NCBI RefSeq assembly: GCF_003967015.1
Contig: NZ_AP017560.1
Coordinates: forward strand, 2,418,001 to 2,482,000
Direction: 5' to 3'
Length of the DNA stretch: 64,000 nucleotides
Source: Pseudanabaena sp. ABRG5-3
GTDB taxonomy: Bacteria; Cyanobacteriota; Cyanobacteriia; Pseudanabaenales; Pseudanabaenaceae
How positions within the stretch are numbered: the first letter of the stretch is position 1; every line of letters starts with the position of its first letter. The position numbers and the translations under genes are program-made. A model generated the notes under the pieces. The model searched no databases. It was given only the letters and a program-made list of their open reading frames with translations, and had not been told where the DNA came from. Below are positions 1-64,000 of this stretch, one piece after another.

Positions 1-930
1 CTAGTTTGGGATGCACCATCGCTAAAAATGCAGGATGCTTTACCTTGGGATCATATTGACACAGGTATCGATAAACAATGGCTAATCGAAGACTGGGAAA
101 GAGCGATCGCCGCTCAGATAATTCCCGATTGCTCCTTTGGTGGTTGCTCAGAATGTGGGGTCTGTGGTCCCGAATTTGGACATAATGAGGTGATTCCACC
201 ACCAGAAGTGCCTCCTATTTCCCTAGAGAAGCCCAAGATTCCACCTAGAGTCCAACGCATCCGTCTCAAATTTGGCAAATTGGGCGATATGAGTTTGATT
301 TCCCATTTAGATTTACAACGCTTCTTTCAACGTGCGGCCCGTCGTGCGGCTCTGCCCGTTGCCCATACCGAAGGCTTTAATCCTTTACCGCGTATTTCTA
401 TTGCTAAGGCTTTGCCCCTCGGTCAAACTAGCAGTGCGGAATTTGTCGATTTTGAGTTAACTCAAACAGTTACGATTGAGGATTTTCAACAACGTTTCAC
501 CGCAGAATTGGATGAGGATTTACCAATTTATGCGATCGAGGAAGTTGAAGTGCATTCGCCATCCTTAGATTCCCTGCTAGAAGTTGCAGAATACACAATT
601 ACCTGTGCTTTTATTACAAACAAGGAGCGCAATGCGGCGGACATTATGGATTTACTAGAAGGTGCGAGTTACTGTGTACTTGCTGCGACTTCCATTCAAA
701 TGCCGAAGGTGTCAAAATCTGGGCGCAATCAAATGCTGGAATTACGAGATCGCATCTTTACGATCAATGTCATCAACCCCGATCCTGAGTTTCCGAAAAT
801 TCATTTTATGGGAAGTTGCAAGCCCGATAGCAACCTTAAACCTGAGTATGTGGTCTATATGATCAATAAATATTTGGCTGAGGAAGATGAAATTAAATTA
901 GTTAAAGTTCATCGCGAATCAATGCGCTAA
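1..930 (+). CDS. B12-binding-type radical SAM protein, C-terminal part (DUF2344)
   Basis: The frame is open to the window edge, so this is the 3' part of a longer gene. The visible product has a linker with a cysteine-rich stretch (CSFGGCSECGVCG), then a DUF2344/TIGR03936 domain (IRLKFGKLGDMSLISHLDL). In cyanobacteria this domain commonly follows a B12-binding radical SAM half (TIGR03960 family), which would lie upstream. The cysteines may bind metal. The exact reaction is unknown for this family. Assignment of the C-terminal domain is firm; the upstream half is inferred. Confidence 0.85.
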   Translation, partial: LVWDAPSLKMQDALPWDHIDTGIDKQWLIEDWERAIAAQIIPDCSFGGCSECGVCGPEFGHNEVIPPPEVPPISLEKPKIPPRVQRIRLKFGKLGDMSLISHLDLQRFFQRAARRAALPVAHTEGFNPLPRISIAKALPLGQTSSAEFVDFELTQTVTIEDFQQRFTAELDEDLPIYAIEEVEVHSPSLDSLLEVAEYTITCAFITNKERNAADIMDLLEGASYCVLAATSIQMPKVSKSGRNQMLELRDRIFTINVINPDPEFPKIHFMGSCKPDSNLKPEYVVYMINKYLAEEDEIKLVKVHRESMR

Positions 931-997
931 TTATCCTAGGCAAGGGTCTTAAATCCCTTGCCTAATGTTACTGATAGGACAAATTCAAGGTTTTAAT

Positions 998-1561
998 ATG
1001 GCTAAACTAACTCTACCGCAGGCTTGCTTTCTAATTCATCACAAAATACCTTTATCTCAAGTTTTTGATGCGACGGGCTTGAAAAAGAAGGAATACCGAG
1101 AGGTAATGAAAGATCTAGGTATGGTTATTGCGATCGGACTAAATCCTTGTACATCAAGAGAAAGACATACCCTTAAAGATAAATATGGTCATTGTGTTCA
1201 ATGTAAAACTAATAATTTGGCTTTTCAAAAACGTTTTAACGAGTCAGGGTTTATCTATGCAGCAAAATCTGAGAACTTAGGACTAATCAAGATTGGTACA
1301 GCAAAAGATACTGCACAGAGAGAATACAGTCTAAATAATTTTGGATACGGTGGCGGTAGTGATTGGAAAATCCACTTTGCTAAACAATGTAATAAATATG
1401 GACGCATAGAATTTGAAGCTCATCAAGGATTGATGCCTCACAATGTTCATAGATCCTATTGGAAGCAGGATAGTCTAGTTGACTGTAATGAACTTTTCGA
1501 TTGTAAGGTTGAATTAGCCATTCAAACTATTGAGAAAGTTATCTCACAACATCAAAATTAG
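998..1561 (+). CDS. T5orf172/GIY-YIG-like putative nuclease
   Basis: The central and C-terminal part (GFIYAAKSENLGLIKIGTA, then an acidic residue in GRIEFEAHQGL) resembles the T5orf172 subgroup of the GIY-YIG nuclease superfamily. That subgroup has an aromatic strand, a KIG motif and a late Glu before a His. The first 60 residues look like a small helical DNA-binding region followed by a Cys pair (CVQC). I chose the ATG at 998, which follows an AAGG; an in-frame ATG at 965 would add 11 residues. The next nuclease-like gene starts 13 bp downstream, so the two are probably co-transcribed. Role unknown; mobile DNA or repair are options. Confidence 0.6.
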   Translation: MAKLTLPQACFLIHHKIPLSQVFDATGLKKKEYREVMKDLGMVIAIGLNPCTSRERHTLKDKYGHCVQCKTNNLAFQKRFNESGFIYAAKSENLGLIKIGTAKDTAQREYSLNNFGYGGGSDWKIHFAKQCNKYGRIEFEAHQGLMPHNVHRSYWKQDSLVDCNELFDCKVELAIQTIEKVISQHQN

Positions 1562-1574
1562 GAGTTACTGATTT

Positions 1575-2159
1575 ATGACTTCACTTACCATCTCTTCGCT
1601 AATAGCAAACAAAAAGACTTGGACTGATGCCGAGTTAATGGCTTTACCTGATGGGAACTGCTATGAATTTGTGAATGGAGAATTAGTTGACATGGGAAAT
1701 TCAGGAGCTTTGCATGGATATACTTGCAGCATCCTCGTTATGGCTTTGATGAATTACATCCTGCCCAGAAAGCTAGGTATCATTCTCGATTCTAGTACAG
1801 CCTTTACGATGAAAAATGGTAATAAGCGATCGCCTGATATTTCCTTTGTATCGAGAGAGAAATTGCAAGGACTTACAGAACTACCCGATGGATTTCTAGA
1901 TGGATCACCAGACTTAGCGATCGAAGTTCTATCGCCCAATAACACAATTGCCGAAATCGATCAGAAAATTGTGGAATATTTTGAGAATGGGGCGCGATTA
2001 GTTTGGGTGATCAACCTCAAGCTTCACTATGTAATTGTTTATCGGTCTTCTCAAGAACCCGATCGCCTACTCAAACAATCTGATTCTTTAGATGGGGAAG
2101 ATGTGATTGCTGGGTTTACCATGCCATTGTCTGAACTGTTCCAAAAGCTATCATTTTGA
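1575..2159 (+). CDS. Uma2 family (DUF820) PD-(D/E)XK-like endonuclease
   Basis: Length (194 aa) and motifs fit the Uma2 family, which is greatly expanded in cyanobacteria. Visible are YEFVNGELVDM near the N terminus, the SPDISFVSREKL strand with the conserved Asp, and PDLAIEVLSPNNT, in which the Glu of the nuclease core precedes Val-Leu-Ser. This is followed by KIVEYFENGARLVWVI. The fold is that of PD-(D/E)XK nucleases, but the function of these proteins is not established. It probably shares a transcript with the T5orf172 gene 13 bp upstream. A long palindrome (2183-2241) follows and may terminate transcription. Confidence 0.85.
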   Translation: MTSLTISSLIANKKTWTDAELMALPDGNCYEFVNGELVDMGNSGALHGYTCSILVMALMNYILPRKLGIILDSSTAFTMKNGNKRSPDISFVSREKLQGLTELPDGFLDGSPDLAIEVLSPNNTIAEIDQKIVEYFENGARLVWVINLKLHYVIVYRSSQEPDRLLKQSDSLDGEDVIAGFTMPLSELFQKLSF

Positions 2160-2182
2160 TTTTAGTAATTACAGATACGAAA

Positions 2183-2241
2183 TATAGCAATGAAAGATAA
2201 ATGGCAGCGCGAAGCGCTGCCATTTATCTTTCATTGCTATA
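2183..2241. repeat. 59-nt perfect palindrome, 28-bp arms and GAA loop
   Basis: Two 28-nt arms starting TATAGCAATG pair perfectly around a GAA loop; the inner arm is GGCAGCGC. There is no U-run, so it is an unusual terminator if it acts as one. It belongs to the large set of 3-nt-loop palindromes in this window and starts with TATAG like family B elements. Confidence 0.85.
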
Positions 2242-2522
2242 GAATCTTAGGCTAATCCTTATTGCTAATGATTTATCAATATCAATAAGTAACTATTTAT
2301 AATTCTTCGCTTTGACGGGATGTCTTTTGACTTAAACGAGCTTATAACGTAAGGATATCAATGCTTAAACTGGTTGTATTGAAGCATATAGAATCCAAAC
2401 TCAACGAACATTCTTAAATCTAGATGAACATTTGGCTAAGCCTATAATGATTGCTTTAGCCTAATAGCAACATCCGAAAATCAAATACCTCAATCAGTAT
2501 TGAAAACCCCATTGAAAATACT
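2242..2522. other. Upstream region of the oxidase operon, no gene seen
   Basis: AT-rich spacer between the 2183-2241 palindrome and the first DUF2231 gene. I find no convincing ORF, RNA gene or operator. It must hold the promoter of the oxidase operon, but I cannot single out -35 and -10 boxes with confidence. Confidence 0.5.
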
Positions 2523-3023
2523 ATGCTGGAATACCTTCCGCCATTAAATGACCATAACCTACCTTATCCAGATACAATTCATCCAATCGTGGTGCATTTT
2601 GTAATTGCGATGGTGTTGTTTGCCGTAGTATGCGATGCGATCGGCTACTTCACCCGTAATCCTCGACTATACGAAGTTAGCTGGTGGAATCTATTTTTTG
2701 CCACAATTTCTATCTTTATTGCGATTATCTTTGGACAAATTGAAGCGGGACTTGCAGAACCTTATGGTTCCGTAGAACCTACTTTGAACTTACATACCAT
2801 CATCGGTTGGTCACTTTCGGGAATTATTGCTGCGATTACAGGATGGCGCTATGTCTTGCGTATCCGTGATCCCAAGACTTTACCTGTTTCATTTCTTGGT
2901 GCAGGCTTGTTGCTCACAGTAATAGTTCTATTTCAAGTTTATTTAGGTGATTTACTGGTTTGGGTCTATGGACTACATACAGTGCCAGTGGTAGAAGCTT
3001 TAAGGGAGGCTAGTTTGAAATGA
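2523..3023 (+). CDS. DUF2231 membrane protein of the terminal oxidase cluster
   Basis: The 166-aa protein has four predicted membrane helices and the DUF2231 hallmark near the N terminus (TIHPIVVHFVIAM), with two His facing the first helix. A second His lies in NLHTIIGW. DUF2231 proteins may bind heme through such His residues; that is an inference. It is the first gene of an operon: its stop overlaps the start of a second DUF2231 gene (ATGA), followed by oxidase subunits II, I and III. In cyanobacteria such gene pairs precede the alternative respiratory terminal oxidase, so an assembly or electron-transfer role is likely. Confidence 0.8.
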   Translation: MLEYLPPLNDHNLPYPDTIHPIVVHFVIAMVLFAVVCDAIGYFTRNPRLYEVSWWNLFFATISIFIAIIFGQIEAGLAEPYGSVEPTLNLHTIIGWSLSGIIAAITGWRYVLRIRDPKTLPVSFLGAGLLLTVIVLFQVYLGDLLVWVYGLHTVPVVEALREASLK

Positions 3024-3631
3024 TAGCAACTTTAATCGATCAATTACATGGTCAATTGGGCTTGAATGGTTTACCCTACAGCATCCCCATTCATCCGAAT
3101 CTCGTTCACTTGACTCTCGGCTTATTTATTGTGGCGATCGGGTTTGATGTTGTGGGTGTATTTTTCGTTTTGGAAAAGCCGCTATTCAAATTTATGGCGA
3201 TTCCTGCGGCGCGATCGAATTTCTTTGATGTCGGTTGGTACAACATGCTGGCGGCTTCAATTATTACCTTCTTTACTGTGGCAGCAGGCTTTTATGAAAT
3301 GTTGCTCGCGACTCCCGATGAGAACGTAAAGAGTGCTTGGGGTTTTCAAGCAATGGATACGATGATCTGGCACGGTGTCGGCGGTGTAATTTTATTAACG
3401 CTAATTGTCGGGATGACGGTTTGGCGTGGGTTTCAGCGCTATCTCTGGCGTAAGGATATGGGTCAGCAGGTGCAATGGAGCTATTTGCTAGCAGGATTAC
3501 TAATTTTTGCGTTGATGTTTGTGCATGGAACTTTGGGAGCACAGCTTGCTTCAGAATTTGGCGTGCATATTACTGCCGATCGCCTATTGCGATTGAGTCC
3601 TGATGCCGATCTCAATCAGTTATTGAAGTAG
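3020..3631 (+). CDS. Second DUF2231 membrane protein
   Basis: This is a 203-aa polytopic membrane protein paralogous to the preceding gene. It has IPIHPNLVHLTLGLFIVAI at the start (the DUF2231 signature), a second His in the middle (MIWHGVGGVILL) and a third near FVHGTLGAQL. The start overlaps the upstream stop by 4 nt, which implies translational coupling. The pair is only 15 bp from oxidase subunit II. The conserved intramembrane His residues suggest heme or quinone contact, but no direct function is established for the family. Confidence 0.8.
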   Translation: MIATLIDQLHGQLGLNGLPYSIPIHPNLVHLTLGLFIVAIGFDVVGVFFVLEKPLFKFMAIPAARSNFFDVGWYNMLAASIITFFTVAAGFYEMLLATPDENVKSAWGFQAMDTMIWHGVGGVILLTLIVGMTVWRGFQRYLWRKDMGQQVQWSYLLAGLLIFALMFVHGTLGAQLASEFGVHITADRLLRLSPDADLNQLLK

Positions 3632-3646
3632 AGGGGCAGTGAATCT

Positions 3647-4546
3647 ATGAAACTTCGCACGATTTTAATTTTGGTGGGACTAGCAATCGCGATCGCGCTG
3701 ATTAGTCTTTGGATGGGACAGGTTGCCTATACTTGGTTTCCGCCCCAAGCTTCCGCCGAATCAATTTTGGTAGATAATCTCTTTAGCTTTTTGGTGACAT
3801 TGGGAACTTTTATTTTCCTCGGTGTTGTTGGGACTTTGACCTATTCCGTTCTATTTCAGCGTGCCGAAAAGTACGATCTCAGTGATGGCCCTCCTATCGA
3901 AGGTAATGTCAAATTAGAAATCATTTGGACAGCAATTCCCTTTGCCCTAGTGATTTGGATTGCTGCCTATAGCTATCAAATCTATGACCAAATGTCGATT
4001 TTAGGACCAATGGATCATAGTCGTCACAGCTCAATGATGGCGGTGGCGGATGCGGCGGAAATGAGTGATGGGCGATCGGCTAATTCCGAAAATATCCAAG
4101 TTTTAGCGAGGCAATGGTCTTGGGAATTTCGTTACAACAACGGTGGAACTAACGTCAGTAGTACCGAATTGCATTTACCCAATAATCGCCGCATTAAGCT
4201 AGTTCTCCACTCTGAGGATGTGTTGCATGGCTTATATATTCCAGCTTTTCGGGTAAAGCAAGATGTCATTCCCGGACATGATATTGATTTTGAGTTTACG
4301 CCGATCCGCGAAGGCACATATCGCTTAAGGGATTCGGAATATAGCGGTACTTATTTTGCTTCTATGCAAACTGATGTGGTAGTGGAATCTCCTGAAGCCT
4401 ATCAAAAGTGGTTAGCGGATGCGGCGAAGGCTACACCTATAGCGGCTTTCAATCCTGCGGCGAGTGAGTATGCTAAACGCGCCAATGCGAGTAATTGGGC
4501 AACGGTTATTCCTGCGGCTCCGCCTGTGGTGAATTATTCTAATTGA
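3647..4546 (+). CDS. ctaC2: Alternative terminal oxidase subunit II lacking CuA ligands
   Basis: Two N-terminal membrane helices (about residues 5-25 and 45-70) precede a cupredoxin domain. The helix before that domain carries the family motif KLEIIWTAIPFA. In the C-terminal loop the usual CuA pattern C-x3-C-x3-H-x2-M reads D229, S233, F237, M240. Both cysteines and one His are therefore replaced, while His194 remains. Loss of CuA is known for the cyanobacterial ARTO enzyme and for quinol oxidases, and implies quinol rather than cytochrome c as donor. A His/Met/Ser-rich insertion around residues 120-145 (DHSRHSSMMAV) is also present. It is in an operon with ctaD and ctaE. Confidence 0.9.
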   Translation: MKLRTILILVGLAIAIALISLWMGQVAYTWFPPQASAESILVDNLFSFLVTLGTFIFLGVVGTLTYSVLFQRAEKYDLSDGPPIEGNVKLEIIWTAIPFALVIWIAAYSYQIYDQMSILGPMDHSRHSSMMAVADAAEMSDGRSANSENIQVLARQWSWEFRYNNGGTNVSSTELHLPNNRRIKLVLHSEDVLHGLYIPAFRVKQDVIPGHDIDFEFTPIREGTYRLRDSEYSGTYFASMQTDVVVESPEAYQKWLADAAKATPIAAFNPAASEYAKRANASNWATVIPAAPPVVNYSN

Positions 4547-4562
4547 CTAGGGAGGTTAACCT

Positions 4563-5090
4563 ATGGCTGATCTATTAGGAAAAAATCTCGAAGAAGATTC
4601 TCAAAAAAGAAATCCTAAACGAATTGTGCCATTAATTGCTCTTGGCGCAGTTCCTTTGGGGATTGGTATTTGTTTTATTCAAGTTCCGATCAGTTGTGCC
4701 TGTGGTAATCCTGCGTTGAGTACGACTGGGGCTTATTTGCGATCGCAGCAAGCTTATCATCTAGAAAAGAAGACTTTCAGTAAATCTTACGAGGCTCTCC
4801 AAATTGGAGAAACTCCTGTAAAAACCACTCGATATCTCTTTTCTATTGAAGTAAATAGCGATCGCGCTTATATCTATGCCACACCAAGGGAAGTCCCCAC
4901 GGATTTATTTCGGCTGGGACTGACTAAAGCTAATATCTCTGGTTTAGTTGGTGCTGTTGCCTACGATCAAAAGCGGGACACTACCGTTGATATTCTCTGT
5001 ATCGCTGAGGCTAGTAGTTTTGAGAAGCCGCCTAAGCCGATATTTAACGGTGAGAAGTTTACTTGTCCTAGTGGATTTTATGCTAGGTAG
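4563..5090 (+). CDS. Type IV pilin-like (G/H family) protein inside the oxidase operon
   Basis: The 175-aa protein has a short charged N terminus, one membrane helix (about 20-40), then YLRSQQAYHLEKKTFSKSY and a later strand-rich region (RYLFSIEV, AYIYATPRE). This resembles the cyanobacterial pilin-like G/H domain, in which a residue pair before AYY/AYH and a F-S-S/N turn are typical. The canonical prepilin cleavage site (G|FTxxE) is not visible, so it may not be a processed pilin. It lies between subunits II and I in the same orientation with an SD (GGAGG) 7 nt upstream. Its role in oxidase assembly is unknown. Confidence 0.6.
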   Translation: MADLLGKNLEEDSQKRNPKRIVPLIALGAVPLGIGICFIQVPISCACGNPALSTTGAYLRSQQAYHLEKKTFSKSYEALQIGETPVKTTRYLFSIEVNSDRAYIYATPREVPTDLFRLGLTKANISGLVGAVAYDQKRDTTVDILCIAEASSFEKPPKPIFNGEKFTCPSGFYAR

Positions 5091-5203
5091 CGATCGCGCT
5101 TTGATTAATGCAAGTCAGTTTTGCAAGTCGAATTACCAATATCTATCTGCTCTAAATACTCTCGATATTCTCAAAATCCTTAACTTTCTTAACTTTGTTT
5201 GCT

Positions 5204-6880
5204 ATGACCAATATTCCTCTTGAGGCGATCGCCAACACGACCCCACCCGAAAAGCCCGAAGACTGGCGGCGATTCTTTGGATTTAGTACCGATCATAAAG
5301 TGATTGGGATTCAATATATTGTCACTTCCTTTTTCTTCTTTCTCATTGGTGGCGTTCTCGCAATGGTAATCAGAGGTGAACTGATTACCCCTGAATCGGA
5401 TCTCGTCGATCGCGCAGTGTACAACTCCATGTTCACGATGCACGGCACGATCATGCTATTTCTCTGGACATTTCCCGTCTTGCTCGGTCTGGCTAATTAC
5501 CTAGTGCCATTAATGATTGGCGCTCGTGACATGGCTTTCCCTAGATTAAATGCAGTCGCTTTTTGGATGGTTCCCGTCTTTGGCGTGATCCTGATAGCTA
5601 GCTTCTTCATCCCTGGAGGAACTTCCCAATCGGGATGGTGGGCTTATCCGCCTGTGAGTTTGCAAAATCCTACGGGAAATCTCATTAACGGTCAATTCCT
5701 CTGGTTGCTTGCTGTTGCAATTTCGGGCGTTGCCTCGATTATGGGTGCAATCAACTTTGTGACAACCATTTTCCGAATGCGAACAACGGGAATGACTTGG
5801 TTCAAAATGCCTGTATTTGTCTGGACAGTCCTTGCCGCGCAAATTATTCAGTTATTTGGATTGCCAGCGCTCACCGCAGGCGCAGTCATGCTCTTGTCCG
5901 ACTTAACCTTTGGAACTAGCTTTTTTGATCCCGCTAAAGGTGGAGACCCCGTTCTCTTTCAACATTTTTTCTGGTTCTATTCCCATCCTGCGGTTTATGT
6001 GATTATCCTGCCCGTATTTGGAATTTTCTCGGAGATCTTCCCCGTCTATGCCCGTAAGCCGCTCTTTGGTTACAAAGTTGTGGCGGTGTCTTCCTTAATC
6101 ATTACGGGATTAAGTGGCATTGTGTGGGTGCATCATATGTTCGCCAGTGGCACACCTAGCTGGATGCGGATGCTCTTTATGGCTACCACGATGTTGATTT
6201 CTGTACCGACGGGGATCAAGGTATTTGCTTGGGTGGCGACGATCTGGGGTGGCAAAATCAAGCTGAATACAGCGATGCTCTTCGGCTTAGGTGCATTGGT
6301 AATGTTTGTCTTCGCAGGAATCACAGGCATTATGTTAGCTTCCGTTCCCGTTGATATTCATGTGAATAATACTTACTTCGTAGTCGGGCATTTCCATTAT
6401 GTAATTTACGGTGCTGTGGTCATGGGCATCTATGCAGGGCTGTACCATTGGTTCCCCAAAATGACGGGAAGAATGTATTCCGAAGGTTTAGGCAAACTCC
6501 ATTTCATCCTGACCTTTATTGGTACAAATGCCTGTTTCTTTCCGATGCATCCCCTCGGCTTACAGGGAATGCCTCGTCGCGTCGCCTCCTACGATCCTGA
6601 GTTTGCCTTCTGGAATGTGATCGCCAGTCTCGGCGGCTTTCTGTTAGGCGTATCGACAATTCCTTTCATTCTGAATATGGTTAGCTCTTGGGTACAGGGC
6701 GAAAAAGCACCGAAAAATCCTTGGCGAGCGATCGGTTTGGAATGGCTCGTTTCTTCGCCGCCATCCCATGAGAACTTTGAAGAGTTACCGATTGTAATTG
6801 CGGAACCCTACGGCTACGGCAAAGATGAACCCTTAGTTGCTAATCCTGACAAGTTGGAGGTAAATCATGCAACCAGTTAA
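5204..6880 (+). CDS. ctaD2: Alternative terminal oxidase subunit I
   Basis: Heme-copper oxidase subunit I with 12 or more membrane helices. The first helix carries the heme ligand region (MFTMHGTIMLFLW). The CuB His-Tyr pair is in SHPAVYVIILP, followed by the HH pair in WVHHMFASG, and the heme ligands are in HFHYVIYGAVVMGI. With a CuA-less subunit II it should oxidise quinol, probably in the cytoplasmic or thylakoid membrane. I chose the ATG at 5204; a TTG at 5195 would add three residues. A gap of about 110 bp separates it from the pilin-like gene, so a secondary promoter is possible. It overlaps ctaE by 14 nt. Confidence 0.93.
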   Translation: MTNIPLEAIANTTPPEKPEDWRRFFGFSTDHKVIGIQYIVTSFFFFLIGGVLAMVIRGELITPESDLVDRAVYNSMFTMHGTIMLFLWTFPVLLGLANYLVPLMIGARDMAFPRLNAVAFWMVPVFGVILIASFFIPGGTSQSGWWAYPPVSLQNPTGNLINGQFLWLLAVAISGVASIMGAINFVTTIFRMRTTGMTWFKMPVFVWTVLAAQIIQLFGLPALTAGAVMLLSDLTFGTSFFDPAKGGDPVLFQHFFWFYSHPAVYVIILPVFGIFSEIFPVYARKPLFGYKVVAVSSLIITGLSGIVWVHHMFASGTPSWMRMLFMATTMLISVPTGIKVFAWVATIWGGKIKLNTAMLFGLGALVMFVFAGITGIMLASVPVDIHVNNTYFVVGHFHYVIYGAVVMGIYAGLYHWFPKMTGRMYSEGLGKLHFILTFIGTNACFFPMHPLGLQGMPRRVASYDPEFAFWNVIASLGGFLLGVSTIPFILNMVSSWVQGEKAPKNPWRAIGLEWLVSSPPSHENFEELPIVIAEPYGYGKDEPLVANPDKLEVNHATS

Positions 6881-7481
6881 TAGTTCTGTCGGTGACAATT
6901 CAATTTTAGAAGTCACGCAAGCACCTGTCCATCAAGAGTATTCCGATAATCGGATGTTTGGCTTTGTGGTCTTTCTGCTTTCGGAAAGTGTCATCTTTTT
7001 GAGCTTTTTTGTCGCCTACATTGTCTACAAAACGACCTCGCTCAATTGGCTGCCTGAAGGCGTTACAGGTCTAGAAATTAAAGAGCCCACCATTAACACG
7101 ATTGTTCTCATATCTAGCAGTTTGACGATCTACATTGCCGAAAAATTCCTCCATAAAAAACAGCTTTGGGGCTTTCGCGCCTTCTGGCTACTAACGATCG
7201 CGATGGGTAGTTACTTCCTTTACGGTCAAGCTGTGGAATGGAGTGGTTTAACCTTTGGCTTCGGTGATGGCGTGTTTGGTGGTAGTTTCTATTTGCTGAC
7301 GGGCTTTCACGGGCTGCATGTTTTAACAGGTGTGCTGTTGCAGCTAATCATGCTGGTGCGATCGTTCCTTCCTAAAGAATATGACAAGGGTTTGTATGGC
7401 ATTGAGGCAACATCCCTATTCTGGCACTTTGTCGATGTGATTTGGATTGCATTGTTTACGTTGATTTATGTGTGGCAGTGA
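6867..7481 (+). CDS. ctaE2: Alternative terminal oxidase subunit III
   Basis: The 204-aa subunit III has five predicted membrane helices, the shorter form common in bacteria. Motifs are FGFVVFLLSESVIFLSFF at the N terminus, TGFHGLHVLTGVLLQ in the middle and LFWHFVDVIWIALFTLIYVW at the end. It starts inside the end of subunit I (14-nt overlap) behind a GGAGG, so the two are translationally coupled. It is the last gene of the oxidase operon; an inverted repeat follows at 7484-7577. Confidence 0.93.
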   Translation: MQPVNSSVGDNSILEVTQAPVHQEYSDNRMFGFVVFLLSESVIFLSFFVAYIVYKTTSLNWLPEGVTGLEIKEPTINTIVLISSSLTIYIAEKFLHKKQLWGFRAFWLLTIAMGSYFLYGQAVEWSGLTFGFGDGVFGGSFYLLTGFHGLHVLTGVLLQLIMLVRSFLPKEYDKGLYGIEATSLFWHFVDVIWIALFTLIYVWQ

Positions 7482-7483
7482 AA

Positions 7484-7577
7484 CCCTCACCCCTAGCCCC
7501 TCTCCCTCTGGGAGAGGGGAACAAGAAAATCTCTTACTCCCCCTCTCCCAGAGGGAGAGGGGGCTGGGGGGTGAGGG
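7484..7577. repeat. Inverted repeat of the CCCTCACCCC/GGGGTGAGGG intergenic type
   Basis: Outer arms CCCTCACCCCTAGCCCCTCT and its imperfect complement flank an AT-rich middle, and each arm has its own small hairpin (CCCTCTGGGAGAGGG). This pyrimidine/purine-strand composition is very unlike the surrounding genes. Similar intergenic repeats are widespread in bacterial genomes. It separates the oxidase operon from the GMC gene and may act as a terminator. Confidence 0.8.
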
Positions 7578-7610
7578 CAAGGAATTTAAAGACTTCTACA
7601 GGTGAGAAAA

Positions 7611-9122
7611 ATGATTATTGATGACAATTACTACGATGTGATTATTGTGGGAACTGGTGCGGGGGGTGGAACCCTTGCCTATAAACTGGCTTCCACAGGT
7701 AAGAAAATTCTGATTCTGGAACGTGGTGACTTTATGCCCCTCGAAGAACAGAATCGCAGCAATATTGATATCTTTCAGCGCGATCGCTATCATGCCCCTG
7801 AACAATGGTATGACCAATCAGGCGAGCCATTCTCACCGCAAACTAACTATGCGATCGGTGGCAATACCAAAATTTATGGTGCAGCTCTATTGCGGCGGCG
7901 CGAGAAGGACTTTGAATCCGTCACCCATCAAGCGGGAATTTCCCCAGAATGGTGCGTGAAGTATGACGAATTTGAGCCTTACTACACCGAAGCCGAAAAG
8001 CTGTATAAGGTGCATGGCGAGACAAATTCTGATAGTACCGAACCAACTCACAGCGCTGATTATCCCTATTCTGCGGTCAGTCATGAGCCTGAGATGCAGA
8101 AGATCTATGAGGCGATCGCGAATCAAGGTTTGCATCCATCGACAATTCCCCTCGGCTTGACCCGTCAAGAGGATGACCCCACTAGCGACTCTGAAGAAAG
8201 TTGCCTCGTCCCTGCCTTGAAATCGGCAAATGTCACCTTGAAAACCCAAGCCAAAGTCATCAGTTTACATACCAATCCATCGGGGCGATCGGTGAAGGGA
8301 GTAGAAGCGGAAGTAGGCGGACAGTCCTATCTCTTTTTAGGCGATATCGTCGTGCTTGCCTGTGGTGCGATTAATTCGGCGGCGTTACTGTTGCGATCGG
8401 CTAATGATTCCCATCCCAAAGGGCTTGCCAATAGCTCCGATCAAGTGGGTCGGAATTTGATGAAAAGCCTATTGTCATCGGTAGTCCAACTCAGCACGAA
8501 GCCCAATAATGGCTCCTTCCAAAAATCTATTTATGTGAATGATTTCTATTGGGGTGATGCGGATTTCCCCTATCCTATGGGACATATTCAGAACTCTGGC
8601 GGACTGCTCACCGACATAATTTTTGCGGAATCTCCTCCTGTATTTTCCATTGTTGCGAAGCTCATGCCCAACTTTGGATTGAAGCAGCTAGCGACCCATT
8701 CGATCGGTTGGTGGGCGCAAACGGAGGATTTGCCAGATCCAAATAATCGGGTGCATTGGGAAAATCACAAAATCCATATCGATTACAATCCCAACAATAC
8801 GGAAGCCCACGATCGCTTAATTTATCGCTGGACTGATGTTTTAAAAAATATCGAAAAGTCCCTAGATGGCTTTCGTACTGGTTTCCTGCATCCCCGCTCT
8901 GAGTCGCCGTTGCAAGTGGTCGCCAATCAATGTGGAACCTGTCGCTTTGGTGATGATCCTTTAACTTCCGTTTTAGACCGCGATTGCTGCACCCACGATC
9001 TCGATAATCTCTACGTTGTAGATGGTAGTTTCTTTCCATCTAATGCGGCGGTGAGTCCTGCTTTGACGATTATTGCTAATGCTCTAAGAGTAGGCGATCG
9101 GTTAATTGAGAGGTTGAAATAA
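7611..9122 (+). CDS. GMC family FAD-dependent oxidoreductase
   Basis: The N terminus has the dinucleotide-binding signature DVIIVGTGAGGGTLAYKLA and ILERG. The FAD-contact region includes NYAIGGNTKIYGAAL. The C-terminal GMC domain has GTCRFGDDP and the family ending NLYVVDGSFFPSNAAVSP followed by ALTIIANALR. The substrate is unknown; members oxidise alcohols, sugars or sterol-like compounds. The ATG at 7611 follows AGGTGAG, so I prefer it to the GTG at 7602. It lies directly after the oxidase operon in the same orientation and could feed electrons to it, but that is inference. Confidence 0.88.
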   Translation: MIIDDNYYDVIIVGTGAGGGTLAYKLASTGKKILILERGDFMPLEEQNRSNIDIFQRDRYHAPEQWYDQSGEPFSPQTNYAIGGNTKIYGAALLRRREKDFESVTHQAGISPEWCVKYDEFEPYYTEAEKLYKVHGETNSDSTEPTHSADYPYSAVSHEPEMQKIYEAIANQGLHPSTIPLGLTRQEDDPTSDSEESCLVPALKSANVTLKTQAKVISLHTNPSGRSVKGVEAEVGGQSYLFLGDIVVLACGAINSAALLLRSANDSHPKGLANSSDQVGRNLMKSLLSSVVQLSTKPNNGSFQKSIYVNDFYWGDADFPYPMGHIQNSGGLLTDIIFAESPPVFSIVAKLMPNFGLKQLATHSIGWWAQTEDLPDPNNRVHWENHKIHIDYNPNNTEAHDRLIYRWTDVLKNIEKSLDGFRTGFLHPRSESPLQVVANQCGTCRFGDDPLTSVLDRDCCTHDLDNLYVVDGSFFPSNAAVSPALTIIANALRVGDRLIERLK

Positions 9123-9224
9123 TTTATAGATATGGCTTAGCTGCATAGAGAGTCTGCAACCATAGATTTAATAATATAGAACCCATCAATTTATTATGAC
9201 CACACTTATTTTTGAATTTGTTAC

Positions 9225-9243
9225 AGTACTAATAATTAGTACT
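9225..9243. promoter_or_regulatory. 19-bp perfect palindrome upstream of the exported small protein
   Basis: AGTACTAATAATTAGTACT is perfectly symmetric around its central A and ends about 35 bp before the start codon at 9278. The position suits an operator that controls the exported protein gene. No regulator is adjacent, so the binder is unknown. Confidence 0.5.
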
Positions 9244-9277
9244 CACTACGTCGGTCAAACACAAATCGGAGGTTATG

Positions 9278-9706
9278 ATGTATAAGCTTTTATCGGGGGC
9301 TGCTCTTGCTGCGACTGTTATCGCAGCAAACGTTCTTCCTCTTTCTGCAAATCCAACAACAAATCTCAAGACTGGTAACACTCTAAACTCAGTTTCTCCC
9401 AAGTCTAGCCTAATTGAGATCGAAGGTCGCACTTTGACTGATGTTGAAGCAGCTAAGGTTGAGGGTGAGAAGTTTTGGTTTGCAGCAGTGCCCGCTGTTG
9501 TTGGAGCTGTAGGTGGTTTTGGATTCAACACTGTTCGTAATGTTCAGAATGGCAGACCTTGGCACCAAAGTTGGGCGCAATCCACTGGCGCAGGTGCAGT
9601 TATGGCTACTTGTGGTGCTGCTAATTTTGCTACCAGAGGGGGAACTTTTATGATGTGTAGCGGTCCAAACCTTGCAGCTTCCAGTCACTTGAGAAGTCGT
9701 TGGTAA
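9278..9706 (+). CDS. Sec-exported small protein with bacteriocin-like leader segment
   Basis: 142 aa from the ATG at 9278, which sits 5 nt behind GGAGG; an adjacent ATG at 9275 is also possible. Residues 1-24 form a signal peptide ending in PLSA-N. A linker follows, then a leader-like motif RTLTDVEAAKVEGE (residues 51-64) resembling the ends of double-glycine leaders. The rest is Gly/Ala-rich and hydrophobic (FWFAAVPAVVGAVGGFGF, STGAGAVM), with two cysteines at about 112 and 127. I do not recognise the family. The two genes behind it, a C39 peptidase and a barrel protein, suggest it is a processed secreted peptide or fibre subunit. Confidence 0.6.
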   Translation: MYKLLSGAALAATVIAANVLPLSANPTTNLKTGNTLNSVSPKSSLIEIEGRTLTDVEAAKVEGEKFWFAAVPAVVGAVGGFGFNTVRNVQNGRPWHQSWAQSTGAGAVMATCGAANFATRGGTFMMCSGPNLAASSHLRSRW

Positions 9707-9753
9707 ATCTTGTTTTGTTTGCTTTTTAATGCATACAACAATATTCATAGACA

Positions 9754-9789
9754 AAAGAGGTAGATCTAAATGTTTAGATCTACCTCTTT
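9754..9789 (+). terminator. Rho-independent-like terminator after the exported protein gene
   Basis: Arms AAAGAGGTAGATCTAAA and complement pair perfectly around a TG loop and end in TTTC. It lies 48 bp after the exported protein gene and before the peptidase gene. The precursor could therefore be made in excess over the downstream genes. Confidence 0.7.
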
Positions 9790-9839
9790 CTAAATACAGC
9801 AATCAAATTGCAAAGTCACAATAAGAGATGTGTCTTTAG

Positions 9840-10505
9840 ATGGGTATATTTTTTAAGCTCAAGTTTCATACTAATCGACTAATTTGTACATCAATCCTAT
9901 TCATATTTCAAGGATTGCAATCCCTTGACGCACAAAATATTACTTCTTATCGATCGCTTCGCTATCAACAAACAATCGGACAAACAGACATATACACCTG
10001 TGGAGCCGCAGCAATTGCGACTCTGTTCACGCATTTTTATAAACAACCAGTCGGTGAACTAGAAATAGTAGAAATAGCCGAAAAGGTAATGGAAGCAAGT
10101 GGCAAAAAGCCACAAGAATCAGGATTAAATGCTTTGTCACTTAAACAAGCGCTCATAAACAAAGGCATTGATGCCGATGTTAAGGAAGTCACGTTAGAGC
10201 AACTTAAAAGATATTTTGAGCGAGGTGGTTTACCGATAGTTATTCATGTTACTATTCCTCAGCCCCATTATATTCTAGCCATTGGCATATTAGAAGACTG
10301 GTTGATTGTCTCCGATCCCACCTTGGGTAGAGGATTGTTTCCATTAGAAAGTCTCAACACCCAAAAAGGATTTAGCGGCATTGTGATAATGGCAAGACCA
10401 TCAGAAGAAGTCATCCAAGTAGCAAGGCAACAACAGCAAATATCAAAAGACTGGGCAGATGGAAGGCTACAGCGATTTAACACGATGAAGAGGAGTACTC
10501 TGTGA
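9840..10505 (+). CDS. Stand-alone exported C39-like cysteine peptidase
   Basis: 221 aa with an N-terminal signal or anchor segment (about 12-31, ending SLDA-QN) and a single C39-like papain-fold domain. The triad is visible: Cys54 in DIYTCGAAAIATL, His143 in PQPHYILAIG and Asp159 in IVSDPTLGRG. No ABC transporter domains are attached, unlike bacteriocin exporters. It resembles FapD-type periplasmic C39 proteins of the functional-amyloid (Fap) systems. Its end overlaps the start of the barrel gene by 4 nt. I infer that it cleaves the product of the gene at 9278 in the periplasm. Confidence 0.75.
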   Translation: MGIFFKLKFHTNRLICTSILFIFQGLQSLDAQNITSYRSLRYQQTIGQTDIYTCGAAAIATLFTHFYKQPVGELEIVEIAEKVMEASGKKPQESGLNALSLKQALINKGIDADVKEVTLEQLKRYFERGGLPIVIHVTIPQPHYILAIGILEDWLIVSDPTLGRGLFPLESLNTQKGFSGIVIMARPSEEVIQVARQQQQISKDWADGRLQRFNTMKRSTL

Positions 10506-11545
10506 AAAAACTTGTCCCCGCCCTATTCGTACTGTGCATCACACCCGCCGCCTACGCCCAAATTCCCATCGATCCATTACGCCGATTGCAAGAGATTCAA
10601 GGTGCATACAACTACACATTAGGGATCACCTACACCCCAAGCAGTCGTCAGGGACTAGATTTTGACACAGATATTGACGGTAATACTTTTCCCTATAGAT
10701 TTAATAGCTTCAATCAAAACGCCTCATTATCCTTATCAGGCGGCTACAGCTTTAACGAGTATTTTGGTGTAAATAGCTCCATTGACTGGGCATTTTCCTC
10801 CATTCGTGAGAATAGAGACTTTTTTGATTTTACCCGCCAAACCCTAAATAGAAGTGACTCATCTGTTGGCGGTAGCTTTGGTTTGGAATATAGAGTTGCA
10901 CCATCATCATTTTTCGATCCTCGTTTTTCTGTCAATATTGCCTATCCTTGGAATGTTTCCACTCAAGCCCAAGTTAGCCTAGTTCGAGATCCGATGATTC
11001 TTCTCGGTTCTGTTGGCTATTCACGCTCATTACAAGGCATAGGTGAAAACGTTAGCTTAGGTATCGGTACAGGATTTGTAGCTAATGATGTAATCAGCAT
11101 TAGTGGTTCTGCTGGTTATTCAATTCCCACCGATGGCGTTAGCTTACCCGTCACATCCCTATCATTTCGTACAGGCTATAACCTCGATCCTAAAGGCAAT
11201 CAAGAAATCGGCGTGAGAGCAACTTTAAGTACTAGTGGCTCAGATACAAGAATAGGCATAGGCTTAGAATTTGGTGGACGTGGAGTAATCACTGCTCCAG
11301 CAAAAGATCCTGCAACCCAATCAACACCCAACGAAGCAACAGGAGTCTCTCTAGGTACACAGCAAACTGGTATCTTACCCACCAGACCGACAACCCCAGC
11401 AAACACAACACCTTCAGATGCAACCTTAGACAAAAGACTAGAATCTCTATCTCAAAACCTATCAACACGCGAGTCTCAACTCAGAGAAATACAGCAACAA
11501 ATATTAGAAATTAAAAATGAACTTGAGGCATTAAAGAAAAAATAG
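10502..11545 (+). CDS. Outer-membrane beta-barrel protein with C-terminal coiled coil
   Basis: 347 aa from a GTG that overlaps the preceding stop (GTGA), with GAGG upstream. The signal peptide ends in AAYA-QI (residue 19). The body shows alternating, aromatic- and Gly-rich strands (YNYTLGITYTPSS, SLSLSGGYSFNEYFG, FGLEYRVAPSSFFDPRFS) like a beta-barrel of about 12 strands. A Thr/Pro-rich linker (270-305) leads to a coiled coil (about 310-347, LESLSQNLSTRESQLREIQ). It resembles FapF-like barrels, in which a coiled coil gates the pore, but here the coil is C-terminal. Likely role: export of the processed neighbour peptide. Confidence 0.65.
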   Translation: MKKLVPALFVLCITPAAYAQIPIDPLRRLQEIQGAYNYTLGITYTPSSRQGLDFDTDIDGNTFPYRFNSFNQNASLSLSGGYSFNEYFGVNSSIDWAFSSIRENRDFFDFTRQTLNRSDSSVGGSFGLEYRVAPSSFFDPRFSVNIAYPWNVSTQAQVSLVRDPMILLGSVGYSRSLQGIGENVSLGIGTGFVANDVISISGSAGYSIPTDGVSLPVTSLSFRTGYNLDPKGNQEIGVRATLSTSGSDTRIGIGLEFGGRGVITAPAKDPATQSTPNEATGVSLGTQQTGILPTRPTTPANTTPSDATLDKRLESLSQNLSTRESQLREIQQQILEIKNELEALKKK

Positions 11546-11574
11546 TCAATTTGAGTGAGAAGTGTTGTAGAAAT

Positions 11575-11634
11575 GCGATCGTGTTTTTTTGTGATTGGGC
11601 GATCGCGTTTTTGGTGGTTGGTTGGGCGATCTCC
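11575..11634. repeat. HIP1-centred repeat block 1 of the TA array
   Basis: About three degenerate units of TTGGGCGATCGCGTTTTTGG in direct orientation, lying between the barrel gene and the first antitoxin. The same unit recurs at each junction of the next three toxin-antitoxin loci. Confidence 0.75.
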
Positions 11635-11952
11635 TTACCTTACCCCAGCAATAACCTGACCAATATCTTGAGGCGTAGCACCAGTTGCCAACATCGCCCT
11701 AATCAATAACTCAATAGAAACAGAAGCATCACCATTCTCAGCCTTAGCAATCCGAGGCTGACTAGAACTCATTTTAGAAGCAAGTTCACTTTGAGTCATC
11801 AGCTTTTGCCGACGTTCCTTGAGATTCTGACTAAGAGCCAGTTTGATCTCAACTAAAACAGACTCTTCAGCCGTTAACTGCAAAAAATCTGAAACCGATC
11901 CAACCTTCCAACCATTAGCCTCTAAACGCTCTCTTTTAGCTTGATCCATCAT
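11635..11952 (-). CDS. XRE-family antitoxin (HigA-like)
   Basis: 105-aa protein with a C-terminal helix-turn-helix of XRE type: MTQSELASKMSSSQPRIAKAENG, then SIELLIRAMLATGATPQDIGQVI. An N-terminal segment (about 1-50) is typical of antitoxins in HigBA/RelBE-like pairs with the toxin gene first. The toxin position 10 bp upstream is occupied by a broken HigB-like gene, so this antitoxin appears orphaned. It may still repress its own promoter or protect against related toxins. Confidence 0.8.
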   Translation of the reverse strand: MMDQAKRERLEANGWKVGSVSDFLQLTAEESVLVEIKLALSQNLKERRQKLMTQSELASKMSSSQPRIAKAENGDASVSIELLIRAMLATGATPQDIGQVIAGVR

Positions 11953-11962
11953 ATTCTCCTAC

Positions 11963-12283
11963 CTAATCAGCATCATATCTACTAAGTCTCTTTCTACAAA
12001 TATCAATCACATTTTTAGGTGTCGTTCTCGTTGATTTATTAAAAACCTCCACGATCAAAATTGCATCATCATCAATTCGATAAATGATTCTCCAGTTTTT
12101 CTCTGTATCTTGAATTCATAACTCATGACAGCGATCTCCTATACTTGGCATCGGGCAAGAATGGGGCAATCCAATAGATAAACCTTGCTGCAATTGCCTG
12201 AGCAGAACACCTGTTTCCACTCGTATTTCTTGACTGAAAGGTGGAGTTTTAACCTCACCATATCGCTCTATACCATATTTGAT
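11963..12283 (-). pseudogene. Disrupted RelE/HigB-like (phage Gp49-type) toxin
   Basis: Translating the minus strand gives the conserved toxin sequence YGEVKTPPFSQEIRVETGVL, then LPHSCPMPSIGDRCHEL. An in-frame TGA at 12116-12118 follows, and the same frame then continues with IQDTEKNWRIIYRIDDDAIL and VIDICRKRLSRYDAD to a stop at 11963-11965. The family normally has Arg at the stop position, so a CGA to TGA change is the simplest explanation. The 5' end also lacks an in-frame ATG. The gene is therefore a dead toxin upstream of an intact antitoxin. Confidence 0.8.
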
Positions 12284-12301
12284 ATATTAGCATAGATTAA
12301 T

Positions 12302-12400
12302 TTGATCACGTTTTTGGTCGGGGTATGATTGGGCGATCACATTTTGGGTGAGTGATTGGACGATCATTTTTTTGTGGGTGATTGGGCGATCGTGTTGATG
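12302..12400. repeat. HIP1-centred repeat block 2 of the TA array
   Basis: Four degenerate direct units around GATTGGGCGATC with following T/G-rich tracts. The block lies between the dead HigB-like locus and the MazE/Doc-type locus. Confidence 0.75.
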
Positions 12401-12506
12401 ATTAATGATTATCGCCAAAAAGGATTTCAAAAAGTTGAATGTTGTAACATTTGTGGTAACATCAAGCTAAAAGATGATTAAACATAATCTACTTGAGAAA
12501 ATAACC

Positions 12507-12728
12507 ATGCTTCTAAATGTCAAAAAAAGAGGAAACTCCCTAAGCGTTATCATTCCAAAAGAAATGGCAGTCAGCATGAATATTGAAGATGGTGATAATC
12601 TGTTTGCAACTAAAACTCCATCTGGATATGAGATTTCAGCATACGATCCTGATTTCGCAAAAAAGATGGAAGTAGCCCGACGGGGAATGAAGAAATATCA
12701 CAACGCATTGATTGAGTTGGCTAAATGA
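12507..12728 (+). CDS. AbrB/MazE-like antitoxin of a Doc module
   Basis: 73-aa swapped-hairpin AbrB-type antitoxin: MLLNVKKRGNSLSVIIPKEM, then NIEDGDNLFATKTPSGYEIS. This matches the putative addiction-module antidote family (TIGR02609) that pairs with Doc toxins. I chose the ATG at 12507 because the domain starts there; an in-frame ATG at 12474 would add 11 residues of poor fit. The stop overlaps the toxin start by 4 nt, so the two are coupled. It presumably neutralises and autoregulates. Confidence 0.82.
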   Translation: MLLNVKKRGNSLSVIIPKEMAVSMNIEDGDNLFATKTPSGYEISAYDPDFAKKMEVARRGMKKYHNALIELAK

Positions 12729-13132
12729 TCGAACCTTATTGGCTTGAAACTCATGACGTTTGCGCTATACATAATGAAATTATCGCAGAGTCGGGTGGCG
12801 CTGCGGGAATTTTGAATGAAGGTGCTTTGGAATCAACTTTATTCAAGCCCAGAAATATCTATCATTACGAAGAAGTTGTAACTTTATACAAACTAGCTGC
12901 ATCTTACGGCTATGGGCTAGTAAAAAATCATTGTTTTGTTGATGGTAATAAGAGAATTGCCCTGATCGCTGTTTATACATTCTTAGCAATTAATGGAATT
13001 GAACTTATAGCATCAGAGACTGATGCAGCAATCTTTTTTCTAGAATTAGCCGCAAGTTTTGGAAAACAAGAAGAAGATATGAATAGACTAGCAAATTGGC
13101 TGCAAATTAATAGCGAACCTATTAACGACTAG
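12725..13132 (+). CDS. doc: Doc/Fic-family toxin (death-on-curing)
   Basis: 135-aa Fic/Doc protein. The motif HCFVDGNKRIAL matches HxFx(D/N)GNKR, the phosphate-binding and catalytic loop. Family features upstream include IHNEIIAESGGAAGILNEGALES. Doc toxins phosphorylate elongation factor Tu in the characterised P1 case; that activity here is inferred. It overlaps its antitoxin gene by 4 nt. All motif residues are present, so it looks functional. Confidence 0.88.
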   Translation: MIEPYWLETHDVCAIHNEIIAESGGAAGILNEGALESTLFKPRNIYHYEEVVTLYKLAASYGYGLVKNHCFVDGNKRIALIAVYTFLAINGIELIASETDAAIFFLELAASFGKQEEDMNRLANWLQINSEPIND

Positions 13133-13200
13133 TGCGATCGTGTTGTTTTTAAGTGAGTGATTGGGCGATCGCGTTTTTGGTGATTGATTGGGCGATATGC
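13133..13200. repeat. HIP1-centred repeat block 3 of the TA array
   Basis: Three units: GTGCGATCGTGTTGTTTTTA, TTGGGCGATCGCGTTTTTGG and a truncated TTGGGCGAT. They lie between the Doc locus and the convergent ParE/RelE-like locus. Confidence 0.75.
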
Positions 13201-13210
13201 AAAAACAAAC

Positions 13211-13540
13211 TTAACCCTTCACCCTTTCTTTCGCCTTCTTATAAGCAGGATCGTGAATATCGAAACTAATCACCCTTACCCTTTTCGGCGCAGGTTTTTC
13301 AAAAATTCGATAGACCAGTCTATATTCCGTATCATCAAAGGGAATCTCCAAAGCATGATAACCACGCAAATCACCCTTTAACTTATGACAACTCAAAATC
13401 CCTCCAGTATCAGGACATGACTGCAAAATCGGCTTAAATAACCCCTCAAAATCAGTTCTCAAAATCATCGGCAAAATTGGCAAATCTTCTGATATCACAA
13501 GTGGATGCACATGCAAAAAATACTTAGCGCGTATAGCCAC
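13211..13540 (-). CDS. RelE/ParE-like type II toxin
   Basis: 109-aa protein with the RelE/ParE fold pattern: LKGDLRGYHALEIPFDDTEY followed by RLVYRIFEKPAPKRVRVISF and a basic C terminus (AYKKAKERVKG). RelE-like toxins act on ribosome-bound mRNA and ParE-like ones on gyrase; I cannot tell which applies. The antitoxin gene lies upstream and overlaps it by 17 nt, the normal antitoxin-first order. It looks intact. Confidence 0.78.
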   Translation of the reverse strand: MAIRAKYFLHVHPLVISEDLPILPMILRTDFEGLFKPILQSCPDTGGILSCHKLKGDLRGYHALEIPFDDTEYRLVYRIFEKPAPKRVRVISFDIHDPAYKKAKERVKG

Positions 13541-13805
13541 GCAGCTTAATCTCCCTATTCACCTGTTCCAAATCAAACTCCTCATCTAGAGTTCCCATCG
13601 TCACCCACTCATCTTCTTTAATAGGCTTAGCAATGCGCTCAATTGCCTTAGACTCAGCAGAACTCAAAAACAATCGATTTTCTCTTTGTAACTTCTCCGA
13701 GATCGCTTCACGCAACCAATTCATCCGCCCCTGTGAGGGCAAACTATTAAAAACATCTGAGGGCAAAGACACTGTGACGCGCTTAGTTATGCTTTTTGCT
13801 TTCAC
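13524..13805 (-). CDS. Ribbon-helix-helix-type antitoxin
   Basis: 93 aa; the N terminus KSITKRVTVSLPSDVFNSL looks like a ribbon-helix-helix strand and first helix. A helical region (NWLREAISEKLQRENRLFLS) follows, then an acidic C-terminal tail (EDEWVTMGTLDEEFDLEQ) that would wrap the toxin. It overlaps the downstream RelE/ParE-like gene by 17 nt. Autorepression is expected. Confidence 0.72.
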   Translation of the reverse strand: MKAKSITKRVTVSLPSDVFNSLPSQGRMNWLREAISEKLQRENRLFLSSAESKAIERIAKPIKEDEWVTMGTLDEEFDLEQVNREIKLRGYTR

Positions 13806-13861
13806 TTAAGTACCTCTTCCAATCAATCCTCTAGAATATTTTATCCTAGTGTAATAACTAT

Positions 13862-13910
13862 TGGCGATCGCGTTTTTGTTAGGGGATGGTTAGGCGATCG
13901 CGTTGGTAAT
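13862..13910. repeat. HIP1-centred repeat block 4 of the TA array
   Basis: Two units, GGCGATCGCGTTTTTGTTAG and AGGCGATCGCGTTGG, in direct orientation between the third TA locus and the HsdR_N-like nuclease gene. Confidence 0.7.
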
Positions 13911-13959
13911 TTTGTTTTTGCACTAATATTAAGATTATTACTTCTACATACAATTCATC

Positions 13960-14580
13960 ATGGCTCAGGCGATCGCAGCAAAAGATGTAACGCTAAGGGA
14001 ATTAAAGCAAAATTTTGGGCTTCAGATATCTCAAGATGCATCTTTTTTTGATGAATGGTTGAATGGTTTTACACCATTAAGTGAAGAAGATCACCATTTA
14101 TTAGATCGGGTGAAAGCTAATTTTCTAGAATTGATGGAAGATCCACCAATGTTAGAGAATACAGTGAAAATGGTAGTACTTGCACCATTGTTAGATCTCG
14201 CTGGCTTTTATCACAAGCCATTTCGGATTGAGACAGAAACAGCTATAGCATTAGAAATGAAAGATGAAGAAGCAATAATTCGGGGGCGAATCGATGTATT
14301 GGTGATCAAAAATCAGCTTTGGTTATTAGTCATTGAATCAAAACGAAGTGATTTTGCAGTAACAAGAGCGATTCCACAAGCTTTAGCTTATATGTTGAGT
14401 AATACGGAAACTGTACAACCAACATTTGGCATGATTACTAATGGGAATGAATTTTTATTTTTGAAAACTTCACAAAATGAGTATGCTAATTCACGGCTAT
14501 TTTCTTTGGTAAACCCTAATAATGAACTTTATGAAGTATTACAAATACTAAAACATCTAGGCTCAAAAATATGTATGTAA
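13960..14580 (+). CDS. HsdR N-terminal-like restriction nuclease domain protein
   Basis: 206 aa. The core resembles the nuclease domain of type I restriction R subunits: GRIDVLVIKNQLWLLVIESK carries the Asp and the E-x-K of a PD-(D/E)XK site. It is followed by IPQALAYMLSNTE and a late strand (TFGMITNGNEFLFLK). There is no helicase part and no HsdM or HsdS nearby, so this is a stand-alone nuclease domain as often seen in cyanobacteria. It sits at the end of the TA array, which suits a defence or mobile-island role. Target unknown. Confidence 0.75.
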   Translation: MAQAIAAKDVTLRELKQNFGLQISQDASFFDEWLNGFTPLSEEDHHLLDRVKANFLELMEDPPMLENTVKMVVLAPLLDLAGFYHKPFRIETETAIALEMKDEEAIIRGRIDVLVIKNQLWLLVIESKRSDFAVTRAIPQALAYMLSNTETVQPTFGMITNGNEFLFLKTSQNEYANSRLFSLVNPNNELYEVLQILKHLGSKICM

Positions 14581-14589
14581 GCTTTGCGA

Positions 14590-16146
14590 TTAAATCAAAT
14601 CACCTAATAAACTTGATACTTCACCTTGCATATTAGTACGGTTATCGTCGTAAAGCATTAATGTATCTAGCTTTTTATGACGCGAGAGTTTTTGAACTTT
14701 GCGAACATTACCATTAGTAGCATCAAGGGCAGCCGTGATCGCCGAGTGACGAATACGGTGGGGAGACATTTTTTTGGTGATTCCTGAGTCTCGCGCCAGT
14801 TGATCGACAATTTGGTAAATTGCCGTACCAGTCAGTCTATGTCCTTGATTGACGGGATCGAGAGACTGAAATAATGGGCGATCGCTACTTTTTGTCTTAA
14901 GTTGAGATAGCCAGTCTTGAATTGCGTTAGCAGTTCCTATACTAAGACTAATGAGACTCTTTTGAGAGCCACGTCCCTTGCCTAAAATTTGCAGCGATCG
15001 CGCTTCATAGTCAAAATCACCGATATTCGCGCTAACGACTTCATTGCGACGCAGAGCATTGTCCCAAAGCAGTCTCAAAATTGCGAAATCGCGTTTTCCC
15101 TTGACAGTAGTTCTATCTATTTTTAAGAGCATCGTGCGGATACCATCGGGCTTAATCCCTGTCGTATCGCGATAGGTTTGGACTGCCTCAGTTTGGACAT
15201 CATCGAGATTCCAATTGCATTTACCTAGTTTGGCGGCAAAATTTACTAAGGATTTGAGAGCCGATAGACGACGGTTAATTGTCGATTCTTTTAATCCTTG
15301 AGTAATCAGATCTGACTTGTAGCGCAGGGCGATCGCGATCGCCTCAAAACGATTTAACTGCAAAAACTGGGCAATTACTGTCTCAGTGGGCTTCTGTCCA
15401 TAGGCAGCCAGAAAAAAGTAACGTAAATCCTTCTCATAGGCGCGTCTAGTGTTGAGACTCCGTTTATCTGCGAGGAGAGAAGTGAGAATGTCTGGATTAA
15501 ATCCTGTCAAAGCATAGGGAATTGCACTAGAAACAGCACTCAGTTGAGTCTTATCAGTATCTAAATAAGTCCCAGTTTGATTCTCAGATTCTAAATTAGA
15601 TACAGGCGATAGTCTTAATTGAGACTCATCAGTCTCAATTATAGTCTTATTAAGTGTCTCAAAATCTTGATTTAAGGCATGATTTAAGGCATATTTTTCT
15701 TGGCTAAATCGCAACCGTTCAGGTGCGATCGCCTCAGTAATACCCGCATTAGTGACTGCTCGTTTGACAATGCCATAGATAGCGGTTCCCGTCAGCCTAT
15801 GCCCATATTTAGCGCGATCTAGGGATATAAATAGTGGCGTTGGAGTATCTTCATCCTCGTTAGGAAGATGCGTTAAATTGAGCCAGTCCTGTAATGCGGT
15901 GGCTGTGTCTAAACTGAGACTAATAATTTCCTTTGGGTTTAATTGCCCCTGCCGCTTATAGCGTTTATCAACCCGTAGCGATCGCCCCTCACAATCGACA
16001 TCATTAATATTAATCGCAGCAACCTGCTGTCTTTTTAGAGAATTCTCGATGAGTAATCGCAAAATTGCATAATCACGCTGACCTGCCAATGTATCGCGAT
16101 CGCAAGCCCTAAGAAGTCGCTCTGATAAGTCGCTCTGTAAGGTCAT
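14590..16146 (-). CDS. Tyrosine recombinase with duplicated, degenerate N-terminal catalytic-like domain
   Basis: 518 aa. The C-terminal half is a complete XerC/D-like enzyme: Arg366 (NALRRNEV), Lys in GKGRG, His463 and Arg466 (SPHRIRHS), His490 (SRHKKL) and Tyr499 (MLYDDNR). A core-binding domain (about 215-330) precedes it. Residues 1-150 repeat the front of the catalytic domain (RDYAILRLLIENSLKRQQV, GHRLTGTAIYGIV) but have Lys for the first Arg and APERLRFS for the HxxR box, then end. The N-terminal copy is thus non-catalytic. Two small membrane protein genes lie 13 and about 200 bp upstream in the same orientation. Confidence 0.85.
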   Translation of the reverse strand: MTLQSDLSERLLRACDRDTLAGQRDYAILRLLIENSLKRQQVAAININDVDCEGRSLRVDKRYKRQGQLNPKEIISLSLDTATALQDWLNLTHLPNEDEDTPTPLFISLDRAKYGHRLTGTAIYGIVKRAVTNAGITEAIAPERLRFSQEKYALNHALNQDFETLNKTIIETDESQLRLSPVSNLESENQTGTYLDTDKTQLSAVSSAIPYALTGFNPDILTSLLADKRSLNTRRAYEKDLRYFFLAAYGQKPTETVIAQFLQLNRFEAIAIALRYKSDLITQGLKESTINRRLSALKSLVNFAAKLGKCNWNLDDVQTEAVQTYRDTTGIKPDGIRTMLLKIDRTTVKGKRDFAILRLLWDNALRRNEVVSANIGDFDYEARSLQILGKGRGSQKSLISLSIGTANAIQDWLSQLKTKSSDRPLFQSLDPVNQGHRLTGTAIYQIVDQLARDSGITKKMSPHRIRHSAITAALDATNGNVRKVQKLSRHKKLDTLMLYDDNRTNMQGEVSSLLGDLI

Positions 16147-16159
16147 TAGTCATTACACA

Positions 16160-16345
16160 TCATGATTTACTGCTAAAAACTTTGTAAGCGATCGCCACTA
16201 AAATCACTAAACCAAAGAAGGGTAGCCAGTTATAGCGAATCCAATAAAGCAAATTATTAAAAAAGTAACTAGCTTCACGGGATACCCATGTTGCAATTAC
16301 CAAAGCCCCTACAAACATCACAAAATACATCACTATCTTTGTCAT
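16160..16345 (-). CDS. Small two-helix membrane protein
   Basis: 61 aa with two hydrophobic segments (about 5-22 and 40-57) separated by REASYFFNNLLYWIRYNW, ending in KVFSSKS. I do not recognise the family. It lies 13 bp before the recombinase gene and 11 bp after another small membrane protein gene, so the three probably share a transcript. Small membrane proteins beside an integrase can be holin- or phage-like, but nothing here proves that. Confidence 0.6.
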   Translation of the reverse strand: MTKIVMYFVMFVGALVIATWVSREASYFFNNLLYWIRYNWLPFFGLVILVAIAYKVFSSKS

Positions 16346-16356
16346 TGTCTTCTTTC

Positions 16357-16572
16357 CTAGAGAATTCTCTTTAAAAATGATTCTGCTACAAATGCAATAC
16401 AGATTAGCGTGATTACTCCATATTGCTCACCACTACCCAAACTCAACCATTTTAGAGATTGAGCTATCGATGCGCCACTGCCAGCAGCACCCTCAGTAAA
16501 ACGCATCATAATGTTAAATACAAGATGAGTAACACTAATGGCTAAAACCTTGCTTATTAGGCTTTTATTCAT
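16357..16572 (-). CDS. Small membrane protein of the recombinase operon
   Basis: 71 aa with a hydrophobic N-terminal helix (SLISKVLAISVTHLVFNIMM), a Gly/Ser-rich middle (EGAAGSGASIAQS) and a second helix (YGVITLICIAFVAESFL). Unrecognised. It is the first gene of a tightly spaced three-gene minus-strand set ending in the recombinase. A divergent cytochrome b-like gene starts 44 bp away. Confidence 0.6.
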   Translation of the reverse strand: MNKSLISKVLAISVTHLVFNIMMRFTEGAAGSGASIAQSLKWLSLGSGEQYGVITLICIAFVAESFLKRIL

Positions 16573-16616
16573 TCCTGTTTTATCTGCAATTCACACATAA
16601 TCATAACAAAAAGCCT

Positions 16617-17300
16617 ATGTCGCGTACTTCCCCATACCAGCCTGTCCTTTTACGATTGCTACATAGCGCGATCGCTCTATTAGTATTTGGCTCATTGATA
16701 ACAGGCTTTATGGTTTATGACCGATACGACAAGCGGTTTGGAACCCTTAACTTACCAATAATCCCTAATACTCAAGGCATTCATGGCACGATCGCTTTAG
16801 CCTTTTTATGTCTCTTGCCCCTCTTTGCAATTTACTGCTTTCATATAGGCGATCGTCGTCTAATCCAAAAGGAATCACTCAAACAGCTCCAAGAAGTGGG
16901 TAAACCGATTTGGTGGATCTCATTACAGCGATTTGCCAATAGTTTGCTCCTGTTATCTGCAACCTTTGCCGTTATTACAGGACGGATGATGCAGGAAGAA
17001 TGGCTACCCACTGGAGAATTTAATCACATTTGGTATATTGGGCATTTAATAGGATGGCTATTAATGATTGTTAGCATAGCCATACATCTATTAATGAGTG
17101 CCAAAGTTGGAGGCTTACCCCTATTGCTCTCAATTTACAACTGGAAAATTCGCCCAGAGGACATGCCTAAATTTTGGTTGCGAGGGTTTAAACTTAAGCC
17201 TTCCACGACATTTCTCTTCATTTTTGAAGTATTAGTTATTGGTGGAATTGCGATCGCCTTTATCTTGCCAGCCATCTTTCCAGCACCTCAAGTCGGCTAG
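16617..17300 (+). CDS. Cytochrome b561-like (cytochrome b/b6 domain) membrane protein
   Basis: 227 aa with four to five membrane helices. His residues suited to bind two hemes appear in LRLLHSAIALLVF, TQGIHGTIALAF, WYIGHLIGWLL and AIHLLMSAKVGG, the pattern of bacterial b561/Ni-Fe hydrogenase cytochrome b-like proteins. It would shuttle electrons across the membrane, perhaps between quinol and a soluble donor or acceptor. No obvious redox partner is adjacent. The assignment rests on the helix and His pattern and is moderately secure. Confidence 0.75.
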   Translation: MSRTSPYQPVLLRLLHSAIALLVFGSLITGFMVYDRYDKRFGTLNLPIIPNTQGIHGTIALAFLCLLPLFAIYCFHIGDRRLIQKESLKQLQEVGKPIWWISLQRFANSLLLLSATFAVITGRMMQEEWLPTGEFNHIWYIGHLIGWLLMIVSIAIHLLMSAKVGGLPLLLSIYNWKIRPEDMPKFWLRGFKLKPSTTFLFIFEVLVIGGIAIAFILPAIFPAPQVG

Positions 17301-17366
17301 ACATTACTTAATCTCTGAAAGCAATCCATATAAAATGGGCTTTAGTTGCTCCCCCTGTATAGAAAC

Positions 17367-17921
17367 ATGAGAAAAAAAGACTTAACTCTACGCAGCGATC
17401 ATAGTTGGGAATCCGAAGAAGGATACAAAATATTTGTTGCCGATCGCGGTGCAGTACGCTTTGATTTCCCCAAAGATTGGATCGTGAAATTTAAGGAAAA
17501 GTCCGTCAGCTTCCATGATTTTGAGCCAACCGATGATACAGGCGCATTAGAAATGTCCTTCAATCGACTCCCACCAAACGATTGGAGTACATTCCCTCTC
17601 AAGAAGACTCTTCAACAAATCCTCGATGATGACGATCGCGAAATCCTCCATAGAAGCAAGGTTACTAGCGCCAATCGCGATGGGATGAGACTCGTTTGGG
17701 CCGATATCCGTTATATCGATGCTACCGAAAAAAGAGAAGCCACCTCCCGCATTTTGGTTGGTATTGGTGGCAATGTCCAAGTCCTATTTACCTTTGACTA
17801 TTGGACAGAAGGCGAAGAACAAATGCGTGAAGTTTGGGAAGCGATGTTGCGATCGCTACGTCTTGGCTTGTTTATACCTGACCCCACCAGAGGTCAAGTT
17901 GTTAATCCCAACCTTAACTAA
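17367..17921 (+). CDS. Conserved soluble protein related to the 30.5-32 kb lipoproteins
   Basis: 184 aa from the ATG at 17367; a TTG at 17346 is possible. The sequence AVRFDFPKDWIVKF, then ALEMSFNRLPPNDWSTFPLKK, NRDGMRLVWADIRY and EAMLRSLRLG follows the same order of strands as two lipoproteins at 30469 and 31305 (IxxPKxW, VxVF-PSE, IxW, DSF-RI). It has no signal peptide. It may belong to a PsbP/PsbO-unrelated cyanobacterial family; function unknown. Its stop codon lies within the terminal repeat of a family A element that starts at 17919. Confidence 0.65.
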   Translation: MRKKDLTLRSDHSWESEEGYKIFVADRGAVRFDFPKDWIVKFKEKSVSFHDFEPTDDTGALEMSFNRLPPNDWSTFPLKKTLQQILDDDDREILHRSKVTSANRDGMRLVWADIRYIDATEKREATSRILVGIGGNVQVLFTFDYWTEGEEQMREVWEAMLRSLRLGLFIPDPTRGQVVNPNLN

Positions 17922-18000
17922 GTAGCAAAGCCCCAAAACCTGTGGCGAACGCGCAGCGTTCGCCACAGGTTTTGGGGCTTTATATTTAACCAGCTACTTA
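17919..18000. mobile_element. Family A hairpin element, copy 1
   Basis: The termini TAAGTAGC and GCTACTTA are inverted. Inside is a perfect 26-bp hairpin with a GCA loop (17927-17981, core CCTGTGGCGAACGC). Its right arm ATATTTAACCAGCTACTTA matches the left arm of copies 2 and 3 in reverse; the left arm has a shorter outer part. No transposase, so it looks like a non-autonomous (MITE-like) element. Confidence 0.7.
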
Positions 18001-18033
18001 ATAAAAGTGGCAGTAGTAAGCTGCCACTTTTAT
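18001..18033. repeat. 33-nt hairpin abutting family A copy 1
   Basis: ATAAAAGTGGCAG and its complement surround a 7-nt loop. It directly follows the family A element, and the two together fill the space between the genes at 17367 and 18149. Confidence 0.7.
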
Positions 18034-18148
18034 CTTTTGGTGTATTGTTAACTCACTCAAAGTGATTTAGGATAAACGGCGCAAAGTGTCTGAAAATGTC
18101 TGATTTAAAAGATTAGATCTTGGTGGATATTCAACTGGGTATAAAAAT

Positions 18149-19111
18149 ATGGGTCAAGTAATCGCAACAGTCAATATGAAAGGTGGAGTAGGTAAAACCA
18201 CCTTAACCGTAAATATTGCCACCTGCCTAGCTAAAATCCATCGCAAAAAGGTTTTAGTCGTCGATTTAGATACCCAAATCAGTGCGACCCTGAGTATGAT
18301 TTCACCCGCCGAGTTTGCCAAATGCCGCAAAGAAAATCGCACACTTAGGCATTTAGTAAGTCAAGCAATCACCCGTTATGGCGTACATGTCGAAGATCCT
18401 GAAGAGAAAATATACCAAGTTAGAGATATTGTTATTCCCCATGTTTGCAAAGTCCAAGGCTTAGACCTTCTAGTAGGCGATATTGACCTATACGATGAGT
18501 TCCTCGTCTCAGAGATGCTCTATAACCGCTCTCTCCTATACGAAGAAAAGCAAACCTTCCAGCAAACATGGAGCAAATTTGAGCAAGGCTTAATCAGAGG
18601 TATTCTCGCTCCTGCAATTAAAAACTATGACTACATCATTCTTGACTGCGCCCCTGGATATAACCTAATCACGCGCAGTAGTATTGTGGCAAGCGATTAT
18701 TACCTCATGCCTGCAAGACCTGAACCTCTTTCTGTAGTCGGGATTCAGCTATTAGAAAGACGTATTGAGAAACTCCGCGAAGTCTATCGAGATGACAAGT
18801 CTGTAAATATTCAACTATTAGGCATCATATTTAGTATGTCCGCAGGCTTTACCCTGAGCCGATATTACAATAAAGTCATGGATCGGGTAAGTAACGACTT
18901 TAGCAGTGCCAAGATTTTTAAGACTAAAATTCCCAATGATGTAAGTATTGCTAAAGCCGTAGATGATTTTATTCCTGTGTCATTATCTAACCCCAACTCA
19001 AGTGGTGCAAAGGCTTTTGCAGAAGCATCCGCAGAACTTTTGAAAAAGCTAGATGTCTCTCTCGGCATGAAGGAGCAAACTTCAAGATTGAGTTTGGTTG
19101 ATTTGGAATAA
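18149..19111 (+). CDS. ParA-family partition-type ATPase
   Basis: 320 aa. The deviant Walker A is MKGGVGKTTLTVNIA near the N terminus, Walker A' is VVDLDTQISATLSM and Walker B is YDYIILDCAPGYN. This is the layout of plasmid-type ParA/MinD-like ATPases that form dynamic gradients on DNA. There is no ParB gene next to it, so the partner may be one of the small downstream genes, or the protein may position another cargo. Its location next to a recombinase and an iteron-like region suggests a plasmid-derived island. Confidence 0.88.
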   Translation: MGQVIATVNMKGGVGKTTLTVNIATCLAKIHRKKVLVVDLDTQISATLSMISPAEFAKCRKENRTLRHLVSQAITRYGVHVEDPEEKIYQVRDIVIPHVCKVQGLDLLVGDIDLYDEFLVSEMLYNRSLLYEEKQTFQQTWSKFEQGLIRGILAPAIKNYDYIILDCAPGYNLITRSSIVASDYYLMPARPEPLSVVGIQLLERRIEKLREVYRDDKSVNIQLLGIIFSMSAGFTLSRYYNKVMDRVSNDFSSAKIFKTKIPNDVSIAKAVDDFIPVSLSNPNSSGAKAFAEASAELLKKLDVSLGMKEQTSRLSLVDLE

Positions 19112-19121
19112 TTTAGTTGCG

Positions 19122-19490
19122 ATGACAATCACTTTAACTGTAGGAGATTTTAATAATCGGGTTAAGGCAAACATAAAGACCAATGAAGTATTTTTTGTGT
19201 ATGGATTGTTATGGCTAGATGAGCATGAAGCACGTCTTTACAGTTACTACGATGATTCTTATTTGCCAATATGCGATCCTGAAGCCTGTGAAATATTGCG
19301 ATCTCACCTCTCCAATGAATACCTTGATGGCGCATTATTCCAAACTTGGGTAAGTGATGGAGCAAATAGTCTAGAAATTCATACCTTATATTGGGCAATC
19401 TGTGGCGATCTAGATAAAACTCCCCCATCAAAATGGGGAGATAAAATATTTATACGTCCATTGCCAGAGGAGTATGACTACAGGCGATAA
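19122..19490 (+). CDS. Unrecognised 122-aa protein downstream of ParA
   Basis: Starts at ATG 19122, 10 bp after the parA stop, so it is probably co-transcribed. The protein is acidic and aromatic-rich (ARLYSYYDDSYLPICD, GALFQTWVSDG, IHTLYWAICGDLD), with no membrane helix or clear motif. I do not recognise the family. Position makes it a candidate partner of the orphan ParA. Confidence 0.55.
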   Translation: MTITLTVGDFNNRVKANIKTNEVFFVYGLLWLDEHEARLYSYYDDSYLPICDPEACEILRSHLSNEYLDGALFQTWVSDGANSLEIHTLYWAICGDLDKTPPSKWGDKIFIRPLPEEYDYRR

Positions 19491-19525
19491 GTACAGTAAC
19501 TTCTTTAAAACAAGGTTTTAAAAAT

Positions 19526-19726
19526 ATGCCAGAAAAATTAATAGGCGATCGCAATTTAGACTTAAATTCCATTCCAACAACTAAATCTTGTCATCATTGC
19601 GAAGGCAAAGGCTATTTAGAGTTGCGAGACTGTTCTGGGGAAATCCAGAGAGAAGAAAATTGTTCTTTTTGCGGTGGCACTGGAAAAATCGAAATAGAAA
19701 CCGACAAAAATATAAATTCAGCATAA
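19526..19726 (+). CDS. Small DnaJ-type zinc-finger protein
   Basis: 66 aa with two CxxCxGxG-like motifs: CHHCEGKG and CSFCGGTG, separated by 23 residues. This is the zinc-binding repeat of DnaJ and of small tryptophan RNA-binding attenuator-inhibitor-like proteins; four Cys would bind one zinc. There is no J domain. It lies 35 bp after the preceding gene in the same orientation. It may mediate protein binding; function unknown. Confidence 0.65.
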   Translation: MPEKLIGDRNLDLNSIPTTKSCHHCEGKGYLELRDCSGEIQREENCSFCGGTGKIEIETDKNINSA

Positions 19727-19799
19727 AATCTCTTGATTACTGATTATGGGTTATGCCAGCATCAAGGCTATTCGTTTAGTCTTTCATTGAGATTCCGTA

Positions 19800-20555
19800 A
19801 TGAAAAGTTCTCTATTTACGGCACTATTTACGGCAACTATTGCGATCGCCTTATTTGGCTGTGAGTCTCCTAGTCCAACCCCTAGCACACCCACTTCTAG
19901 TCCCACTGCAAGCACTTCTCCTGTCAATCAAGCGATCGCCAAAGTATCAGTGATTGAAGACAAGCCTGTATTTGTTACCCCTCAGCAAAATCCACAACCC
20001 AAAGAAATTGATGCTCAAGTCGGGATGGATTTATATGTATCAGACACAGTCCGCACAGAGGCAAATGGTAAAACTCAGGTTGAGTTTAATAATGGTGTAG
20101 GTTTTCGGATTGGTGGTAATGCCGTTTTACAGATTCAACCCCAAAATCGGCTACATCTCAAATCAGGCAAGATGATTACTTGGGTTAAACCGGGTTTGAA
20201 AGTTCCAACTGAGATCTCTACGGACTATGCAACTGCTGCTATTCGAGGCACAACTGCTTTTGTCGAAATTCCTAAGGATATCAATCAAGGCATTAGATTT
20301 TTCTCTTGGGAAGGAACAGTATCGGTGAAGTTACCAAATCAGCCTAAAGAGATTGTGTTAGTGACTGGAGAGGAAATTTTGGTCAAACCAAATGATACTA
20401 AGACTCCAGTTGTCCGCCGCTTAAGCTTGAAAGAGTGGAAATATAACGCGGCTCAAAAGAGTTCCTTACTACGTAGCTTTAAAATGCCTCTACCCACTCA
20501 AACAATTATCGATAAATTAATCCCCGGACAGCCGAGTCTTAATAAAGCTAATTAG
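19800..20555 (+). CDS. FecR-domain lipoprotein
   Basis: 251 aa. The signal peptide ends in a lipobox (IALFGC, Cys21), followed by a Ser/Thr/Pro-rich spacer (22-45). A FecR-like beta domain follows: DLYVSDTVRTEANGKTQVEF, then GFRIGGNAVLQI and AAIRGTTAFVEI. In cyanobacteria such stand-alone FecR-domain proteins lack a FecA receptor or sigma factor partner, as here. It is likely anchored in the periplasm; ligand unknown. Confidence 0.8.
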   Translation: MKSSLFTALFTATIAIALFGCESPSPTPSTPTSSPTASTSPVNQAIAKVSVIEDKPVFVTPQQNPQPKEIDAQVGMDLYVSDTVRTEANGKTQVEFNNGVGFRIGGNAVLQIQPQNRLHLKSGKMITWVKPGLKVPTEISTDYATAAIRGTTAFVEIPKDINQGIRFFSWEGTVSVKLPNQPKEIVLVTGEEILVKPNDTKTPVVRRLSLKEWKYNAAQKSSLLRSFKMPLPTQTIIDKLIPGQPSLNKAN

Positions 20556-20598
20556 ATTTGATAGAAAGCTCAACCTAGATTTAGATTTAGTTTTAGTT

Positions 20599-21099
20599 TT
20601 ATAAATTTGATGACTCTACTTCCTTTTTGATCTTTATTAATGCTTCTTCAGAATATTTGTGAGTGAAACTTTTTACCCCAATTTGAAAACATTTGTGGTA
20701 CGAAGTATTACCACGCATACTCAGTTTCTTAATTGCTCCAACCACTTTATGCGTACTAATACCAAGCCTTTCGGCAATCATGCCACAAGTATAGGGATAG
20801 TAATCTTCTTGATTAAGTTGAATATTTGCTAATGCAATATCTGCCGATTCTAGGTCAGTTGTTACTCTCAATGCCGCATCTTCAGATTCGCCACTTTGTA
20901 TAGCTTGAAACTGAGCTACCATACGGTCAATACTTTTTTCAAGTCTTACAATCTTTTCAGTAACTTCTTTGTTAACGACTCTAGTCAGTATTTGTTCTAA
21001 CTCAGTAGGTGAAGTTTCAATGCGTGTTTCTCTACGCTTAGCATAAGCGTGACTTAGGGGAATGGTCTTATCTTGTTCTGAGTCCAAAGACGAAGACAT
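20599..21099 (-). CDS. Coiled-coil protein with possible winged-helix end
   Basis: 166 aa. The middle is a predicted coiled coil (LEQILTRVVNKEVTEKIVRL). The C-terminal part looks like a helix-turn-helix (YTCGMIAERLGISTHKVVGA, then IKKLSMRG). It is the last gene of a three-gene minus-strand operon (gap 5 bp). The layout suggests a DNA-binding regulator or a partition-type adaptor for the upstream repeats. I do not recognise the family. Confidence 0.55.
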   Translation of the reverse strand: MSSSLDSEQDKTIPLSHAYAKRRETRIETSPTELEQILTRVVNKEVTEKIVRLEKSIDRMVAQFQAIQSGESEDAALRVTTDLESADIALANIQLNQEDYYPYTCGMIAERLGISTHKVVGAIKKLSMRGNTSYHKCFQIGVKSFTHKYSEEALIKIKKEVESSNL

Positions 21100-21104
21100 A
21101 TTAT

Positions 21105-21377
21105 TTAGGCTGATTTAACTGATTTATGAACTAGATGGAATTTTGATGCTTGTTGAATACCTAAAACAACTTTATCAATTTCCTCTGCTGATAAAGCATT
21201 ACCAAAACTATTATGCAATATTTCACTCAACTGGGTGTAACTAATACTGTTGAGTGATTGAGACAAATAGTTACCTAAATTTTCACCGTGATCAAAACCT
21301 GCACTGATATCGCAATCAGCTTCATCTTCAATTTGAGCAAGTCTCAATAGCTCTGCATCATCAATTTCTAGGTTCAT
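21105..21377 (-). CDS. Unrecognised 90-aa acidic protein of the GNAT/HTH operon
   Basis: From the ATG at 21377: NLEIDDAELLRLAQIEDEAD, then SAGFDHGENLGNYLSQSLNS, and a C-terminal basic end. The N terminus is acidic and helical. It overlaps the preceding GNAT-like gene by 17 nt and precedes the HTH-like gene by 5 bp, so it is the middle gene of a coupled operon. A longer start at 21404 is open but would increase the overlap to 44 nt. Confidence 0.55.
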   Translation of the reverse strand: MNLEIDDAELLRLAQIEDEADCDISAGFDHGENLGNYLSQSLNSISYTQLSEILHNSFGNALSAEEIDKVVLGIQQASKFHLVHKSVKSA

Positions 21378-21924
21378 AACTAGTCTCCGTTTTATACCAC
21401 TCAAAATAAGTTAATTGCTCTTTTTCCTCATCTCTACCACAATCAATCATTTTCATCTGCCGATAAAAGTTTTCTGATTTTGGCAATGAGTGCAACCCAA
21501 CTAATCCTCTATAACCCAATTCCTCGCTTCGTAACTGTGCAAACTTTAATAAAACTGTACCAACTAACTTATATGTTGGGACTGGCTGAAAACTTCGCCG
21601 ATTCCAAGGTGCTGTTTCAAGTATCTGGACATAGACAAGCTTATTTTCTTGATTAAACCAAGAACGGTGATTTTGCGTTTCAAGAAGTATCAGTCCTTGA
21701 GTTATTTGCTCACATTCGATCGCATAGCCTTCGTAGTTATCCCTTGATAGATAAATTCGGTTCTTTGTATCCCAATTCCAATAATTTTCTTCCTCCTGAG
21801 TAGACTGTATGCGAGATCTCCAAAATGTTTTAAAATCATCCAGATGTTTTTGGTTGATTTTTGTTAATAGTGCAGTGACAAGCTGGTTATCAGCTACACG
21901 TAAAATCTTCGTGTTTTGATTCAA
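21361..21924 (-). CDS. GNAT-like acetyltransferase
   Basis: 187 aa. The C-terminal half has the GNAT pattern: YKLVGTVLLKFAQLRSEELG, then RGLVGLHSLPKSENFYRQM, KMIDCG and LTYFEWY, that is a strand, an acetyl-CoA-binding helix and the N-FY-M-G hallmark. The N-terminal half (LTKINQKHLDDFKTFWRSRI) is unrecognised. It is the first gene of a three-gene operon whose upstream DNA (21925-22305) holds three 35-bp direct repeats and a palindrome. Toxin-like GNATs exist, but nothing here shows that. Confidence 0.6.
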   Translation of the reverse strand: MNQNTKILRVADNQLVTALLTKINQKHLDDFKTFWRSRIQSTQEEENYWNWDTKNRIYLSRDNYEGYAIECEQITQGLILLETQNHRSWFNQENKLVYVQILETAPWNRRSFQPVPTYKLVGTVLLKFAQLRSEELGYRGLVGLHSLPKSENFYRQMKMIDCGRDEEKEQLTYFEWYKTETSYEPRN

Positions 21925-22036
21925 GTTATTAATTAAAACAAGCGTTAGAAGTATTTAGCTTTAATCATATAACGCGATTTATCTGATATTGAAATTTTAC
22001 GAGATTTGAATATTGTACAGTATTCTTTAATCTTTT

Positions 22037-22145
22037 AAAAGAGCTTGCACAATAAGTGCTAAAACATTTACAAAAGAGCTTGCACAATAAGTGCTAAAAC
22101 ATTTACAAAAGAGCTTGCACAATAAGTGCTAAAACATTTACAAAA
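22037..22145. repeat. Three perfect 35-bp direct repeats (iteron-like)
   Basis: Units begin at 22041, 22076 and 22111 and are identical. Each contains a short inverted repeat (TTGCACAATAAGTGCTAA). They start about 110 bp upstream of the GNAT operon start. A degenerate copy (GGTTGCACTATAAGC) appears at about 22201. Options are an operator, a plasmid origin or a partition site. Confidence 0.85.
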
Positions 22146-22160
22146 TAGCTTTGCTTGTGA

Positions 22161-22182
22161 ATTTACGTAAGCTTACGTAAAT
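22161..22182. promoter_or_regulatory. 22-bp perfect palindrome with CGTAAGCT half-sites
   Basis: The sequence from ATTTACGTAAG onward is fully self-complementary. CGTAAGCT recurs at about 22191 and 22231. Its place beside the 35-bp repeats suggests a multi-site protein-binding region. Confidence 0.7.
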
Positions 22183-22248
22183 AACCATTATCGTAAGCTA
22201 GGTTGCACTATAAGCTTTTTGCATAAATTCGTAAGCTTATAAACTTAT

Positions 22249-22305
22249 ACGCACCTAAGACGACTAGGAGGATATCAAATCCCTCTCTTGTCGTTTTAGG
22301 TGCGT
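22249..22305. repeat. 57-nt hairpin upstream of the copper oxidase
   Basis: Arms ACGCACCTAAGACGAC and GTCGTTTTAGGTGCGT pair with one mismatch (G-T if RNA). The loop has an inner GAGG/CCTC pairing. There is no U-run. It ends the structured stretch 22037-22305; 22306-22499 holds nothing I can name. Confidence 0.65.
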
Positions 22306-22499
22306 AGTCTAATCATGATTTAGATGAGTCTACTTTTCGGTCTAGTTAGAAGTCTTAGATTCTTAGAATAAGGTTCAAAACAGCTTGTTAAATTATTTTT
22401 TCAAAGTCCCTGTTTGTATTGCGCGATCGCTTTATGACAAATATTCAAAGTTAAGTGAAATTTGTTAAGGTAAATAGGAACTATTTGCAAGTAGAGTTA

Positions 22500-23516
22500 A
22501 TGGATCGGCAACGTAGAAAAATATTAGAGTTGGGGCTTGGTGGCATCGGGTTAATTGGCGGCGCGCTCGCCTGTAGTCCGATCGCTACAAATCGAAATAA
22601 TGAATCTGATAAATCGTTAGGCAATCCACCCAAAAAGGTTATGATTCCGCCGATAAATCTTAGTGCTGCCGCACAGGAACGGATTAAGACTAGTGGACTC
22701 GATCCGATCACTGCATTACGAGAATTTGATTATGGCAAGGTGACTCAAGAAAATGGGCGGACGGTGCGCGAGTTTCAGCTAACTGCAAAAAGTAAAACAG
22801 TTAAACTCAATGCCTCGACTGACTTTATTACTTGGAATGTGAACGATCGCGTGCCAGGTCCAACTTTGAGAGCAACAGAAGGCGATCACATCAGAATTGC
22901 CTTTGCCAATCAAGGCGGACATGCCCACTCACTGCATTTTCATGGTGAACATCCTTCAGAAATGGATGGCGTAAAACCAATTCGGAATGGGGCTGCAACA
23001 ATTTATGAATTTGATGCCATGCCCTATGGTGTGCATTTATATCATTGTCACGTCGCACCTGTGGCACGCCATATTGGAAAAGGCTTGTACGGCATGTTTA
23101 TTATCGACCCACCTACGCCGCGACCTCCTGCGGATGAGCTGGTGTTAATCATGGCAGGATATGACATCGATGGGGATGGACGTAATGAGATGTATGCCTT
23201 TAACGGATTACCACATTTCTATATGCAGCAACCGATCACTGTGCAGCAAAATCAGTTATTGCGTTTATATGTTCTTAATGTGATCGAGTTTGACCCTGTA
23301 GCGACATTTCATGTCCATGCCAATATGTTTCAGGTTTACCGCACAGGACGCGGCATGACTCCTAGGGAAGAAACCGATGTAATCACAATGGGAACAGCCG
23401 AGCGGCATATTCTGGAACTAACCTATCGATTTACAGGTAAGTATATGTTTCACCCCCATCAAGACACGATCGCGGAGGCTGGATGTATGGGCTTATTTGA
23501 TGTTGTTGCTAGTTAG
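22500..23516 (+). CDS. Two-domain multicopper oxidase (putative ferroxidase)
   Basis: 338 aa from ATG 22500. The N terminus has a Tat-like RRKILEL and a lipobox-like GALAC (Cys25), so it is exported and perhaps lipid-anchored. Copper motifs are HSLHFHGEH, HLYHCHVAPVARH and GLYGMF in domain 1, and FHVHANMF and FHPHQDT in domain 2. The type 1 copper site is thus in domain 1, with Pro in place of the Cys in domain 2. This fits two-domain multicopper oxidases. The gene set with an FTR1 permease downstream suggests ferrous iron oxidation, as in yeast Fet3-Ftr1; that is inference. Confidence 0.85.
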   Translation: MDRQRRKILELGLGGIGLIGGALACSPIATNRNNESDKSLGNPPKKVMIPPINLSAAAQERIKTSGLDPITALREFDYGKVTQENGRTVREFQLTAKSKTVKLNASTDFITWNVNDRVPGPTLRATEGDHIRIAFANQGGHAHSLHFHGEHPSEMDGVKPIRNGAATIYEFDAMPYGVHLYHCHVAPVARHIGKGLYGMFIIDPPTPRPPADELVLIMAGYDIDGDGRNEMYAFNGLPHFYMQQPITVQQNQLLRLYVLNVIEFDPVATFHVHANMFQVYRTGRGMTPREETDVITMGTAERHILELTYRFTGKYMFHPHQDTIAEAGCMGLFDVVAS

Positions 23517-23633
23517 CCAAATATTTTATTGACAATTACTTGCAAGTTTATGCTCTAATAGGTTTAAATCAACTATTGCAAATTACTTGCATTACCTAGC
23601 AATTATTTACCCATTCATCCCACATTTATCTTC
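23517..23633 (+). promoter_or_regulatory. Likely promoter region with AATTACTTGCA repeats
   Basis: TTGACA at about 23531 and two direct AATTACTTGCA copies (about 23535 and 23581) precede the lipoprotein gene. They may bind a regulator, for example an iron or copper sensor. This is a weak assignment based on pattern only. Confidence 0.35.
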
Positions 23634-24707
23634 ATGCTCGCAATCATCACCAAGTTAGTTAAGTCTTTAACTAAAATAAAAGCTTTTTTGACGCTATTCA
23701 CCCTGTCCTTAGTTGGCGCGATCGCCATCTCAGCATGTACGAATATACCAACGGCAACTAGTCCAAATCCATCTGTCAGCAGTGCGACTAGTGAGTCCAA
23801 AGTAGAGTCTAAATCTGAGTCTCATAAAGACGGCATGAGCAGTCACACTAAAAATAAGATCAATATCAACGAAGCGATTCTGTCGGAGCTAGATAAGATC
23901 GAGGCAAAGCTAGGAGTTGCAGGACTATCAAATAAGATTCAGGCGGCGCGTCCCTATACTAAGGCTGAAGATTTAGTTACGAAAAAAGTAATCACAGCAG
24001 CACAGTTTGATCAAGTTAAAGATTTGGTCGGGACGGAAACCGTTGAGCTGAAGGGTGAAGCCAAAGATGTTGACTACTTAACTAAGTTGGGTCTGATGAA
24101 GGGGCATATGATTGTGGCAAAGGAATTACTTGATGTTCAGAAACCTGACCAAGCACTTCCCCACATTGAGCATCCTGTCGAAGAAATTTATGCTGATGTG
24201 GAAGGTCAACTAAAGGAGCGCAATGTCAAAGAATTTAAACAAGTGTTGATGGATTTACAACAGTTGGTGAAATCTAAGCCTAACGATCCCAGTATTACCG
24301 CAAAATATAATGATGCGATCGCAGGTATTGATGCGGCAATCTCAGCAATTCCTGAAACCCAACGTCAATCACCAAAGTTTGCCTTGCAAGTGATTAATAC
24401 CATTCTCGATACGGCTGGCACAGAATATCGAGCAGCGATCGCTAATAACAAGATTAAAGAAATCATTGAATATCAAGACTCCCGTGGTTTCACTATTTAT
24501 GTAGAGCAGTTGTATAAGAGCATCACACCAGTTATGGAAAAGGAATATCCCGATGTTCACAAGCAATTCACGGCAAGTTTAGCAAAACTCAAGTCGGCAT
24601 ATCCCAGTGCGATCGCCCCAGAACAACCTGTACTTTCTGTTGCGGATATGTCTGAACTCATCAAAGGCAACGAACAAGCTGCTACTAAAGTTTACGCAAA
24701 ATCCTAA
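23634..24707 (+). CDS. Helix-hairpin-helix lipoprotein of the iron-uptake cluster
   Basis: 357 aa. The lipobox is AISAC (Cys35), followed by a Ser-rich spacer. Residues 75-135 form a ComEA-like helix-hairpin-helix pair (ININEAILSELDKIEAKLG, then ARPYTKAEDLVTKKVI). The remaining 220 residues are helical with His-Glu motifs (LPHIEHPVEEIYADVEGQL), reminiscent of the helical domain of EfeO/imelysin-like iron-binding proteins. It lies between the copper oxidase and the FTR1 permease. I infer that it delivers iron to FTR1; the DNA-binding meaning of the hairpin-helix is unlikely outside the cell membrane. Confidence 0.65.
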   Translation: MLAIITKLVKSLTKIKAFLTLFTLSLVGAIAISACTNIPTATSPNPSVSSATSESKVESKSESHKDGMSSHTKNKININEAILSELDKIEAKLGVAGLSNKIQAARPYTKAEDLVTKKVITAAQFDQVKDLVGTETVELKGEAKDVDYLTKLGLMKGHMIVAKELLDVQKPDQALPHIEHPVEEIYADVEGQLKERNVKEFKQVLMDLQQLVKSKPNDPSITAKYNDAIAGIDAAISAIPETQRQSPKFALQVINTILDTAGTEYRAAIANNKIKEIIEYQDSRGFTIYVEQLYKSITPVMEKEYPDVHKQFTASLAKLKSAYPSAIAPEQPVLSVADMSELIKGNEQAATKVYAKS

Positions 24708-24721
24708 ACCACTCTTTCTTC

Positions 24722-24754
24722 GGGTAATGGCGGCGCAAAGCGCCGCCATTACCC
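24722..24754. repeat. 33-nt palindrome between lipoprotein and FTR1 genes
   Basis: GGGTAATGGCGGCGC and its complement surround an AAA loop. It is one of the 3-nt-loop palindromes. Its place within a likely operon would let it adjust the amounts of the two products or stabilise mRNA ends. Confidence 0.8.
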
Positions 24755-24784
24755 ATATAAATTTTTATCTAGAAAACTTTATTT

Positions 24785-25705
24785 ATGGACTTCAGTTTAA
24801 CGCTCCCAACTTTTGTCATTACTTTGCGCGAAGGGGTCGAAGCCGCCCTAGTAATTGGCATTGTCATGGCATATCTCAAACGTGCTAAGCGATCGCATCT
24901 AAACCGTTGGGTATTTGCAGGGATTGGCACTGGACTCGTAATTAGTGCGATCGTTGGCATCATCTTTAATTGGTTCATGCAAATTGTCGGGACTAGTAAC
25001 CCCGAACTATCCGCAGTATTTGAACCATTACTCGAAGGTTTATTTAGTGTGGCAGCGATCGCCATGTTGACATGGATGTTGATCTGGATGACTAAACAGA
25101 GTCGTGCCATGAAGGGAGAAATCGAAGGCTCTTTAAATAATGTTTTAGGTAAAGGGAAGAAAGCAGGGTTAGGGATTTTTGGACTAATCCTATTTGCCAT
25201 TTTGCGCGAAGGTTTTGAAGTGGTTTTATTTATTTCCGCCAAATTCCAAGAAGGATTTATGCCTGCCCTCGGAGCTGTCAGTGGAATCGCGGCAGCTACC
25301 GCGATCGCCATCGGACTATTTAAATTTGGTATCCAAATTAATATTCGCGCCTTCTTCAAAATTATGGGCTTTATGCTGCTAGCGATTGTCTCAGGGCTAG
25401 TAATTTCTGCCCTCGAACATTTTGATACCGCTTTACGGATTCTTTCCCAAAGCGATCGCAAGTCCGAAGCAATTTGTTTTTATTACGAACATTTTGCCCG
25501 TGAACATTCCTGCATCCTCGGCAACATGGTTTGGAATACCAGCAAAGTCCTCCCCGCCGAAAAATTTCCAGGTATTATCCTTAGTTCACTTTTTGGTTAT
25601 ACCGATAAGCTTTATTTCGTACAGGCGATCGCCTATGTTGGATTTTTTGCAATCGTTGGCACCATCTATTACCGCAGTCTCGGAAAACGCCTAGCGGACA
25701 AATAA
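24785..25705 (+). CDS. FTR1-family high-affinity iron permease
   Basis: 306 aa, seven predicted membrane helices. The two family motifs are REGVE (15-19, in TLREGVEAALVIGI) and REGFE (from about 141, in LREGFEVVLFISAKF); their Glu residues pass iron. Family members pair with copper oxidases in yeast or with EfeO/EfeB in bacteria. Here the copper oxidase and a lipoprotein gene precede it in the same orientation, giving a compact uptake set. A bidirectional terminator follows. Confidence 0.9.
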   Translation: MDFSLTLPTFVITLREGVEAALVIGIVMAYLKRAKRSHLNRWVFAGIGTGLVISAIVGIIFNWFMQIVGTSNPELSAVFEPLLEGLFSVAAIAMLTWMLIWMTKQSRAMKGEIEGSLNNVLGKGKKAGLGIFGLILFAILREGFEVVLFISAKFQEGFMPALGAVSGIAAATAIAIGLFKFGIQINIRAFFKIMGFMLLAIVSGLVISALEHFDTALRILSQSDRKSEAICFYYEHFAREHSCILGNMVWNTSKVLPAEKFPGIILSSLFGYTDKLYFVQAIAYVGFFAIVGTIYYRSLGKRLADK

Positions 25706-25744
25706 AAAAAGAGGTCGTGCAAAGCACGACCTCTTTTTTTATTT
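25700..25744. terminator. Bidirectional terminator after FTR1 gene
   Basis: GAGGTCGTGC pairs with GCACGACCTC around AAA, flanked by A-run and T-run on either side. It serves the FTR1 gene and the convergent gene ending at 25739. Confidence 0.88.
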
Positions 25745-25996
25745 GTCAAGGCGGACAACATACCATTGCCATACACCGCGATCGCCACAATCTAAATCAC
25801 AGGCAGTCTTAATTAAACGCTGTACTTGTTCAGGAATAGTTTTGATATTTTCCAAATCGCGGGGTAACGCGTCTTGAATATCAATGAGCAAATCATGCAA
25901 AAGTTGTTCTAATTCTGGTTGAGTGACAAACTTTTCCTGCATATCTGGAGGCAGCACCACATAAGTGTCTTCGTAGTACATCATGCTGCTTGGCAT
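25739..25996 (-). CDS. Small conserved cyanobacterial-type protein, function unknown
   Basis: 85 aa from the ATG at 25996 (PSSMMYYEDTYVVLPPDMQ), chosen because the region before it is basic and less protein-like; an ATG at 26053 is open. Motifs include QEKFVTQPELEQLLHDLLI and a C-terminal CGDRGVWQWYVVRLDK. No membrane helix. I do not recognise its function. It is divergent from scpB, with about 80 bp between the starts. Confidence 0.6.
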   Translation of the reverse strand: MPSSMMYYEDTYVVLPPDMQEKFVTQPELEQLLHDLLIDIQDALPRDLENIKTIPEQVQRLIKTACDLDCGDRGVWQWYVVRLDK

Positions 25997-26079
25997 ATAG
26001 TTTCTCAGCTCATAAAACTTTTTATTTAACTGAATCAAGGGAATGCAAAGCACTGCCTTTACTCGGTTAAAATTTTAGC

Positions 26080-26736
26080 ATGATGAATGAAGTGCCTTTT
26101 GAACAACCCATAGAGCCAACTGAGCCTGCATTAGAGACGGAAGAAGATGTTGAGATGGAAGGGGCAGTTGCTAGTGATGAGCCTATTGAGACAGATGCAC
26201 CATTGTCTTTATCAATGGATTTATATGCTCAACTAGATGAGCAACCAGAATTGCCGATCGCCCGATCTCTAAAACAACAGGTAGAAGCCGTTTTATATCT
26301 CAAGGGACAGCCGATGAATTTGGCTGCGATCGCCGCCGCCTTGGGCTGTGAAGTCGAGGATGCAGAAATGGGGCTAATCGACCTGATTACAGAATATGCC
26401 CATCGCGACAGTGCTTTAGAACTGGTGGAAACCGATGTGGGCTTTTCGTTACGATTGCGATCAGAGTTTGAGGATTTAGTCCATAAACTCATTCCTGTGG
26501 ATATCGGACGTGGGGCTTTGCGGACTTTGGCAGCGATCGCCTTGAAAAAAAATATTGTGCAGTCAGAATTGATCGAGTTGCGTGGGGCGGGAGCCTATCA
26601 GCATGTGCAGGAACTTGTCGAGCAAGGCTTTGTGAAAAAGAAAAGACAGGCAGATGGTGGGCGATCGTCTGTACTACAAGTAACTGCAAAATTTCATCAA
26701 TACTTTGAAATCGATGATTTAACTAAATTGATTTAG
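26080..26736 (+). CDS. scpB: Segregation and condensation protein B
   Basis: 218 aa. An acidic N-terminal extension of about 60 residues precedes the ScpB core: LKQQVEAVLYLKGQPMNLA, then the second winged helix VDIGRGALRTLAAIALKKN, ELIELRGAGAYQHVQELVEQ and RSSVLQVTAKFHQYFEI. ScpB dimers with ScpA act on SMC in chromosome compaction and segregation. The acidic extension is longer than in most bacteria. scpA is not in the window. Confidence 0.92.
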   Translation: MMNEVPFEQPIEPTEPALETEEDVEMEGAVASDEPIETDAPLSLSMDLYAQLDEQPELPIARSLKQQVEAVLYLKGQPMNLAAIAAALGCEVEDAEMGLIDLITEYAHRDSALELVETDVGFSLRLRSEFEDLVHKLIPVDIGRGALRTLAAIALKKNIVQSELIELRGAGAYQHVQELVEQGFVKKKRQADGGRSSVLQVTAKFHQYFEIDDLTKLI

Positions 26737-26805
26737 TCGCATTTGATATTTATCTCGTCACTCTCATGTAATCTTGCCATAACTTAATTTATTGCGAGAA
26801 AGATC

Positions 26806-27393
26806 ATGGGATATAACAAAGGTGATAACTATGAACAAAGTATTTTTGATTTATTGTCTGCAAAAGGATTAATTGCCACTGGTTCATCTAGAGGTGGTGC
26901 AGGAAATTCAACAGATATAAAGTTTCTATACAATTCTCAGGAATATAATCTAGAGGTCAAACTCGATCTTGAGGCTGATTACGGACAGAAAATGTTGCGC
27001 TGGGATGATGGGATTTGGAGCTGGTGTGTTGATGATGCGGTAACTGCGTTTTATACATCTGTTGGAGTTTTGGATATCGTTAATGCTAAAAACTTTATTC
27101 CTAATCGATATTCCATCCCCAGAGATGAAATTACTGTGCAGCAGAAAAAGCAAGATCAAAAAGCTTTTGAAGATAAATTAGAAATCGATATTAATAGTTT
27201 ATATGATTTTTATGGCAATAAAGATTGTTACTATATTCAGATTGGTGGGTACGGATTTTATCATCTCAAACAAGATATCCTCTCAAAGTATGGATTCTAT
27301 GCAGTTTTAAAAGTAGATAAAAAGGAAAAGCCCAAAAAATCTTATTATGATATTGAAGAAAAAGATGATCGTAAGTTTCCGCCAATCATCTGA
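26806..27393 (+). CDS. Putative type II restriction endonuclease
   Basis: 195 aa. A likely PD-(D/E)XK site is in STDIKFLYNSQEYNLEVKLD (Asp, then E-V-K). The protein starts with NYEQSIFDLLSAKGLIATGS, a helix typical of restriction-like folds. The methyltransferase gene is convergent and only 20 bp away, the normal arrangement of a type II pair. At 195 aa it is short for such an enzyme, and I do not know the recognition site. A truncated 3' end cannot be excluded. Confidence 0.65.
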   Translation: MGYNKGDNYEQSIFDLLSAKGLIATGSSRGGAGNSTDIKFLYNSQEYNLEVKLDLEADYGQKMLRWDDGIWSWCVDDAVTAFYTSVGVLDIVNAKNFIPNRYSIPRDEITVQQKKQDQKAFEDKLEIDINSLYDFYGNKDCYYIQIGGYGFYHLKQDILSKYGFYAVLKVDKKEKPKKSYYDIEEKDDRKFPPII

Positions 27394-27413
27394 TTTTGAT
27401 AGGTTATCTAACT

Positions 27414-28604
27414 TCAAAATAATGCAAGCTGAGTAGATTTGGAGTTATCAATTTGCTTAGATTTATTAAAAGGATTTTCTTTATAAGAAAATCCTTTGGC
27501 TCTAATTGCTTGAATATCTTCAACAGAGTTAGTTATTTCCATATTATTTTTCATAGAATCTAACATAAGTATCGACTCACCAAGAGCTTTGGCAAGAAGT
27601 GGTGGAACAGCATTACCAATTTGTCGCCATTGTTGAGTTAGCGTACCACAGAAAAAATAATTAGCTGGAAAGGATTGAATTGCGGCTGCTTCCCTAGCTG
27701 TTAAATAGCGATTTTCAACTGGATGATAGTATGTGGTGCGACTCGTATTAATTGTATTTGCACAATCATAGCGATCTAAACGATTTAATTTAGCTTCTCT
27801 AAAACGCTCTTCATGAATACTTGACCAATCAACATCAAACCATAGATTTTTAGGTAAATATGCTAGCTGATCTTTTTCATATCTGACACTTTTACCTTCA
27901 GGTATATGGCTAATTCTTTCTCTTTCTAAATCATTAGCTATTTGCGATCGCTTGATATCATGATTTAGGGCTTCACAATTTGACTCTAGTAAATTATCAA
28001 AAGCCCATCCAACAGTTCGAGGCAAAGGTAAATCTTGAATATCTTGATCTGAATCCTTAAAAATTTTATCTGGATAAATATTTTTTACTCCAAATCGATT
28101 ACCTAAAAAAATAGTCCGTCTTCTTTTTTCTGGGACTCCATAATGATGTGCTGATAAAACTTTAACATCGATGGTATAGCCCAAATCTGTAAAGCTTTTA
28201 ATTATTGCTTTTAAAACATTTTCATTTCTTTTAGATAAAAGTCCTGTTACATTTTCAACAATGATATAACTAGGTTCTAGTGCTTTTACAATCCTTAGAA
28301 ATTCCAGAAATAAAAAATTACGTTCGTCTAGATGATCATTTTGTCCAATTGTAGAAAAGCCTTGACAAGGTGGCCCTCCACAAATTAAGTCAACTTTTTG
28401 ATGATTGATTATTTCTTGAATTTGCTGGTTAGATATTTCGCGAATATCGCCAGCGATCGCTTTCGCTTGTGGATGGTTATGCCGAAAGGTTTCAATAGCA
28501 GCGCGATCGTGGTCAATTCCTAGTAGGCAAGCCCAACCAGCCATTTCCAACCCGCAAGACATTCCACCTGCGCCAGAAAATAAATCTATAAATGTTTTTT
28601 TCAT
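27414..28604 (-). CDS. C5 cytosine DNA methyltransferase (type II)
   Basis: 396 aa. Motif I is FIDLFSGAGGMSCGLEMAGW, motif IV with the catalytic Cys is GGPPCQGFS, motif VI is IVENVTGL, motif VIII is YGVPEKRRRTIF, and motifs IX-X include NTSRTTYYHP, REAAAIQSFP and QIGNAVPPLLAKALG. All key residues are present. It would methylate cytosine-5 and protect against the convergent nuclease gene. Target sequence unknown. It is not similar enough, in what I can recall, to the HIP1 (CGATCG) methylase to call it that. Confidence 0.92.
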   Translation of the reverse strand: MKKTFIDLFSGAGGMSCGLEMAGWACLLGIDHDRAAIETFRHNHPQAKAIAGDIREISNQQIQEIINHQKVDLICGGPPCQGFSTIGQNDHLDERNFLFLEFLRIVKALEPSYIIVENVTGLLSKRNENVLKAIIKSFTDLGYTIDVKVLSAHHYGVPEKRRRTIFLGNRFGVKNIYPDKIFKDSDQDIQDLPLPRTVGWAFDNLLESNCEALNHDIKRSQIANDLERERISHIPEGKSVRYEKDQLAYLPKNLWFDVDWSSIHEERFREAKLNRLDRYDCANTINTSRTTYYHPVENRYLTAREAAAIQSFPANYFFCGTLTQQWRQIGNAVPPLLAKALGESILMLDSMKNNMEITNSVEDIQAIRAKGFSYKENPFNKSKQIDNSKSTQLALF

Positions 28605-28698
28605 ACTTATTTCATTAAGAGTAGCTAATTAGCCAATTGTTAAAGTATATACTTAGCTGTGATATCATGAAGATTATTAATTTATTGCTAAGTTAAAA

Positions 28699-28902
28699 AT
28701 GGCGCAAACACAGAGGAAGCCTGTATATGTTTTGCCAGAACATCACGATATTTTAAGACGCATTGCCTATGAGCAGCGTTGTAATCTATCTGATGTATTG
28801 GATGCTGTGCTAGAAAATGCTGATTGGGAATTAATTGCAAGTAAGGCTAAGAATAAACCTTTGCAAAGAGCTAATGAAAGAGGCAGTTCTTACAAGGTTT
28901 AG
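28699..28902 (+). CDS. Small ribbon-helix-helix-like protein
   Basis: 67 aa. Strand KPVYVLPEHHDILRRIAYEQ and helix CNLSDVLDAVLENADWEL fit a CopG/MetJ-type ribbon-helix-helix. The C terminus is basic. It starts 94 bp from, and divergent to, the methyltransferase gene, so it could be a controller of the restriction pair or an orphan antitoxin. No toxin gene is adjacent. Confidence 0.6.
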   Translation: MAQTQRKPVYVLPEHHDILRRIAYEQRCNLSDVLDAVLENADWELIASKAKNKPLQRANERGSSYKV

Positions 28903-28960
28903 CCTTAATCACTTTTATAAATATCACTTAACTATATAATTAACGAATAGAGATTTTATT

Positions 28961-30349
28961 TTGAGCATATTAATTAGACAAAGCACGATTATTCTGCCCG
29001 ATCACCAAACGTTACTGGGCGATGTTTATATTCAACATGGCAAAATTGCGGCGATCGCTCCAACCCTCAATCCCGATGATTTAAGTTCTGATGATCAACC
29101 ATTAGAAATTATTGAAGCCACAGGTTTAACTTTGCTAGCGGGAGTGATTGATCCCCAAGTCCATTTTCGCGAACCGGGGCTAGAGCATAAAGAAGATTTG
29201 CGGTCGGCGAGTCATGCTTGCGCGAAGGGTGGAGTGACTAGCTTTTTAGAAATGCCAAATACTCGTCCACTCACGATTACCCAAGCAGCACTAGATGACA
29301 AGCTCAGTCGGGCGGCTCGTAAATGTGTGGTGAATTACGGCTTTTTTATTGGGGCAACGGCAGAGATTTTACCTGATTTATTAACAGCCAATCCCACCTG
29401 TGGCATCAAGATATTTATGGGATCGATGCATGGAGCATTGCTAGTCGATCAAGAGGAAATATTGGATCGGATTTTTTCGCAGGGCGCTCGCCTCATTGCG
29501 GTTCATGCTGAAGATCAAGCCCGAATTGCTCAACGACGCATCGAATTTGCGGATAGCAAAATTCCTGCCAAGCATTCACTAATTCAAGACAATCAAGCAG
29601 CGCTTAATGCCACGCAACTCGCAGTCAAGCTTTCTAAGAAATATCAACGACGGTTACATATTCTCCATATGTCCACAGGGGAAGAAGCAGACTTTTTACG
29701 CCAAGACAAACCTGCATGGGTGACAGCCGAAGTAACACCACAGCATTTATTGATGAATATTAGTGCTTACGACAAAATTGGTTCCCTCGCGCAAATGAAC
29801 CCACCTCTGCGATCACCCCGTGACCAAGAGATATTGTGGCAAGCGTTGCTCGATGGTGTGATTGACTTTATCGCCACTGACCATGCCCCACACACTTTGG
29901 CGGAAAAAGGACTGGCCGCAAGTGAAGATACCCCAATCAATCAGACAGAAAAATCCTCAAAAGACACGGTATTTCTAGAGCCAGCCAATGTGCCATCGGG
30001 AATGCCGGGGGTAGAAACCTCGCTACCATTGATGCTGACAGAAGCGATGAAAGGACGTTGTACTGTCCATCAGGTGAGCCAATGGATGAGCCGTAATGTT
30101 GCCAAAGCATACAAAATTGCCAATAAAGGCGAAATTCGTATCGGTTGGGATGCCGACCTAGTATTAGTCGATCTCCATAACTATAAACCTGTAAGAAATG
30201 AAGATTTGTTGACTAAATGTGGTTGGAGTTCCTTTGCAGGCTGGGAACTCACAGGCTGGGCAGTGACAACGATTGTTGGTGGTCAAGTAGTATTTGCGAA
30301 TGGTAAAGTCAATCCTGATGTGCGAGGTCAAGCCTTGCAGTTTGGCTAG
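28961..30349 (+). CDS. pyrC: Dihydroorotase with Gln in the first metal-binding position
   Basis: 462 aa, amidohydrolase fold, pyrimidine synthesis (carbamoyl aspartate to dihydroorotate). Motifs are DPQVHFREPGLEHKEDL, LEMPNTRP, IHILHMST-like HILHMSTGEEAD and the catalytic Asp in FIATDHAPHT. The usual HxH pair reads QVH (Gln66, His68). Related long-type dihydroorotases in some bacteria also have Gln there, but it should affect metal binding. The start is a TTG at 28961; there is no in-frame ATG nearby upstream of the conserved region. Single gene. Confidence 0.88.
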   Translation: MSILIRQSTIILPDHQTLLGDVYIQHGKIAAIAPTLNPDDLSSDDQPLEIIEATGLTLLAGVIDPQVHFREPGLEHKEDLRSASHACAKGGVTSFLEMPNTRPLTITQAALDDKLSRAARKCVVNYGFFIGATAEILPDLLTANPTCGIKIFMGSMHGALLVDQEEILDRIFSQGARLIAVHAEDQARIAQRRIEFADSKIPAKHSLIQDNQAALNATQLAVKLSKKYQRRLHILHMSTGEEADFLRQDKPAWVTAEVTPQHLLMNISAYDKIGSLAQMNPPLRSPRDQEILWQALLDGVIDFIATDHAPHTLAEKGLAASEDTPINQTEKSSKDTVFLEPANVPSGMPGVETSLPLMLTEAMKGRCTVHQVSQWMSRNVAKAYKIANKGEIRIGWDADLVLVDLHNYKPVRNEDLLTKCGWSSFAGWELTGWAVTTIVGGQVVFANGKVNPDVRGQALQFG

Positions 30350-30468
30350 ATTAAAGACACAATGGGCATAGCTCTTAAATAAAGCAGGTTAAGGAATAAA
30401 GAACCGCAGCCTGCTTTTAGGTTAAGACTGAATTATCTGGGTTTGATTAGAACGCACACTCAACATTT

Positions 30469-31233
30469 ATGTTTCTTTTTCAAAAGTTGCCGATTAGGGT
30501 ATCAATGTTATTACCATTGGCGATCGCTATAGGGATAACAGCTTGTAGCAACGCCAATAGCGGTAATAAGAGTAATGTGTCTATGCCAGCGATTGATACC
30601 ACTAAAGTTTCACCAAACCCAACAAGTAGCACTAACACCAATTCAAATCCCACCTCAAATCTAAATTCAAATCCCAGCCCCAATTCCACTACTAATCCTT
30701 CTAAACCAGCTACGCCTAGTCCTGAGATCGACTTTAGCAAATTACCCGACCTCGAAATCGGTGAACTGGAACAATACAAGCATCGTTCAGGAATTTTAGA
30801 AATCAGTGTACCTAAAAATTGGCAAGTGGTTGATAATAGTCAGCCTAGCGAAATCCTCGTAACTTGGAGCGAAAAGGCAGGGCGAGCAACGATTTCTGTA
30901 AATATTTTTGTGCCACCAAGTGAAATTCCTGAAAATCGCCTGAGTGATGTTTTTGAAGCAATTGTGAAGGGAATGTATAGCAATCAGCCTGACTTTGAAA
31001 TGCGATCGCCTGTGGTCGAAGAAACAGGAAATATTGTGATTGCATGGACATCGACGCTAACAATTGGTACTAAAAAAATTAAGTTTCAAGGAAGTAGTAG
31101 ATTGCAAAGGCTCAATAATAAGTTTGTAATTTTAACTTTTGGTGCGATCGAACCCAAATTTACAGAAATGAAAGATTCCTTCGCTAGAATAACCAACAGT
31201 CAGATTGTTAATGCGAGTCTGGCTATTCCTTAA
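30469..31233 (+). CDS. Lipoprotein paralog 1 (PKxW/PSE family)
   Basis: 254 aa. Lipobox IGITAC, then an Asn/Ser/Pro-rich spacer (about 32-85). The domain begins with ELEQYKHRSGILEISVPKNW, then VTWSEKAGRATISVNIFVPP and KDSFARITNSQIV. It shares this order with the next gene and more weakly with the gene at 17367. Function unknown, presumably periplasmic. An ATG at 30505 is also possible. It ends at the start of a long 5' extension of the next gene. Confidence 0.75.
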   Translation: MFLFQKLPIRVSMLLPLAIAIGITACSNANSGNKSNVSMPAIDTTKVSPNPTSSTNTNSNPTSNLNSNPSPNSTTNPSKPATPSPEIDFSKLPDLEIGELEQYKHRSGILEISVPKNWQVVDNSQPSEILVTWSEKAGRATISVNIFVPPSEIPENRLSDVFEAIVKGMYSNQPDFEMRSPVVEETGNIVIAWTSTLTIGTKKIKFQGSSRLQRLNNKFVILTFGAIEPKFTEMKDSFARITNSQIVNASLAIP

Positions 31234-31304
31234 TGGTCTGTGAAAGAGCGCAGGGCGAAATCTTGCACAAGCCTAAATATCAACATATTTTAGTGAGGAG
31301 TGAA

Positions 31305-31994
31305 ATGAAAAAAGCGAACTTTATCGTTACATCTATTGGGGCGATCGCCTTCTTGGGAAGTCTACTAGGAAGCTGCACCCCTGATGCACCTGACAAGACA
31401 GCGACATCGGCTAGTCCTACTACCACATCGACAGCTACCAAAAGCCCCGATGCTAAGAGTGTCGTCACCAAGCCCGATGCTGCCCCAAAGTCTGATGCTC
31501 GGATCATCAAAGTCAAGATCGATGGCTTAGAGACTTACAAACATCCCTCTGGACTTTTCCAAATTGATGCTCCTAAAGGCTGGACTCCTAAAGAAAACAA
31601 GAAACCTAATGAGGTGATTGTGTTATGGTTTGACCCCAGCAAAAATGCTTTGCTGACGGTTGATGTTTTCAAAGCTCCCTCAGAAACTACACCTGAACAG
31701 TTGACCTCCCTTTTGGAAACCTTCCTCAAGTCCACTTTTGGCTCTAGACCTGGTTTTGCTGCCGAAAAGCCCATCCAACAAAAGGACGGCAGTGTGCAGA
31801 TCGTATGGAGCTACGATGAGTCGCTAAAAAATATTACTGCTAAGGTACAGGGCAATAGTTTCATTAGTCGTAATGGAGATAAGATCTCTCTAATTACTAC
31901 TGGCGGTGTTGCTGATCAGATTCCTGCCTTAAAAGATTCCTTTGATCGCATTGTCAATAGCTATAAAGTCGATCCTGCTGTGGCAATTCCTTAA
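31305..31994 (+). CDS. Lipoprotein paralog 2 (PKxW/PSE family)
   Basis: 229 aa from ATG 31305, which has GAGGAG just upstream; an in-frame ATG at 31233 would add 24 residues ahead of the signal peptide and is rejected. Lipobox LLGSC, Thr/Ser/Ala-rich spacer, then GLETYKHPSGLFQIDAPKGW, LTVDVFKAPSETTPEQL and ALKDSFDRIVNSY. It is a tandem paralog of the preceding gene. Function unknown. A strong terminator follows. Confidence 0.78.
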   Translation: MKKANFIVTSIGAIAFLGSLLGSCTPDAPDKTATSASPTTTSTATKSPDAKSVVTKPDAAPKSDARIIKVKIDGLETYKHPSGLFQIDAPKGWTPKENKKPNEVIVLWFDPSKNALLTVDVFKAPSETTPEQLTSLLETFLKSTFGSRPGFAAEKPIQQKDGSVQIVWSYDESLKNITAKVQGNSFISRNGDKISLITTGGVADQIPALKDSFDRIVNSYKVDPAVAIP

Positions 31995-32029
31995 AATAAA
32001 AAAGCTGTGCAAAGCACAGCTTTTTTATT
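31995..32029. terminator. Rho-independent terminator after lipoprotein genes
   Basis: AAAAAAGCTGTGC pairs with GCACAGCTTTTTT around AAA, with T-run at the end. It has the same stem-AAA-stem layout as the terminator at 25700-25744. Confidence 0.88.
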
Positions 32030-32061
32030 CAAAAAATTAGCAAAATACTTGAAAAACATCC

Positions 32062-32868
32062 ATGCAACTGGCGATCTCAATTATTGACGCATTTACAGAG
32101 CAAACCTTTCGCGGCAATCCTGCGGCAACGACCTTAGTGGAAAAATTTCCTGAAGATGCTCAAATGCAGCAAATTGCGGCGGAGATCAATCTATCGGAAA
32201 CTGCATTTGTCCAACCTCTAGCACCAAATCATTTCCAATTGCGCTGGTTTACGCCCAAGCAAGAGGTTCCTCTCTGTGGTCATGCCACCCTCGCTATGGC
32301 ACATTATCTGCGGGAAATAAAAGCGATCGCCACCGATATTCCAGTTATTTTTTCGACCCTAAGTGGTGATCTGAAAATTAGTTTTGAAGATAACTGGATC
32401 GTGATGGATTTTCCTGCGGCTTTTTATCAGCCCTGCTCGGAGCGATCGCAACAGATATTAGCGGAGATTTTTGGCGATCGCACTTATAAATGTCTCGGAC
32501 AAAGTGAAGACTATATAACTGTTGTTTTAGATTCTGAGGCGGCTGTACAGGACTTTCAACCACCCTACGATCTCATTGCTCAATTAGATGGATTTGGATT
32601 CATCATCACCGCGATCGCAGATCAACATCACCCCCACGATTTTGTATCACGCTTTTTTGCCCCCAAAGCAGGCATTCCTGAAGACCCCGTGACTGGTTCA
32701 GCCCATTGCAGCCTGACCCCCTATTGGGCAAAATGTCTCGGTAAAAATACGCTCATAGCCAAACAATTATCAGCAAGGACAGGTGATCTTGAAGTTAGCG
32801 ATCAAGGTACGAGGGTTTTGCTCAAAGGTAAAGCTGCTACCTTCCTACGTGGTCAAATCGATCTATAG
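32062..32868 (+). CDS. PhzF-family isomerase
   Basis: 268 aa. PhzF fold motifs are IIDAFTEQTFRGNPAATTLV and INLSETAFV with the catalytic Glu near residue 46. The domain-joining segment is LRWFTPKQEVPLCGHATLA, and the C-terminal segment is DPVTGSAHCSLTPYWA. Members isomerise small metabolites; the substrate here is unknown since no phenazine genes are near. Its 3' end overlaps the convergent gene at 32863 by 6 nt. Confidence 0.9.
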   Translation: MQLAISIIDAFTEQTFRGNPAATTLVEKFPEDAQMQQIAAEINLSETAFVQPLAPNHFQLRWFTPKQEVPLCGHATLAMAHYLREIKAIATDIPVIFSTLSGDLKISFEDNWIVMDFPAAFYQPCSERSQQILAEIFGDRTYKCLGQSEDYITVVLDSEAAVQDFQPPYDLIAQLDGFGFIITAIADQHHPHDFVSRFFAPKAGIPEDPVTGSAHCSLTPYWAKCLGKNTLIAKQLSARTGDLEVSDQGTRVLLKGKAATFLRGQIDL

Positions 32869-33099
32869 TTCCGTATCTTCGGTAAAATACCACCATACAG
32901 AAATACGATCACCTTCATCAACAATGATCGAGATCGCCCCCGCATCTAAGTCACGCCGACAAGCGGCGATCGCTTCCTGCTGATTTGGATGCACATCTAT
33001 CGGCAAGAAAGTTTTTCCTAAATAAGAAATCCCTTTTTCATCACCCCAAGGGGTTGACAAATTAGTTGGTTGAATTTCAGATAAAGACAAAATCATCAT
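32863..33099 (-). CDS. Small conserved protein, convergent with PhzF
   Basis: 78 aa with ISYLGKTFLPIDVHPNQQEA, then ACRRDLDAGAISIIVDEGD and SVWWYFTEDTE. Looks like a small alpha/beta protein of a type common in cyanobacteria; function not known to me. The six-base overlap with the end of the phzF-like gene supports it being a real compact gene rather than chance. Confidence 0.6.
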   Translation of the reverse strand: MMILSLSEIQPTNLSTPWGDEKGISYLGKTFLPIDVHPNQQEAIAACRRDLDAGAISIIVDEGDRISVWWYFTEDTEL

Positions 33100-33254
33100 A
33101 ACTAGCTAACCGAGGACGTTCTGGACAACTCCTATAATCGAATAATTATTTAGATTGAACTGTGATACCTCACTAGGCATACTTGTGACAGTTTCAAGCA
33201 TTTATAGGTGACTGCCTAAAGCTTAGTACGTGACTCAAATCACATGCCAAATTG

Positions 33255-33281
33255 AAAAGGCGACGCATTGCGCCGCCTTTT
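33255..33281. repeat. 27-nt imperfect palindrome
   Basis: AAAAGGCGACGCA and TGCGCCGCCTTTT pair with one mismatch. It lies 16 bp before the longer palindrome at 33298-33342. Confidence 0.6.
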
Positions 33282-33297
33282 AGAAAAGTGAGTTAAT

Positions 33298-33342
33298 CCA
33301 AAAGGCTGTGGCGCACGCAAAGCGTGCGCCACAGCCTTTTGG
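33298..33342. repeat. 45-nt perfect palindrome with AAA loop
   Basis: Arms CCAAAAGGCTGTGGCGCACG plus C pair perfectly around AAA. The core (TGTGGCGCACGC) is the same as in family A elements, but family A termini are missing. It is downstream of the kinase gene at 33374. Confidence 0.8.
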
Positions 33343-33373
33343 GTGCAAACAGCAAAAGCTGGTCACAAAGTCA

Positions 33374-34817
33374 TTAAACAGAAAGAGGCAGAAACACTTT
33401 AACTACAGTTTGCTCATAGGGAGTACTCTCAATTTCTAATCTACCGCCATGCAGCTCAACAAGTCGCTTGGCGATCGCTAAGCCTAAGCCCGTTCCCTGT
33501 TGAATATAGAGCTTTTTCTCAAACTTCATATAAGCACCAAAACTAGCAATCTGTTCTGGTTCAATCCCCTGTCCATGATCAGTTACAGATAAGCAGTATT
33601 CCTTGTCATCACTACTACCAGACACACTTACAGAAGTACCTTCAGGAGAAAACTTAAAACCATTATCAATAATTTCTTTAGCAATAGTATTTAAATAGGA
33701 ATCTGAGATTTGAATCGCCGCATCCTGAATATCAATAACTAGGTCAGCATTGCGATTGTAATGTTCGGCAGTCTTCTTCGCACAGCTCGCAATCTCAATA
33801 TCCACAAAAGTAGTCTTGCTATATCGCTAAGCCTAAGCCCGTTCCCTGTTGAATATAGAGCTTTTTCTCAAACTTCATATAAGCACCAAAACTAGCAATC
33901 TGTTCTGGTTCAATCCCCTGTCCATGATCAGTTACAGATAAGCAGTATTCCTTGTCATCACTACTACCAGACACACTTACAGAAGTACCTTCAGGAGAAA
34001 ACTTAAAACCATTATCAATAATTTCTTTAGCAATAGTATTTAAATAGGAATCTGAGATTTGAATCGCCGCATCCTGAATATCAATAACTAGGTCAGCATT
34101 GCGATTGTAATGTTCGGCAGTCTTCTTCGCACAGCTCGCAATCTCAATATCCACAAAAGTAGTCTTGCTATTACGAATTTGGGTTATCCACTCAGTACTA
34201 TTTTCCGTTGACTCCAACTCAGCATATAGCAAGAATTTCTTTACCATTTCGTGCATATTCCTTCCCGCTTTGCGAATGCGCTTACCAATATCAGGAACCT
34301 CATGGGCTTCCATCGCATGATAATTTTTGACCAAGATATCGGCTAAACCCATCACTTCGATCGCAGGAAATAGCAATTGATGCGGTAGTGACTTAGATAT
34401 ATTGCCCCGCAAATTATCTAGTTCTTGTCTGTAATAACTGTTGATTATGTCTTGTTTTTTGAACTGCGCATTGATTGCACCGAGTAATTCATCTCTGGTA
34501 AATGGTTTAGTCAAATAATCATCTGAACCAAGTTCCATGCCTTGACGGAAATCTGTTTTATCGGATTTGGCACTAAGAAATATAAAAGGAATTGCTGTAG
34601 TTGCAGGATTAGTTCTTAACGCGCTAATAACTCCATAGCCATCTATTTCTGGCATCATAATATCGCAAATAATCAAACTAGGAATCTGCTGCTGAGCCAT
34701 CTCTAAACCTTGGCGACCGTTATTTGCCGTGATCACCATATATCCCTCAGCTTGCAGCATCCTTGATGTATTTTGCAAAACGTTAGGGTTATCTTCGATG
34801 AGGAGAATTTTTTTCAT
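33374..34817 (-). pseudogene. Receiver-histidine kinase gene disrupted by a 349-bp tandem duplication
   Basis: The N terminus is an intact receiver (KKILLIEDNPNVLQ, phospho-Asp in LIICDIMMPEIDGYG, KPF at the end), followed by a helical domain with SLPHQLLFPAI and a HATPase domain (KEIIDNGFKFSPEG, GTGLGLAI). A 349-bp segment occurs twice in perfect tandem (33474-33822 and 33823-34171). Since 349 is not a multiple of 3, reading from 34817 stops at 33819, giving 332 aa. Removing one copy restores 364 aa ending at 33374. The truncated product lacks the last 32 residues of the ATPase domain. Confidence 0.88.
33474..34171. repeat. Perfect 349-bp tandem duplication
   Basis: Copy 1 is 33474-33822 and copy 2 is 33823-34171. 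Both start ATCGCTAAGCC and end GTCTTGCTAT; I find no difference between them. It lies wholly inside the kinase gene. Perfect identity implies a recent event or an assembly error. Confidence 0.92.
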
Positions 34818-34939
34818 ACTAGCTTGACAGTTTCCTTAATAATCATTATACCGATAGAGACCGTTACTCAAAATAAGACATAACACCTAGAAAATAAGTA
34901 AGTAAAGAGACTATATGTAATGATAACCACCCAAAAGAG

Positions 34940-36256
34940 TTAAGCAGTTTGAGAATTACTAAAATTTGCAGAATTATTGGCAGGATTATTTACAGGCTCG
35001 TAAAGTGGTAAGACAACTGTAAATTCTGTGCCAATGTTCAATTGAGTGTTGACAGAAATTGATCCGTTATGGATATCTACACAGTTTTTTACAATTGATA
35101 GACCTAGACCTGTTCCAGGTAATATACCTACATTTTTACCACGATGAAATGCACTGAATAAGTGGGTTAAATCTTCTTCAGGAATACCAATACCATGATC
35201 GCCAACAGTAAAGGTTACATTCTCCCGATTAATGGAAATTTTAAAATCAATATCACTATCTTCAGGAGAATATTTAATTGCATTGGTAGTCAAATTTGAT
35301 AGAATTTGTCGCAATAGTTTTTCATCCATTCTAACTATTAGTTCTGGAATTTCATTTTGCAAATGGATATTTTCAATTAACACATTATCAATTAGATTAT
35401 GAAAAAGTGAATTCAGATTATAATTCTTGCCAAATGTTCTTTTAATTTGCCGTAATAGTTGTTTGCAGAATTTCAAAAGATCAAACTCAGTTAAGTTTAG
35501 TTTAGTTTTATTAGCATTAGTCCGACTGAGGAATAATACATCCTCCATCAAATCAGTCATATGCTTAACCTCTGATTGAATTTGATGTAGTTGTTCAGTT
35601 TGTTCTTCTTTTGTCCATTCGTAGTGTTCGAGTAGTTCGGAGGCACTTTGAATAGTAGTAAGAGGAGTCCGAAACTCATGGGAAACAACTGAAATAAAGT
35701 TGGTTTTCATTTCACTTAGCTCTTGTTCCTGTTTAAGCGATCGCGCTAATACAGAAGCAGACAGTTGCAATTGTTCATTTTGTTCTTGAAGCTTCTTTTG
35801 GAGTGAGCATAACCGCAAATGGGTTTCGATTCTAGCTAATACTTCAATTAATTGAAATGGTTTACTAATATAGTCCACACCGCCAACAGAGAAAGCTTCC
35901 ACTTTTTCCGATGGCTCTTCGATCGAACTAATAAAAATGATAGGAATTGCTTGAGTTTTAGGATTATCTTTTAATATTTTACAAACTTCATAGCCATCAA
36001 TATCAGGCATCCGAATATCAAGTAAGATTATGTCAGGTAATTGGCTATTTGCTTTTTCTAACGCATCTTTTCCATTTGTAGCTTGCTCAACTTTATAACC
36101 CTGTCTGATGAGCATCAGCGATAGCAGTTGAATGTTATAAACAGTATCATCAACAATCAAGACTGAAGAATTATTTCCTTGATGTTCCTCTTTAAATTTA
36201 ACTTCTTCTGGATCTGAATTCTGATTTTGCATCAGGTTTGATTCTGGGTTAGTCAT
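34940..36256 (-). CDS. Hybrid response regulator-histidine kinase
   Basis: 438 aa. The receiver is at about 30-150 (SVLIVDDTVYNIQLLSLML; phospho-Asp in IILLDIRMPDIDGYE). A coiled linker follows, then HisKA with NFISVVSHEFRTPLTTIQSA and HATPase (TNAIKYSPEDSD, GDHGIGIPEEDL, GTGLGLSIVKN). All kinase boxes are present. It precedes the broken kinase gene by about 120 bp in the same orientation, so the two could have formed one signalling unit. No transmembrane segment, hence cytoplasmic; the input is probably phosphorylation of the receiver. Confidence 0.9.
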   Translation of the reverse strand: MTNPESNLMQNQNSDPEEVKFKEEHQGNNSSVLIVDDTVYNIQLLSLMLIRQGYKVEQATNGKDALEKANSQLPDIILLDIRMPDIDGYEVCKILKDNPKTQAIPIIFISSIEEPSEKVEAFSVGGVDYISKPFQLIEVLARIETHLRLCSLQKKLQEQNEQLQLSASVLARSLKQEQELSEMKTNFISVVSHEFRTPLTTIQSASELLEHYEWTKEEQTEQLHQIQSEVKHMTDLMEDVLFLSRTNANKTKLNLTEFDLLKFCKQLLRQIKRTFGKNYNLNSLFHNLIDNVLIENIHLQNEIPELIVRMDEKLLRQILSNLTTNAIKYSPEDSDIDFKISINRENVTFTVGDHGIGIPEEDLTHLFSAFHRGKNVGILPGTGLGLSIVKNCVDIHNGSISVNTQLNIGTEFTVVLPLYEPVNNPANNSANFSNSQTA

Positions 36257-36302
36257 ATATCTAAAATTATGATCTATGTAAACATAATACTCTTTAGTAA
36301 AA

Positions 36303-36406
36303 TATATAGGGCTTACGCAATGCTAACGAATTTACTGGGTTTTGAGTGGATGTGGCGCAGGCAAAGCTCGCGCCACATCCACTCAATGCGTAAGTCCTAT
36401 ATATAG
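36303..36406. mobile_element. Family C element with TATAGGGCTTACGCA-type termini
   Basis: Left end ATATAGGGCTTACGCA and right end TGCGTAAGTCCTATAT are inverted. The middle has a 15-bp hairpin (36344-36384) with an 11-nt loop. Termini of the GGACTTACGCA type are common in cyanobacterial insertion elements, so this is probably a short non-autonomous derivative. Confidence 0.7.
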
Positions 36407-36453
36407 AAATAAGAATTTGCCATTTATTTTGGCATGTCTATCTTGGTAAATCT

Positions 36454-37206
36454 ATGCGTTTTTCAGTTATTTTGCCTTGTTTTCAAGAAATTCGTCATGG
36501 ATATCTAGATCGCATTCTCACTAACTTAGTCGAGCAAAGTGGCGACAAAGAAATCATTGCCGTTGTGAGTGCTAGTGATGATGGAACTGAACAGGTTTTA
36601 AAGACATATGCTGCAAAGTGTTCAGATTTTTATGTGGTGCGATCGCCTGCCCGAAATCGGGCGCAGAGGCTCAATGATGGAATTGCCATTAGTACAGGGG
36701 AGATTATTTTATTACACCATCCTGCAACTCTTTTGCCAGAGAAAAATGCCTTAAAGTTAATTGAGCAAACTTTGGGATCTGAGAGATCTGATTATGCTTG
36801 GGGTGCGTTTCAGCATAGTTTTGATGATCCCCATTGGTTGTTACGTTTTACATCTTGGTATTCTGACAATGTACGGGTTAAGCAAAAGGGAGTTGTCTAC
36901 CTCGATCACTGCCCATTTGTCGATCGCCAAGTCTTAGCCCAAGTTGGCAATATCCCCGAACTCGATATATTTGAAGATACAGTTTTAAGCGATCGCCTTC
37001 GCCAATTTTCTAAACCAGTACTCGCTCAAGGCAAGGTGATCACCTCAGCAAGGAGATTTCAGCAGAGGGGAATATATCGTCATGCCATGCTCAACCAATT
37101 ATTAAAAGCCTGTTATCACTTCAAGATCGATCCTACATGGCTCAATCGTCTATATGAACAAAAAGCTGGCATTAACGTCAAATATGAAGAAGGTTTAAAA
37201 AAATAA
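36454..37206 (+). CDS. Family 2 glycosyltransferase
   Basis: 250 aa. N-terminal RFSVILPCFQEIRHGYLDRI, then AVVSASDDGTEQVL, NRAQRLNDGIAISTGEIILL with the sugar-nucleotide binding part, and ELDIFEDTVLSDRLRQF as the acceptor-site ED motif. The expected metal-binding DxD reads HHP in LLLHHPATLL, as in TIGR04283-like enzymes that use variant motifs. Cytoplasmic, single domain. No polysaccharide cluster adjacent, so the substrate is unknown. Confidence 0.82.
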   Translation: MRFSVILPCFQEIRHGYLDRILTNLVEQSGDKEIIAVVSASDDGTEQVLKTYAAKCSDFYVVRSPARNRAQRLNDGIAISTGEIILLHHPATLLPEKNALKLIEQTLGSERSDYAWGAFQHSFDDPHWLLRFTSWYSDNVRVKQKGVVYLDHCPFVDRQVLAQVGNIPELDIFEDTVLSDRLRQFSKPVLAQGKVITSARRFQQRGIYRHAMLNQLLKACYHFKIDPTWLNRLYEQKAGINVKYEEGLKK

Positions 37207-37406
37207 TTAGTTGCTACCCTTGAAGGAAAACGGCGACTGTATGACAAAACAACTTTTTGTAGTTACAAAGCCTATATAAATCCTGATAAATTAACGAAAA
37301 TTGTCCAATCCCTTGATTGGCTGCAATAATAATGCAACTAACGTAAACACTAGCAATCCCTGAGATCAAGCTACAAACTAAAAATTTTAATGAGGAGTTT
37401 TTAAGA

Positions 37407-38675
37407 GTGACAGGCTCTAACACTAATCGCATTCATGCCTATAGCCGATTACAGCGATCGCCACAATATCAAAAATCGCACAAAAAATCGCACTCATGGC
37501 AATCGGTTGTATATCGTGGTGGGGATATCCTATTTGCAACTTGGGTGGGACTGATTTGTGCTGTGCCACCTTGCTATATGCAGACTGAGTTTCAAACACC
37601 AGTCGAGGCGGCAGAACTCAAAATGGCGCAAGCGATTGTCCCAATTTCTCCTCGCGCCGTTAATCCTCTCACGCTCGATCTTGCCGATGATCTGTTAGAG
37701 AGCGATCGCTCCAATCTCCTGCAAGCGATCGACAATAGTATTCAATATATTCGCACCCCTAATGCTGCCAAACGTTATCCTGTAGCGGGAATTAGTCAAG
37801 ATCTCATGGAGCGTAGTTTGGTGCGTTTTCGTCGCCTTGTCCAAGTGTCGCGCACTGCCAAGGATCTCCAACAAGCTGTAAATCGTGAGTTCAATTTATA
37901 TCAGTCGGTGGGGCGCGATGGCACGGGACTGGTGCAGTTTACGGGATATTACGAAGCGGTATATAAGGCGAGTCGGACTCGGACTGATGAGTTCAAATAT
38001 CCTTTATACCGCTTACCTGCTGACTTTGGAGAATGGAGTTCGCCCCATCCCACTCGGGCCATGCTTGAGGGGAGCAAAAAATTAGCAGGACTAGAAATCG
38101 CATGGTTAAGCGATCGCTTCCAAGCTTTTTTGGTACATGTCCAAGGCTCAGCAAGGTTTGAGTTACCCGATGGCAAACTATTGACCGTAGGCTATGCAGG
38201 CAAAACCGATCAGCCCTATCGCTCAGTGGGAGCCGAGCTAGTCAGAGATGGCAAAATGCGTCTCGAAGAGGTGACCCTACAAACCCTCATTGAATATTTC
38301 CAAAAAAATCCCCAAGACTTAAATACCTATCTCAATCGCAATCCTAGTTTTGTCTTTTTCCGCGAAACTAATGGCAAGCCTGCCCAAGGTAGTCTTGGTT
38401 GGCCAGTGAGTGCCGAGCGCTCGATCGCTACAGACAAAAAAATCTTCCCCTCTGGCGGTATTGCCCTCATTCAAACCGAAATCCCCTTTGAAAATCCCCA
38501 AACTGGCAAACTAGAACTGCGTAAAGTACAACGCTTTGTCCTCGATCAAGATACGGGTGGGGCAATTCGTGGGGCGGGGCGTGTAGATATTTTTATGGGA
38601 ACAGGCGATCGCTCAAAGCAACGTGCGGGGCTGATTAAAGGTGACGGTCAATTGTATTATCTTGTACTAAAGTAA
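37407..38675 (+). CDS. mltA: MltA-type lytic transglycosylase
   Basis: 422 aa from GTG 37407, with GAGGAG upstream. A basic N terminus and hydrophobic segment (about 40-55) suggest an export signal. MltA domain features: VQFTGYYEAVYKASRTRTDE, YPLYRLP and a long beta region. The C-terminal 3D domain has DTGGAIRGAGRVDIFMGTGD with the catalytic Asp residues. It would cleave peptidoglycan glycan strands to anhydro-muropeptides. It stands alone in its region. Confidence 0.9.
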   Translation: MTGSNTNRIHAYSRLQRSPQYQKSHKKSHSWQSVVYRGGDILFATWVGLICAVPPCYMQTEFQTPVEAAELKMAQAIVPISPRAVNPLTLDLADDLLESDRSNLLQAIDNSIQYIRTPNAAKRYPVAGISQDLMERSLVRFRRLVQVSRTAKDLQQAVNREFNLYQSVGRDGTGLVQFTGYYEAVYKASRTRTDEFKYPLYRLPADFGEWSSPHPTRAMLEGSKKLAGLEIAWLSDRFQAFLVHVQGSARFELPDGKLLTVGYAGKTDQPYRSVGAELVRDGKMRLEEVTLQTLIEYFQKNPQDLNTYLNRNPSFVFFRETNGKPAQGSLGWPVSAERSIATDKKIFPSGGIALIQTEIPFENPQTGKLELRKVQRFVLDQDTGGAIRGAGRVDIFMGTGDRSKQRAGLIKGDGQLYYLVLK

Positions 38676-38678
38676 ATT

Positions 38679-38813
38679 TATAGTGGTAGTACAAGCTATA
38701 GCGTTAGCCAGTTATGTTAGGACAAACCCAAAACCCAAAAGAGAGTTGCGGCGCTTCGCGCCGCAACTCTCTTTTGGGTTTTATTTTGGCTATAGTTATA
38801 CTACCTAACTATA
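38679..38813. mobile_element. Family B hairpin element, copy 1
   Basis: Termini TATAGTGGTAGTA and TACTACCTAACTATA are inverted with small gaps. An inner hairpin (38730-38782) has 25-bp perfect arms and a TTC loop. The left arm has TTAGGACAAACCCAAAACCC, close to family B copy 2. No coding capacity. Confidence 0.7.
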
Positions 38814-38829
38814 AGTAAGAGAAAAATTT

Positions 38830-39090
38830 ATGCCAATTAATAATCCTTTTACGCTCAGAATGCAGATTACGCGAATGTTTGAACAGGGACAGTCACTCTT
38901 TGCGGAAATCAAAGTCCAAGATTGGCTCAAGGAACGCAGGCATAATCCTAAGGATTATATAATTCGCTTTAATCAAAAAATGGCTCCTGTGGGTTCTGTT
39001 TCCTCAGTTAACGTAGAGATAGAACTCCTTCGCAAAGACGGACAACCCGTTGATGAATGGCTATTACAAGAACTTAATCGTCAAAGCTAA
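38830..39090 (+). CDS. Unrecognised 86-aa protein
   Basis: Short soluble protein: FTLRMQITRMFEQGQSLFAE, then VQDWLKERRHNPKDYIIRFN and VEIELLRKDGQPVDEWLLQE. Composition and codon use match a real cyanobacterial gene, and it starts just after the family B element. I do not recognise the family. Confidence 0.5.
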   Translation: MPINNPFTLRMQITRMFEQGQSLFAEIKVQDWLKERRHNPKDYIIRFNQKMAPVGSVSSVNVEIELLRKDGQPVDEWLLQELNRQS

Positions 39091-39132
39091 AAAATATTCA
39101 ACTGCTCACAATGCTGAGTAGTTTAAAGTGTA

Positions 39133-39783
39133 ATGAATGCCATTTTATTTGATCTTGATGGAACTCTCACTGATCCTAAAATCGGGATTACAACCTGTAT
39201 TCAATATGCGATCGCCAATCTTGGCTATCAACCACCTGCAACCACGGATCTGTTATGGTGTATTGGTCCGCCCCTGTCAGTAAGCTTTGCTAAGCTTTTA
39301 GAAACTAATGATCGAAATTTAGTTGATAAAGCAATTTCTTTATATCGCGATCGCTTTTCAACTATTGGCTTATTCGAGAATCTGCTCTACCCTGATATCC
39401 CCGAAACTCTGAAATTAATTCGGAGTGAAGGCTATCAAACCTATGTAGCAACCTCTAAGCCCCATGTTTATGCTAAGAGAATTATCGAGCATTTTGGCTT
39501 GTCATCAATGTTTGATGGTATCTATGGTAGTGAACTAGATGGGACAAATAGCATCAAAAGCGAACTAATCCGCCATATTCTGGATCAAGAAAATATGGCT
39601 CCTGCTCAGACCATGATGATCGGCGATCGCTATCATGATGTGGTTGGCGCAAAACAAAACCAAGTTTTAGCGATCGGTGTCACCTATGGCTATGGTACTG
39701 AAGCAGAGCTAAAAGAACATGGTGTCGATCTGCTAGCCCATTCTCCTCAGGAAATTCCTCACTTAATATTGAATATATATTGA
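39133..39783 (+). CDS. HAD-family phosphatase, phosphoglycolate phosphatase-like
   Basis: 216 aa. HAD motif I is LFDLDGTLTDPKIG with both Asp, motif II is YVATSKP, motif III Lys is near GTNSIKSELI, and motif IV is MIGDRYHDVVGAKQN. The cap contains LLWCIGPPLSVSF, typical of phosphoglycolate phosphatase/PGMB-like enzymes. Substrate specificity cannot be read from sequence. It is 10 bp before the MoxR gene and may be co-transcribed. Confidence 0.85.
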   Translation: MNAILFDLDGTLTDPKIGITTCIQYAIANLGYQPPATTDLLWCIGPPLSVSFAKLLETNDRNLVDKAISLYRDRFSTIGLFENLLYPDIPETLKLIRSEGYQTYVATSKPHVYAKRIIEHFGLSSMFDGIYGSELDGTNSIKSELIRHILDQENMAPAQTMMIGDRYHDVVGAKQNQVLAIGVTYGYGTEAELKEHGVDLLAHSPQEIPHLILNIY

Positions 39784-39793
39784 ATATAATTGT

Positions 39794-40744
39794 ATGAGCA
39801 AAACTCAGGCTCCCTTCCATCAACTAGCAGAGAAACTCAGCAGTGTCGTCTTTGGACAATCGGTTTTAGTGAATCAGTTACTGATTGCCTTGCTATCTGG
39901 TGGTCATGTCATTCTCGAAGGTGTCCCCGGAACTGGTAAAACTCTTACAGTTAAAGTTCTAGCCAAACTTCTACAGGCGGAATTTCGGCGCATTCAGTTG
40001 ACTCCAGATATTTTGCCGTCGGATATTCTGGGAACTAATATTTTTGACCTCAATACTCGTAAATTTGTTCTTAAGAAAGGGCCAGTTTTTACGCAGATTC
40101 TCTTAACGGATGAAATTAACCGCACTCCACCCAAGACTCAATCTGCGTTGCTAGAAGCAATGGAAGAACGTCAGGTAACACTAGATGGAGAGAGCCTCCC
40201 CCTATCTGAGCTATTCTGGACGATCGCTACGCAAAACTCCCTAGAATTTGAAGGAACCTATCCCTTACCCGAAGCGCAGTTGGATCGCTTCCTATTTAAG
40301 TTAATCGTCAACTATCCCGATCCCGCTTCTGAAAAGCAGATGTTGCTAAGCAGTCATGAAGGGGGACGCACCAATCGTAGCAATTTATCTCAATTACAGC
40401 CGATTGCCACAGTTGAGCAATGTCTACAGGCACAGAAAGAAGTTCGCGCTATCAATGTCCATGAATCGGTAATTGATTATCTATTAGCTCTAGTGGAACG
40501 AACAAGGCGACATCCTGATTTATCATTAGGAGCTTCACCAAGAGCGGCAGTTGCTTGGTTACTGGCTAGTAAGGCATCAGCTTGGCTATCGGAACGGGAG
40601 TTTGTGACCCCTGATGATATTAAGATCGTTGCACCACCACTATTACGTCACCGCTTAATTCTACGTTCTGAAGCGCAATTGGATGGAGTATCCATCGAAT
40701 CTGTGATCCAATCTCTTCTCAAACAGGTGGCTGTACCACGATGA
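39794..40744 (+). CDS. MoxR-family AAA ATPase
   Basis: 316 aa. Walker A is ILEGVPGTGKTLTVK, Walker B is LLTDEINRTPPKTQSALLEA, sensor 1 lies in LFWTIATQN and sensor 2 near GASPRAAVAWL. MoxR proteins act as chaperones for their neighbours, typically a VWA-like DUF58 protein, as here: the next start overlaps by 4 nt. The cluster that follows has SpoIIM, RDD, DUF4129 and DUF4350 proteins, a common set in cyanobacteria and actinobacteria. Confidence 0.93.
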   Translation: MSKTQAPFHQLAEKLSSVVFGQSVLVNQLLIALLSGGHVILEGVPGTGKTLTVKVLAKLLQAEFRRIQLTPDILPSDILGTNIFDLNTRKFVLKKGPVFTQILLTDEINRTPPKTQSALLEAMEERQVTLDGESLPLSELFWTIATQNSLEFEGTYPLPEAQLDRFLFKLIVNYPDPASEKQMLLSSHEGGRTNRSNLSQLQPIATVEQCLQAQKEVRAINVHESVIDYLLALVERTRRHPDLSLGASPRAAVAWLLASKASAWLSEREFVTPDDIKIVAPPLLRHRLILRSEAQLDGVSIESVIQSLLKQVAVPR

Positions 40745-42072
40745 CCCCAACTAGCCGTACCTATTTGCTTTTGTTTTTGGGCGGTGCGATCGCCACAATT
40801 GTCTCAGCGATCGCGGGAACGGATCTGCGATGGCAGGTATCATCTCTCATTTTATTCTTGTGGAATCTGACACTTCTATTCATGGTTTGGTTGGATTCTC
40901 GCCAGATTGAGCCTGTCAATGCTATTCGGCATCCCCTTCCCCGCTTATCCATCGGACGTGACAATTCTATAACAATTACGGTTGCAGGTAGAATTGGGGA
41001 CAGAGTGCAAATTCGAGACGGATTTCCCTCCGATTTCCAAGTAAGTCATACCCAGCTTGAAGTTGTACTAGAGCAAGAGACTACGCAAGATCTGGTTTAT
41101 ACAGTCCACCCCCTTGTGCGTGGAGAATATGCTTGGCAAGATATGCAGATTCGTCAGATTGGGCGTTGGGGACTAGCTTGGCGGTCTTGGAAAACTGCGT
41201 CTCAGGCAACTGTAGGTGTTTATCCTGATCTTATGTCCTTGAGATCGCTCTCGATCAAGTTGGCTTTACAATCTACGGGATCGATAGAGTCGCGCCGACG
41301 TTTAGGGATTGGGACTGAGTTTTCGGAACTGAGAGAATATAATGCGGGTGACGATCTGCGGCTAGTGGATTGGAAAGCGACTGCCAAACGGAGCAAACCG
41401 ATGGTGCGGGTTCTTGAACCAGAACATGAGCAAACTTTGATTATTTTGCTAGATCGTGGTCGCTTAATGACTGCAAAGATTCAGGGCATGACCCGCTTTG
41501 ATTTTGGGATGAATGCTGCCCTCGGACTAGCCCTAGCAGGCATTCATCGTGGCGATCGCGTGGGGATAGGCGTATTTGATCGCAAAATCCATACTTGGAT
41601 TCCTCCTGAACGGGGGCAAGCCCAGATGGCAAAATTTATTGAACGCCTGACCCCGATTCAACCTGAGTTACTAGAACCTGATTATGTTAATGCGGTAACT
41701 ACCGTTGTCCAGCAACAAATCCGTCGCGCCCTTGTGGTGGTAATTACCGATATCGTTGATGCTGTTGCTTCGGCAGAATTGTTATTAGCACTCGCCAGAC
41801 TACGCCCCCGATATTTACCCTTCTGCGTAACCTTGCGTGATCCTGAAGTCGATCGCCTTGCCCATACGGCAACTCTCATTTCTGAAAGTACCAATCAAGC
41901 GATCGCTGCTTCCTATAGCCGAGCAGTAGCTTTAGATCTAATTTCTCAGCGCGAATTAGCCTTTGCTTCTCTCAAACAAAAAGGTGTATTGGTTCTAGAT
42001 GCTCCTGCCAATCAAGTAAGTGAAGAATTAGTAAATCGCTATTTAATGTTGAAATTAAAAAATCAACTGTAA
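40741..42072 (+). CDS. DUF58 protein with VWA-like domain
   Basis: 443 aa. Two membrane segments near the N terminus (LLLFLGGAIATIV, SLILFLWNLTLLFMV). A beta-sandwich region follows, then the DUF58 core FSELREYNAGDDLRLVDWKA, and a VWA-like fold (LIILLDRGRLM, RRALVVVITDIVDAV). It overlaps the MoxR gene (ATGA) and is its likely client. The cytoplasmic VWA-like part may bind a metal ion. Confidence 0.9.
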   Translation: MTPTSRTYLLLFLGGAIATIVSAIAGTDLRWQVSSLILFLWNLTLLFMVWLDSRQIEPVNAIRHPLPRLSIGRDNSITITVAGRIGDRVQIRDGFPSDFQVSHTQLEVVLEQETTQDLVYTVHPLVRGEYAWQDMQIRQIGRWGLAWRSWKTASQATVGVYPDLMSLRSLSIKLALQSTGSIESRRRLGIGTEFSELREYNAGDDLRLVDWKATAKRSKPMVRVLEPEHEQTLIILLDRGRLMTAKIQGMTRFDFGMNAALGLALAGIHRGDRVGIGVFDRKIHTWIPPERGQAQMAKFIERLTPIQPELLEPDYVNAVTTVVQQQIRRALVVVITDIVDAVASAELLLALARLRPRYLPFCVTLRDPEVDRLAHTATLISESTNQAIAASYSRAVALDLISQRELAFASLKQKGVLVLDAPANQVSEELVNRYLMLKLKNQL

Positions 42073-42087
42073 TCCTAATGGTTACTT

Positions 42088-42128
42088 AAAATACGAGTGG
42101 CAGCGCGAAGCGCTGCCACTTGTATTTT
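42088..42128. repeat. 41-nt palindrome between convergent genes
   Basis: Arms AAAATACGAGTGGCAGCGC and GCGCTGCCACTTGTATTTT with loop GAA, one G-T or mismatch. It stands between the DUF58 and SpoIIM genes, and serves as a likely terminator for both. Confidence 0.8.
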
Positions 42129-42133
42129 GGTTT

Positions 42134-43093
42134 TTAAAGTGATGATGGACGGTTCCGAAAATAGGCGAGCAATCCACACAGAAGTAGAGTTCCTCCTAGA
42201 TATTTGAATGGTGCTGGTATAGCAGGATTAGGTGAGATAAATCCCTCGATCGCTCCTGCAATTAGCAACAAAGGAACAACACCAAACATCAATTGAGCAG
42301 CCTGATTGCCATAGATTTTGAAAGCATCAATGCGGCGATAGGGGGCGGGGAATAGTAGCGCTTTGGCAATTAATAAACCTGCGGCTCCTGCTAAAAAAAT
42401 TGCAGGTAACTCCAGCGCTCCGTGGGGAAAGACAAACGCCCAGAAAGGATATGCCAATCCATTTTGCTGAACTAAAGCCCCGATTGCTCCCAATAAAATC
42501 CCATTAAAAAATAAAAAATAAGCTGTCAACAAACCACCCGTAATCCCACCAGCCACAGTGCGGAAGCAAACAGTCATATTATTGATAGCAATGCCACTGG
42601 ATGCAAGGGGTTCAGAACCTAAAATCGATCCCATCCACAATTCGCCACGATCGCGAACTAGGGAGATTAATCGTTCTGGGACAACCAATGCTAAAAACGA
42701 TGGATCACGCCAAGAAAACCACCAAGCAATCAGCGCACCGACCATAAATAGCATGGTAGCGATCGCAATATAAACTCTAGACTCGTACACTACTGAAGGA
42801 AATCCCCAGAGATAAAAGGATAGAACTGCACGCCATTCCTGTTTGCGCGATCCTTGATAAATCTGACTGTAACTACGGGAAGTCAGAGTTTGTAACTGCT
42901 GGATGATTGTCTCTCCCAATTGGTTAGTCTTCGCCCGTGCAAGATCAGCAGATACTGATCGGTAAAGACTAGCCAGTAAAGCAATCTCGTCGGCTTTTAG
43001 GGATTTGAGTCCTTTAGTTTCTAAGCGTTTTAGTAGAGCTTCTAGCTCTTGCCATTGAATCTCGCGCCTTGCTATCCAACGTTGTACATCCAT
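42134..43093 (-). CDS. SpoIIM/DUF95 membrane protein
   Basis: 319 aa. The N-terminal half is soluble and helical (VQRWIARREIQWQELEALLK), the second half has about five helices with FPHGALELPAIFLAGAAGLL, the signature of the SpoIIM family. Encoded opposite to its neighbours, but the membership of the cluster (MoxR, RDD, DUF4129) is normal. Function outside sporulation is unknown, perhaps membrane remodelling. Confidence 0.88.
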   Translation of the reverse strand: MDVQRWIARREIQWQELEALLKRLETKGLKSLKADEIALLASLYRSVSADLARAKTNQLGETIIQQLQTLTSRSYSQIYQGSRKQEWRAVLSFYLWGFPSVVYESRVYIAIATMLFMVGALIAWWFSWRDPSFLALVVPERLISLVRDRGELWMGSILGSEPLASSGIAINNMTVCFRTVAGGITGGLLTAYFLFFNGILLGAIGALVQQNGLAYPFWAFVFPHGALELPAIFLAGAAGLLIAKALLFPAPYRRIDAFKIYGNQAAQLMFGVVPLLLIAGAIEGFISPNPAIPAPFKYLGGTLLLCGLLAYFRNRPSSL

Positions 43094-43156
43094 GATCTTG
43101 AATTAGCTGTTAATCTAAGTTAGCCTAAACCAAATGCGAAATTAGAGGTTTGTCCC

Positions 43157-44077
43157 ATGAGTCGCGCTCCCCTTCGCCCCCTCAGTATTGGTAATGTGGT
43201 CAGCACAGGACTGGTGCTATATCGTTCCAACCTACAGACTTACTTTGGTATTGCACTTAAAGCTTATCTTTGGATCATCCTACCACTAATACTTTTGGGT
43301 GTAGCAAGTGGGTTATTTGTCGTAAGCAAACGATATCCTTGGCTTCTATTGGCGATCGCGTTGGTATTACTAATTCTAGGAATAGCTAAATATCAAACTA
43401 ATGCTGCTTTAGTTTCAAGACTTGCCTACCAAGAATTAATCGGCAAGCCAGAATCAGAACAAACAGCCCGTCAGCAAATTGATTCTAAGTTGTGGCGTTT
43501 CTGGTGGGTAGCTATTTCTGTAGGGCTACGCCTATTCATCGTTTACATTATTTCAGCAATCGTCATTATCATGATTGCGGGGGTATTGGGCTTGATTTTT
43601 GGACGTATCTTCACCTATGGGACTGGAGGATTGCTCATTAGTTTAGCAGTAGGTTTAGGTATAGCAATTATTCTGTCATGGTACTTTGCACGATGGATGA
43701 TTGCGGAAGTTCCCTTAGCAGTGGAAGGAAATCTAACCGCCGATCAAAGCGTTAATCGTAGTTGGGATTTAACCCAAAATTCGGCACTCAGAATACAGGG
43801 GATTGCCTTGATTGCATTTTTAGTGACTCTGCCCATTACAGCTTTAACCAACTATGCACCACAGTTTCTATTCGCTAGTGCTAGAGCTGGATCTCCACTG
43901 TTTTGGACAGGTACAGGCATTTCCTTCATCTTCAGTTTAATAGGATCAATTTTAGTACTTCCCCTCTGGCAAACGATCAAAGCTGCGATTTACTATGATT
44001 TGCGAACCCGTCGCGAAGGGCTAGATATCCAGTTGCGCCAAGGCAATAACATCAACGATGAGAATGATTTTATCTAG
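43157..44077 (+). CDS. Polytopic membrane protein of the MoxR cluster
   Basis: 306 aa with about six membrane helices, starting with RPLSIGNVVSTGLVLYRSNL, an N-terminal segment like that of glycerophosphodiesterase membrane-domain proteins. A conserved helix ends in LSWYFARWMIAEVPLAVEG. It is the start of the plus-strand part (43157-46549) of the cluster, with only 12 bp to the RDD gene. No catalytic motif is seen. Confidence 0.7.
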   Translation: MSRAPLRPLSIGNVVSTGLVLYRSNLQTYFGIALKAYLWIILPLILLGVASGLFVVSKRYPWLLLAIALVLLILGIAKYQTNAALVSRLAYQELIGKPESEQTARQQIDSKLWRFWWVAISVGLRLFIVYIISAIVIIMIAGVLGLIFGRIFTYGTGGLLISLAVGLGIAIILSWYFARWMIAEVPLAVEGNLTADQSVNRSWDLTQNSALRIQGIALIAFLVTLPITALTNYAPQFLFASARAGSPLFWTGTGISFIFSLIGSILVLPLWQTIKAAIYYDLRTRREGLDIQLRQGNNINDENDFI

Positions 44078-44089
44078 ATCTAGTAACCC

Positions 44090-44863
44090 ATGAATTTTTT
44101 TAACAAAATTACGCTGCAAACTCCAGAAAGTGTGGAACTAGAGTTTACTCTTGCAGGCATTGGCAATCGCGCTCAAGCCTTGATGGTTGATTATATTTTG
44201 TTAGGTGGGGCGATCGCAGTTGTCATATTTACTGAGTCGATGCTGTTTGCACAATTTACGCCTAGGTTACAGAAATGGTACTTAGCGATCGCTCTATTAA
44301 TCACCTTTGGCATTTTTGTCGGCTATTTCATCTTCTTTGAGTCCCTCTGGCAAGGACAAACCCCCGGTAAACGCTACGCCAAAATTCGAGTAATCCGCGA
44401 CGATGGCAGACCTGCGGGACTCTCACAAGCCACCTTGAGAGCCTTGTTGCGTCCCATTGATGATGTTCTATCCATTGGTTTTTTGATGATCGTTTTTAAT
44501 AAACAAGAAAAACGTTTAGGGGATTTACTAGCAGGAACTGTGGTCATTCAAGAGGAGCGTCCTTCTAGCGATCAGAAACTCATTTTCTCCGATCAATCTG
44601 AATCCTTTGCCGCCCAGCTTCTAGAAGTCAGTAATTTATCATTGCTCCTTCCCGATGATTTTGCTTCCATTCGCGAATTTTTGCAGCGTCGCCAACAGAT
44701 CCAATCTGAAGCCCGCCAAAATCTAAGCCGACAACTTGCCCGCCAGCTTAAATCAATTCTTGAATTGGAGACTATTCCCTTTAAATCCGACGCGGAAACC
44801 TTTATAGAATCAGTGTTTTTGGCATATCAGCAACAAACCCAACGGAGGCGATCGCATGGGTAG
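44090..44863 (+). CDS. RDD-family membrane protein
   Basis: 257 aa. Hallmark residues: GNRAQALMVDYILLGG (Arg and Asp of the RDD), WQGQTPGKRYAKIRVIRDDG, RALLRPIDDVLSIGFLM and KRLGDLLAGTVVI. Three to four helices and a long soluble tail with glutamine-rich helices (FLQRRQQIQSEARQNLSRQL). It overlaps the DUF4129 gene by 8 nt. RDD proteins may be transporters or membrane organisers. Confidence 0.9.
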   Translation: MNFFNKITLQTPESVELEFTLAGIGNRAQALMVDYILLGGAIAVVIFTESMLFAQFTPRLQKWYLAIALLITFGIFVGYFIFFESLWQGQTPGKRYAKIRVIRDDGRPAGLSQATLRALLRPIDDVLSIGFLMIVFNKQEKRLGDLLAGTVVIQEERPSSDQKLIFSDQSESFAAQLLEVSNLSLLLPDDFASIREFLQRRQQIQSEARQNLSRQLARQLKSILELETIPFKSDAETFIESVFLAYQQQTQRRRSHG

Positions 44864-45464
44864 TTTTGATAAAAGCGATTGGAATTGGCAGATCGAACAG
44901 TTTCAACGACGGACGAGTGAGTGGTTAGAACTGAATTTCTTTCCTGCTGCTGAACAGGCGATTCGTGGTACAGATTGGACTCTTTCTGACTGGGTGGTGA
45001 ATGGCACTATCTGGCTCGCATGGGCAATTCTCGGCAGTGCGATCGCTTGGATGATCTGGCAAATCTTCAAAATTATGCGCCCCTACTTAGAAACAGTTGG
45101 TTGGCTCAGACCAAGGATGAGAACAGAGGCAAAAATACCTGTTACTCCTGCTGCCATTGAATGGGAACAGCGATCGCAAAATTTTGCAGGGCAAGGTGAA
45201 TATCGCGAGGCATGTCGCGCCCTTTATATGGCAATGCTCCAACGTCTCCATGAAGCTACCCTCGCCCCACAGCAACCCAGCCGTACCGATGGCGAGTATT
45301 TGCAATTATTGCGGCATATTCCCCGATGGCAAACCTATCAGATTTTGCTAAGTACCCATGAGCGCCTATGTTTTAACGATGAAATGCTTTCTGTAAGTTC
45401 CTTTGAACGCTGCCAACAGGCTTATCAAGAACTCAATCATTATCTCAGTAGCATCCGACCATGA
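44856..45464 (+). CDS. DUF4129 membrane protein
   Basis: 202 aa. One clear helix at about 50-72 (GTIWLAWAILGSAIAWMIWQ) and a C-terminal soluble domain of DUF4129 type: YREACRALYMAMLQRLHEAT, then RTDGEYLQLLRH and LLSTHERLCFNDE. Overlaps the preceding and following genes (8 and 4 nt), so the products are coupled and likely form a membrane complex. Confidence 0.88.
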   Translation: MGSFDKSDWNWQIEQFQRRTSEWLELNFFPAAEQAIRGTDWTLSDWVVNGTIWLAWAILGSAIAWMIWQIFKIMRPYLETVGWLRPRMRTEAKIPVTPAAIEWEQRSQNFAGQGEYREACRALYMAMLQRLHEATLAPQQPSRTDGEYLQLLRHIPRWQTYQILLSTHERLCFNDEMLSVSSFERCQQAYQELNHYLSSIRP

Positions 45465-46549
45465 ACCTCTCGCGAAAAAAAATTTTAGGAATAGCGATCG
45501 CCATATTAGTTTCAGTGCTACTGATCTTCTTGAGCGCTCCCAATACCAACCCCCACCCCGGTTCTACCTACAGTCGCTCTCCTCAAGGCTATGGTGCTTG
45601 GTATGCCTATATGCTCGATCGCAAATTGCCCATTCAACGCTGGGAAAAACCTTTAAAAGATTTTCTACCTCAACAAAAAGGAACATTACTACGCATTTTC
45701 CCCAAACCCTCCAAATTGGCTCTCAGTTCCGAAGAAAAAAAATGGGTCGCCGCAGGTAATACCCTTGTTCAAGTGGGTGTTGCTGCCCCCGTCACGGCTG
45801 CTAATTTTCATCAATCTATCGCAAATCCTGCGGGGCTTGTTCAGATTGACACCTCAAGAAGATTTAAGCCCACAGCCTCGCAGCAAGAAATTTTAGGCGA
45901 TCGCTTTGGGGCAATTGTGCGTCAAGAAAAAATTGAGCAAGGGACTCTCATTCAAGTCAGTACTTCCTATCTTGCTGCTAATGCCTATCAAGAGGCAGCA
46001 GGAAACTATGCTCTATTAGCTCAACTGGTCAAGGAAAATCCACCGATATGGGTTGATGAATACCTGCATGGTTATAAAGACAAACAAAGTATGGAAGCGC
46101 TTCAAGAAGGCAATTGGATTAGCTACCTGAGCAAAACACCACTTTTGGCGATCGCTATACAAGCAGTTATTCTCCTCTGTGTTCTCATTTGGTCACACAA
46201 TCAACGCTTTGGTCTCCCACAAACAGTTGAGGTCGTAAAACCCGATAATAGCCAAGCCTACATTCATTCCTTAGCAATGGTTTTGGCGCGTGCGGGGGCT
46301 AGTGAATTTGTAATGCAGGCGATCGGTCAGGCGGAGAAATTAGCTCTCCAAAAGAAACTAGGCTTAGGCAAAACATTGCTCTCCCATCAAGAGCTTGTGG
46401 ATGCTTGGGTAGAAACTGGACGGTCTCCATCGGAACTTACGGCTGTTCTCAATCCCCTTGAGCGCAAGCAACGTATCAGTGAAAAGCAATTATTAACATG
46501 GCTAGAGCAATGGCAGCGCATTAACTCCAATCCTGAGTCCCTGTCATAA
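45461..46549 (+). CDS. DUF4350 membrane protein
   Basis: 362 aa. N-terminal helix (LGIAIAILVSVLLIFLSAPN), then an extracytoplasmic part with STYSRSPQGYGAWYAYML typical of DUF4350, a second helix at about 225-245 (LLAIAIQAVILLCVLIW) and a cytoplasmic tail. It overlaps DUF4129 by 4 nt. It is the end of the cluster. Confidence 0.88.
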   Translation: MNLSRKKILGIAIAILVSVLLIFLSAPNTNPHPGSTYSRSPQGYGAWYAYMLDRKLPIQRWEKPLKDFLPQQKGTLLRIFPKPSKLALSSEEKKWVAAGNTLVQVGVAAPVTAANFHQSIANPAGLVQIDTSRRFKPTASQQEILGDRFGAIVRQEKIEQGTLIQVSTSYLAANAYQEAAGNYALLAQLVKENPPIWVDEYLHGYKDKQSMEALQEGNWISYLSKTPLLAIAIQAVILLCVLIWSHNQRFGLPQTVEVVKPDNSQAYIHSLAMVLARAGASEFVMQAIGQAEKLALQKKLGLGKTLLSHQELVDAWVETGRSPSELTAVLNPLERKQRISEKQLLTWLEQWQRINSNPESLS

Positions 46550-46555
46550 AATATA

Positions 46556-46672
46556 TTGACACCAATTTTTTGTAGTAGTGCGGCTTTGCCGCACTACTAC
46601 AAAAACAAACTCTTAATTGACACCAATTTTTTGTGGTGTGGTAAAGCTGCACTACAAAAATAAACCCTTAAT
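46556..46672. repeat. Two adjacent copies of a hairpin repeat
   Basis: Both copies (46556-46617 and 46618-46672) begin TTGACACCAATTTTTTGT and end near CTTAA. The first has an 18-bp hairpin with TTT loop (46567-46605); the second has decayed. They occupy the gap before the P450 gene. Confidence 0.75.
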
Positions 46673-46686
46673 AATCGCTTAAAAAC

Positions 46687-48033
46687 ATGCTTAGCCTCAT
46701 CAATCCTGTCAGTACAATTGAATTTTTACAGAAGATGCAATGGGTCATCGATCCAGTTGGCTATATGGAGTCAGCCGCCAAAGAATATCCCGATATATTT
46801 ACGGCTAGGATCATCGGCTTTAATAGTTCAATTGTTTTTGTGAACGAGCCACAAGCTATTCAGCAGATTTTGACCAACGATCGCAAACAATTTAGCGCCC
46901 CTGGAGAATTGAATGGCATTTTAAGACCAATTGTGGGGGATTATTCGGTTTTTACATTGGAAGGCGATCGCCACAAAAAACGTAGACAGTTAGTAATGCC
47001 AGCCTTTCATGGATCGCGAATGCAAAATTATGGGCAGGTTATTTTTGACTTAACCACCAAAGTATTGAATAACCTCACACCCCAGCAGCCATTCATTGCT
47101 AGAGAGGTCATGCAGGATATTTCCTTACAAATTATTTTACAAACGGTGTTTGGTTTACACGATGGCGATCGCTGTCAGCAACTTAAAAGTCTATTGACGG
47201 AAATGACCGCTTTATTTACTTCTCCATTAAGCTCATCATTGCTCTTCTTTCCTTCTTTGCAAAAAGATCTCGGTGCTTGGAGTCCTTGGGGAAATTTTTT
47301 ACGTCAAATAGAAGCGATCGACCAATTAATTTATGCAGAAATAGCAGAGCATCGCGCTAAGCATGATTCCGATCGCACCGATATTTTATCGATGCTGATA
47401 TCAGCAATTGATGAAGAAGGCAAAAGCATGACTGATGTTGAGTTGCGGGATGAACTACTTGCCCTGCTACTAGCGGGACATGAAACTACGGCAACTGCGA
47501 TGTCTTGGGCTTTATATTGGATCCATCGCTTACCAGAAGTCAAAGAAAAGCTATTGCAAGAGCTACAGAGTGTCAGCGATCGCCATGATTGGATGAGCAT
47601 TTTTAAATTGCCATATCTGACGGCAGTTTGTAATGAGACTTTGCGAATTCATCCTGTGGCAATGTTGACTTTTCCAAGAATGGTAGAAGAACCTGTGGAA
47701 CTATTGGGACATAAATTAGATCCTTATACCATCGTGATCGGTTGCATTTATTTACTGCACCATCGCGAAGACTTGTATCCCAACGCAAGTCAGTTCCAAC
47801 CAGAGCGATTTCTCGATCGCCAATTTTCTCCTTATGAGTTTATGCCCTTTGGTGGTGGTGTGCGCCGTTGCGTTGGTGAAGCCCTTGCCCAATTTGAAAT
47901 GAAGATTGTTCTTGCCACAATTTTGACAAATTACAATTTAGATCTTAGCGATCGCCACAAAGTTAAGCCACAACGCCGAGGTGTGACTCTTGCCCCTGCT
48001 GGTGGTATTAAAATGGTTATTAACTCGATCTAA
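46687..48033 (+). CDS. Cytochrome P450, CYP110-like
   Basis: 448 aa. I-helix LLAGHETTATAMSWALYW, ExxR in NETLRIHPVA, heme loop FMPFGGGVRRCVGEALAQFE with Cys395. The N terminus (LSLINPVSTIEFLQKMQW) matches the cyanobacterial CYP110 type, which acts on fatty acids or terpenes in studied cases; substrate here unknown. Ferredoxin or its reductase is not adjacent, so a general electron donor is likely. Confidence 0.9.
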   Translation: MLSLINPVSTIEFLQKMQWVIDPVGYMESAAKEYPDIFTARIIGFNSSIVFVNEPQAIQQILTNDRKQFSAPGELNGILRPIVGDYSVFTLEGDRHKKRRQLVMPAFHGSRMQNYGQVIFDLTTKVLNNLTPQQPFIAREVMQDISLQIILQTVFGLHDGDRCQQLKSLLTEMTALFTSPLSSSLLFFPSLQKDLGAWSPWGNFLRQIEAIDQLIYAEIAEHRAKHDSDRTDILSMLISAIDEEGKSMTDVELRDELLALLLAGHETTATAMSWALYWIHRLPEVKEKLLQELQSVSDRHDWMSIFKLPYLTAVCNETLRIHPVAMLTFPRMVEEPVELLGHKLDPYTIVIGCIYLLHHREDLYPNASQFQPERFLDRQFSPYEFMPFGGGVRRCVGEALAQFEMKIVLATILTNYNLDLSDRHKVKPQRRGVTLAPAGGIKMVINSI

Positions 48034-48099
48034 ATGTTTAGACGAGCATCGCTTTGCGCTGACATCGAATTGGTACTAGTTTTTTAGGAGAAAATTCAG

Positions 48100-49689
48100 A
48101 TGCGACCTTCTCTGCTATGGGGTCTTTCCCTAATCCTGACAATGCTTTCGCTGAGTGCTGCCAATCCTGCGCGATCGCAAACTTCCATGCCACAGCCACA
48201 GAGAACTCCTCAACCCTCACAACCTAATACTGGATTCGATCCCTCGCGGATTTTAGACTTGATCAATTTATTGGGCGGTTCTAGGAATTCTCAGCCTGAG
48301 CAACAGGTGGATTTATCTCCCGATATTGCCGAAATTCGTGGACAAATCAGTCGCTTGTATTTTCTCCTAGCAAGACAATATGCCGCCCAAAATCAATTAC
48401 CTGAAGCTTGTAATGCTCTCGAAAAGGGATATAACGCGGAGCTAGAAGGTTATCTACGGAAACGATTGCGATCGCGCCAACCTGATAGTAATGACTGTTA
48501 TGCCTCTGAGGTAAAGCGCATCTCGCAACTGACAGGCAGCCCCACGGCTCTCATTTATGTCACCACATCAAAGGGCGGTTTAGAACTAATTGCGATACCA
48601 CCATCCAAGCCCACTAGACCTGCTGGCTTATTTCCACGTACTCGGATCGGGACAAAATCCCTAGAAGAAAAAGTGGGACTGCCCTTCTTAGCTCAGAGCA
48701 ATGACAACAATGGAACTCCTGTACGCAAGGTTGCTTCCAATGTGACCACAGAGCAAGTCGATCGCGTCATCTTTGACTTTCGCAATAATTTACAAGATGC
48801 CCGTTCCTATGATTTTCTACCCCAATCGCAACAACTATATGACTGGATCATCCGTCCTATCGAACCTGAACTAGAGAAAGCACAGGTCAAAACAATTGTA
48901 TTTGTGATGAATGGGAATTTGCGCGTAGTTCCCCCTGCGGCTTTTCACGATGGACAGCGTTATCTGATCGAGAAATATGCAGTGACATCGATTCCATCAT
49001 GGCAACTCACAGAACCCAATCGTCCCGATCGCACTCTGACTCCCCAGATCTTAGCAATGGGGCTTTCGGAATCCGTCGAAGGTTTATCACCACTACCAGC
49101 TACAAAGGTCGAAGTAGAAACCATTGCCTCCAAAGTATTAATTGGGAAAAATTTCCTCAATCAGGAATTTACCAAGGACAATCTGCGATCGCAATTAAGC
49201 AATCAAAAATTTGGCATTATTCATCTCGCCACCCATGCCAAATTTATTGGTGAGTCCCCACAGAAATCCTTTATCCAATTCTGGGGCGATCGCTTACAAA
49301 TGAGTCAGATGTCTCAAATGAATCTCGTAACCGATCTCCTCACCCTCAGCGCTTGCGAAACCGCACTGGGACAGAATCTTGGCTTGGCAGGTTTAGCCGT
49401 TGATTCGGGTGCGACCAGTGTATTGGCATCCCTATGGGAAGTCAGTGATGCTGGCACTGCCCCCTTAATGATTCGCTTCTATCAAGGATTACCAACTGCA
49501 CCAAGTAAAGCGATCGCCCTTCAAGAAGCCCAATTAGCCTTTTTGCATGGTGAAGTTACGCTTGCCAACAATCAAATTAAAGGCATCAAAGGCTTTCCCA
49601 ATATCCCCTTCTCAATTGACGCTAGAGGCATTGATCTCAAACATCCTTATTTTTGGTCTTCATTTACTCTAGTCGGTAACTGGTTATAA
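48100..49689 (+). CDS. Exported CHAT-domain protein
   Basis: 529 aa. Signal peptide (LILTMLSLSAANPARSQ), a Pro/Gln-rich spacer, a short helical domain and a C-terminal CHAT domain (caspase-like). The dyad is His379 (GIIHLATHAKF) and Cys419 (LTLSACETALG), followed by GLAVDSGATSVLASLWEVSD. CHAT proteases can be activated by neighbouring repeats; here the usual TPR array is nearly absent. A short duplicated MSQMSQM stretch precedes the Cys strand. A periplasmic protease in cyanobacteria is inferred. Confidence 0.88.
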   Translation: MRPSLLWGLSLILTMLSLSAANPARSQTSMPQPQRTPQPSQPNTGFDPSRILDLINLLGGSRNSQPEQQVDLSPDIAEIRGQISRLYFLLARQYAAQNQLPEACNALEKGYNAELEGYLRKRLRSRQPDSNDCYASEVKRISQLTGSPTALIYVTTSKGGLELIAIPPSKPTRPAGLFPRTRIGTKSLEEKVGLPFLAQSNDNNGTPVRKVASNVTTEQVDRVIFDFRNNLQDARSYDFLPQSQQLYDWIIRPIEPELEKAQVKTIVFVMNGNLRVVPPAAFHDGQRYLIEKYAVTSIPSWQLTEPNRPDRTLTPQILAMGLSESVEGLSPLPATKVEVETIASKVLIGKNFLNQEFTKDNLRSQLSNQKFGIIHLATHAKFIGESPQKSFIQFWGDRLQMSQMSQMNLVTDLLTLSACETALGQNLGLAGLAVDSGATSVLASLWEVSDAGTAPLMIRFYQGLPTAPSKAIALQEAQLAFLHGEVTLANNQIKGIKGFPNIPFSIDARGIDLKHPYFWSSFTLVGNWL

Positions 49690-49698
49690 CAAGTGCCA

Positions 49699-50154
49699 TC
49701 AAGAAACTGGCGATCGATTCATTAACAACCAATAAAATCCTAATTGTTCAACCGATTTGTTAAATTGTTCAAAATCAACGGGCTTCACAATATAGCTATT
49801 TACACCTAATTTATAGCTTTCGATCACATCACGATCCTGTGACGACGAGGTTAGCACCACGACGGGAATCATTTGGGTGCGCTGATCCGCTTTTAGCTGT
49901 TTTAGAACTTCGAGACCACTGACTTTGGGTAGCTTTAAATCTAACAGAATCACCTTAGGCTGATCGTTAATATGACGATGGGCATAGTCTCCACGACAAA
50001 ACAGGAAATCAAGGGCTTCTGCACCATCTTGTAACAACTGAATTTGATTACTAATCCTGCTACGGCGTAAAGCTCGAATTGCTAATTCCGCATCATTAGG
50101 GTTGTCTTCAACTAACAAGATAAAGACAGGTTGCTCAGAAAATTGTTCAGTCAT
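49699..50154 (-). CDS. Rcp1-like response regulator
   Basis: 151 aa, a single receiver domain: [20 protein letters not shown], phospho-Asp in [29 protein letters not shown] and [13 protein letters not shown]. The extended loop ([13 protein letters not shown]) and NSY-x-VKP ending fit the Rcp1 type that partners cyanobacterial phytochromes. It is about 250 bp downstream of the multikinase gene in the same orientation, separated by family D and A elements. It may be the phosphate acceptor of that kinase. Confidence 0.88.
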
Positions 50155-50173
50155 TGGCTTTACAGTTAATGAT

Positions 50174-50279
50174 TAATACCAGAACTAAAAATGGCATAGC
50201 CATTTTTAGTTCTGAAAACCCTTACTGGGTTTGTTTTTTAATTCACAAAAGTGGTGTCACACTTTCATGAATTGGTATA
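50174..50279. mobile_element. Family D two-hairpin element, copy 1 (reverse)
   Basis: 106 bp with ends TAATACCAGAAC and TGAATTGGTATA. It holds two hairpins: one with arms CAGAACTAAAAATGGC around TAT/ATA, the other around GTGTCAC. It matches copy 2 (56426-56531) in reverse over its whole length and abuts family A copy 2. Confidence 0.75.
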
Positions 50280-50376
50280 AGTAGCTAGGTGCAATTAAAT
50301 ATAAAACCCTAAAACCTGTGGCGCACGCGCAGCGTGCGCCACAGGTTTTGGTTTTGTTTTTTAATTACGCTGCTTA
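50278..50376. mobile_element. Family A hairpin element, copy 2
   Basis: Begins TAAGTAGCTAGGTGCAATTA and ends in TTAATTACGCTGCTTA. Core hairpin 50311-50349: 18-bp perfect arms (AAAACCTGTGGCGCACGC) with GCA loop. Confidence 0.72.
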
Positions 50377-50407
50377 GTAGAGATAGCGGTGTGATGCGCG
50401 GTCTCTA

Positions 50408-53400
50408 CTAACGATTGGGAATCGTAAAGTAAAAAGTTGCACCTTGATTGATTGCCGCTTCTGCCCAAATACGTCCACCATGACGCTGGACAATACGCTG
50501 AACGATCGCTAAGCCAATACCAGTACCTTCAAACTCACGATCAAGGTGCATTCGTTGAAATACGCCAAATAATTTATCGGCATACTGCATATCAAAGCCA
50601 GCACCATTATCTCGGATAAAGTACACTATTTCTTCATTAATTGTTTGAAAACCAATTTCAATACGTGCATGATCTATCTTGCTCGTATATTTGATCGCAT
50701 TGGACAATAAGTTAATCCAAACTTGGGTCAATAGAGAGGTATCTGCTTGACAATCTGGTAAGTCCCCAAAGATAAACTCGATCTGCCGAGATGCTAGTTC
50801 TGGAGCAAAATCACTTAACAACTGTTGAATCAAGTTATTTACAGAAATAGATCGCCGCAACATTTCCTTGCGATTTAAGCGAGATAAGTCAAGGAGATTG
50901 TCAATCAATTCACCCATGCGCTTAGCATTGTCGCGCACAACCTTAAGAAATCGATTACCCTCAGTATCTAAGCGATCGCTATAGTCTTCCTGTAACATCC
51001 GCGAAAATCCAACAACAGCCCGCAATGGTGCGCGTAGGTCATGGGAAACCGAATAGGAGAAAGATTCTAGTTCTTTATTGACCGCTTCTAGCTCTGCTGT
51101 CCGTTGCATAACCCGATGTTCTAACTCCTCATTCAGTTGATTTAAGGACTGCTCATTTTGGCGAAGACTACTCACAAGCTGACTTTGAAATAGAGCAATG
51201 CCTAATTGATTAGCTAACTGGACAAGAAATCCTATTTCAAATTCTGTCCAATCACGAGGATGATCGCATTGATGCACGATTAGTAAACCCCATAGTTGAT
51301 CTGTCTGTAAAAGTTGATCTGTCTGTAAAATAGGAACGACGAGATTCGCTTTTACTTCAAATTGCTTGAGGAAATCAGCATGACAGGGTTTAATATCAGC
51401 ATTATCAATATCATTAATTGCAGTAACTGCTCCTTGCTCATACCTATCTACACATTCCTTAAAGCAAGGATCAAATATTTCTTGATTGATTAAAGCTTGA
51501 CATGACGGAACTACGGCTTCTTCCGCAACCCGTCCTGTTTTGTCGTGATTAATTTGATAGATGATCACTCGATCCGCCTTCAAAACCCTTTGAATTTCTG
51601 TCACTGTTGTTTGGAGAATCTCTTGCAGTTCAATCGACTGCCGAATTTTCAGAGAGACCTCCGCAAAAATCTGAGTACGCTGATTTTGTTCCTGTAGAGC
51701 TTGTTCAGCTAACAGGCGATCGCTAATTTCTGCTTGCAAAGCTTGATTGAGTTCCCCTCGTTGTTTTAATAAACGCGCTTTACTAATTGAAATAGCAGCT
51801 TGGGTTGAGAGCAAATTAAGCACTTCTAATCGCTCTGGTGTAAATGCGTCAGTGATCAAATTATTTTCCAATAACACCACCGCACTGAGGGTTCCCCGAT
51901 TAATCAAAGGCATACAGAGCAGAGATTTTGATTGGTACAGCACAATCCAAGGATCATTCTGAAAATCACCAAGTTGGGTAGCATTATGCAGAACTACTCT
52001 CTCATGGGTGCGAATCACATAATTAACTAGAGAAAGGGGGATGTAGTAATTACCATCTATGGAAATAGTATCCATCGCAATTGACTGCAAGGCAATATGC
52101 TCATAGCTAATTGTTTTAATCGCCTCGATCGTCCATTGGTTTTGACTAGCTGAATTTGCGGAAATCGATAAGTCCCTAGGGAGTAGCAAGTAGCCCGTTT
52201 GCGCTCCTGCATTCTCAAGTAAAATATTCATCAGGGTTTCTAAAAGCTGATCTAGCTGAATCTCATTCGCGATCGCCTGAGAAGCCCTCAAAAAAGACCC
52301 TAGTTCGAGGGATGTTAAATTATTTGAGGAGGATTGAGTTGCTCGATTAATGTGGTTATTTTGATCAGCTTTGAGATTAGTGGAAAGTATTTCTAGGAGT
52401 TCAGGATAGCAACTTTCTAAATGCTGTACCTTGGCTAAGGCTCCCCATTGTAAATAGCCTTGTCTTGCCTCCTGCATATAGGCTTTAGCAATTGTAGTTT
52501 TACCATAACCCAGATAAAATTTGGCAGCTAATTCATTGGCTAAAGCTTCTTCATGAATATACTGATTCTCTTTAGCAAAGGCGATCGCCCGATCATATAA
52601 ATCCATTGCCTCCATTTTTTGATCCATTATTCGTGCTATTTCCGCACGCACGAGATCACATCGATGGGCAAAGTTAGTCGGTGCATGTACTGCCCAATTA
52701 ACCAGTTTGTCAAGAGCATTCAAGATTTCTGCATCAGTTATTTCAGCAGTTATTTCAGCAGTTATTTCGGTATTCGCTAATAATGTTAACGCATGGTAGA
52801 AGTAGAATGCGCCAAATTGGATCGCTCCTGTAGCACCACCAATTGCTTGATTCGCAAGTTTCGCGATCACAAGGGTTTCCTGTGGTGATGCAAAATGATA
52901 ACTCAAGATCAACTTTTGAACATAGGCAGTAGCAGTGGAATAGGTATCCCCTGAGGCTAAATGTAACGGCAAGCGTTCAATTTCGTTATAAACCGCACCA
53001 ATTAAAACTTGAGGATTTTCTGCCTCACCAAGAAAATTTAAGACTGCTTGTTGACCGATTTGATGGAAATTAAGAGCGATCGCCTGTTTTAAATTAGCGA
53101 TTATTTTTCCATAGATTGCCATATCTTGCTTTAGTGTGAGCAAGTTCTCTCCTGCAAAGTAGGCAACTTGACAATGATTAAATAAGCAATAGGCTGCAAA
53201 TTCTAAATCTCCTGATTCGACTCCCGCTTGATATCCTTCCAATAAAGGCGCAAGTACTTGACGGGCTGGCTCTTTCCAAGGACGAATAAAATGATAAATC
53301 AAGTTAAATATTTTTGCCTTGAAGTTACTCGCATGAAACTTCTGCATCACAGCCAAGGCAATATCGGCGGCTTGATTTCCCTCTTCGATCTTGCCACTTA

Positions 53401-56323
53401 CACATAAAATCAAGCCATAGGTAGAAAAAGCATAGGCAGTTTCTAAAGTATTGCCAAATTGTAGAGATAGCTCAATCTGCTTGAGTACAATCAGTGGATA
53501 TAGTACAGGAAACCCAATGTAGGCAGCAGAAGATATATTGCTTAAAGTATTGATCGCTGACAATTTCTGAGGGTTGTCCATTACTGGCAAATGTAGTACA
53601 TCTTCCGTTTCTGACAACTTTTGAGCAATTAGTTTAAAAGCAGCGTCTACAATCTGTTGATCGGGTTGTTGAGGAATGTCTACTCCTAACTGATGCAGTA
53701 TCTCTAAGCCGATCGCGATCGCTTCAGGCAGTCGATTACGCGCAATCAAGGATTGAATCTGAACTTCGATCAATTTAATTTGGTCTTGAATCAGAGCAAC
53801 ATGGGGCTTAGCAACGTCAATGAGTGCATCGACCATCTCAAATCTCCCTGCTAAACAAGCGGCAGTAATCGCTTCTAGATAAAGATCCTGTGTAATTTGA
53901 GGATATTGGTTCCAAGCGGCCTCAGATAAAAGTTGTAGCCCCATTTCACAATACTGCACACTAGACTCATAGGCATAGGATAAACGAGCTTTACGCCCAG
54001 CTAAGAGATAAAGTTGCACTAAGTAGTCCCGTTCCTTTTGGGTCGTAATTTGGCTACTGCCTAATCTAAATTGATTAATAATCCGAAAAATCTGATCTTC
54101 TAATTTCTCGACTAAATTTTCTGTTTGATCTAGCAATAATTTGCCAATCCGATAATGAAAAGCTGACCTATCGGTGTCAGGAATCAAGGAATAAGCAGCT
54201 TGCTGAATGCGATCATGCACAAATTTATAATTGATGATAGGACAATCGCTCGTTAACTCGATCCCGTAGTACAGCGACTGATAGGCATTACTTAGGGGCA
54301 GGATCAGCCCTTCCGCGATCGCATAGATTAGGCATTGAATTGTTTTGATATAGGAGAGATCCGACGCAAATACGAGTAGATCGAGATCAAATTCATTACC
54401 AATACAAGCCGCAATTTGTAACAAGCGCTGCGTATCAGGATTCAGCTTTTGAATTTTTCCAGCCATCAAACTAACCACATTATCCGTAATTCCCCGTTCC
54501 TGTATCTGAGTGATCGACCATTCCCATTGACGTAATTGATAGTTAAATCCAATTAACTTTTCGTCATAGAGAGATTTCAAAAACTCATTCATAAAGAAGG
54601 GATTGCCACCTGTCTTTTGGCGAACTAGTTCTGCTAGTAGCAAAGCATCATTATTTACACAGTGCAAAGTATCTACAATCAATTGAGTGATATCTGTAAG
54701 ATTGAGCGTTGACAAGAACAGTTGACAAACCTCACCATTTGCTTTTTGAATATTGTCGATTATTTGCATCATCGGATGTGCAGCATTCACCTCATTATGC
54801 CGATATGCTCCTATCAACATTAGAGATTGTTTTGCATTTGTAGTTGCTAAGATCTGTAACAGTTTTAAAGAAGCACGATCAGCCCATTGCAAATCATCTA
54901 AAAAAATTATCAACGGACGTTCTGATTGGGCAAACACGCGAATAAAATTTTGAAAAACACGATTGAATCGATTTTGAGAATCACTAGCAGATACATAATT
55001 AGATATTTCCGAACTATGCTCTTGTTTACCAATGATTAACTCTAAATCAGGAATTACTTGAGTAATTAAACAACTATTGGTTCCTAAAGCATTGATCAAA
55101 CGCGATCGCCATTGATTTAAACTATCCTCATCTTCAGTAAGTAAGTGTTTAATTAAGCCCTGAAATGCTTGGATAATTGCTAGATAGGGAATATTACGCT
55201 GATATTGGTCAAACTTACCGATGATAAAATGTACATAATTGTGTCCAATCAGCCGCTGTACTTCTTTTACTAATCTAGACTTGCCAATACCAGCATATCC
55301 AGATATCAAGACCATCTCAGGCAATACTTCAAGACGATCGCTATTAGGATCATGATCGGCATCATTGAGCATAACCTTGGAAAAAGCCGCTAGTAGTCTC
55401 GAAATTTCTTGAGATCTGCCATAGAGCTTCTCAGGAATGAGGAATTTATCAGTAATATCCTGTTGTGCTAGCTCAAAATGGGCAATTTCTCCCTGTGTCT
55501 GTAACTGCTCTAGACATTTCTCCAGATCAGCTTTTACCCCCCATACGCTTTGATAGCGTCCTTCAGCATTCTTCGCTAACAGTTTCAGGATGATTTGCGA
55601 AAGTATGGATGGAACTTGGGAATTAATTAAATGTGGTGCGATCGGCTCTAGGGCTAAATGGTGATGAATTAACTCTAACGGATCATGAGATGTAAAGGGT
55701 AAATGTCCAGTTAGCATTTGATAAAAAGTCACACCCATCGAATAAATATCAGTGCGATAATCTAGCGATCGATTCATCCGCCCTGTTTGTTCAGGTGATA
55801 TGTAAGCCAAAGTCCCTTCTAAAATGTCATGATGATCGACCATTAAAGTTTCCTTTGGTAAAGAAGAAGCAATACCAAAATCAATTATTTTTAACTGTTT
55901 TGTCTTTGGATTAAAGATAATATTTGATGGATTAATATCTTTATGAATAATGTTTGCCGCATGAATTTGAGCCACACTTTCACTAATTTGAATAGCTAAT
56001 TTTAGAGATTCAATTAAATCAGGCTGTTGTGCCATCAAAAACTGGTTTAAAGACTCACCACCAAAGTCTTCTAATATAATTACAAAACTATTTTGATATT
56101 GCTTAAAGTCGTATGCACTGATGATAAGATCTGAAGTAAAGCTCTTAGTGATTTCATATTCTAGTTTATATTTCCCGATTATTTGAATATCAGGAAATTT
56201 AGCGTTTAACACCTTGAGGACTACACTTAGATTATCTTGTGTACGCACACCTCGATAAACCTGTGAATTCCCTCCATCATGAATCTTATCAATAACTTGG
56301 TATTCAGGTATATTTAAAAGCAT
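50408..56323 (-). CDS. Ser/Thr kinase-AAA-GAF-histidine kinase multikinase with predicted cyanobacteriochrome GAF
   Basis: 1971 aa (HstK type). Ser/Thr kinase at about 8-270 (Lys37; HKD with Asp129; DFG Asp148). A large P-loop domain follows (LISGYAGIGKSRLVKEV, about 330-690), then about 600 residues of TPR-like helices. GAF1 is at about 1385-1540 and GAF2 at about 1580-1735, then HisKA (SYSVSHDLRAPLRAVVGFS, His near 1758) and HATPase. GAF2 has DPCF (Cys1620) and PCHADFLKQFEVKANLVVPI (Cys1647-His1648). These match the DXCF and chromophore Cys-His motifs of cyanobacteriochromes, 27 residues apart. Light input to two kinase outputs is therefore predicted. Confidence 0.9.
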   Translation of the reverse strand: MLLNIPEYQVIDKIHDGGNSQVYRGVRTQDNLSVVLKVLNAKFPDIQIIGKYKLEYEITKSFTSDLIISAYDFKQYQNSFVIILEDFGGESLNQFLMAQQPDLIESLKLAIQISESVAQIHAANIIHKDINPSNIIFNPKTKQLKIIDFGIASSLPKETLMVDHHDILEGTLAYISPEQTGRMNRSLDYRTDIYSMGVTFYQMLTGHLPFTSHDPLELIHHHLALEPIAPHLINSQVPSILSQIILKLLAKNAEGRYQSVWGVKADLEKCLEQLQTQGEIAHFELAQQDITDKFLIPEKLYGRSQEISRLLAAFSKVMLNDADHDPNSDRLEVLPEMVLISGYAGIGKSRLVKEVQRLIGHNYVHFIIGKFDQYQRNIPYLAIIQAFQGLIKHLLTEDEDSLNQWRSRLINALGTNSCLITQVIPDLELIIGKQEHSSEISNYVSASDSQNRFNRVFQNFIRVFAQSERPLIIFLDDLQWADRASLKLLQILATTNAKQSLMLIGAYRHNEVNAAHPMMQIIDNIQKANGEVCQLFLSTLNLTDITQLIVDTLHCVNNDALLLAELVRQKTGGNPFFMNEFLKSLYDEKLIGFNYQLRQWEWSITQIQERGITDNVVSLMAGKIQKLNPDTQRLLQIAACIGNEFDLDLLVFASDLSYIKTIQCLIYAIAEGLILPLSNAYQSLYYGIELTSDCPIINYKFVHDRIQQAAYSLIPDTDRSAFHYRIGKLLLDQTENLVEKLEDQIFRIINQFRLGSSQITTQKERDYLVQLYLLAGRKARLSYAYESSVQYCEMGLQLLSEAAWNQYPQITQDLYLEAITAACLAGRFEMVDALIDVAKPHVALIQDQIKLIEVQIQSLIARNRLPEAIAIGLEILHQLGVDIPQQPDQQIVDAAFKLIAQKLSETEDVLHLPVMDNPQKLSAINTLSNISSAAYIGFPVLYPLIVLKQIELSLQFGNTLETAYAFSTYGLILCVSGKIEEGNQAADIALAVMQKFHASNFKAKIFNLIYHFIRPWKEPARQVLAPLLEGYQAGVESGDLEFAAYCLFNHCQVAYFAGENLLTLKQDMAIYGKIIANLKQAIALNFHQIGQQAVLNFLGEAENPQVLIGAVYNEIERLPLHLASGDTYSTATAYVQKLILSYHFASPQETLVIAKLANQAIGGATGAIQFGAFYFYHALTLLANTEITAEITAEITDAEILNALDKLVNWAVHAPTNFAHRCDLVRAEIARIMDQKMEAMDLYDRAIAFAKENQYIHEEALANELAAKFYLGYGKTTIAKAYMQEARQGYLQWGALAKVQHLESCYPELLEILSTNLKADQNNHINRATQSSSNNLTSLELGSFLRASQAIANEIQLDQLLETLMNILLENAGAQTGYLLLPRDLSISANSASQNQWTIEAIKTISYEHIALQSIAMDTISIDGNYYIPLSLVNYVIRTHERVVLHNATQLGDFQNDPWIVLYQSKSLLCMPLINRGTLSAVVLLENNLITDAFTPERLEVLNLLSTQAAISISKARLLKQRGELNQALQAEISDRLLAEQALQEQNQRTQIFAEVSLKIRQSIELQEILQTTVTEIQRVLKADRVIIYQINHDKTGRVAEEAVVPSCQALINQEIFDPCFKECVDRYEQGAVTAINDIDNADIKPCHADFLKQFEVKANLVVPILQTDQLLQTDQLWGLLIVHQCDHPRDWTEFEIGFLVQLANQLGIALFQSQLVSSLRQNEQSLNQLNEELEHRVMQRTAELEAVNKELESFSYSVSHDLRAPLRAVVGFSRMLQEDYSDRLDTEGNRFLKVVRDNAKRMGELIDNLLDLSRLNRKEMLRRSISVNNLIQQLLSDFAPELASRQIEFIFGDLPDCQADTSLLTQVWINLLSNAIKYTSKIDHARIEIGFQTINEEIVYFIRDNGAGFDMQYADKLFGVFQRMHLDREFEGTGIGLAIVQRIVQRHGGRIWAEAAINQGATFYFTIPNR

Positions 56324-56425
56324 AATAAAGTTGATTTTTACTGGTTATATAGCAATCCTAATTGGTTTATGGAAGCCCTCCTTGAAGTGATGCTTTCCCA
56401 CAAACTTCAAAACCCACAAATAATT

Positions 56426-56531
56426 TATATCAATTCCCAGAAGTGTGACTACACTTCTGGGAATTAAAAACCAACCCCAGCAAGGTTTTTCAATTCTAAA
56501 AATGGCGTAGCAATTTTTAGAATTGGTATTA
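56426..56531. mobile_element. Family D two-hairpin element, copy 2
   Basis: 106 bp, from TATATCAATTCCCAGAAGTG to GAATTGGTATTA. Hairpins: AATTCCCAGAAGTG (perfect) and CAATTCTAAAAATGGC (one mismatch), joined by a spacer with CCAACCCCAGCAAGG. In copy 1 the outer arm bases differ on both sides but stay complementary. Region 56324-56425 is otherwise featureless. Confidence 0.75.
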
Positions 56532-56621
56532 GGACTGATATATAGTGTAACCATTACATATCAACAAAAATATGCTCTTTTATTTTTGGTGCAAATTGTA
56601 CAAAGTGGTACAAATTTATTA

Positions 56622-56737
56622 TATAGCTATCTCCAAGTGTACTAGGACATAAAACCCAAGAATTGATTGGCGGCGCTCCGCGCCGCCAATCAATTCTTGG
56701 GTTTTGATTTGTCCTAAGACAAGTGACTGTAACTATA
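56622..56737. mobile_element. Family B hairpin element, copy 2
   Basis: Ends TATAGCTATC and GACTGTAACTATA; left arm CTAGGACATAAAACCC and right arm GGGTTTTGATTTGTCCTA are inverted. Inner hairpin 56651-56705 with 26-bp perfect arms and TCC loop. It lies downstream of devC and upstream (on the minus strand) of the multikinase gene. Confidence 0.72.
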
Positions 56738-56801
56738 AATCTCTAAAAAATGAGGGAACATGTTATGTTCCCTTTGTTTTTCTATATTTTAGTATTGGGC
56801 T

Positions 56802-58187
56802 TTATCCAAAAATTTCCGCAGGATCAGCAGACTGAACTTTGCGTAGTGATATTGCTCCTGAAATCACACACATAATCATAGTTAAGATCATGACAGGAAT
56901 AGCTTTATCCCAAATATACAATGGTAACAAGGTGGCATTTTTGGTGAGATTATAAAGTCCAAAAGAGATACCTAGCCCAGGAATAAATCCAAGAATTGAT
57001 AATACAAATGCTTCTTGAATGACCACTTGAGCTAGATATAAGTTGTTATAGCCCATTGCCTTGAGGGTGGCATATTCCGCAAGATGATCGGATACATCAG
57101 TATAGAGAATTTGATAGACGATCACAATCCCAACAATAAAGCCCATGACTGTACCAAGACTGAAAATAAATCCGATCGCTGTACTCTTTTGCCAATATCC
57201 CTTCTCAAATTCGATATAGCCTTGCATCGTTAAGATACGGGTATCATCGATCGCTGCATCCTGAGATTTTTTTAGATCTTCAACTGTCAAATCTGACTTG
57301 GAGATCAGTACTTTGTTTTTGTCTTCTTCGCGGATCACCTTGCCATCCACACCAATACTTTCTTTATACAAAATCCGAACTTTTTTGCCGTCGGGTTGTA
57401 ACTTATCGCGAGGCAAAACAACGGTATCACCATTTTGCTCAAGAATAAAATTTCGCATGGCTTCGTAAGGTGATGCGTCAGGTTTCAAATTGATCAAGCC
57501 AACGTTAATCAACCCTGCACGACGGTTATCAAAAATCCTCAGAAAGTTAGTGTCACTAGTAATGAGCGCACCATCGGCGGCAAAGGATGCACCTAGTTCA
57601 AATAAACCGCCGATGATGAGCTTACGATTGGCGACCTCGCGATTAACTAAGTTTTTACAGGTAAAGGCTTCCTCACTAAAAATAGTTTTGAGAGCTAGGG
57701 AGCCACATTCACTGACAATAGGTCCAAACTCAGCGCGGGAAGCGCGATCAAATAGAACCACATCTTCAGTTTTAACGCGATTGATATTTGATTCAGCACC
57801 CGCCATTTTAAAGACCTTCGCATCAGGATTTGCTCCTAATATCAAAATATTCCGAGTTTGTCCCGCAGGATCTTCTTTGATTTTCCAAGCGGCAAGTCCG
57901 ATATAAACTGGATTGACGGATTCAACTTCCTTCATCCCTAAGGTTTGATAAAGGCGACGTTGGGAGAAATTTCGCATCCCCACAAGGTTGGTGGACTGTG
58001 GACTAATAATTACCAAGTCTCCAACAAGATTGCTTTGAAGTCGAATTGCACTAGTAAAGAGAGCATCGCGGAAGCCCAGTTGTAAAAACATTAAGACAAC
58101 CGCAAAAGTTATCCCTGCGATCGCAACCAGAAGACGACTTTTTTCGTAGGTAAGTTGTAACCAAGCGAGAGGTACAGCAAAAATCAT
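56802..58187 (-). CDS. devC: DevC-like ABC transporter permease with an insertion
   Basis: 461 aa. Family start IFAVPLAWLQLTYEKSRLLV, then FAVVLMFLQLGFRDALF. C-terminal part: TAIGFIFSLGTVMGFIVGIV, ILYTDVSDHLAEYATLKAMG, and helices to the end. DevC proteins are usually about 390 aa; here about 70 extra residues (about 260-330, DGKKVRILYKESIGVDGKVI onward) sit before the YIEFEKGYWQKS strand. It is 3 bp downstream of the devB gene. No devA ATPase gene follows. Likely an exporter with DevB and TolC for glycolipids or other lipophilic compounds. Confidence 0.88.
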   Translation of the reverse strand: MIFAVPLAWLQLTYEKSRLLVAIAGITFAVVLMFLQLGFRDALFTSAIRLQSNLVGDLVIISPQSTNLVGMRNFSQRRLYQTLGMKEVESVNPVYIGLAAWKIKEDPAGQTRNILILGANPDAKVFKMAGAESNINRVKTEDVVLFDRASRAEFGPIVSECGSLALKTIFSEEAFTCKNLVNREVANRKLIIGGLFELGASFAADGALITSDTNFLRIFDNRRAGLINVGLINLKPDASPYEAMRNFILEQNGDTVVLPRDKLQPDGKKVRILYKESIGVDGKVIREEDKNKVLISKSDLTVEDLKKSQDAAIDDTRILTMQGYIEFEKGYWQKSTAIGFIFSLGTVMGFIVGIVIVYQILYTDVSDHLAEYATLKAMGYNNLYLAQVVIQEAFVLSILGFIPGLGISFGLYNLTKNATLLPLYIWDKAIPVMILTMIMCVISGAISLRKVQSADPAEIFG

Positions 58188-58190
58188 AGA

Positions 58191-59456
58191 TTAAACTTCA
58201 ACTTTGACTCTAACTTGTAAATTGGTAAGCCCTGAAACTTTTTGACTATCATCAAGCTTGATTTTGATTTCAATAATGCGTGCATCGGTCTTAGCCGCAG
58301 GATCAGTACCAAGAACATCATTTTTGGCAATCCGCAAACCAATACTATCCACCTTGCCTGTAATTTCTCCATCAAAGGCTTCACTCTGAATGATCGCTTT
58401 CTGTCCAACTTTAATTTTGCCGATGTCAGTTTCATAGATTTCGGCAACCACATACATCTGTTTTGTGTTGCCAAGATCCATTACTCCATTCGTCTGACTG
58501 ACAACTTCTCCAGTTTTAGAATTAATTTTGAGAACTTGTCCATCAATTGGAGCGCGAACTTGAGACAAATCAAGATCAACTTCGGCTTTTTTAACATTTA
58601 CGATCGCCGTTTGTAATTGAGCTTCGGCAAACTGCACATCCGTGGGGCGGACTTCTCTCACGCTATTTAACAAACCTTGAGATTGCCTCAATTGGAATTG
58701 AGCTTGCTGAATTTGCTGCTCTGCTTGAGTAAACTGTCCTTGCAAAGTTTCAACCTTGAGTCGGTAGGTATCCAGCACAGTTTGAGAAATAGCTCCCTCT
58801 TTATAAACCTGAAGGAAACGATTGTAATCTCTACCTGCAATTTCTAATTCGGAGCGAATTCTTGTAGCATTAGCCTCAAGGACTTTAATATTTGCGGCGG
58901 CAGATAGCACATTTCCTTCTTGAGCGATGATGTCACCACTTTTTGCTCCAGCACGAACTTTGGCAAGATTACGCTCGCTCTCTTGGGCTTGACTTTGAGC
59001 TTGGAGTAAGGCAGCAACTGAGCGATCGTAACTATCTAGAACTGCAATTACCTGACCTTGTTTAACAGTATCGCCTTCCTTGACCAGCAATTTCACAATG
59101 CGAGATGTGCCGAGAGCTGAGGGTGAAGCAACTTTGATCACTTCACCCTGTGGTTCCAATCGACCTAAGGCACTAATAGCTCTGGACTGCTCTTTGTTAG
59201 TAGCATTAGTGGTAGATGTAGATGGTGATGGTGATGGGTTATTAGAGCGCCCCAGTACAAGCCAAATACTCACGCCTAGTAGTGCTAAAGCCAGTGCGAT
59301 CGCAGGGATTAAGAATTTGTTGGATCGTTTTGGGGCTAGGACATTTTTCATAGTGTTAGGTTGAGTACTTTGGGGAGATGCAGTTGGCGGATTCTCAATA
59401 TTACCCACCTCTATGGCTGTTTCTGATTGTTTTCCTGATTGTTCATCTACCTGCAT
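58191..59456 (-). CDS. devB: DevB-like HlyD-family membrane fusion protein
   Basis: 421 aa. Cytoplasmic N terminus of about 50 residues, one helix (FLIPAIALALALLGVSIWLV), a lipoyl half-motif (SPSALGTSRIVKLLVKEGDT), a long coiled coil (about 120-260) and the second half (VRAPIDGQVLKINSKTGEVV). Acts as periplasmic adaptor between DevC in the inner membrane and TolC. The stop is 3 bp before the devC start, so they are co-transcribed. Which lipid or toxin it exports is unknown. Confidence 0.9.
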   Translation of the reverse strand: MQVDEQSGKQSETAIEVGNIENPPTASPQSTQPNTMKNVLAPKRSNKFLIPAIALALALLGVSIWLVLGRSNNPSPSPSTSTTNATNKEQSRAISALGRLEPQGEVIKVASPSALGTSRIVKLLVKEGDTVKQGQVIAVLDSYDRSVAALLQAQSQAQESERNLAKVRAGAKSGDIIAQEGNVLSAAANIKVLEANATRIRSELEIAGRDYNRFLQVYKEGAISQTVLDTYRLKVETLQGQFTQAEQQIQQAQFQLRQSQGLLNSVREVRPTDVQFAEAQLQTAIVNVKKAEVDLDLSQVRAPIDGQVLKINSKTGEVVSQTNGVMDLGNTKQMYVVAEIYETDIGKIKVGQKAIIQSEAFDGEITGKVDSIGLRIAKNDVLGTDPAAKTDARIIEIKIKLDDSQKVSGLTNLQVRVKVEV

Positions 59457-59614
59457 ATGCTCCTCATCCTCATTACTAAAACCTAATCAAAACCTAGCCA
59501 ATAGTCTACCAAGATATACCAGCTTGTTTGTATATCAAGACTCCTACATGTAGGCTAGTTTAGGCGATCGCATTTTTTGCAGCAATTTACAGCCTGTTGA
59601 GGCTTAAGGTAGTA

Positions 59615-59665
59615 CAGAGAAATTTTTAAAAGCGCCGCTTCGCGGCGCTTTTAAAAATTTCTCTG
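59615..59665. repeat. 51-nt perfect palindrome with TTC loop
   Basis: 24-bp arms CAGAGAAATTTTTAAAAGCG plus CCGC pair perfectly around TTC. It is in the devB upstream region; 59666-59825 contains nothing else I recognise. Confidence 0.8.
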
Positions 59666-59825
59666 GGTTTCAAGACAGCGCAAAGCGATGTATAACCCAA
59701 GGGATCACAAATTTTTTTTGATTTTGCTAAAACTGTCACTTCACAATACTTTTGACAAAAATTTTAGTTCTAAATTTTTATTTCCAGTTTCAGTACCAAT
59801 CGCTATGAGTTTTCACTCTACTTAA

Positions 59826-59933
59826 TAAGTAGCTGGGCGCAATTAAATATAAAACCAGAGCCAAAACCTGTGGCGCACGCGCAGAGTGCGCCACAGGTTT
59901 TGGCTCTGGTTTTTAATTATGTCCAACTACTTA
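59826..59933. mobile_element. Family A hairpin element, copy 3
   Basis: Left end TAAGTAGCTGGGCGCAATTA and right end TTAATTATGTCCAACTACTTA-like (inverted, a few mismatches). Hairpin 59851-59913 has 30-nt arms and a GCA loop with one mismatch (GAGTGCG for GCGTGCG). It precedes the zinc peptidase gene by about 80 bp. Confidence 0.75.
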
Positions 59934-60015
59934 GTAGTGTTTTCCCTACCAACAGATTCTAGGAAGGCAGAGCCATAATATTACATAGATATAGAGAACT
60001 GAAGGAGCGAAGTTA

Positions 60016-60705
60016 ATGTTGTTTCACTCATCCTATTTGATCTTGATCCCTGGAATGATCTTGATGTTTTGGGCGCAACAGCGTGTCAAGGCAACCTACG
60101 AAAAATACGCAGATATCCGCTCTAGTCTGGGCATGACAGGCGCACAAGTTGCCCAAACAATCCTGCAACGTATGGGAATCTATGATGTTACGGTTGAGCC
60201 AGTTGCAGGTGAACTCACGGATCACTACGATCCCTCAGCCAAAGCTGTGCGTTTATCCGAGTCGGTATATGCTTCATCGTCCCTAGCTGCGGCGGCGATC
60301 GCTGCCCATGAATGCGGACATGTGTTGCAAGATGTACGCGGTTATCAATTTATGAATATCCGTGCATCCCTAGTACCAGTGGCAAATATTGGGGCAAACT
60401 TTGGACCTTTGCTCGTCATGGCAGGACTGTTTTTCACTTCTCTCGGAAGTTTGAGTACAGTTTTCATTAATATTGGTATTGCTTTATTTGCAGGGGCAAT
60501 TCTGTTTCATATTGTCACCTTACCCGTTGAGTTTGATGCCTCTAGTCGTGCTTTAAGACTAATTGATGAGTTAGGCATCCTCCAAGGTAATGAAAATCTT
60601 GGCGCTCGTAAGGTGTTAAATGCGGCGGCTTGGACCTATGTTGCTACAGCAATTTATGCGGCTCTACAACTTGTCCAACTGCTCTTAATTCGAGGCGATC
60701 GCTAA
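60016..60705 (+). CDS. Membrane zinc metallopeptidase (Zn_peptidase_2, YugP-like)
   Basis: 229 aa. Zinc motif HECGHVLQD (HExxH) in AAAIAAHECGHVL, with the third ligand likely in the following region; helices at 2-20, 125-150, 155-175 and 205-225. Typical YugP sequence features: GMTGAQVAQTILQRMGI, DHYDPSAKAVRLSE. The active site is expected near the membrane face. Substrate unknown. GAAGGAG lies just upstream of the ATG. Confidence 0.9.
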   Translation: MLFHSSYLILIPGMILMFWAQQRVKATYEKYADIRSSLGMTGAQVAQTILQRMGIYDVTVEPVAGELTDHYDPSAKAVRLSESVYASSSLAAAAIAAHECGHVLQDVRGYQFMNIRASLVPVANIGANFGPLLVMAGLFFTSLGSLSTVFINIGIALFAGAILFHIVTLPVEFDASSRALRLIDELGILQGNENLGARKVLNAAAWTYVATAIYAALQLVQLLLIRGDR

Positions 60706-60709
60706 CCAA

Positions 60710-60742
60710 CCAAATAGGCGGCGCATTGCGCCGCCTATTTGG
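60710..60742. repeat. 33-nt palindrome between zinc peptidase and HAD pseudogene
   Basis: CCAAATAGGCGGCGCA and TGCGCCGCCTATTTGG pair around a single T. It overlaps the 3' end of the HAD pseudogene (stop at 60735) and can serve both convergent genes as terminator. Confidence 0.82.
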
Positions 60743-61210
60743 TGATTAAATCAATCAATTCTGAAAATCCTGCAAATTCTGCCGCTTGCGTAACATATTT
60801 GGGAAGATGACGCATTTTATCTTGATAGTGCAGGATATTCGCTACACCAACTGAGAGGGGAAACTGATCAGGAGCAAACATCGCTTCATCATTCGGACTA
60901 TCCCCAACTGTTAGCACTTGATATGGCTCTAACTCTGGATAGAATTTTGCTAATACTTGCTTCAACCCCTTTGCTTTGTCTTGGTTCGCCAGTTTGATGT
61001 GACATTGCACCGTGCTGTAGGTAAAACCTAAACCCAACCCGCAGAGCGTCCTGTCACTAGCAGCAGTTTAAGTCCTGCATTTCTTAAGCGATGGAGCGTA
61101 GCAATAAAATCGGGGTTGAATTTACCATTTTCAGTTAGAGTGCCATCTACATCTGACGCAATCAAGCGAATGACAGACAAATCACTTTGATTGATGGGAA
61201 GTAAAGGCAT
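60735..61210 (-). pseudogene. HAD phosphatase with internal deletion and frame break
   Basis: The 5' part (61028-61210) encodes RLIASDVDGTLTENGKFNPD, then LLLVTGRSAGWV and stops at TAG. The 3' part (60735-61037) in another frame encodes FTYSTVQCHIKLANQDKAKG, then LTVGDSPNDEAMFAPDQFPL and SVGVANI. These are HAD motifs I/II and III/IV. A typical member has a cap domain of about 100 residues between them. Here the ends meet at a TTGGGTTTAGGTTTT junction (about 61023-61037), so the cap was deleted and the frame lost. Confidence 0.82.
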
Positions 61211-61293
61211 AGAGATGATTTGAGAGTGATGATTTGAGAGTTTTGAAACTATTTGAAACTAATTATGATTCTTGTCAGTGATGGCTAATGCAA

Positions 61294-61575
61294 TCACTCG
61301 ATTGGTAAATTTACTTGCGAAAAGAGAGAAAAAACAATTTGGATTAATTGTCCAACGGCATCGATTACTAATTGTCCAAAATCGGTCAGACTCTGTAAGA
61401 TATCGATTCCCACATAAACTTTTAAGTAAATTGCGACTAACACTAGAGATACACCAGCGATCGCAAATTTACCAACTAATTTAGCCAGAAGTTCTAAGAT
61501 TGCTGAAGTTGCCCAGATCGCAGCTCCAACGGCGACTGCACCAAGAATTAAGCTAAGAGCATTATTGATTTCCAT
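61294..61575 (-). CDS. Small hydrophobic membrane protein
   Basis: 93 aa from ATG 61575 (EINNALSLILGAVAVGAAIW), chosen because the upstream extension overlaps the glutathione transferase gene. Two or three hydrophobic segments: LILGAVAVGAAIWATSAI, FAIAGVSLVLVAIYLKV and LIQIVFSLFSQV. Unrecognised family. It is 13 bp downstream of the glutathione transferase gene, so co-transcription is likely. Confidence 0.55.
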   Translation of the reverse strand: MEINNALSLILGAVAVGAAIWATSAILELLAKLVGKFAIAGVSLVLVAIYLKVYVGIDILQSLTDFGQLVIDAVGQLIQIVFSLFSQVNLPIE

Positions 61576-61588
61576 ACAAAAATTATAG

Positions 61589-62278
61589 CTATCTTGCCGC
61601 AGTCTGTCCAAAGAGGATTTTCTTACTTTCTTCGGTAATCGTTGGTTGATTGGCAAAGGGTTTAGCGCATTCGTAGGCGCGAATCACCGCAGGGCGATCG
61701 CTAATGCGTTGCAGCCAAGCCTGAAGATTGGGGAAGTCTTCGATATTTTGTTGTTGATGCTTGTGCAGTAATACCCAAGGGTAGGAAGCCATATCAGCGA
61801 TCGAGTATTCACCAGTGATGTAGTCTTTTCCTTCGAGTTGATGATTGAGGACTCCGTAGAGACGATTGGTTTCCTTGACATAGCGATCGATCGCATAGGG
61901 AATTTTTTCGGGTGCATATTGCGAGAAATGATGGTTTTGTCCTGCCATTGGACCTAAACCGCCCGTTTGCCAGAATAGCCATTGCATGACATTGATGCGA
62001 TCGCGCAAATCTGTAGGCAAAAATTTTCCTGTTTTCTCGGCGAGATACTGCAAAATCGCTCCCGACTCAAATACAGATATGGCATCTCCAAAATCCGATG
62101 GATGGCGATCGATGATCGCAGGCATCCGATTGTTCGGCGAAATATTCAGGAATTCAGGTTTGAACTGGTCGCCAACACGAATGTCAATGGGATAAATCTC
62201 ATACTCTAATTCTGCTTCTTCCAAGAAGATCGTAATCTTATGCCCGTTGGGAGTCGGCCAATAGTAGAGTTCAATCAT
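61589..62278 (-). CDS. Glutathione transferase/disulfide-bond oxidoreductase, YfcG-like
   Basis: 229 aa from ATG 62278; the longer start at 62329 would add 17 residues before the thioredoxin fold. IELYYWPTPNGHKITIFLEE, then ISPNNRMPAIIDRHPSDFGD, FESGAILQYLAEKTGKFLP and QWLFWQTGGLGPMAGQNHHF match E. coli YfcG and YghU (Nu class). These enzymes use two glutathiones to reduce disulfides and have Thr and Asn (TPNGHK) rather than Cys or Tyr at the active site. Cytoplasmic. Confidence 0.9.
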   Translation of the reverse strand: MIELYYWPTPNGHKITIFLEEAELEYEIYPIDIRVGDQFKPEFLNISPNNRMPAIIDRHPSDFGDAISVFESGAILQYLAEKTGKFLPTDLRDRINVMQWLFWQTGGLGPMAGQNHHFSQYAPEKIPYAIDRYVKETNRLYGVLNHQLEGKDYITGEYSIADMASYPWVLLHKHQQQNIEDFPNLQAWLQRISDRPAVIRAYECAKPFANQPTITEESKKILFGQTAAR

Positions 62279-62362
62279 TGGTTTAGGGGCTTGGGTAGGA
62301 TTGTAGAATTTCCTCCTATTGTAGTGCAACCCAAAAATTGCAATTTTCAGTCACATGAACCC

Positions 62363-62415
62363 CCAAACAAATTTTTACAAGGGTTGCAAAGCAACCCTTG
62401 TAAAAATTTGTTTGG
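62363..62415. repeat. 53-nt perfect palindrome with AAA loop
   Basis: 25-bp arms CCAAACAAATTTTTACAAGG plus GTTGC pair perfectly. It lies between the end of the 62452 gene and the start of the glutathione transferase gene, both on the minus strand, so it could end the first transcript. Confidence 0.82.
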
Positions 62416-62451
62416 TTCTGTTTTGAGTGCTTGGCGCTCTCATTTGCAGGG

Positions 62452-62691
62452 CTAGAAATAATAGTGGCTTTCAATCCAATTCATCACTTCTTCTTCTGTG
62501 CCAAAGTTCGCAGAGTGACCAGTTTTAGGATCGTAAACACACCAGTAGGAATTACCAAAGCGATCAGTTTTTTGCCAAACTTTGGCTTCATCATTTTGGT
62601 TAAAAGTTGTTTGGGCTATATTTTGGAAGAATTTACTCAGAGCTTCCCCAATATTAATGTTAATAGGATTAGAAATAAAAGAGACTCGCAT
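62452..62691 (-). CDS. Small conserved protein, function unknown
   Basis: 79 aa. Motifs include KVWQKTDRFGNSYWCVYDPK and HSANFGTEEEVMNWIESHYY. A compact soluble protein, of a kind common in cyanobacteria; I do not know its role. It is divergent from the MocR-type gene and shares the 205-bp region with the operator at 62781-62840. Confidence 0.6.
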   Translation of the reverse strand: MRVSFISNPININIGEALSKFFQNIAQTTFNQNDEAKVWQKTDRFGNSYWCVYDPKTGHSANFGTEEEVMNWIESHYYF

Positions 62692-62780
62692 AATTTTGCT
62701 ATCCCAATTGCGAAGGGTTCATACTTCCTATTGTTACCTTTTAGTTAGAGGATTCGGAAGGTACAAATTTAAGCATTTTT

Positions 62781-62840
62781 ACTAGTACAGTTGGTAAAAT
62801 GTTTAACTGTTCTAGTAAAATCAGTAGAAACTGTACTAGG
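62781..62840. promoter_or_regulatory. Operator with three AACTGTACTAG-type half-sites
   Basis: ACTAGTACAGTT (62781-62792) is inverted relative to AACTGTTCTAGT (62805-62816) and AACTGTACTAGG (62829-62840); the last two are direct and exactly 24 bp apart. A layout of one inverted and two direct repeats is known for MocR-type regulators. The gene starts at 62897. Confidence 0.65.
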
Positions 62841-62896
62841 TAAGTTGAGATGAGATCGCTATATACTGCTTTCACTATCTCAGTAGCGCTTGCCCT

Positions 62897-64000
62897 ATGA
62901 GAATTCCCTTAAATCGCTCTGCCCAAGAGCCAATCTATCTCCAAATCCGCGATCGCATTAGTCATTTGATTACATCGGGAGCGCTGCAAGCAGGAGAGCA
63001 ACTACCATCGATTCGTGCTCTTGCCGAAAGTGTACAGGTAAATAAGTTGACTGTCATCGAAGCATATAGTGTTCTTGAAGCCGATGGTCTGGTGTCTGCA
63101 AAGCAAGGCGCAGGCTACTTTGTGAATAATGCGATGCTTTCTCCTGAGCGTAGCTCCACCCTTGAAACCGATCAAGAGGTCGTAATTCCCAGTAAGTGGG
63201 GTGAATCATTTTTCGATCAGTACATGGATTCTCTGCAAGCGCAGCTACATCCCGATGTGATTGACTTTACCTCAGGATTTCCTCGCCCATCGGGATTAGA
63301 AGATCTGGCTAAAATTGCCCGTAGAGCGATGACTCAGGTAGCTGATGTGCTGTTTAGCTATGACTTTCCCCAAGGACAGTTTACCCTTCGCAAGCAGGTA
63401 GCGCAGATGCTCGCATGGAAATTGGGACTGGAAGCATCGGCAGATAATTTGATTATTACTAATGGCTCTAAACAGGCTCTATCTTTAGCATTTCAGTACT
63501 ATCTCCGCGCAGGGGATTGGGTAATTGTGGAATGTCCGACCTATCATGGCGCGATCGCGATTTTAGAAAAGATGGGCATCAAGGTGATCGGTATTCCTAT
63601 GCAGAATGATGGTATGAATTTGGAACTGCTCCATCAATATCTGCGTAGTCATCAACCCAAGCTGATCTATACCGTCAGCACCCTGCACAACCCTACAGGA
63701 ATTACGACATCACAATCCCATCGTCGCGAGTTAATCTCCCTAGCGGAGAAATATAACTGCCCAATTTTGGAAGACAATGCCTATGAAGGATTGAACTTTG
63801 AACCAGCCCCCGCACCTCTCAAGGTTCTAGATCGCAATGATTTAGTCACCTATATTGGTACATTCTCCAAATCGCTGATGCCCGGACTGAGAGTTGGCTA
63901 TATGGTATCGACTGGTAAGCATTATCAAGCCCTAGTGGAACTAAAACTGCTCCATGATTTGCATGTCTCCACCGTGACTCAAGCGATCGCTAGTGAGTAT
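62897..64000 (+). CDS. MocR-type GntR/aminotransferase regulator (partial)
   Basis: At least 368 aa, running off the window end. The N-terminal GntR winged helix is IYLQIRDRISHLITSGALQA, then QLPSIRALAESVQVNKLTVI. From residue 95 it has a type I aminotransferase domain: ITNGSKQALSLAFQYYL, STLHNPTGITTSQSHRRELI, ILEDNAYEGLNFEP and FSKSLMPGLRVGYM with the PLP Lys. MocR proteins sense a PLP-linked metabolite and act as activator or repressor of adjacent genes. The upstream triple repeat is its probable own operator. Confidence 0.9.
   Translation, partial: MRIPLNRSAQEPIYLQIRDRISHLITSGALQAGEQLPSIRALAESVQVNKLTVIEAYSVLEADGLVSAKQGAGYFVNNAMLSPERSSTLETDQEVVIPSKWGESFFDQYMDSLQAQLHPDVIDFTSGFPRPSGLEDLAKIARRAMTQVADVLFSYDFPQGQFTLRKQVAQMLAWKLGLEASADNLIITNGSKQALSLAFQYYLRAGDWVIVECPTYHGAIAILEKMGIKVIGIPMQNDGMNLELLHQYLRSHQPKLIYTVSTLHNPTGITTSQSHRRELISLAEKYNCPILEDNAYEGLNFEPAPAPLKVLDRNDLVTYIGTFSKSLMPGLRVGYMVSTGKHYQALVELKLLHDLHVSTVTQAIASEY

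Follow-up and report, generated by a model that had tools for sequence, protein, structure and literature searches.

How could a bacterium secrete a peptide that carries both a Sec-like signal and a second, double-glycine-type leader, and that is encoded next to a stand-alone C39 peptidase and an outer-membrane barrel? This question is raised by three neighbouring genes in the window, i.e. the whole 64,000-nucleotide stretch of Pseudanabaena sp. ABRG5-3 DNA analysed here (contig NZ_AP017560.1). A first-pass annotation, made from the letters alone, had read the three genes as a secretion module, and our analysis supports this interpretation and places the window among relatives that are broader than could be seen from it. 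We consider it probable that the genes represent a peptide secretion module that depends on Sec and on two successive leaders, with a bacteriocin or toxin as the most likely cargo. This view draws on the joint occurrence of the genes, a leader that is conserved while the core varies, the conserved catalytic residues and predicted folds of the proteins, small membrane genes linked to the loci and one core that is a toxin domain. The three open reading frames all lie where they had been placed, and the features of the locus are:

9275..9706, + strand: precursor gene (143 aa), with in-frame ATGs at 9275 and 9278
9434..9469, + strand: leader motif LTDVEAAKVEGE (residues 54-65), register L-12, E-8, A-7, V-4, G-2, E-1
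9470..9703, + strand: core (residues 66-143, 78 aa), Gly/Ala-rich, with two Cys
9754..9789, + strand: perfect inverted repeat (17 bp) in the gap that separates the precursor and C39 genes
9840..10505, + strand: stand-alone C39 peptidase (221 aa), Pfam Peptidase_C39 (PF03412), E 3.1e-11, with Cys54, His143 and Asp159
10502..11545, + strand: outer-membrane beta-barrel protein, Pfam OMP_b-brl, E 8.4e-8
11417..11539, + strand: predicted C-terminal helix/coiled coil of the barrel protein (residues 306-346; AlphaFold2 model), optional in the family

The precursor consists of a Sec-like signal (approximately residues 1-25), a linker, a double-glycine-type leader and a variable core. Its N-terminus, which ends in ...LPLSA-NPTT, was judged signal-like on inspection and with a simple rule. 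The leader has the hydrophobic residues at -4, -7 and -12 and the Gly at -2 of class II double-glycine leaders, while position -1 is occupied by Glu and not by the Gly or Ala of GG and GA sites. When the matrix is built without the window leader, the window precursor still ranks first among the open reading frames of the locus at 32.4 bits, the next one scoring 11.0, and 3 of 2,854 shuffled open reading frames reach 12 bits; the window leader is more than chance. The first-pass annotation had put the cut after Gly63 (Gly64 in the numbering used here), and in the canonical register (L-12, E-8, L/A-7, V-4, G-2) cleavage may instead fall one residue later, after Glu65 (Glu64 in the former numbering). 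The core (14% Gly, 17% Ala) resembles a core in a Prochloron MAG (E 1.7e-6). Another genome of the genus has the same trio, with a homologous precursor in which the leader is kept and the core differs.

That the second gene encodes a stand-alone C39-like peptidase is borne out by the Pfam match and by residue conservation: Cys54, His143, Asp159 and Gln48 are invariant among 22 aligned members, and among 35 members Cys54, His143 and Gln48 are invariant with Asp159 at 90% or more. The structural model matches the PCAT1, ComA and 6mpz domains and the C39 profile matches double-glycine proteases, such that the protein has the catalytic Cys/His/Asp, the Gln and the papain-like fold of peptidase family C39. 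It is predicted to be periplasmic because of an N-terminal signal/anchor-like helix. The frame of 221 aa is not that of a C39-containing ABC transporter acting as processor and exporter, and neither an ABC transporter nor HlyD was detected by Pfam among the 19 window open reading frames scanned around the trio.

The barrel gene starts with a GTG within the end of the C39 gene, giving the 4-nt overlap described earlier. Its AlphaFold2 model has 12 strands (residues 35-262) followed by the C-terminal helix; the coiled coil noted in the first-pass annotation is thus predicted for the window protein, but it is not common to all relatives. FapF of the Pseudomonas Fap amyloid system is the best PDB sequence match of the barrel profile, a weak one (E 1.4e-4) over two short stretches of which neither is significant alone, and the top Foldseek match of the model, and in VIA-align FapF (Z 21.2) ties with other 12-stranded barrels, the KdgM and NanC porins (Z 21.4). 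Against the NCBIfam FapF model the window barrel gives no hit up to E 1, and compared with a Croceicoccus FapF-like protein the probability was 37%. Hence, it is mainly gene linkage that argues for a role of the barrel in export. In the region between the precursor and C39 genes (9707-9839) the predicted RNA fold has z = -5.8, with none of 200 shuffles equally stable; the inverted repeat, which is absent from the output of a terminator scan, is a possible attenuator or processing site.

Whether the three genes belong together depends on their occurrence elsewhere. They do co-occur in other genomes, and relatives were found in Cyanobacteria, Deinococcota, the Bipolaricaulota phylum and two Bacillota-labelled MAGs (L174 and L175), in the last two of which no precursor was found beside the relatives. 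A scan of genome contigs with one 9-residue pattern, by which members lacking the pattern are missed, gave 42 loci of which 27 were taken as members. C39 matches at E 1e-20 or better were obtained in 20 of 111 Deinococcota genomes and in 18 of 100 genomes of the Bipolaricaulota phylum. A query with the precursor alone matched only its own genome among 386 cyanobacterial genomes, and the C39 profile was needed to find relatives; 66 of the 68 cyanobacterial genomes matched by the C39 search were left uncounted, as they scored at most 63.3 bits, and the listed places of these matches are, except for one (368 aa), in frames over 700 aa, as expected of C39-ABC transporters. Likewise, among the matches listed in a plasmid tblastn (best 20 of 54 records) three of seven Enterococcus rows are annotated peptide cleavage/export ABC transporters. 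Viral contigs had no C39 relative, the core of the second genus member had no plasmid match, and a search for further precursors in seven cyanobacterial genomes gave, outside the known loci, only matches of E 0.015 or worse. The trio is rare, being present in 2 of 26 sampled genomes of the genus and 2 of 386 sampled cyanobacterial genomes, which would fit unrelated neighbours, the precursor being an ordinary exported protein with a coincidental leader-like motif. This reading is contradicted by a gene order that recurs across phyla and by the strand and position bias of the leader in the held-out test described below, and we regard it as barely credible.

For this test a matrix was built from 14 leaders and applied to 36 held-out loci, with a 12-bit threshold that was fixed after the first leader results had been seen. 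Upstream of the C39 gene and on its strand, 20 of the 36 loci have a leader-bearing open reading frame; open reading frames elsewhere matched in two, both within the C39 gene, and in 16 no open reading frame reached 12 bits. Several of the 16 are at contig ends and L143, L145, L150 and L164 show weaker forms; no such reason is seen for L159, L161, L173, L174 and L175. The 50 loci include near-duplicates (L005/L031/L148; L163/L165/L166/L167; L141/L153), and therefore the held-out loci are not fully independent. In a leave-one-out analysis, the left-out leader was on the best open reading frame in 12 of 14 loci, the exceptions being L160, where another precursor of the same locus came first, and L005, which was missed.

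Homologs were expected, if the module is real, to combine a conserved leader with a variable core, and this is what we observe. Mean identity over 32 precursors is 0.52 in the leader, 0.17 in the first 12 core residues and 0.10 in the last 12; since these precursors were picked by leader score the leader identity is inflated, and the held-out test is the fair one (left out were L141 6961, L146 4305, L158, L163, L165 and L167, and also L139, L168 2867, L150, L143 and L145). In this selected set Gly is found at -2 in all 32 and Glu at -1 in 22, unlike GG/GA sites, and the family consensus is approximately LP-G-E-LSD-EL--VEGE. The simple signal-peptide rule accepts 26 of the 32 precursors; among the six misses one is cut by a contig end and five are signal-like by eye. 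The cores are 34-186 aa long, with one outlier of 14 aa, and GxxxG motifs number 115 in 32 cores compared with 65.7 +/- 6.5 in shuffles.

Taken as a secretion mechanism, which we hold with good confidence, the precursor would cross the inner membrane by Sec and lose its signal peptide, whereupon the periplasmic stand-alone C39 peptidase would recognise the second, double-glycine-type leader and cut at its end. The freed Gly/Ala-rich core would then exit through the FapF-like 12-stranded barrel and, as a bacteriocin or toxin, may act against neighbouring bacteria, with an immunity protein putatively encoded alongside in most non-cyanobacterial loci.

Regarding the cargo, in 25 of 30 non-cyanobacterial loci with a seen leader (near-duplicates and L142, with its 3.2 kb gap, included) a small membrane open reading frame, called by a simple hydropathy rule, is situated between the precursor and C39 genes, compared with 1 of 30 for the opposite strand; a narrower count gave 18 of 23. 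These small membrane proteins are likely immunity proteins; one linked membrane protein is a CPBP/Rce1-type protease. Moreover, the precursor core in Deinococcus sp. NW-56 is the toxin domain Ntox33 (E 3.7e-23), the only strong toxin-domain match among 37 precursors, and its neighbour is a DUF4279 protein (E 1.8e-16) without a predicted membrane helix. An antibacterial role of the family is, in our judgement, rather probable. No small membrane open reading frame is present between the precursor and C39 genes in the seven cyanobacterial loci, window included, and for the window's own peptide, with no immunity candidate beside its gene, the chances of an antibacterial role are about even. The cores could also be exported as pheromones sensed by the producer or its kin, and regulators do adjoin several loci: Deinococcus sp. 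NW-56 has a histidine kinase and a response regulator by annotation, Deinococcus sp. D7000 has a response regulator, and five of the seven cyanobacterial loci have members of a divergent STAND/NB-ARC-type gene family. However, the cores are long for pheromones, strongly variable and in one case carry a toxin domain, and the STAND gene is missing from the window and L011, which makes signalling a very unlikely function.

The bacteriocin or toxin reading must also be weighed against the known systems that the machinery resembles. The comparison with Fap, proposed in the first-pass annotation, holds for the peptidase and for FapF as top Foldseek match, and holds less well for the weak barrel sequence match and for the coiled coil, which is N-terminal in FapF, while the long helix of the window barrel is C-terminal and optional in the family. 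As far as the parts of PMC5557850 and PMC6173800 considered here describe it, Fap shares with the window a C39 peptidase that stands alone and lies outside the cytoplasm, and an outer-membrane barrel of 12 strands; FapD is located in the periplasm, and FapC secretion depends on the catalytic Cys of FapD (PMC5557850, in the part considered). Between the window-family C39 profile and the C39 protein of a Fap-like locus in Croceicoccus, hhalign gives E 1.3e-21, and the Croceicoccus protein is itself an NCBIfam FapD match at 1.1e-45. The window C39 scores 45.3 bits against the FapD model (44.7 in the genome search), below the cut-off of 330; Fap-like plasmid loci also fall below the NCBIfam cut-offs, but reach 135-156 bits for FapD. 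The putative pilus system FilB/FilC (NCBIfam NF050078 and NF050079), known here by model name alone, combines a C39 and an outer-membrane-type protein that are related to FapD and FapF; both models are matched by C39 and barrel proteins from Fap-like loci, and neither by the window proteins at E 1 or better.

These similarities, together with the lack of an immunity-like gene in the seven cyanobacterial loci and the mutual homology of several cyanobacterial cores, would agree with cores that assemble outside the cell without killing, as in a Fap-like amyloid or Fil-like pilus of another phylum. But a simple scan of 90 open reading frames of at least 100 aa in these seven loci revealed none that is strongly N/Q-rich (highest 0.18) or has repeated motifs of G[NQ] type, and no candidate for a FapB/FapC amyloid subunit by these measures; mean N+Q is 5% in the cores (window core 10%), and the Ntox33 precursor and the linked membrane proteins of other phyla speak against it. 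We therefore rate surface-fibre or matrix secretion as unlikely. In contrast to Fap, the probable cargo here bears a leader and has a Gly-zipper or toxin-domain core; outside Cyanobacteria its gene usually neighbours one for a membrane protein.

Another similar system is the haemocin (hmc) operon of Avibacterium paragallinarum plasmid p250 (NC_005245.1), which has a bacteriocin precursor with a signal-like N-terminus and the double-glycine leader LSQKEMSEVKGG, a C39 gene, HmcD and an immunity gene. With the matrix of the window family the haemocin leader outscores all 200 shuffles, and the window-family C39 profile matches the C39 of this operon. Sec followed by C39 without an ABC transporter had been called unusual; the window scan agrees as to the missing transporter, but the haemocin operon of p250 also combines a Sec-like signal with a double-glycine leader and no ABC transporter. 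The haemocin operon differs in gene order and in having an AAA-family ATPase gene, which the window trio lacks, and HmcD has no clear relation to the barrel profile (hhalign probability 6%). Haemocin has also been worked on in Haemophilus influenzae. By eye, haemocin and cyanobacterial cores share a RINGIR match. According to the parts of PMC10233263 and PMC3140520 considered, class II microcins and double-glycine bacteriocins with C39-ABC transporters share the leader register, the C39 fold, the Gly-rich cores and, only outside Cyanobacteria, small immunity proteins, whereas the window family has a Sec-like signal ahead of the leader and a free-standing C39. The cyanobacterial survey in PMC3140520 queried, in the part considered, C39-ABC, HlyD and LanM.

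What is new is a probable cargo class, i.e. leader-bearing, often immunity-paired, bacteriocin- or toxin-like peptides. Co-located fapD/fapF homologues were reported in 2018 in five further phyla outside Proteobacteria, with no cargo given, and the target of FapD is called unclear, in the parts of PMC6173800 and PMC5557850 considered. Our search of PMC articles, judged by titles, the beginnings of abstracts and the passages covered, listed none describing such a leader-bearing bacteriocin- or toxin-like cargo. Tentatively, and with slightly less than an even chance, FapD/FapF-type machinery may be a general Sec-dependent route for leader-bearing polypeptides in two-membrane bacteria, in its widest form exporting bacteriocins and polymorphic-toxin domains (Ntox33) with immunity, and with Fap amyloid and haemocin as branches; the FapD substrate signal would then be a double-glycine-type leader. 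By eye, the FapE-like proteins of three Fap-like loci have GG just before a mature-looking region (L009 LSEEVLARQRGG, L188 LTDDEMSSLRGG, L010 LEESRGG). With the window family's matrix these sites are no better than shuffles (26, 52 and 154 of 200 shuffles equal the protein's best site), and LEESRGG is not the best-scoring site of its own protein.

For FapD/FapF homologues outside Proteobacteria and for the target of FapD our analysis supplies a definite class of probable cargo together with a sequence motif, which makes both questions directly testable, and the leader could serve genome mining. Finally, our data point to ABC-transporter-free export of bacteriocins or toxins in Cyanobacteria, thermophilic Deinococcota and the Bipolaricaulota phylum, and perhaps to one more way of delivering polymorphic-toxin domains.

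The precursor, C39 peptidase and outer-membrane barrel genes are consecutive in the window, which lies in contig C1 of genome G000 (the genome carrying it), and the C39 and barrel genes share a 4-nt overlap:

9275-9706, + strand, precursor gene, 143 aa
9840-10505, + strand, C39 peptidase gene, 221 aa
10502-11545, + strand, outer-membrane barrel gene, 347 aa

Pfam assigned Peptidase_C39 to the C39 gene product and OMP_b-brl to the barrel, with no convincing match for the precursor; the NCBIfam model C39_FapD matched the window C39 at E 6.1e-12, far under the model cut-off, and the FapF model did not match the barrel. A strong hairpin, not reported by a simple terminator scan, is present in the gap between the precursor and C39 genes, and it may set a high ratio of precursor to machinery. 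The neighbours 5' of the trio are genes for cytochrome oxidase subunits and for a GMC oxidoreductase; the gene of a Pilin_GH-type protein (4563-5090, E 5e-14) is inserted between COX2 and COX1. Another protein of the downstream island (518 aa) contains two stretches of phage-integrase type. The neighbouring features are:

3647-7481, COX2, COX1 and COX3 cytochrome oxidase genes and the Pilin_GH-type protein gene
11635-16146, downstream island, with an HTH_3 gene among its members
12474-13132, MazE-like and Fic/Doc pair in the island
13211-13805, small gene pair in the island, no Pfam match
13960-14580, HSDR_N-like protein in the island

G000 carries a single copy of the module, which among 97 sampled genomes was found only here and in G003 of the same genus (2/97 overall; 2/26 within the genus), while a stand-alone member was detected in 2/386 cyanobacterial genomes (profile sample). 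The first-pass annotation had proposed a search for the trio in other cyanobacteria with a constant leader and a changing core, and this pattern is seen in G003: its C39 and barrel are 72% and 82% identical to those of the window, and its precursor is 39% identical overall, with RSLTDAEAAKVEGE retained and a different core. Six C39 sequences were used to scan genome contigs; of the 42 loci retrieved, 27 were accepted as members (L011-L037, E 7e-19 or better; some are fragments), originating from Cyanobacteria, Thermaceae, Bipolaricaulota/Acetothermia, one unclassified MAG and two Bacillota-labelled MAGs; wider sequence stretches were retrieved for 40 places. Similar gene arrangements are present in Deinococcus and Thermus plasmid records. 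In the C39 tree the seven cyanobacterial sequences form one group (support 99/97), and the C39s of the Fap-like and haemocin systems are placed outside the module's family (95/92; the midpoint root is for drawing only and the HmcC branch is very long). Two loci of the Bipolaricaulota phylum, L163 and L168, have a remote C39 and precursors with the leader; by eye, a protein encoded 3' in each has similar DPV and FVAN motifs. Some C39 genes of the family are broken into pieces, at L140, L153, L162 and L160 (4668-5108 and 6874-7104), which may reflect repeated loss of the module.

Among 32 precursors the mean pairwise identity was 0.52 for the leader and 0.23 for the preceding 12 residues, and 0.17 and 0.10 for the first and last 12 core residues, respectively; Gly-2 is present in 32/32 and Leu-7 in 30/32. 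Since these precursors were selected by leader score, the fair test is the held-out one. A 12-position matrix built from 14 leaders was applied to 2,854 six-frame ORFs in 50 loci, and in 20 of 36 held-out loci at least one of the ORFs located upstream on the C39 strand (496 in all) scored 12 bits or more. The other 1,493 ORFs reached this level in two loci, both times within the C39 gene. Among shuffled ORFs, 3/2,854 reached it. Leave-one-out recovered 12/14 leaders on the top ORF of their own locus; the failures were L160, which has four precursors and where a different one ranks first, and L005, which was missed.

The predicted C39 structure (pLDDT 92.3) resembles the PCAT1 and ComA peptidase domains. 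It also resembles 6mpz, a double-glycine protease that ranks first among PDB matches by sequence as well (E 1.4e-13). The barrel model has 12 strands (pLDDT 84.2) and FapF is its top Foldseek match (E 8.8e-11; TM 0.49 by query length) and best PDB sequence match (E 1.4e-4, summed over two short stretches, each non-significant alone). With VIA-align 2, FapF (Z 21.2) is level with KdgM and NanC (21.4), and therefore it is not singled out by fold alone. Some cyanobacterial barrels have a coiled coil, which is absent from others and from the Deinococcota rows. Sequence, gene order and predicted folds suggest that the precursor most likely leaves the cytoplasm by Sec with removal of its signal, that the C39 most likely would cut it in the periplasm where the second leader ends, and that the freed core would then, most likely, be released through the barrel.

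GxxxG motifs are enriched in the 32 cores (115 vs 65.7 +/- 6.5 in shuffles; 0/300), and two Cys are present in 7/7 cyanobacterial cores. Among 37 scanned precursors, that of Deinococcus sp. NW-56 is the single one to match a toxin domain strongly (Ntox33, E 3.7e-23). Weak matches were to Bacteriocin_IIc (one precursor, E 0.0015), to the lactobin A/cerein 7B model (four, best E 0.019) and to glycine-zipper models (a few). Ntox33 appears as one of the polymorphic-toxin domains in PMC3482391, where it carries a note on T2SS-type export. A small membrane ORF lies between precursor and C39 on the same strand in 25/30 non-cyanobacterial loci, vs 1/30 on the opposite strand (18/23 vs 1/23 in an earlier count). 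At L004, the locus of Deinococcus sp. NW-56, a DUF4279 protein with no predicted membrane helix takes its place; L162, L166, L146 and L150 also have no such ORF. Pairing an enzymatic core with a soluble partner, and Gly-zipper cores with membrane proteins, would follow the usual toxin/immunity logic. The bacteriocin reading is weaker for the window, because none of the seven cyanobacterial loci has the membrane ORF (0/7). By eye, haemocin (...GFRINGIRRP) and three cyanobacterial cores (...NGQ(R/K)ING(I/L)RVF(V/T)R) have a common C-terminal motif, at these loci:

L008, 3626-3928
L011, 4364-4777
L154, 756-1238
L172, 3324-3947

Homologous genes divergent from the precursor occur in 5/7 cyanobacterial loci; the two that were scanned both match NB-ARC/ATPase_2. 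These divergent genes are possible regulators:

L012, 1-585, - strand
L013, 2777-4150, - strand
L016, 2424-3752, - strand
L020, 1907-3235, - strand
L037, 3017-3934, - strand

FapD is described as a periplasmic C39 peptidase that FapC secretion needs and whose target is unclear (PMC5557850), and FapF as a trimeric barrel of 12 strands. According to a 2018 review fapD/fapF homologues are co-located in five additional phyla, and its relevant section names no cargo for them (PMC6173800). The haemocin plasmid p250 encodes a precursor with a signal-like N-terminus and a double-glycine leader, together with C39, HmcD, an ATPase and immunity, and its leader outscores 200/200 shuffles; FilB/FilC (NCBIfam) are a putative pilus pair related to FapD/FapF. 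Because these relatives are known the machinery does not represent a categorically new kind. The module can be seen as one variant of it, with a cargo class that we did not find described in the papers available for searching. Proteins of Fap-like loci (Croceicoccus, Photobacterium, Cupriavidus) have GG sites in a leader-like context, e.g. LTDDEMSSLRGG, LSEEVLARQRGG and VASSKLDDVRGG:

L009, 4582-5298
L188, 5591-6100
L010, 3393-3881, 4359-5729 and 5838-7310

With the module's leader matrix these sites do not score better than shuffles at the strict level (11 to 155/200). They provide a lead on the substrate of FapD.
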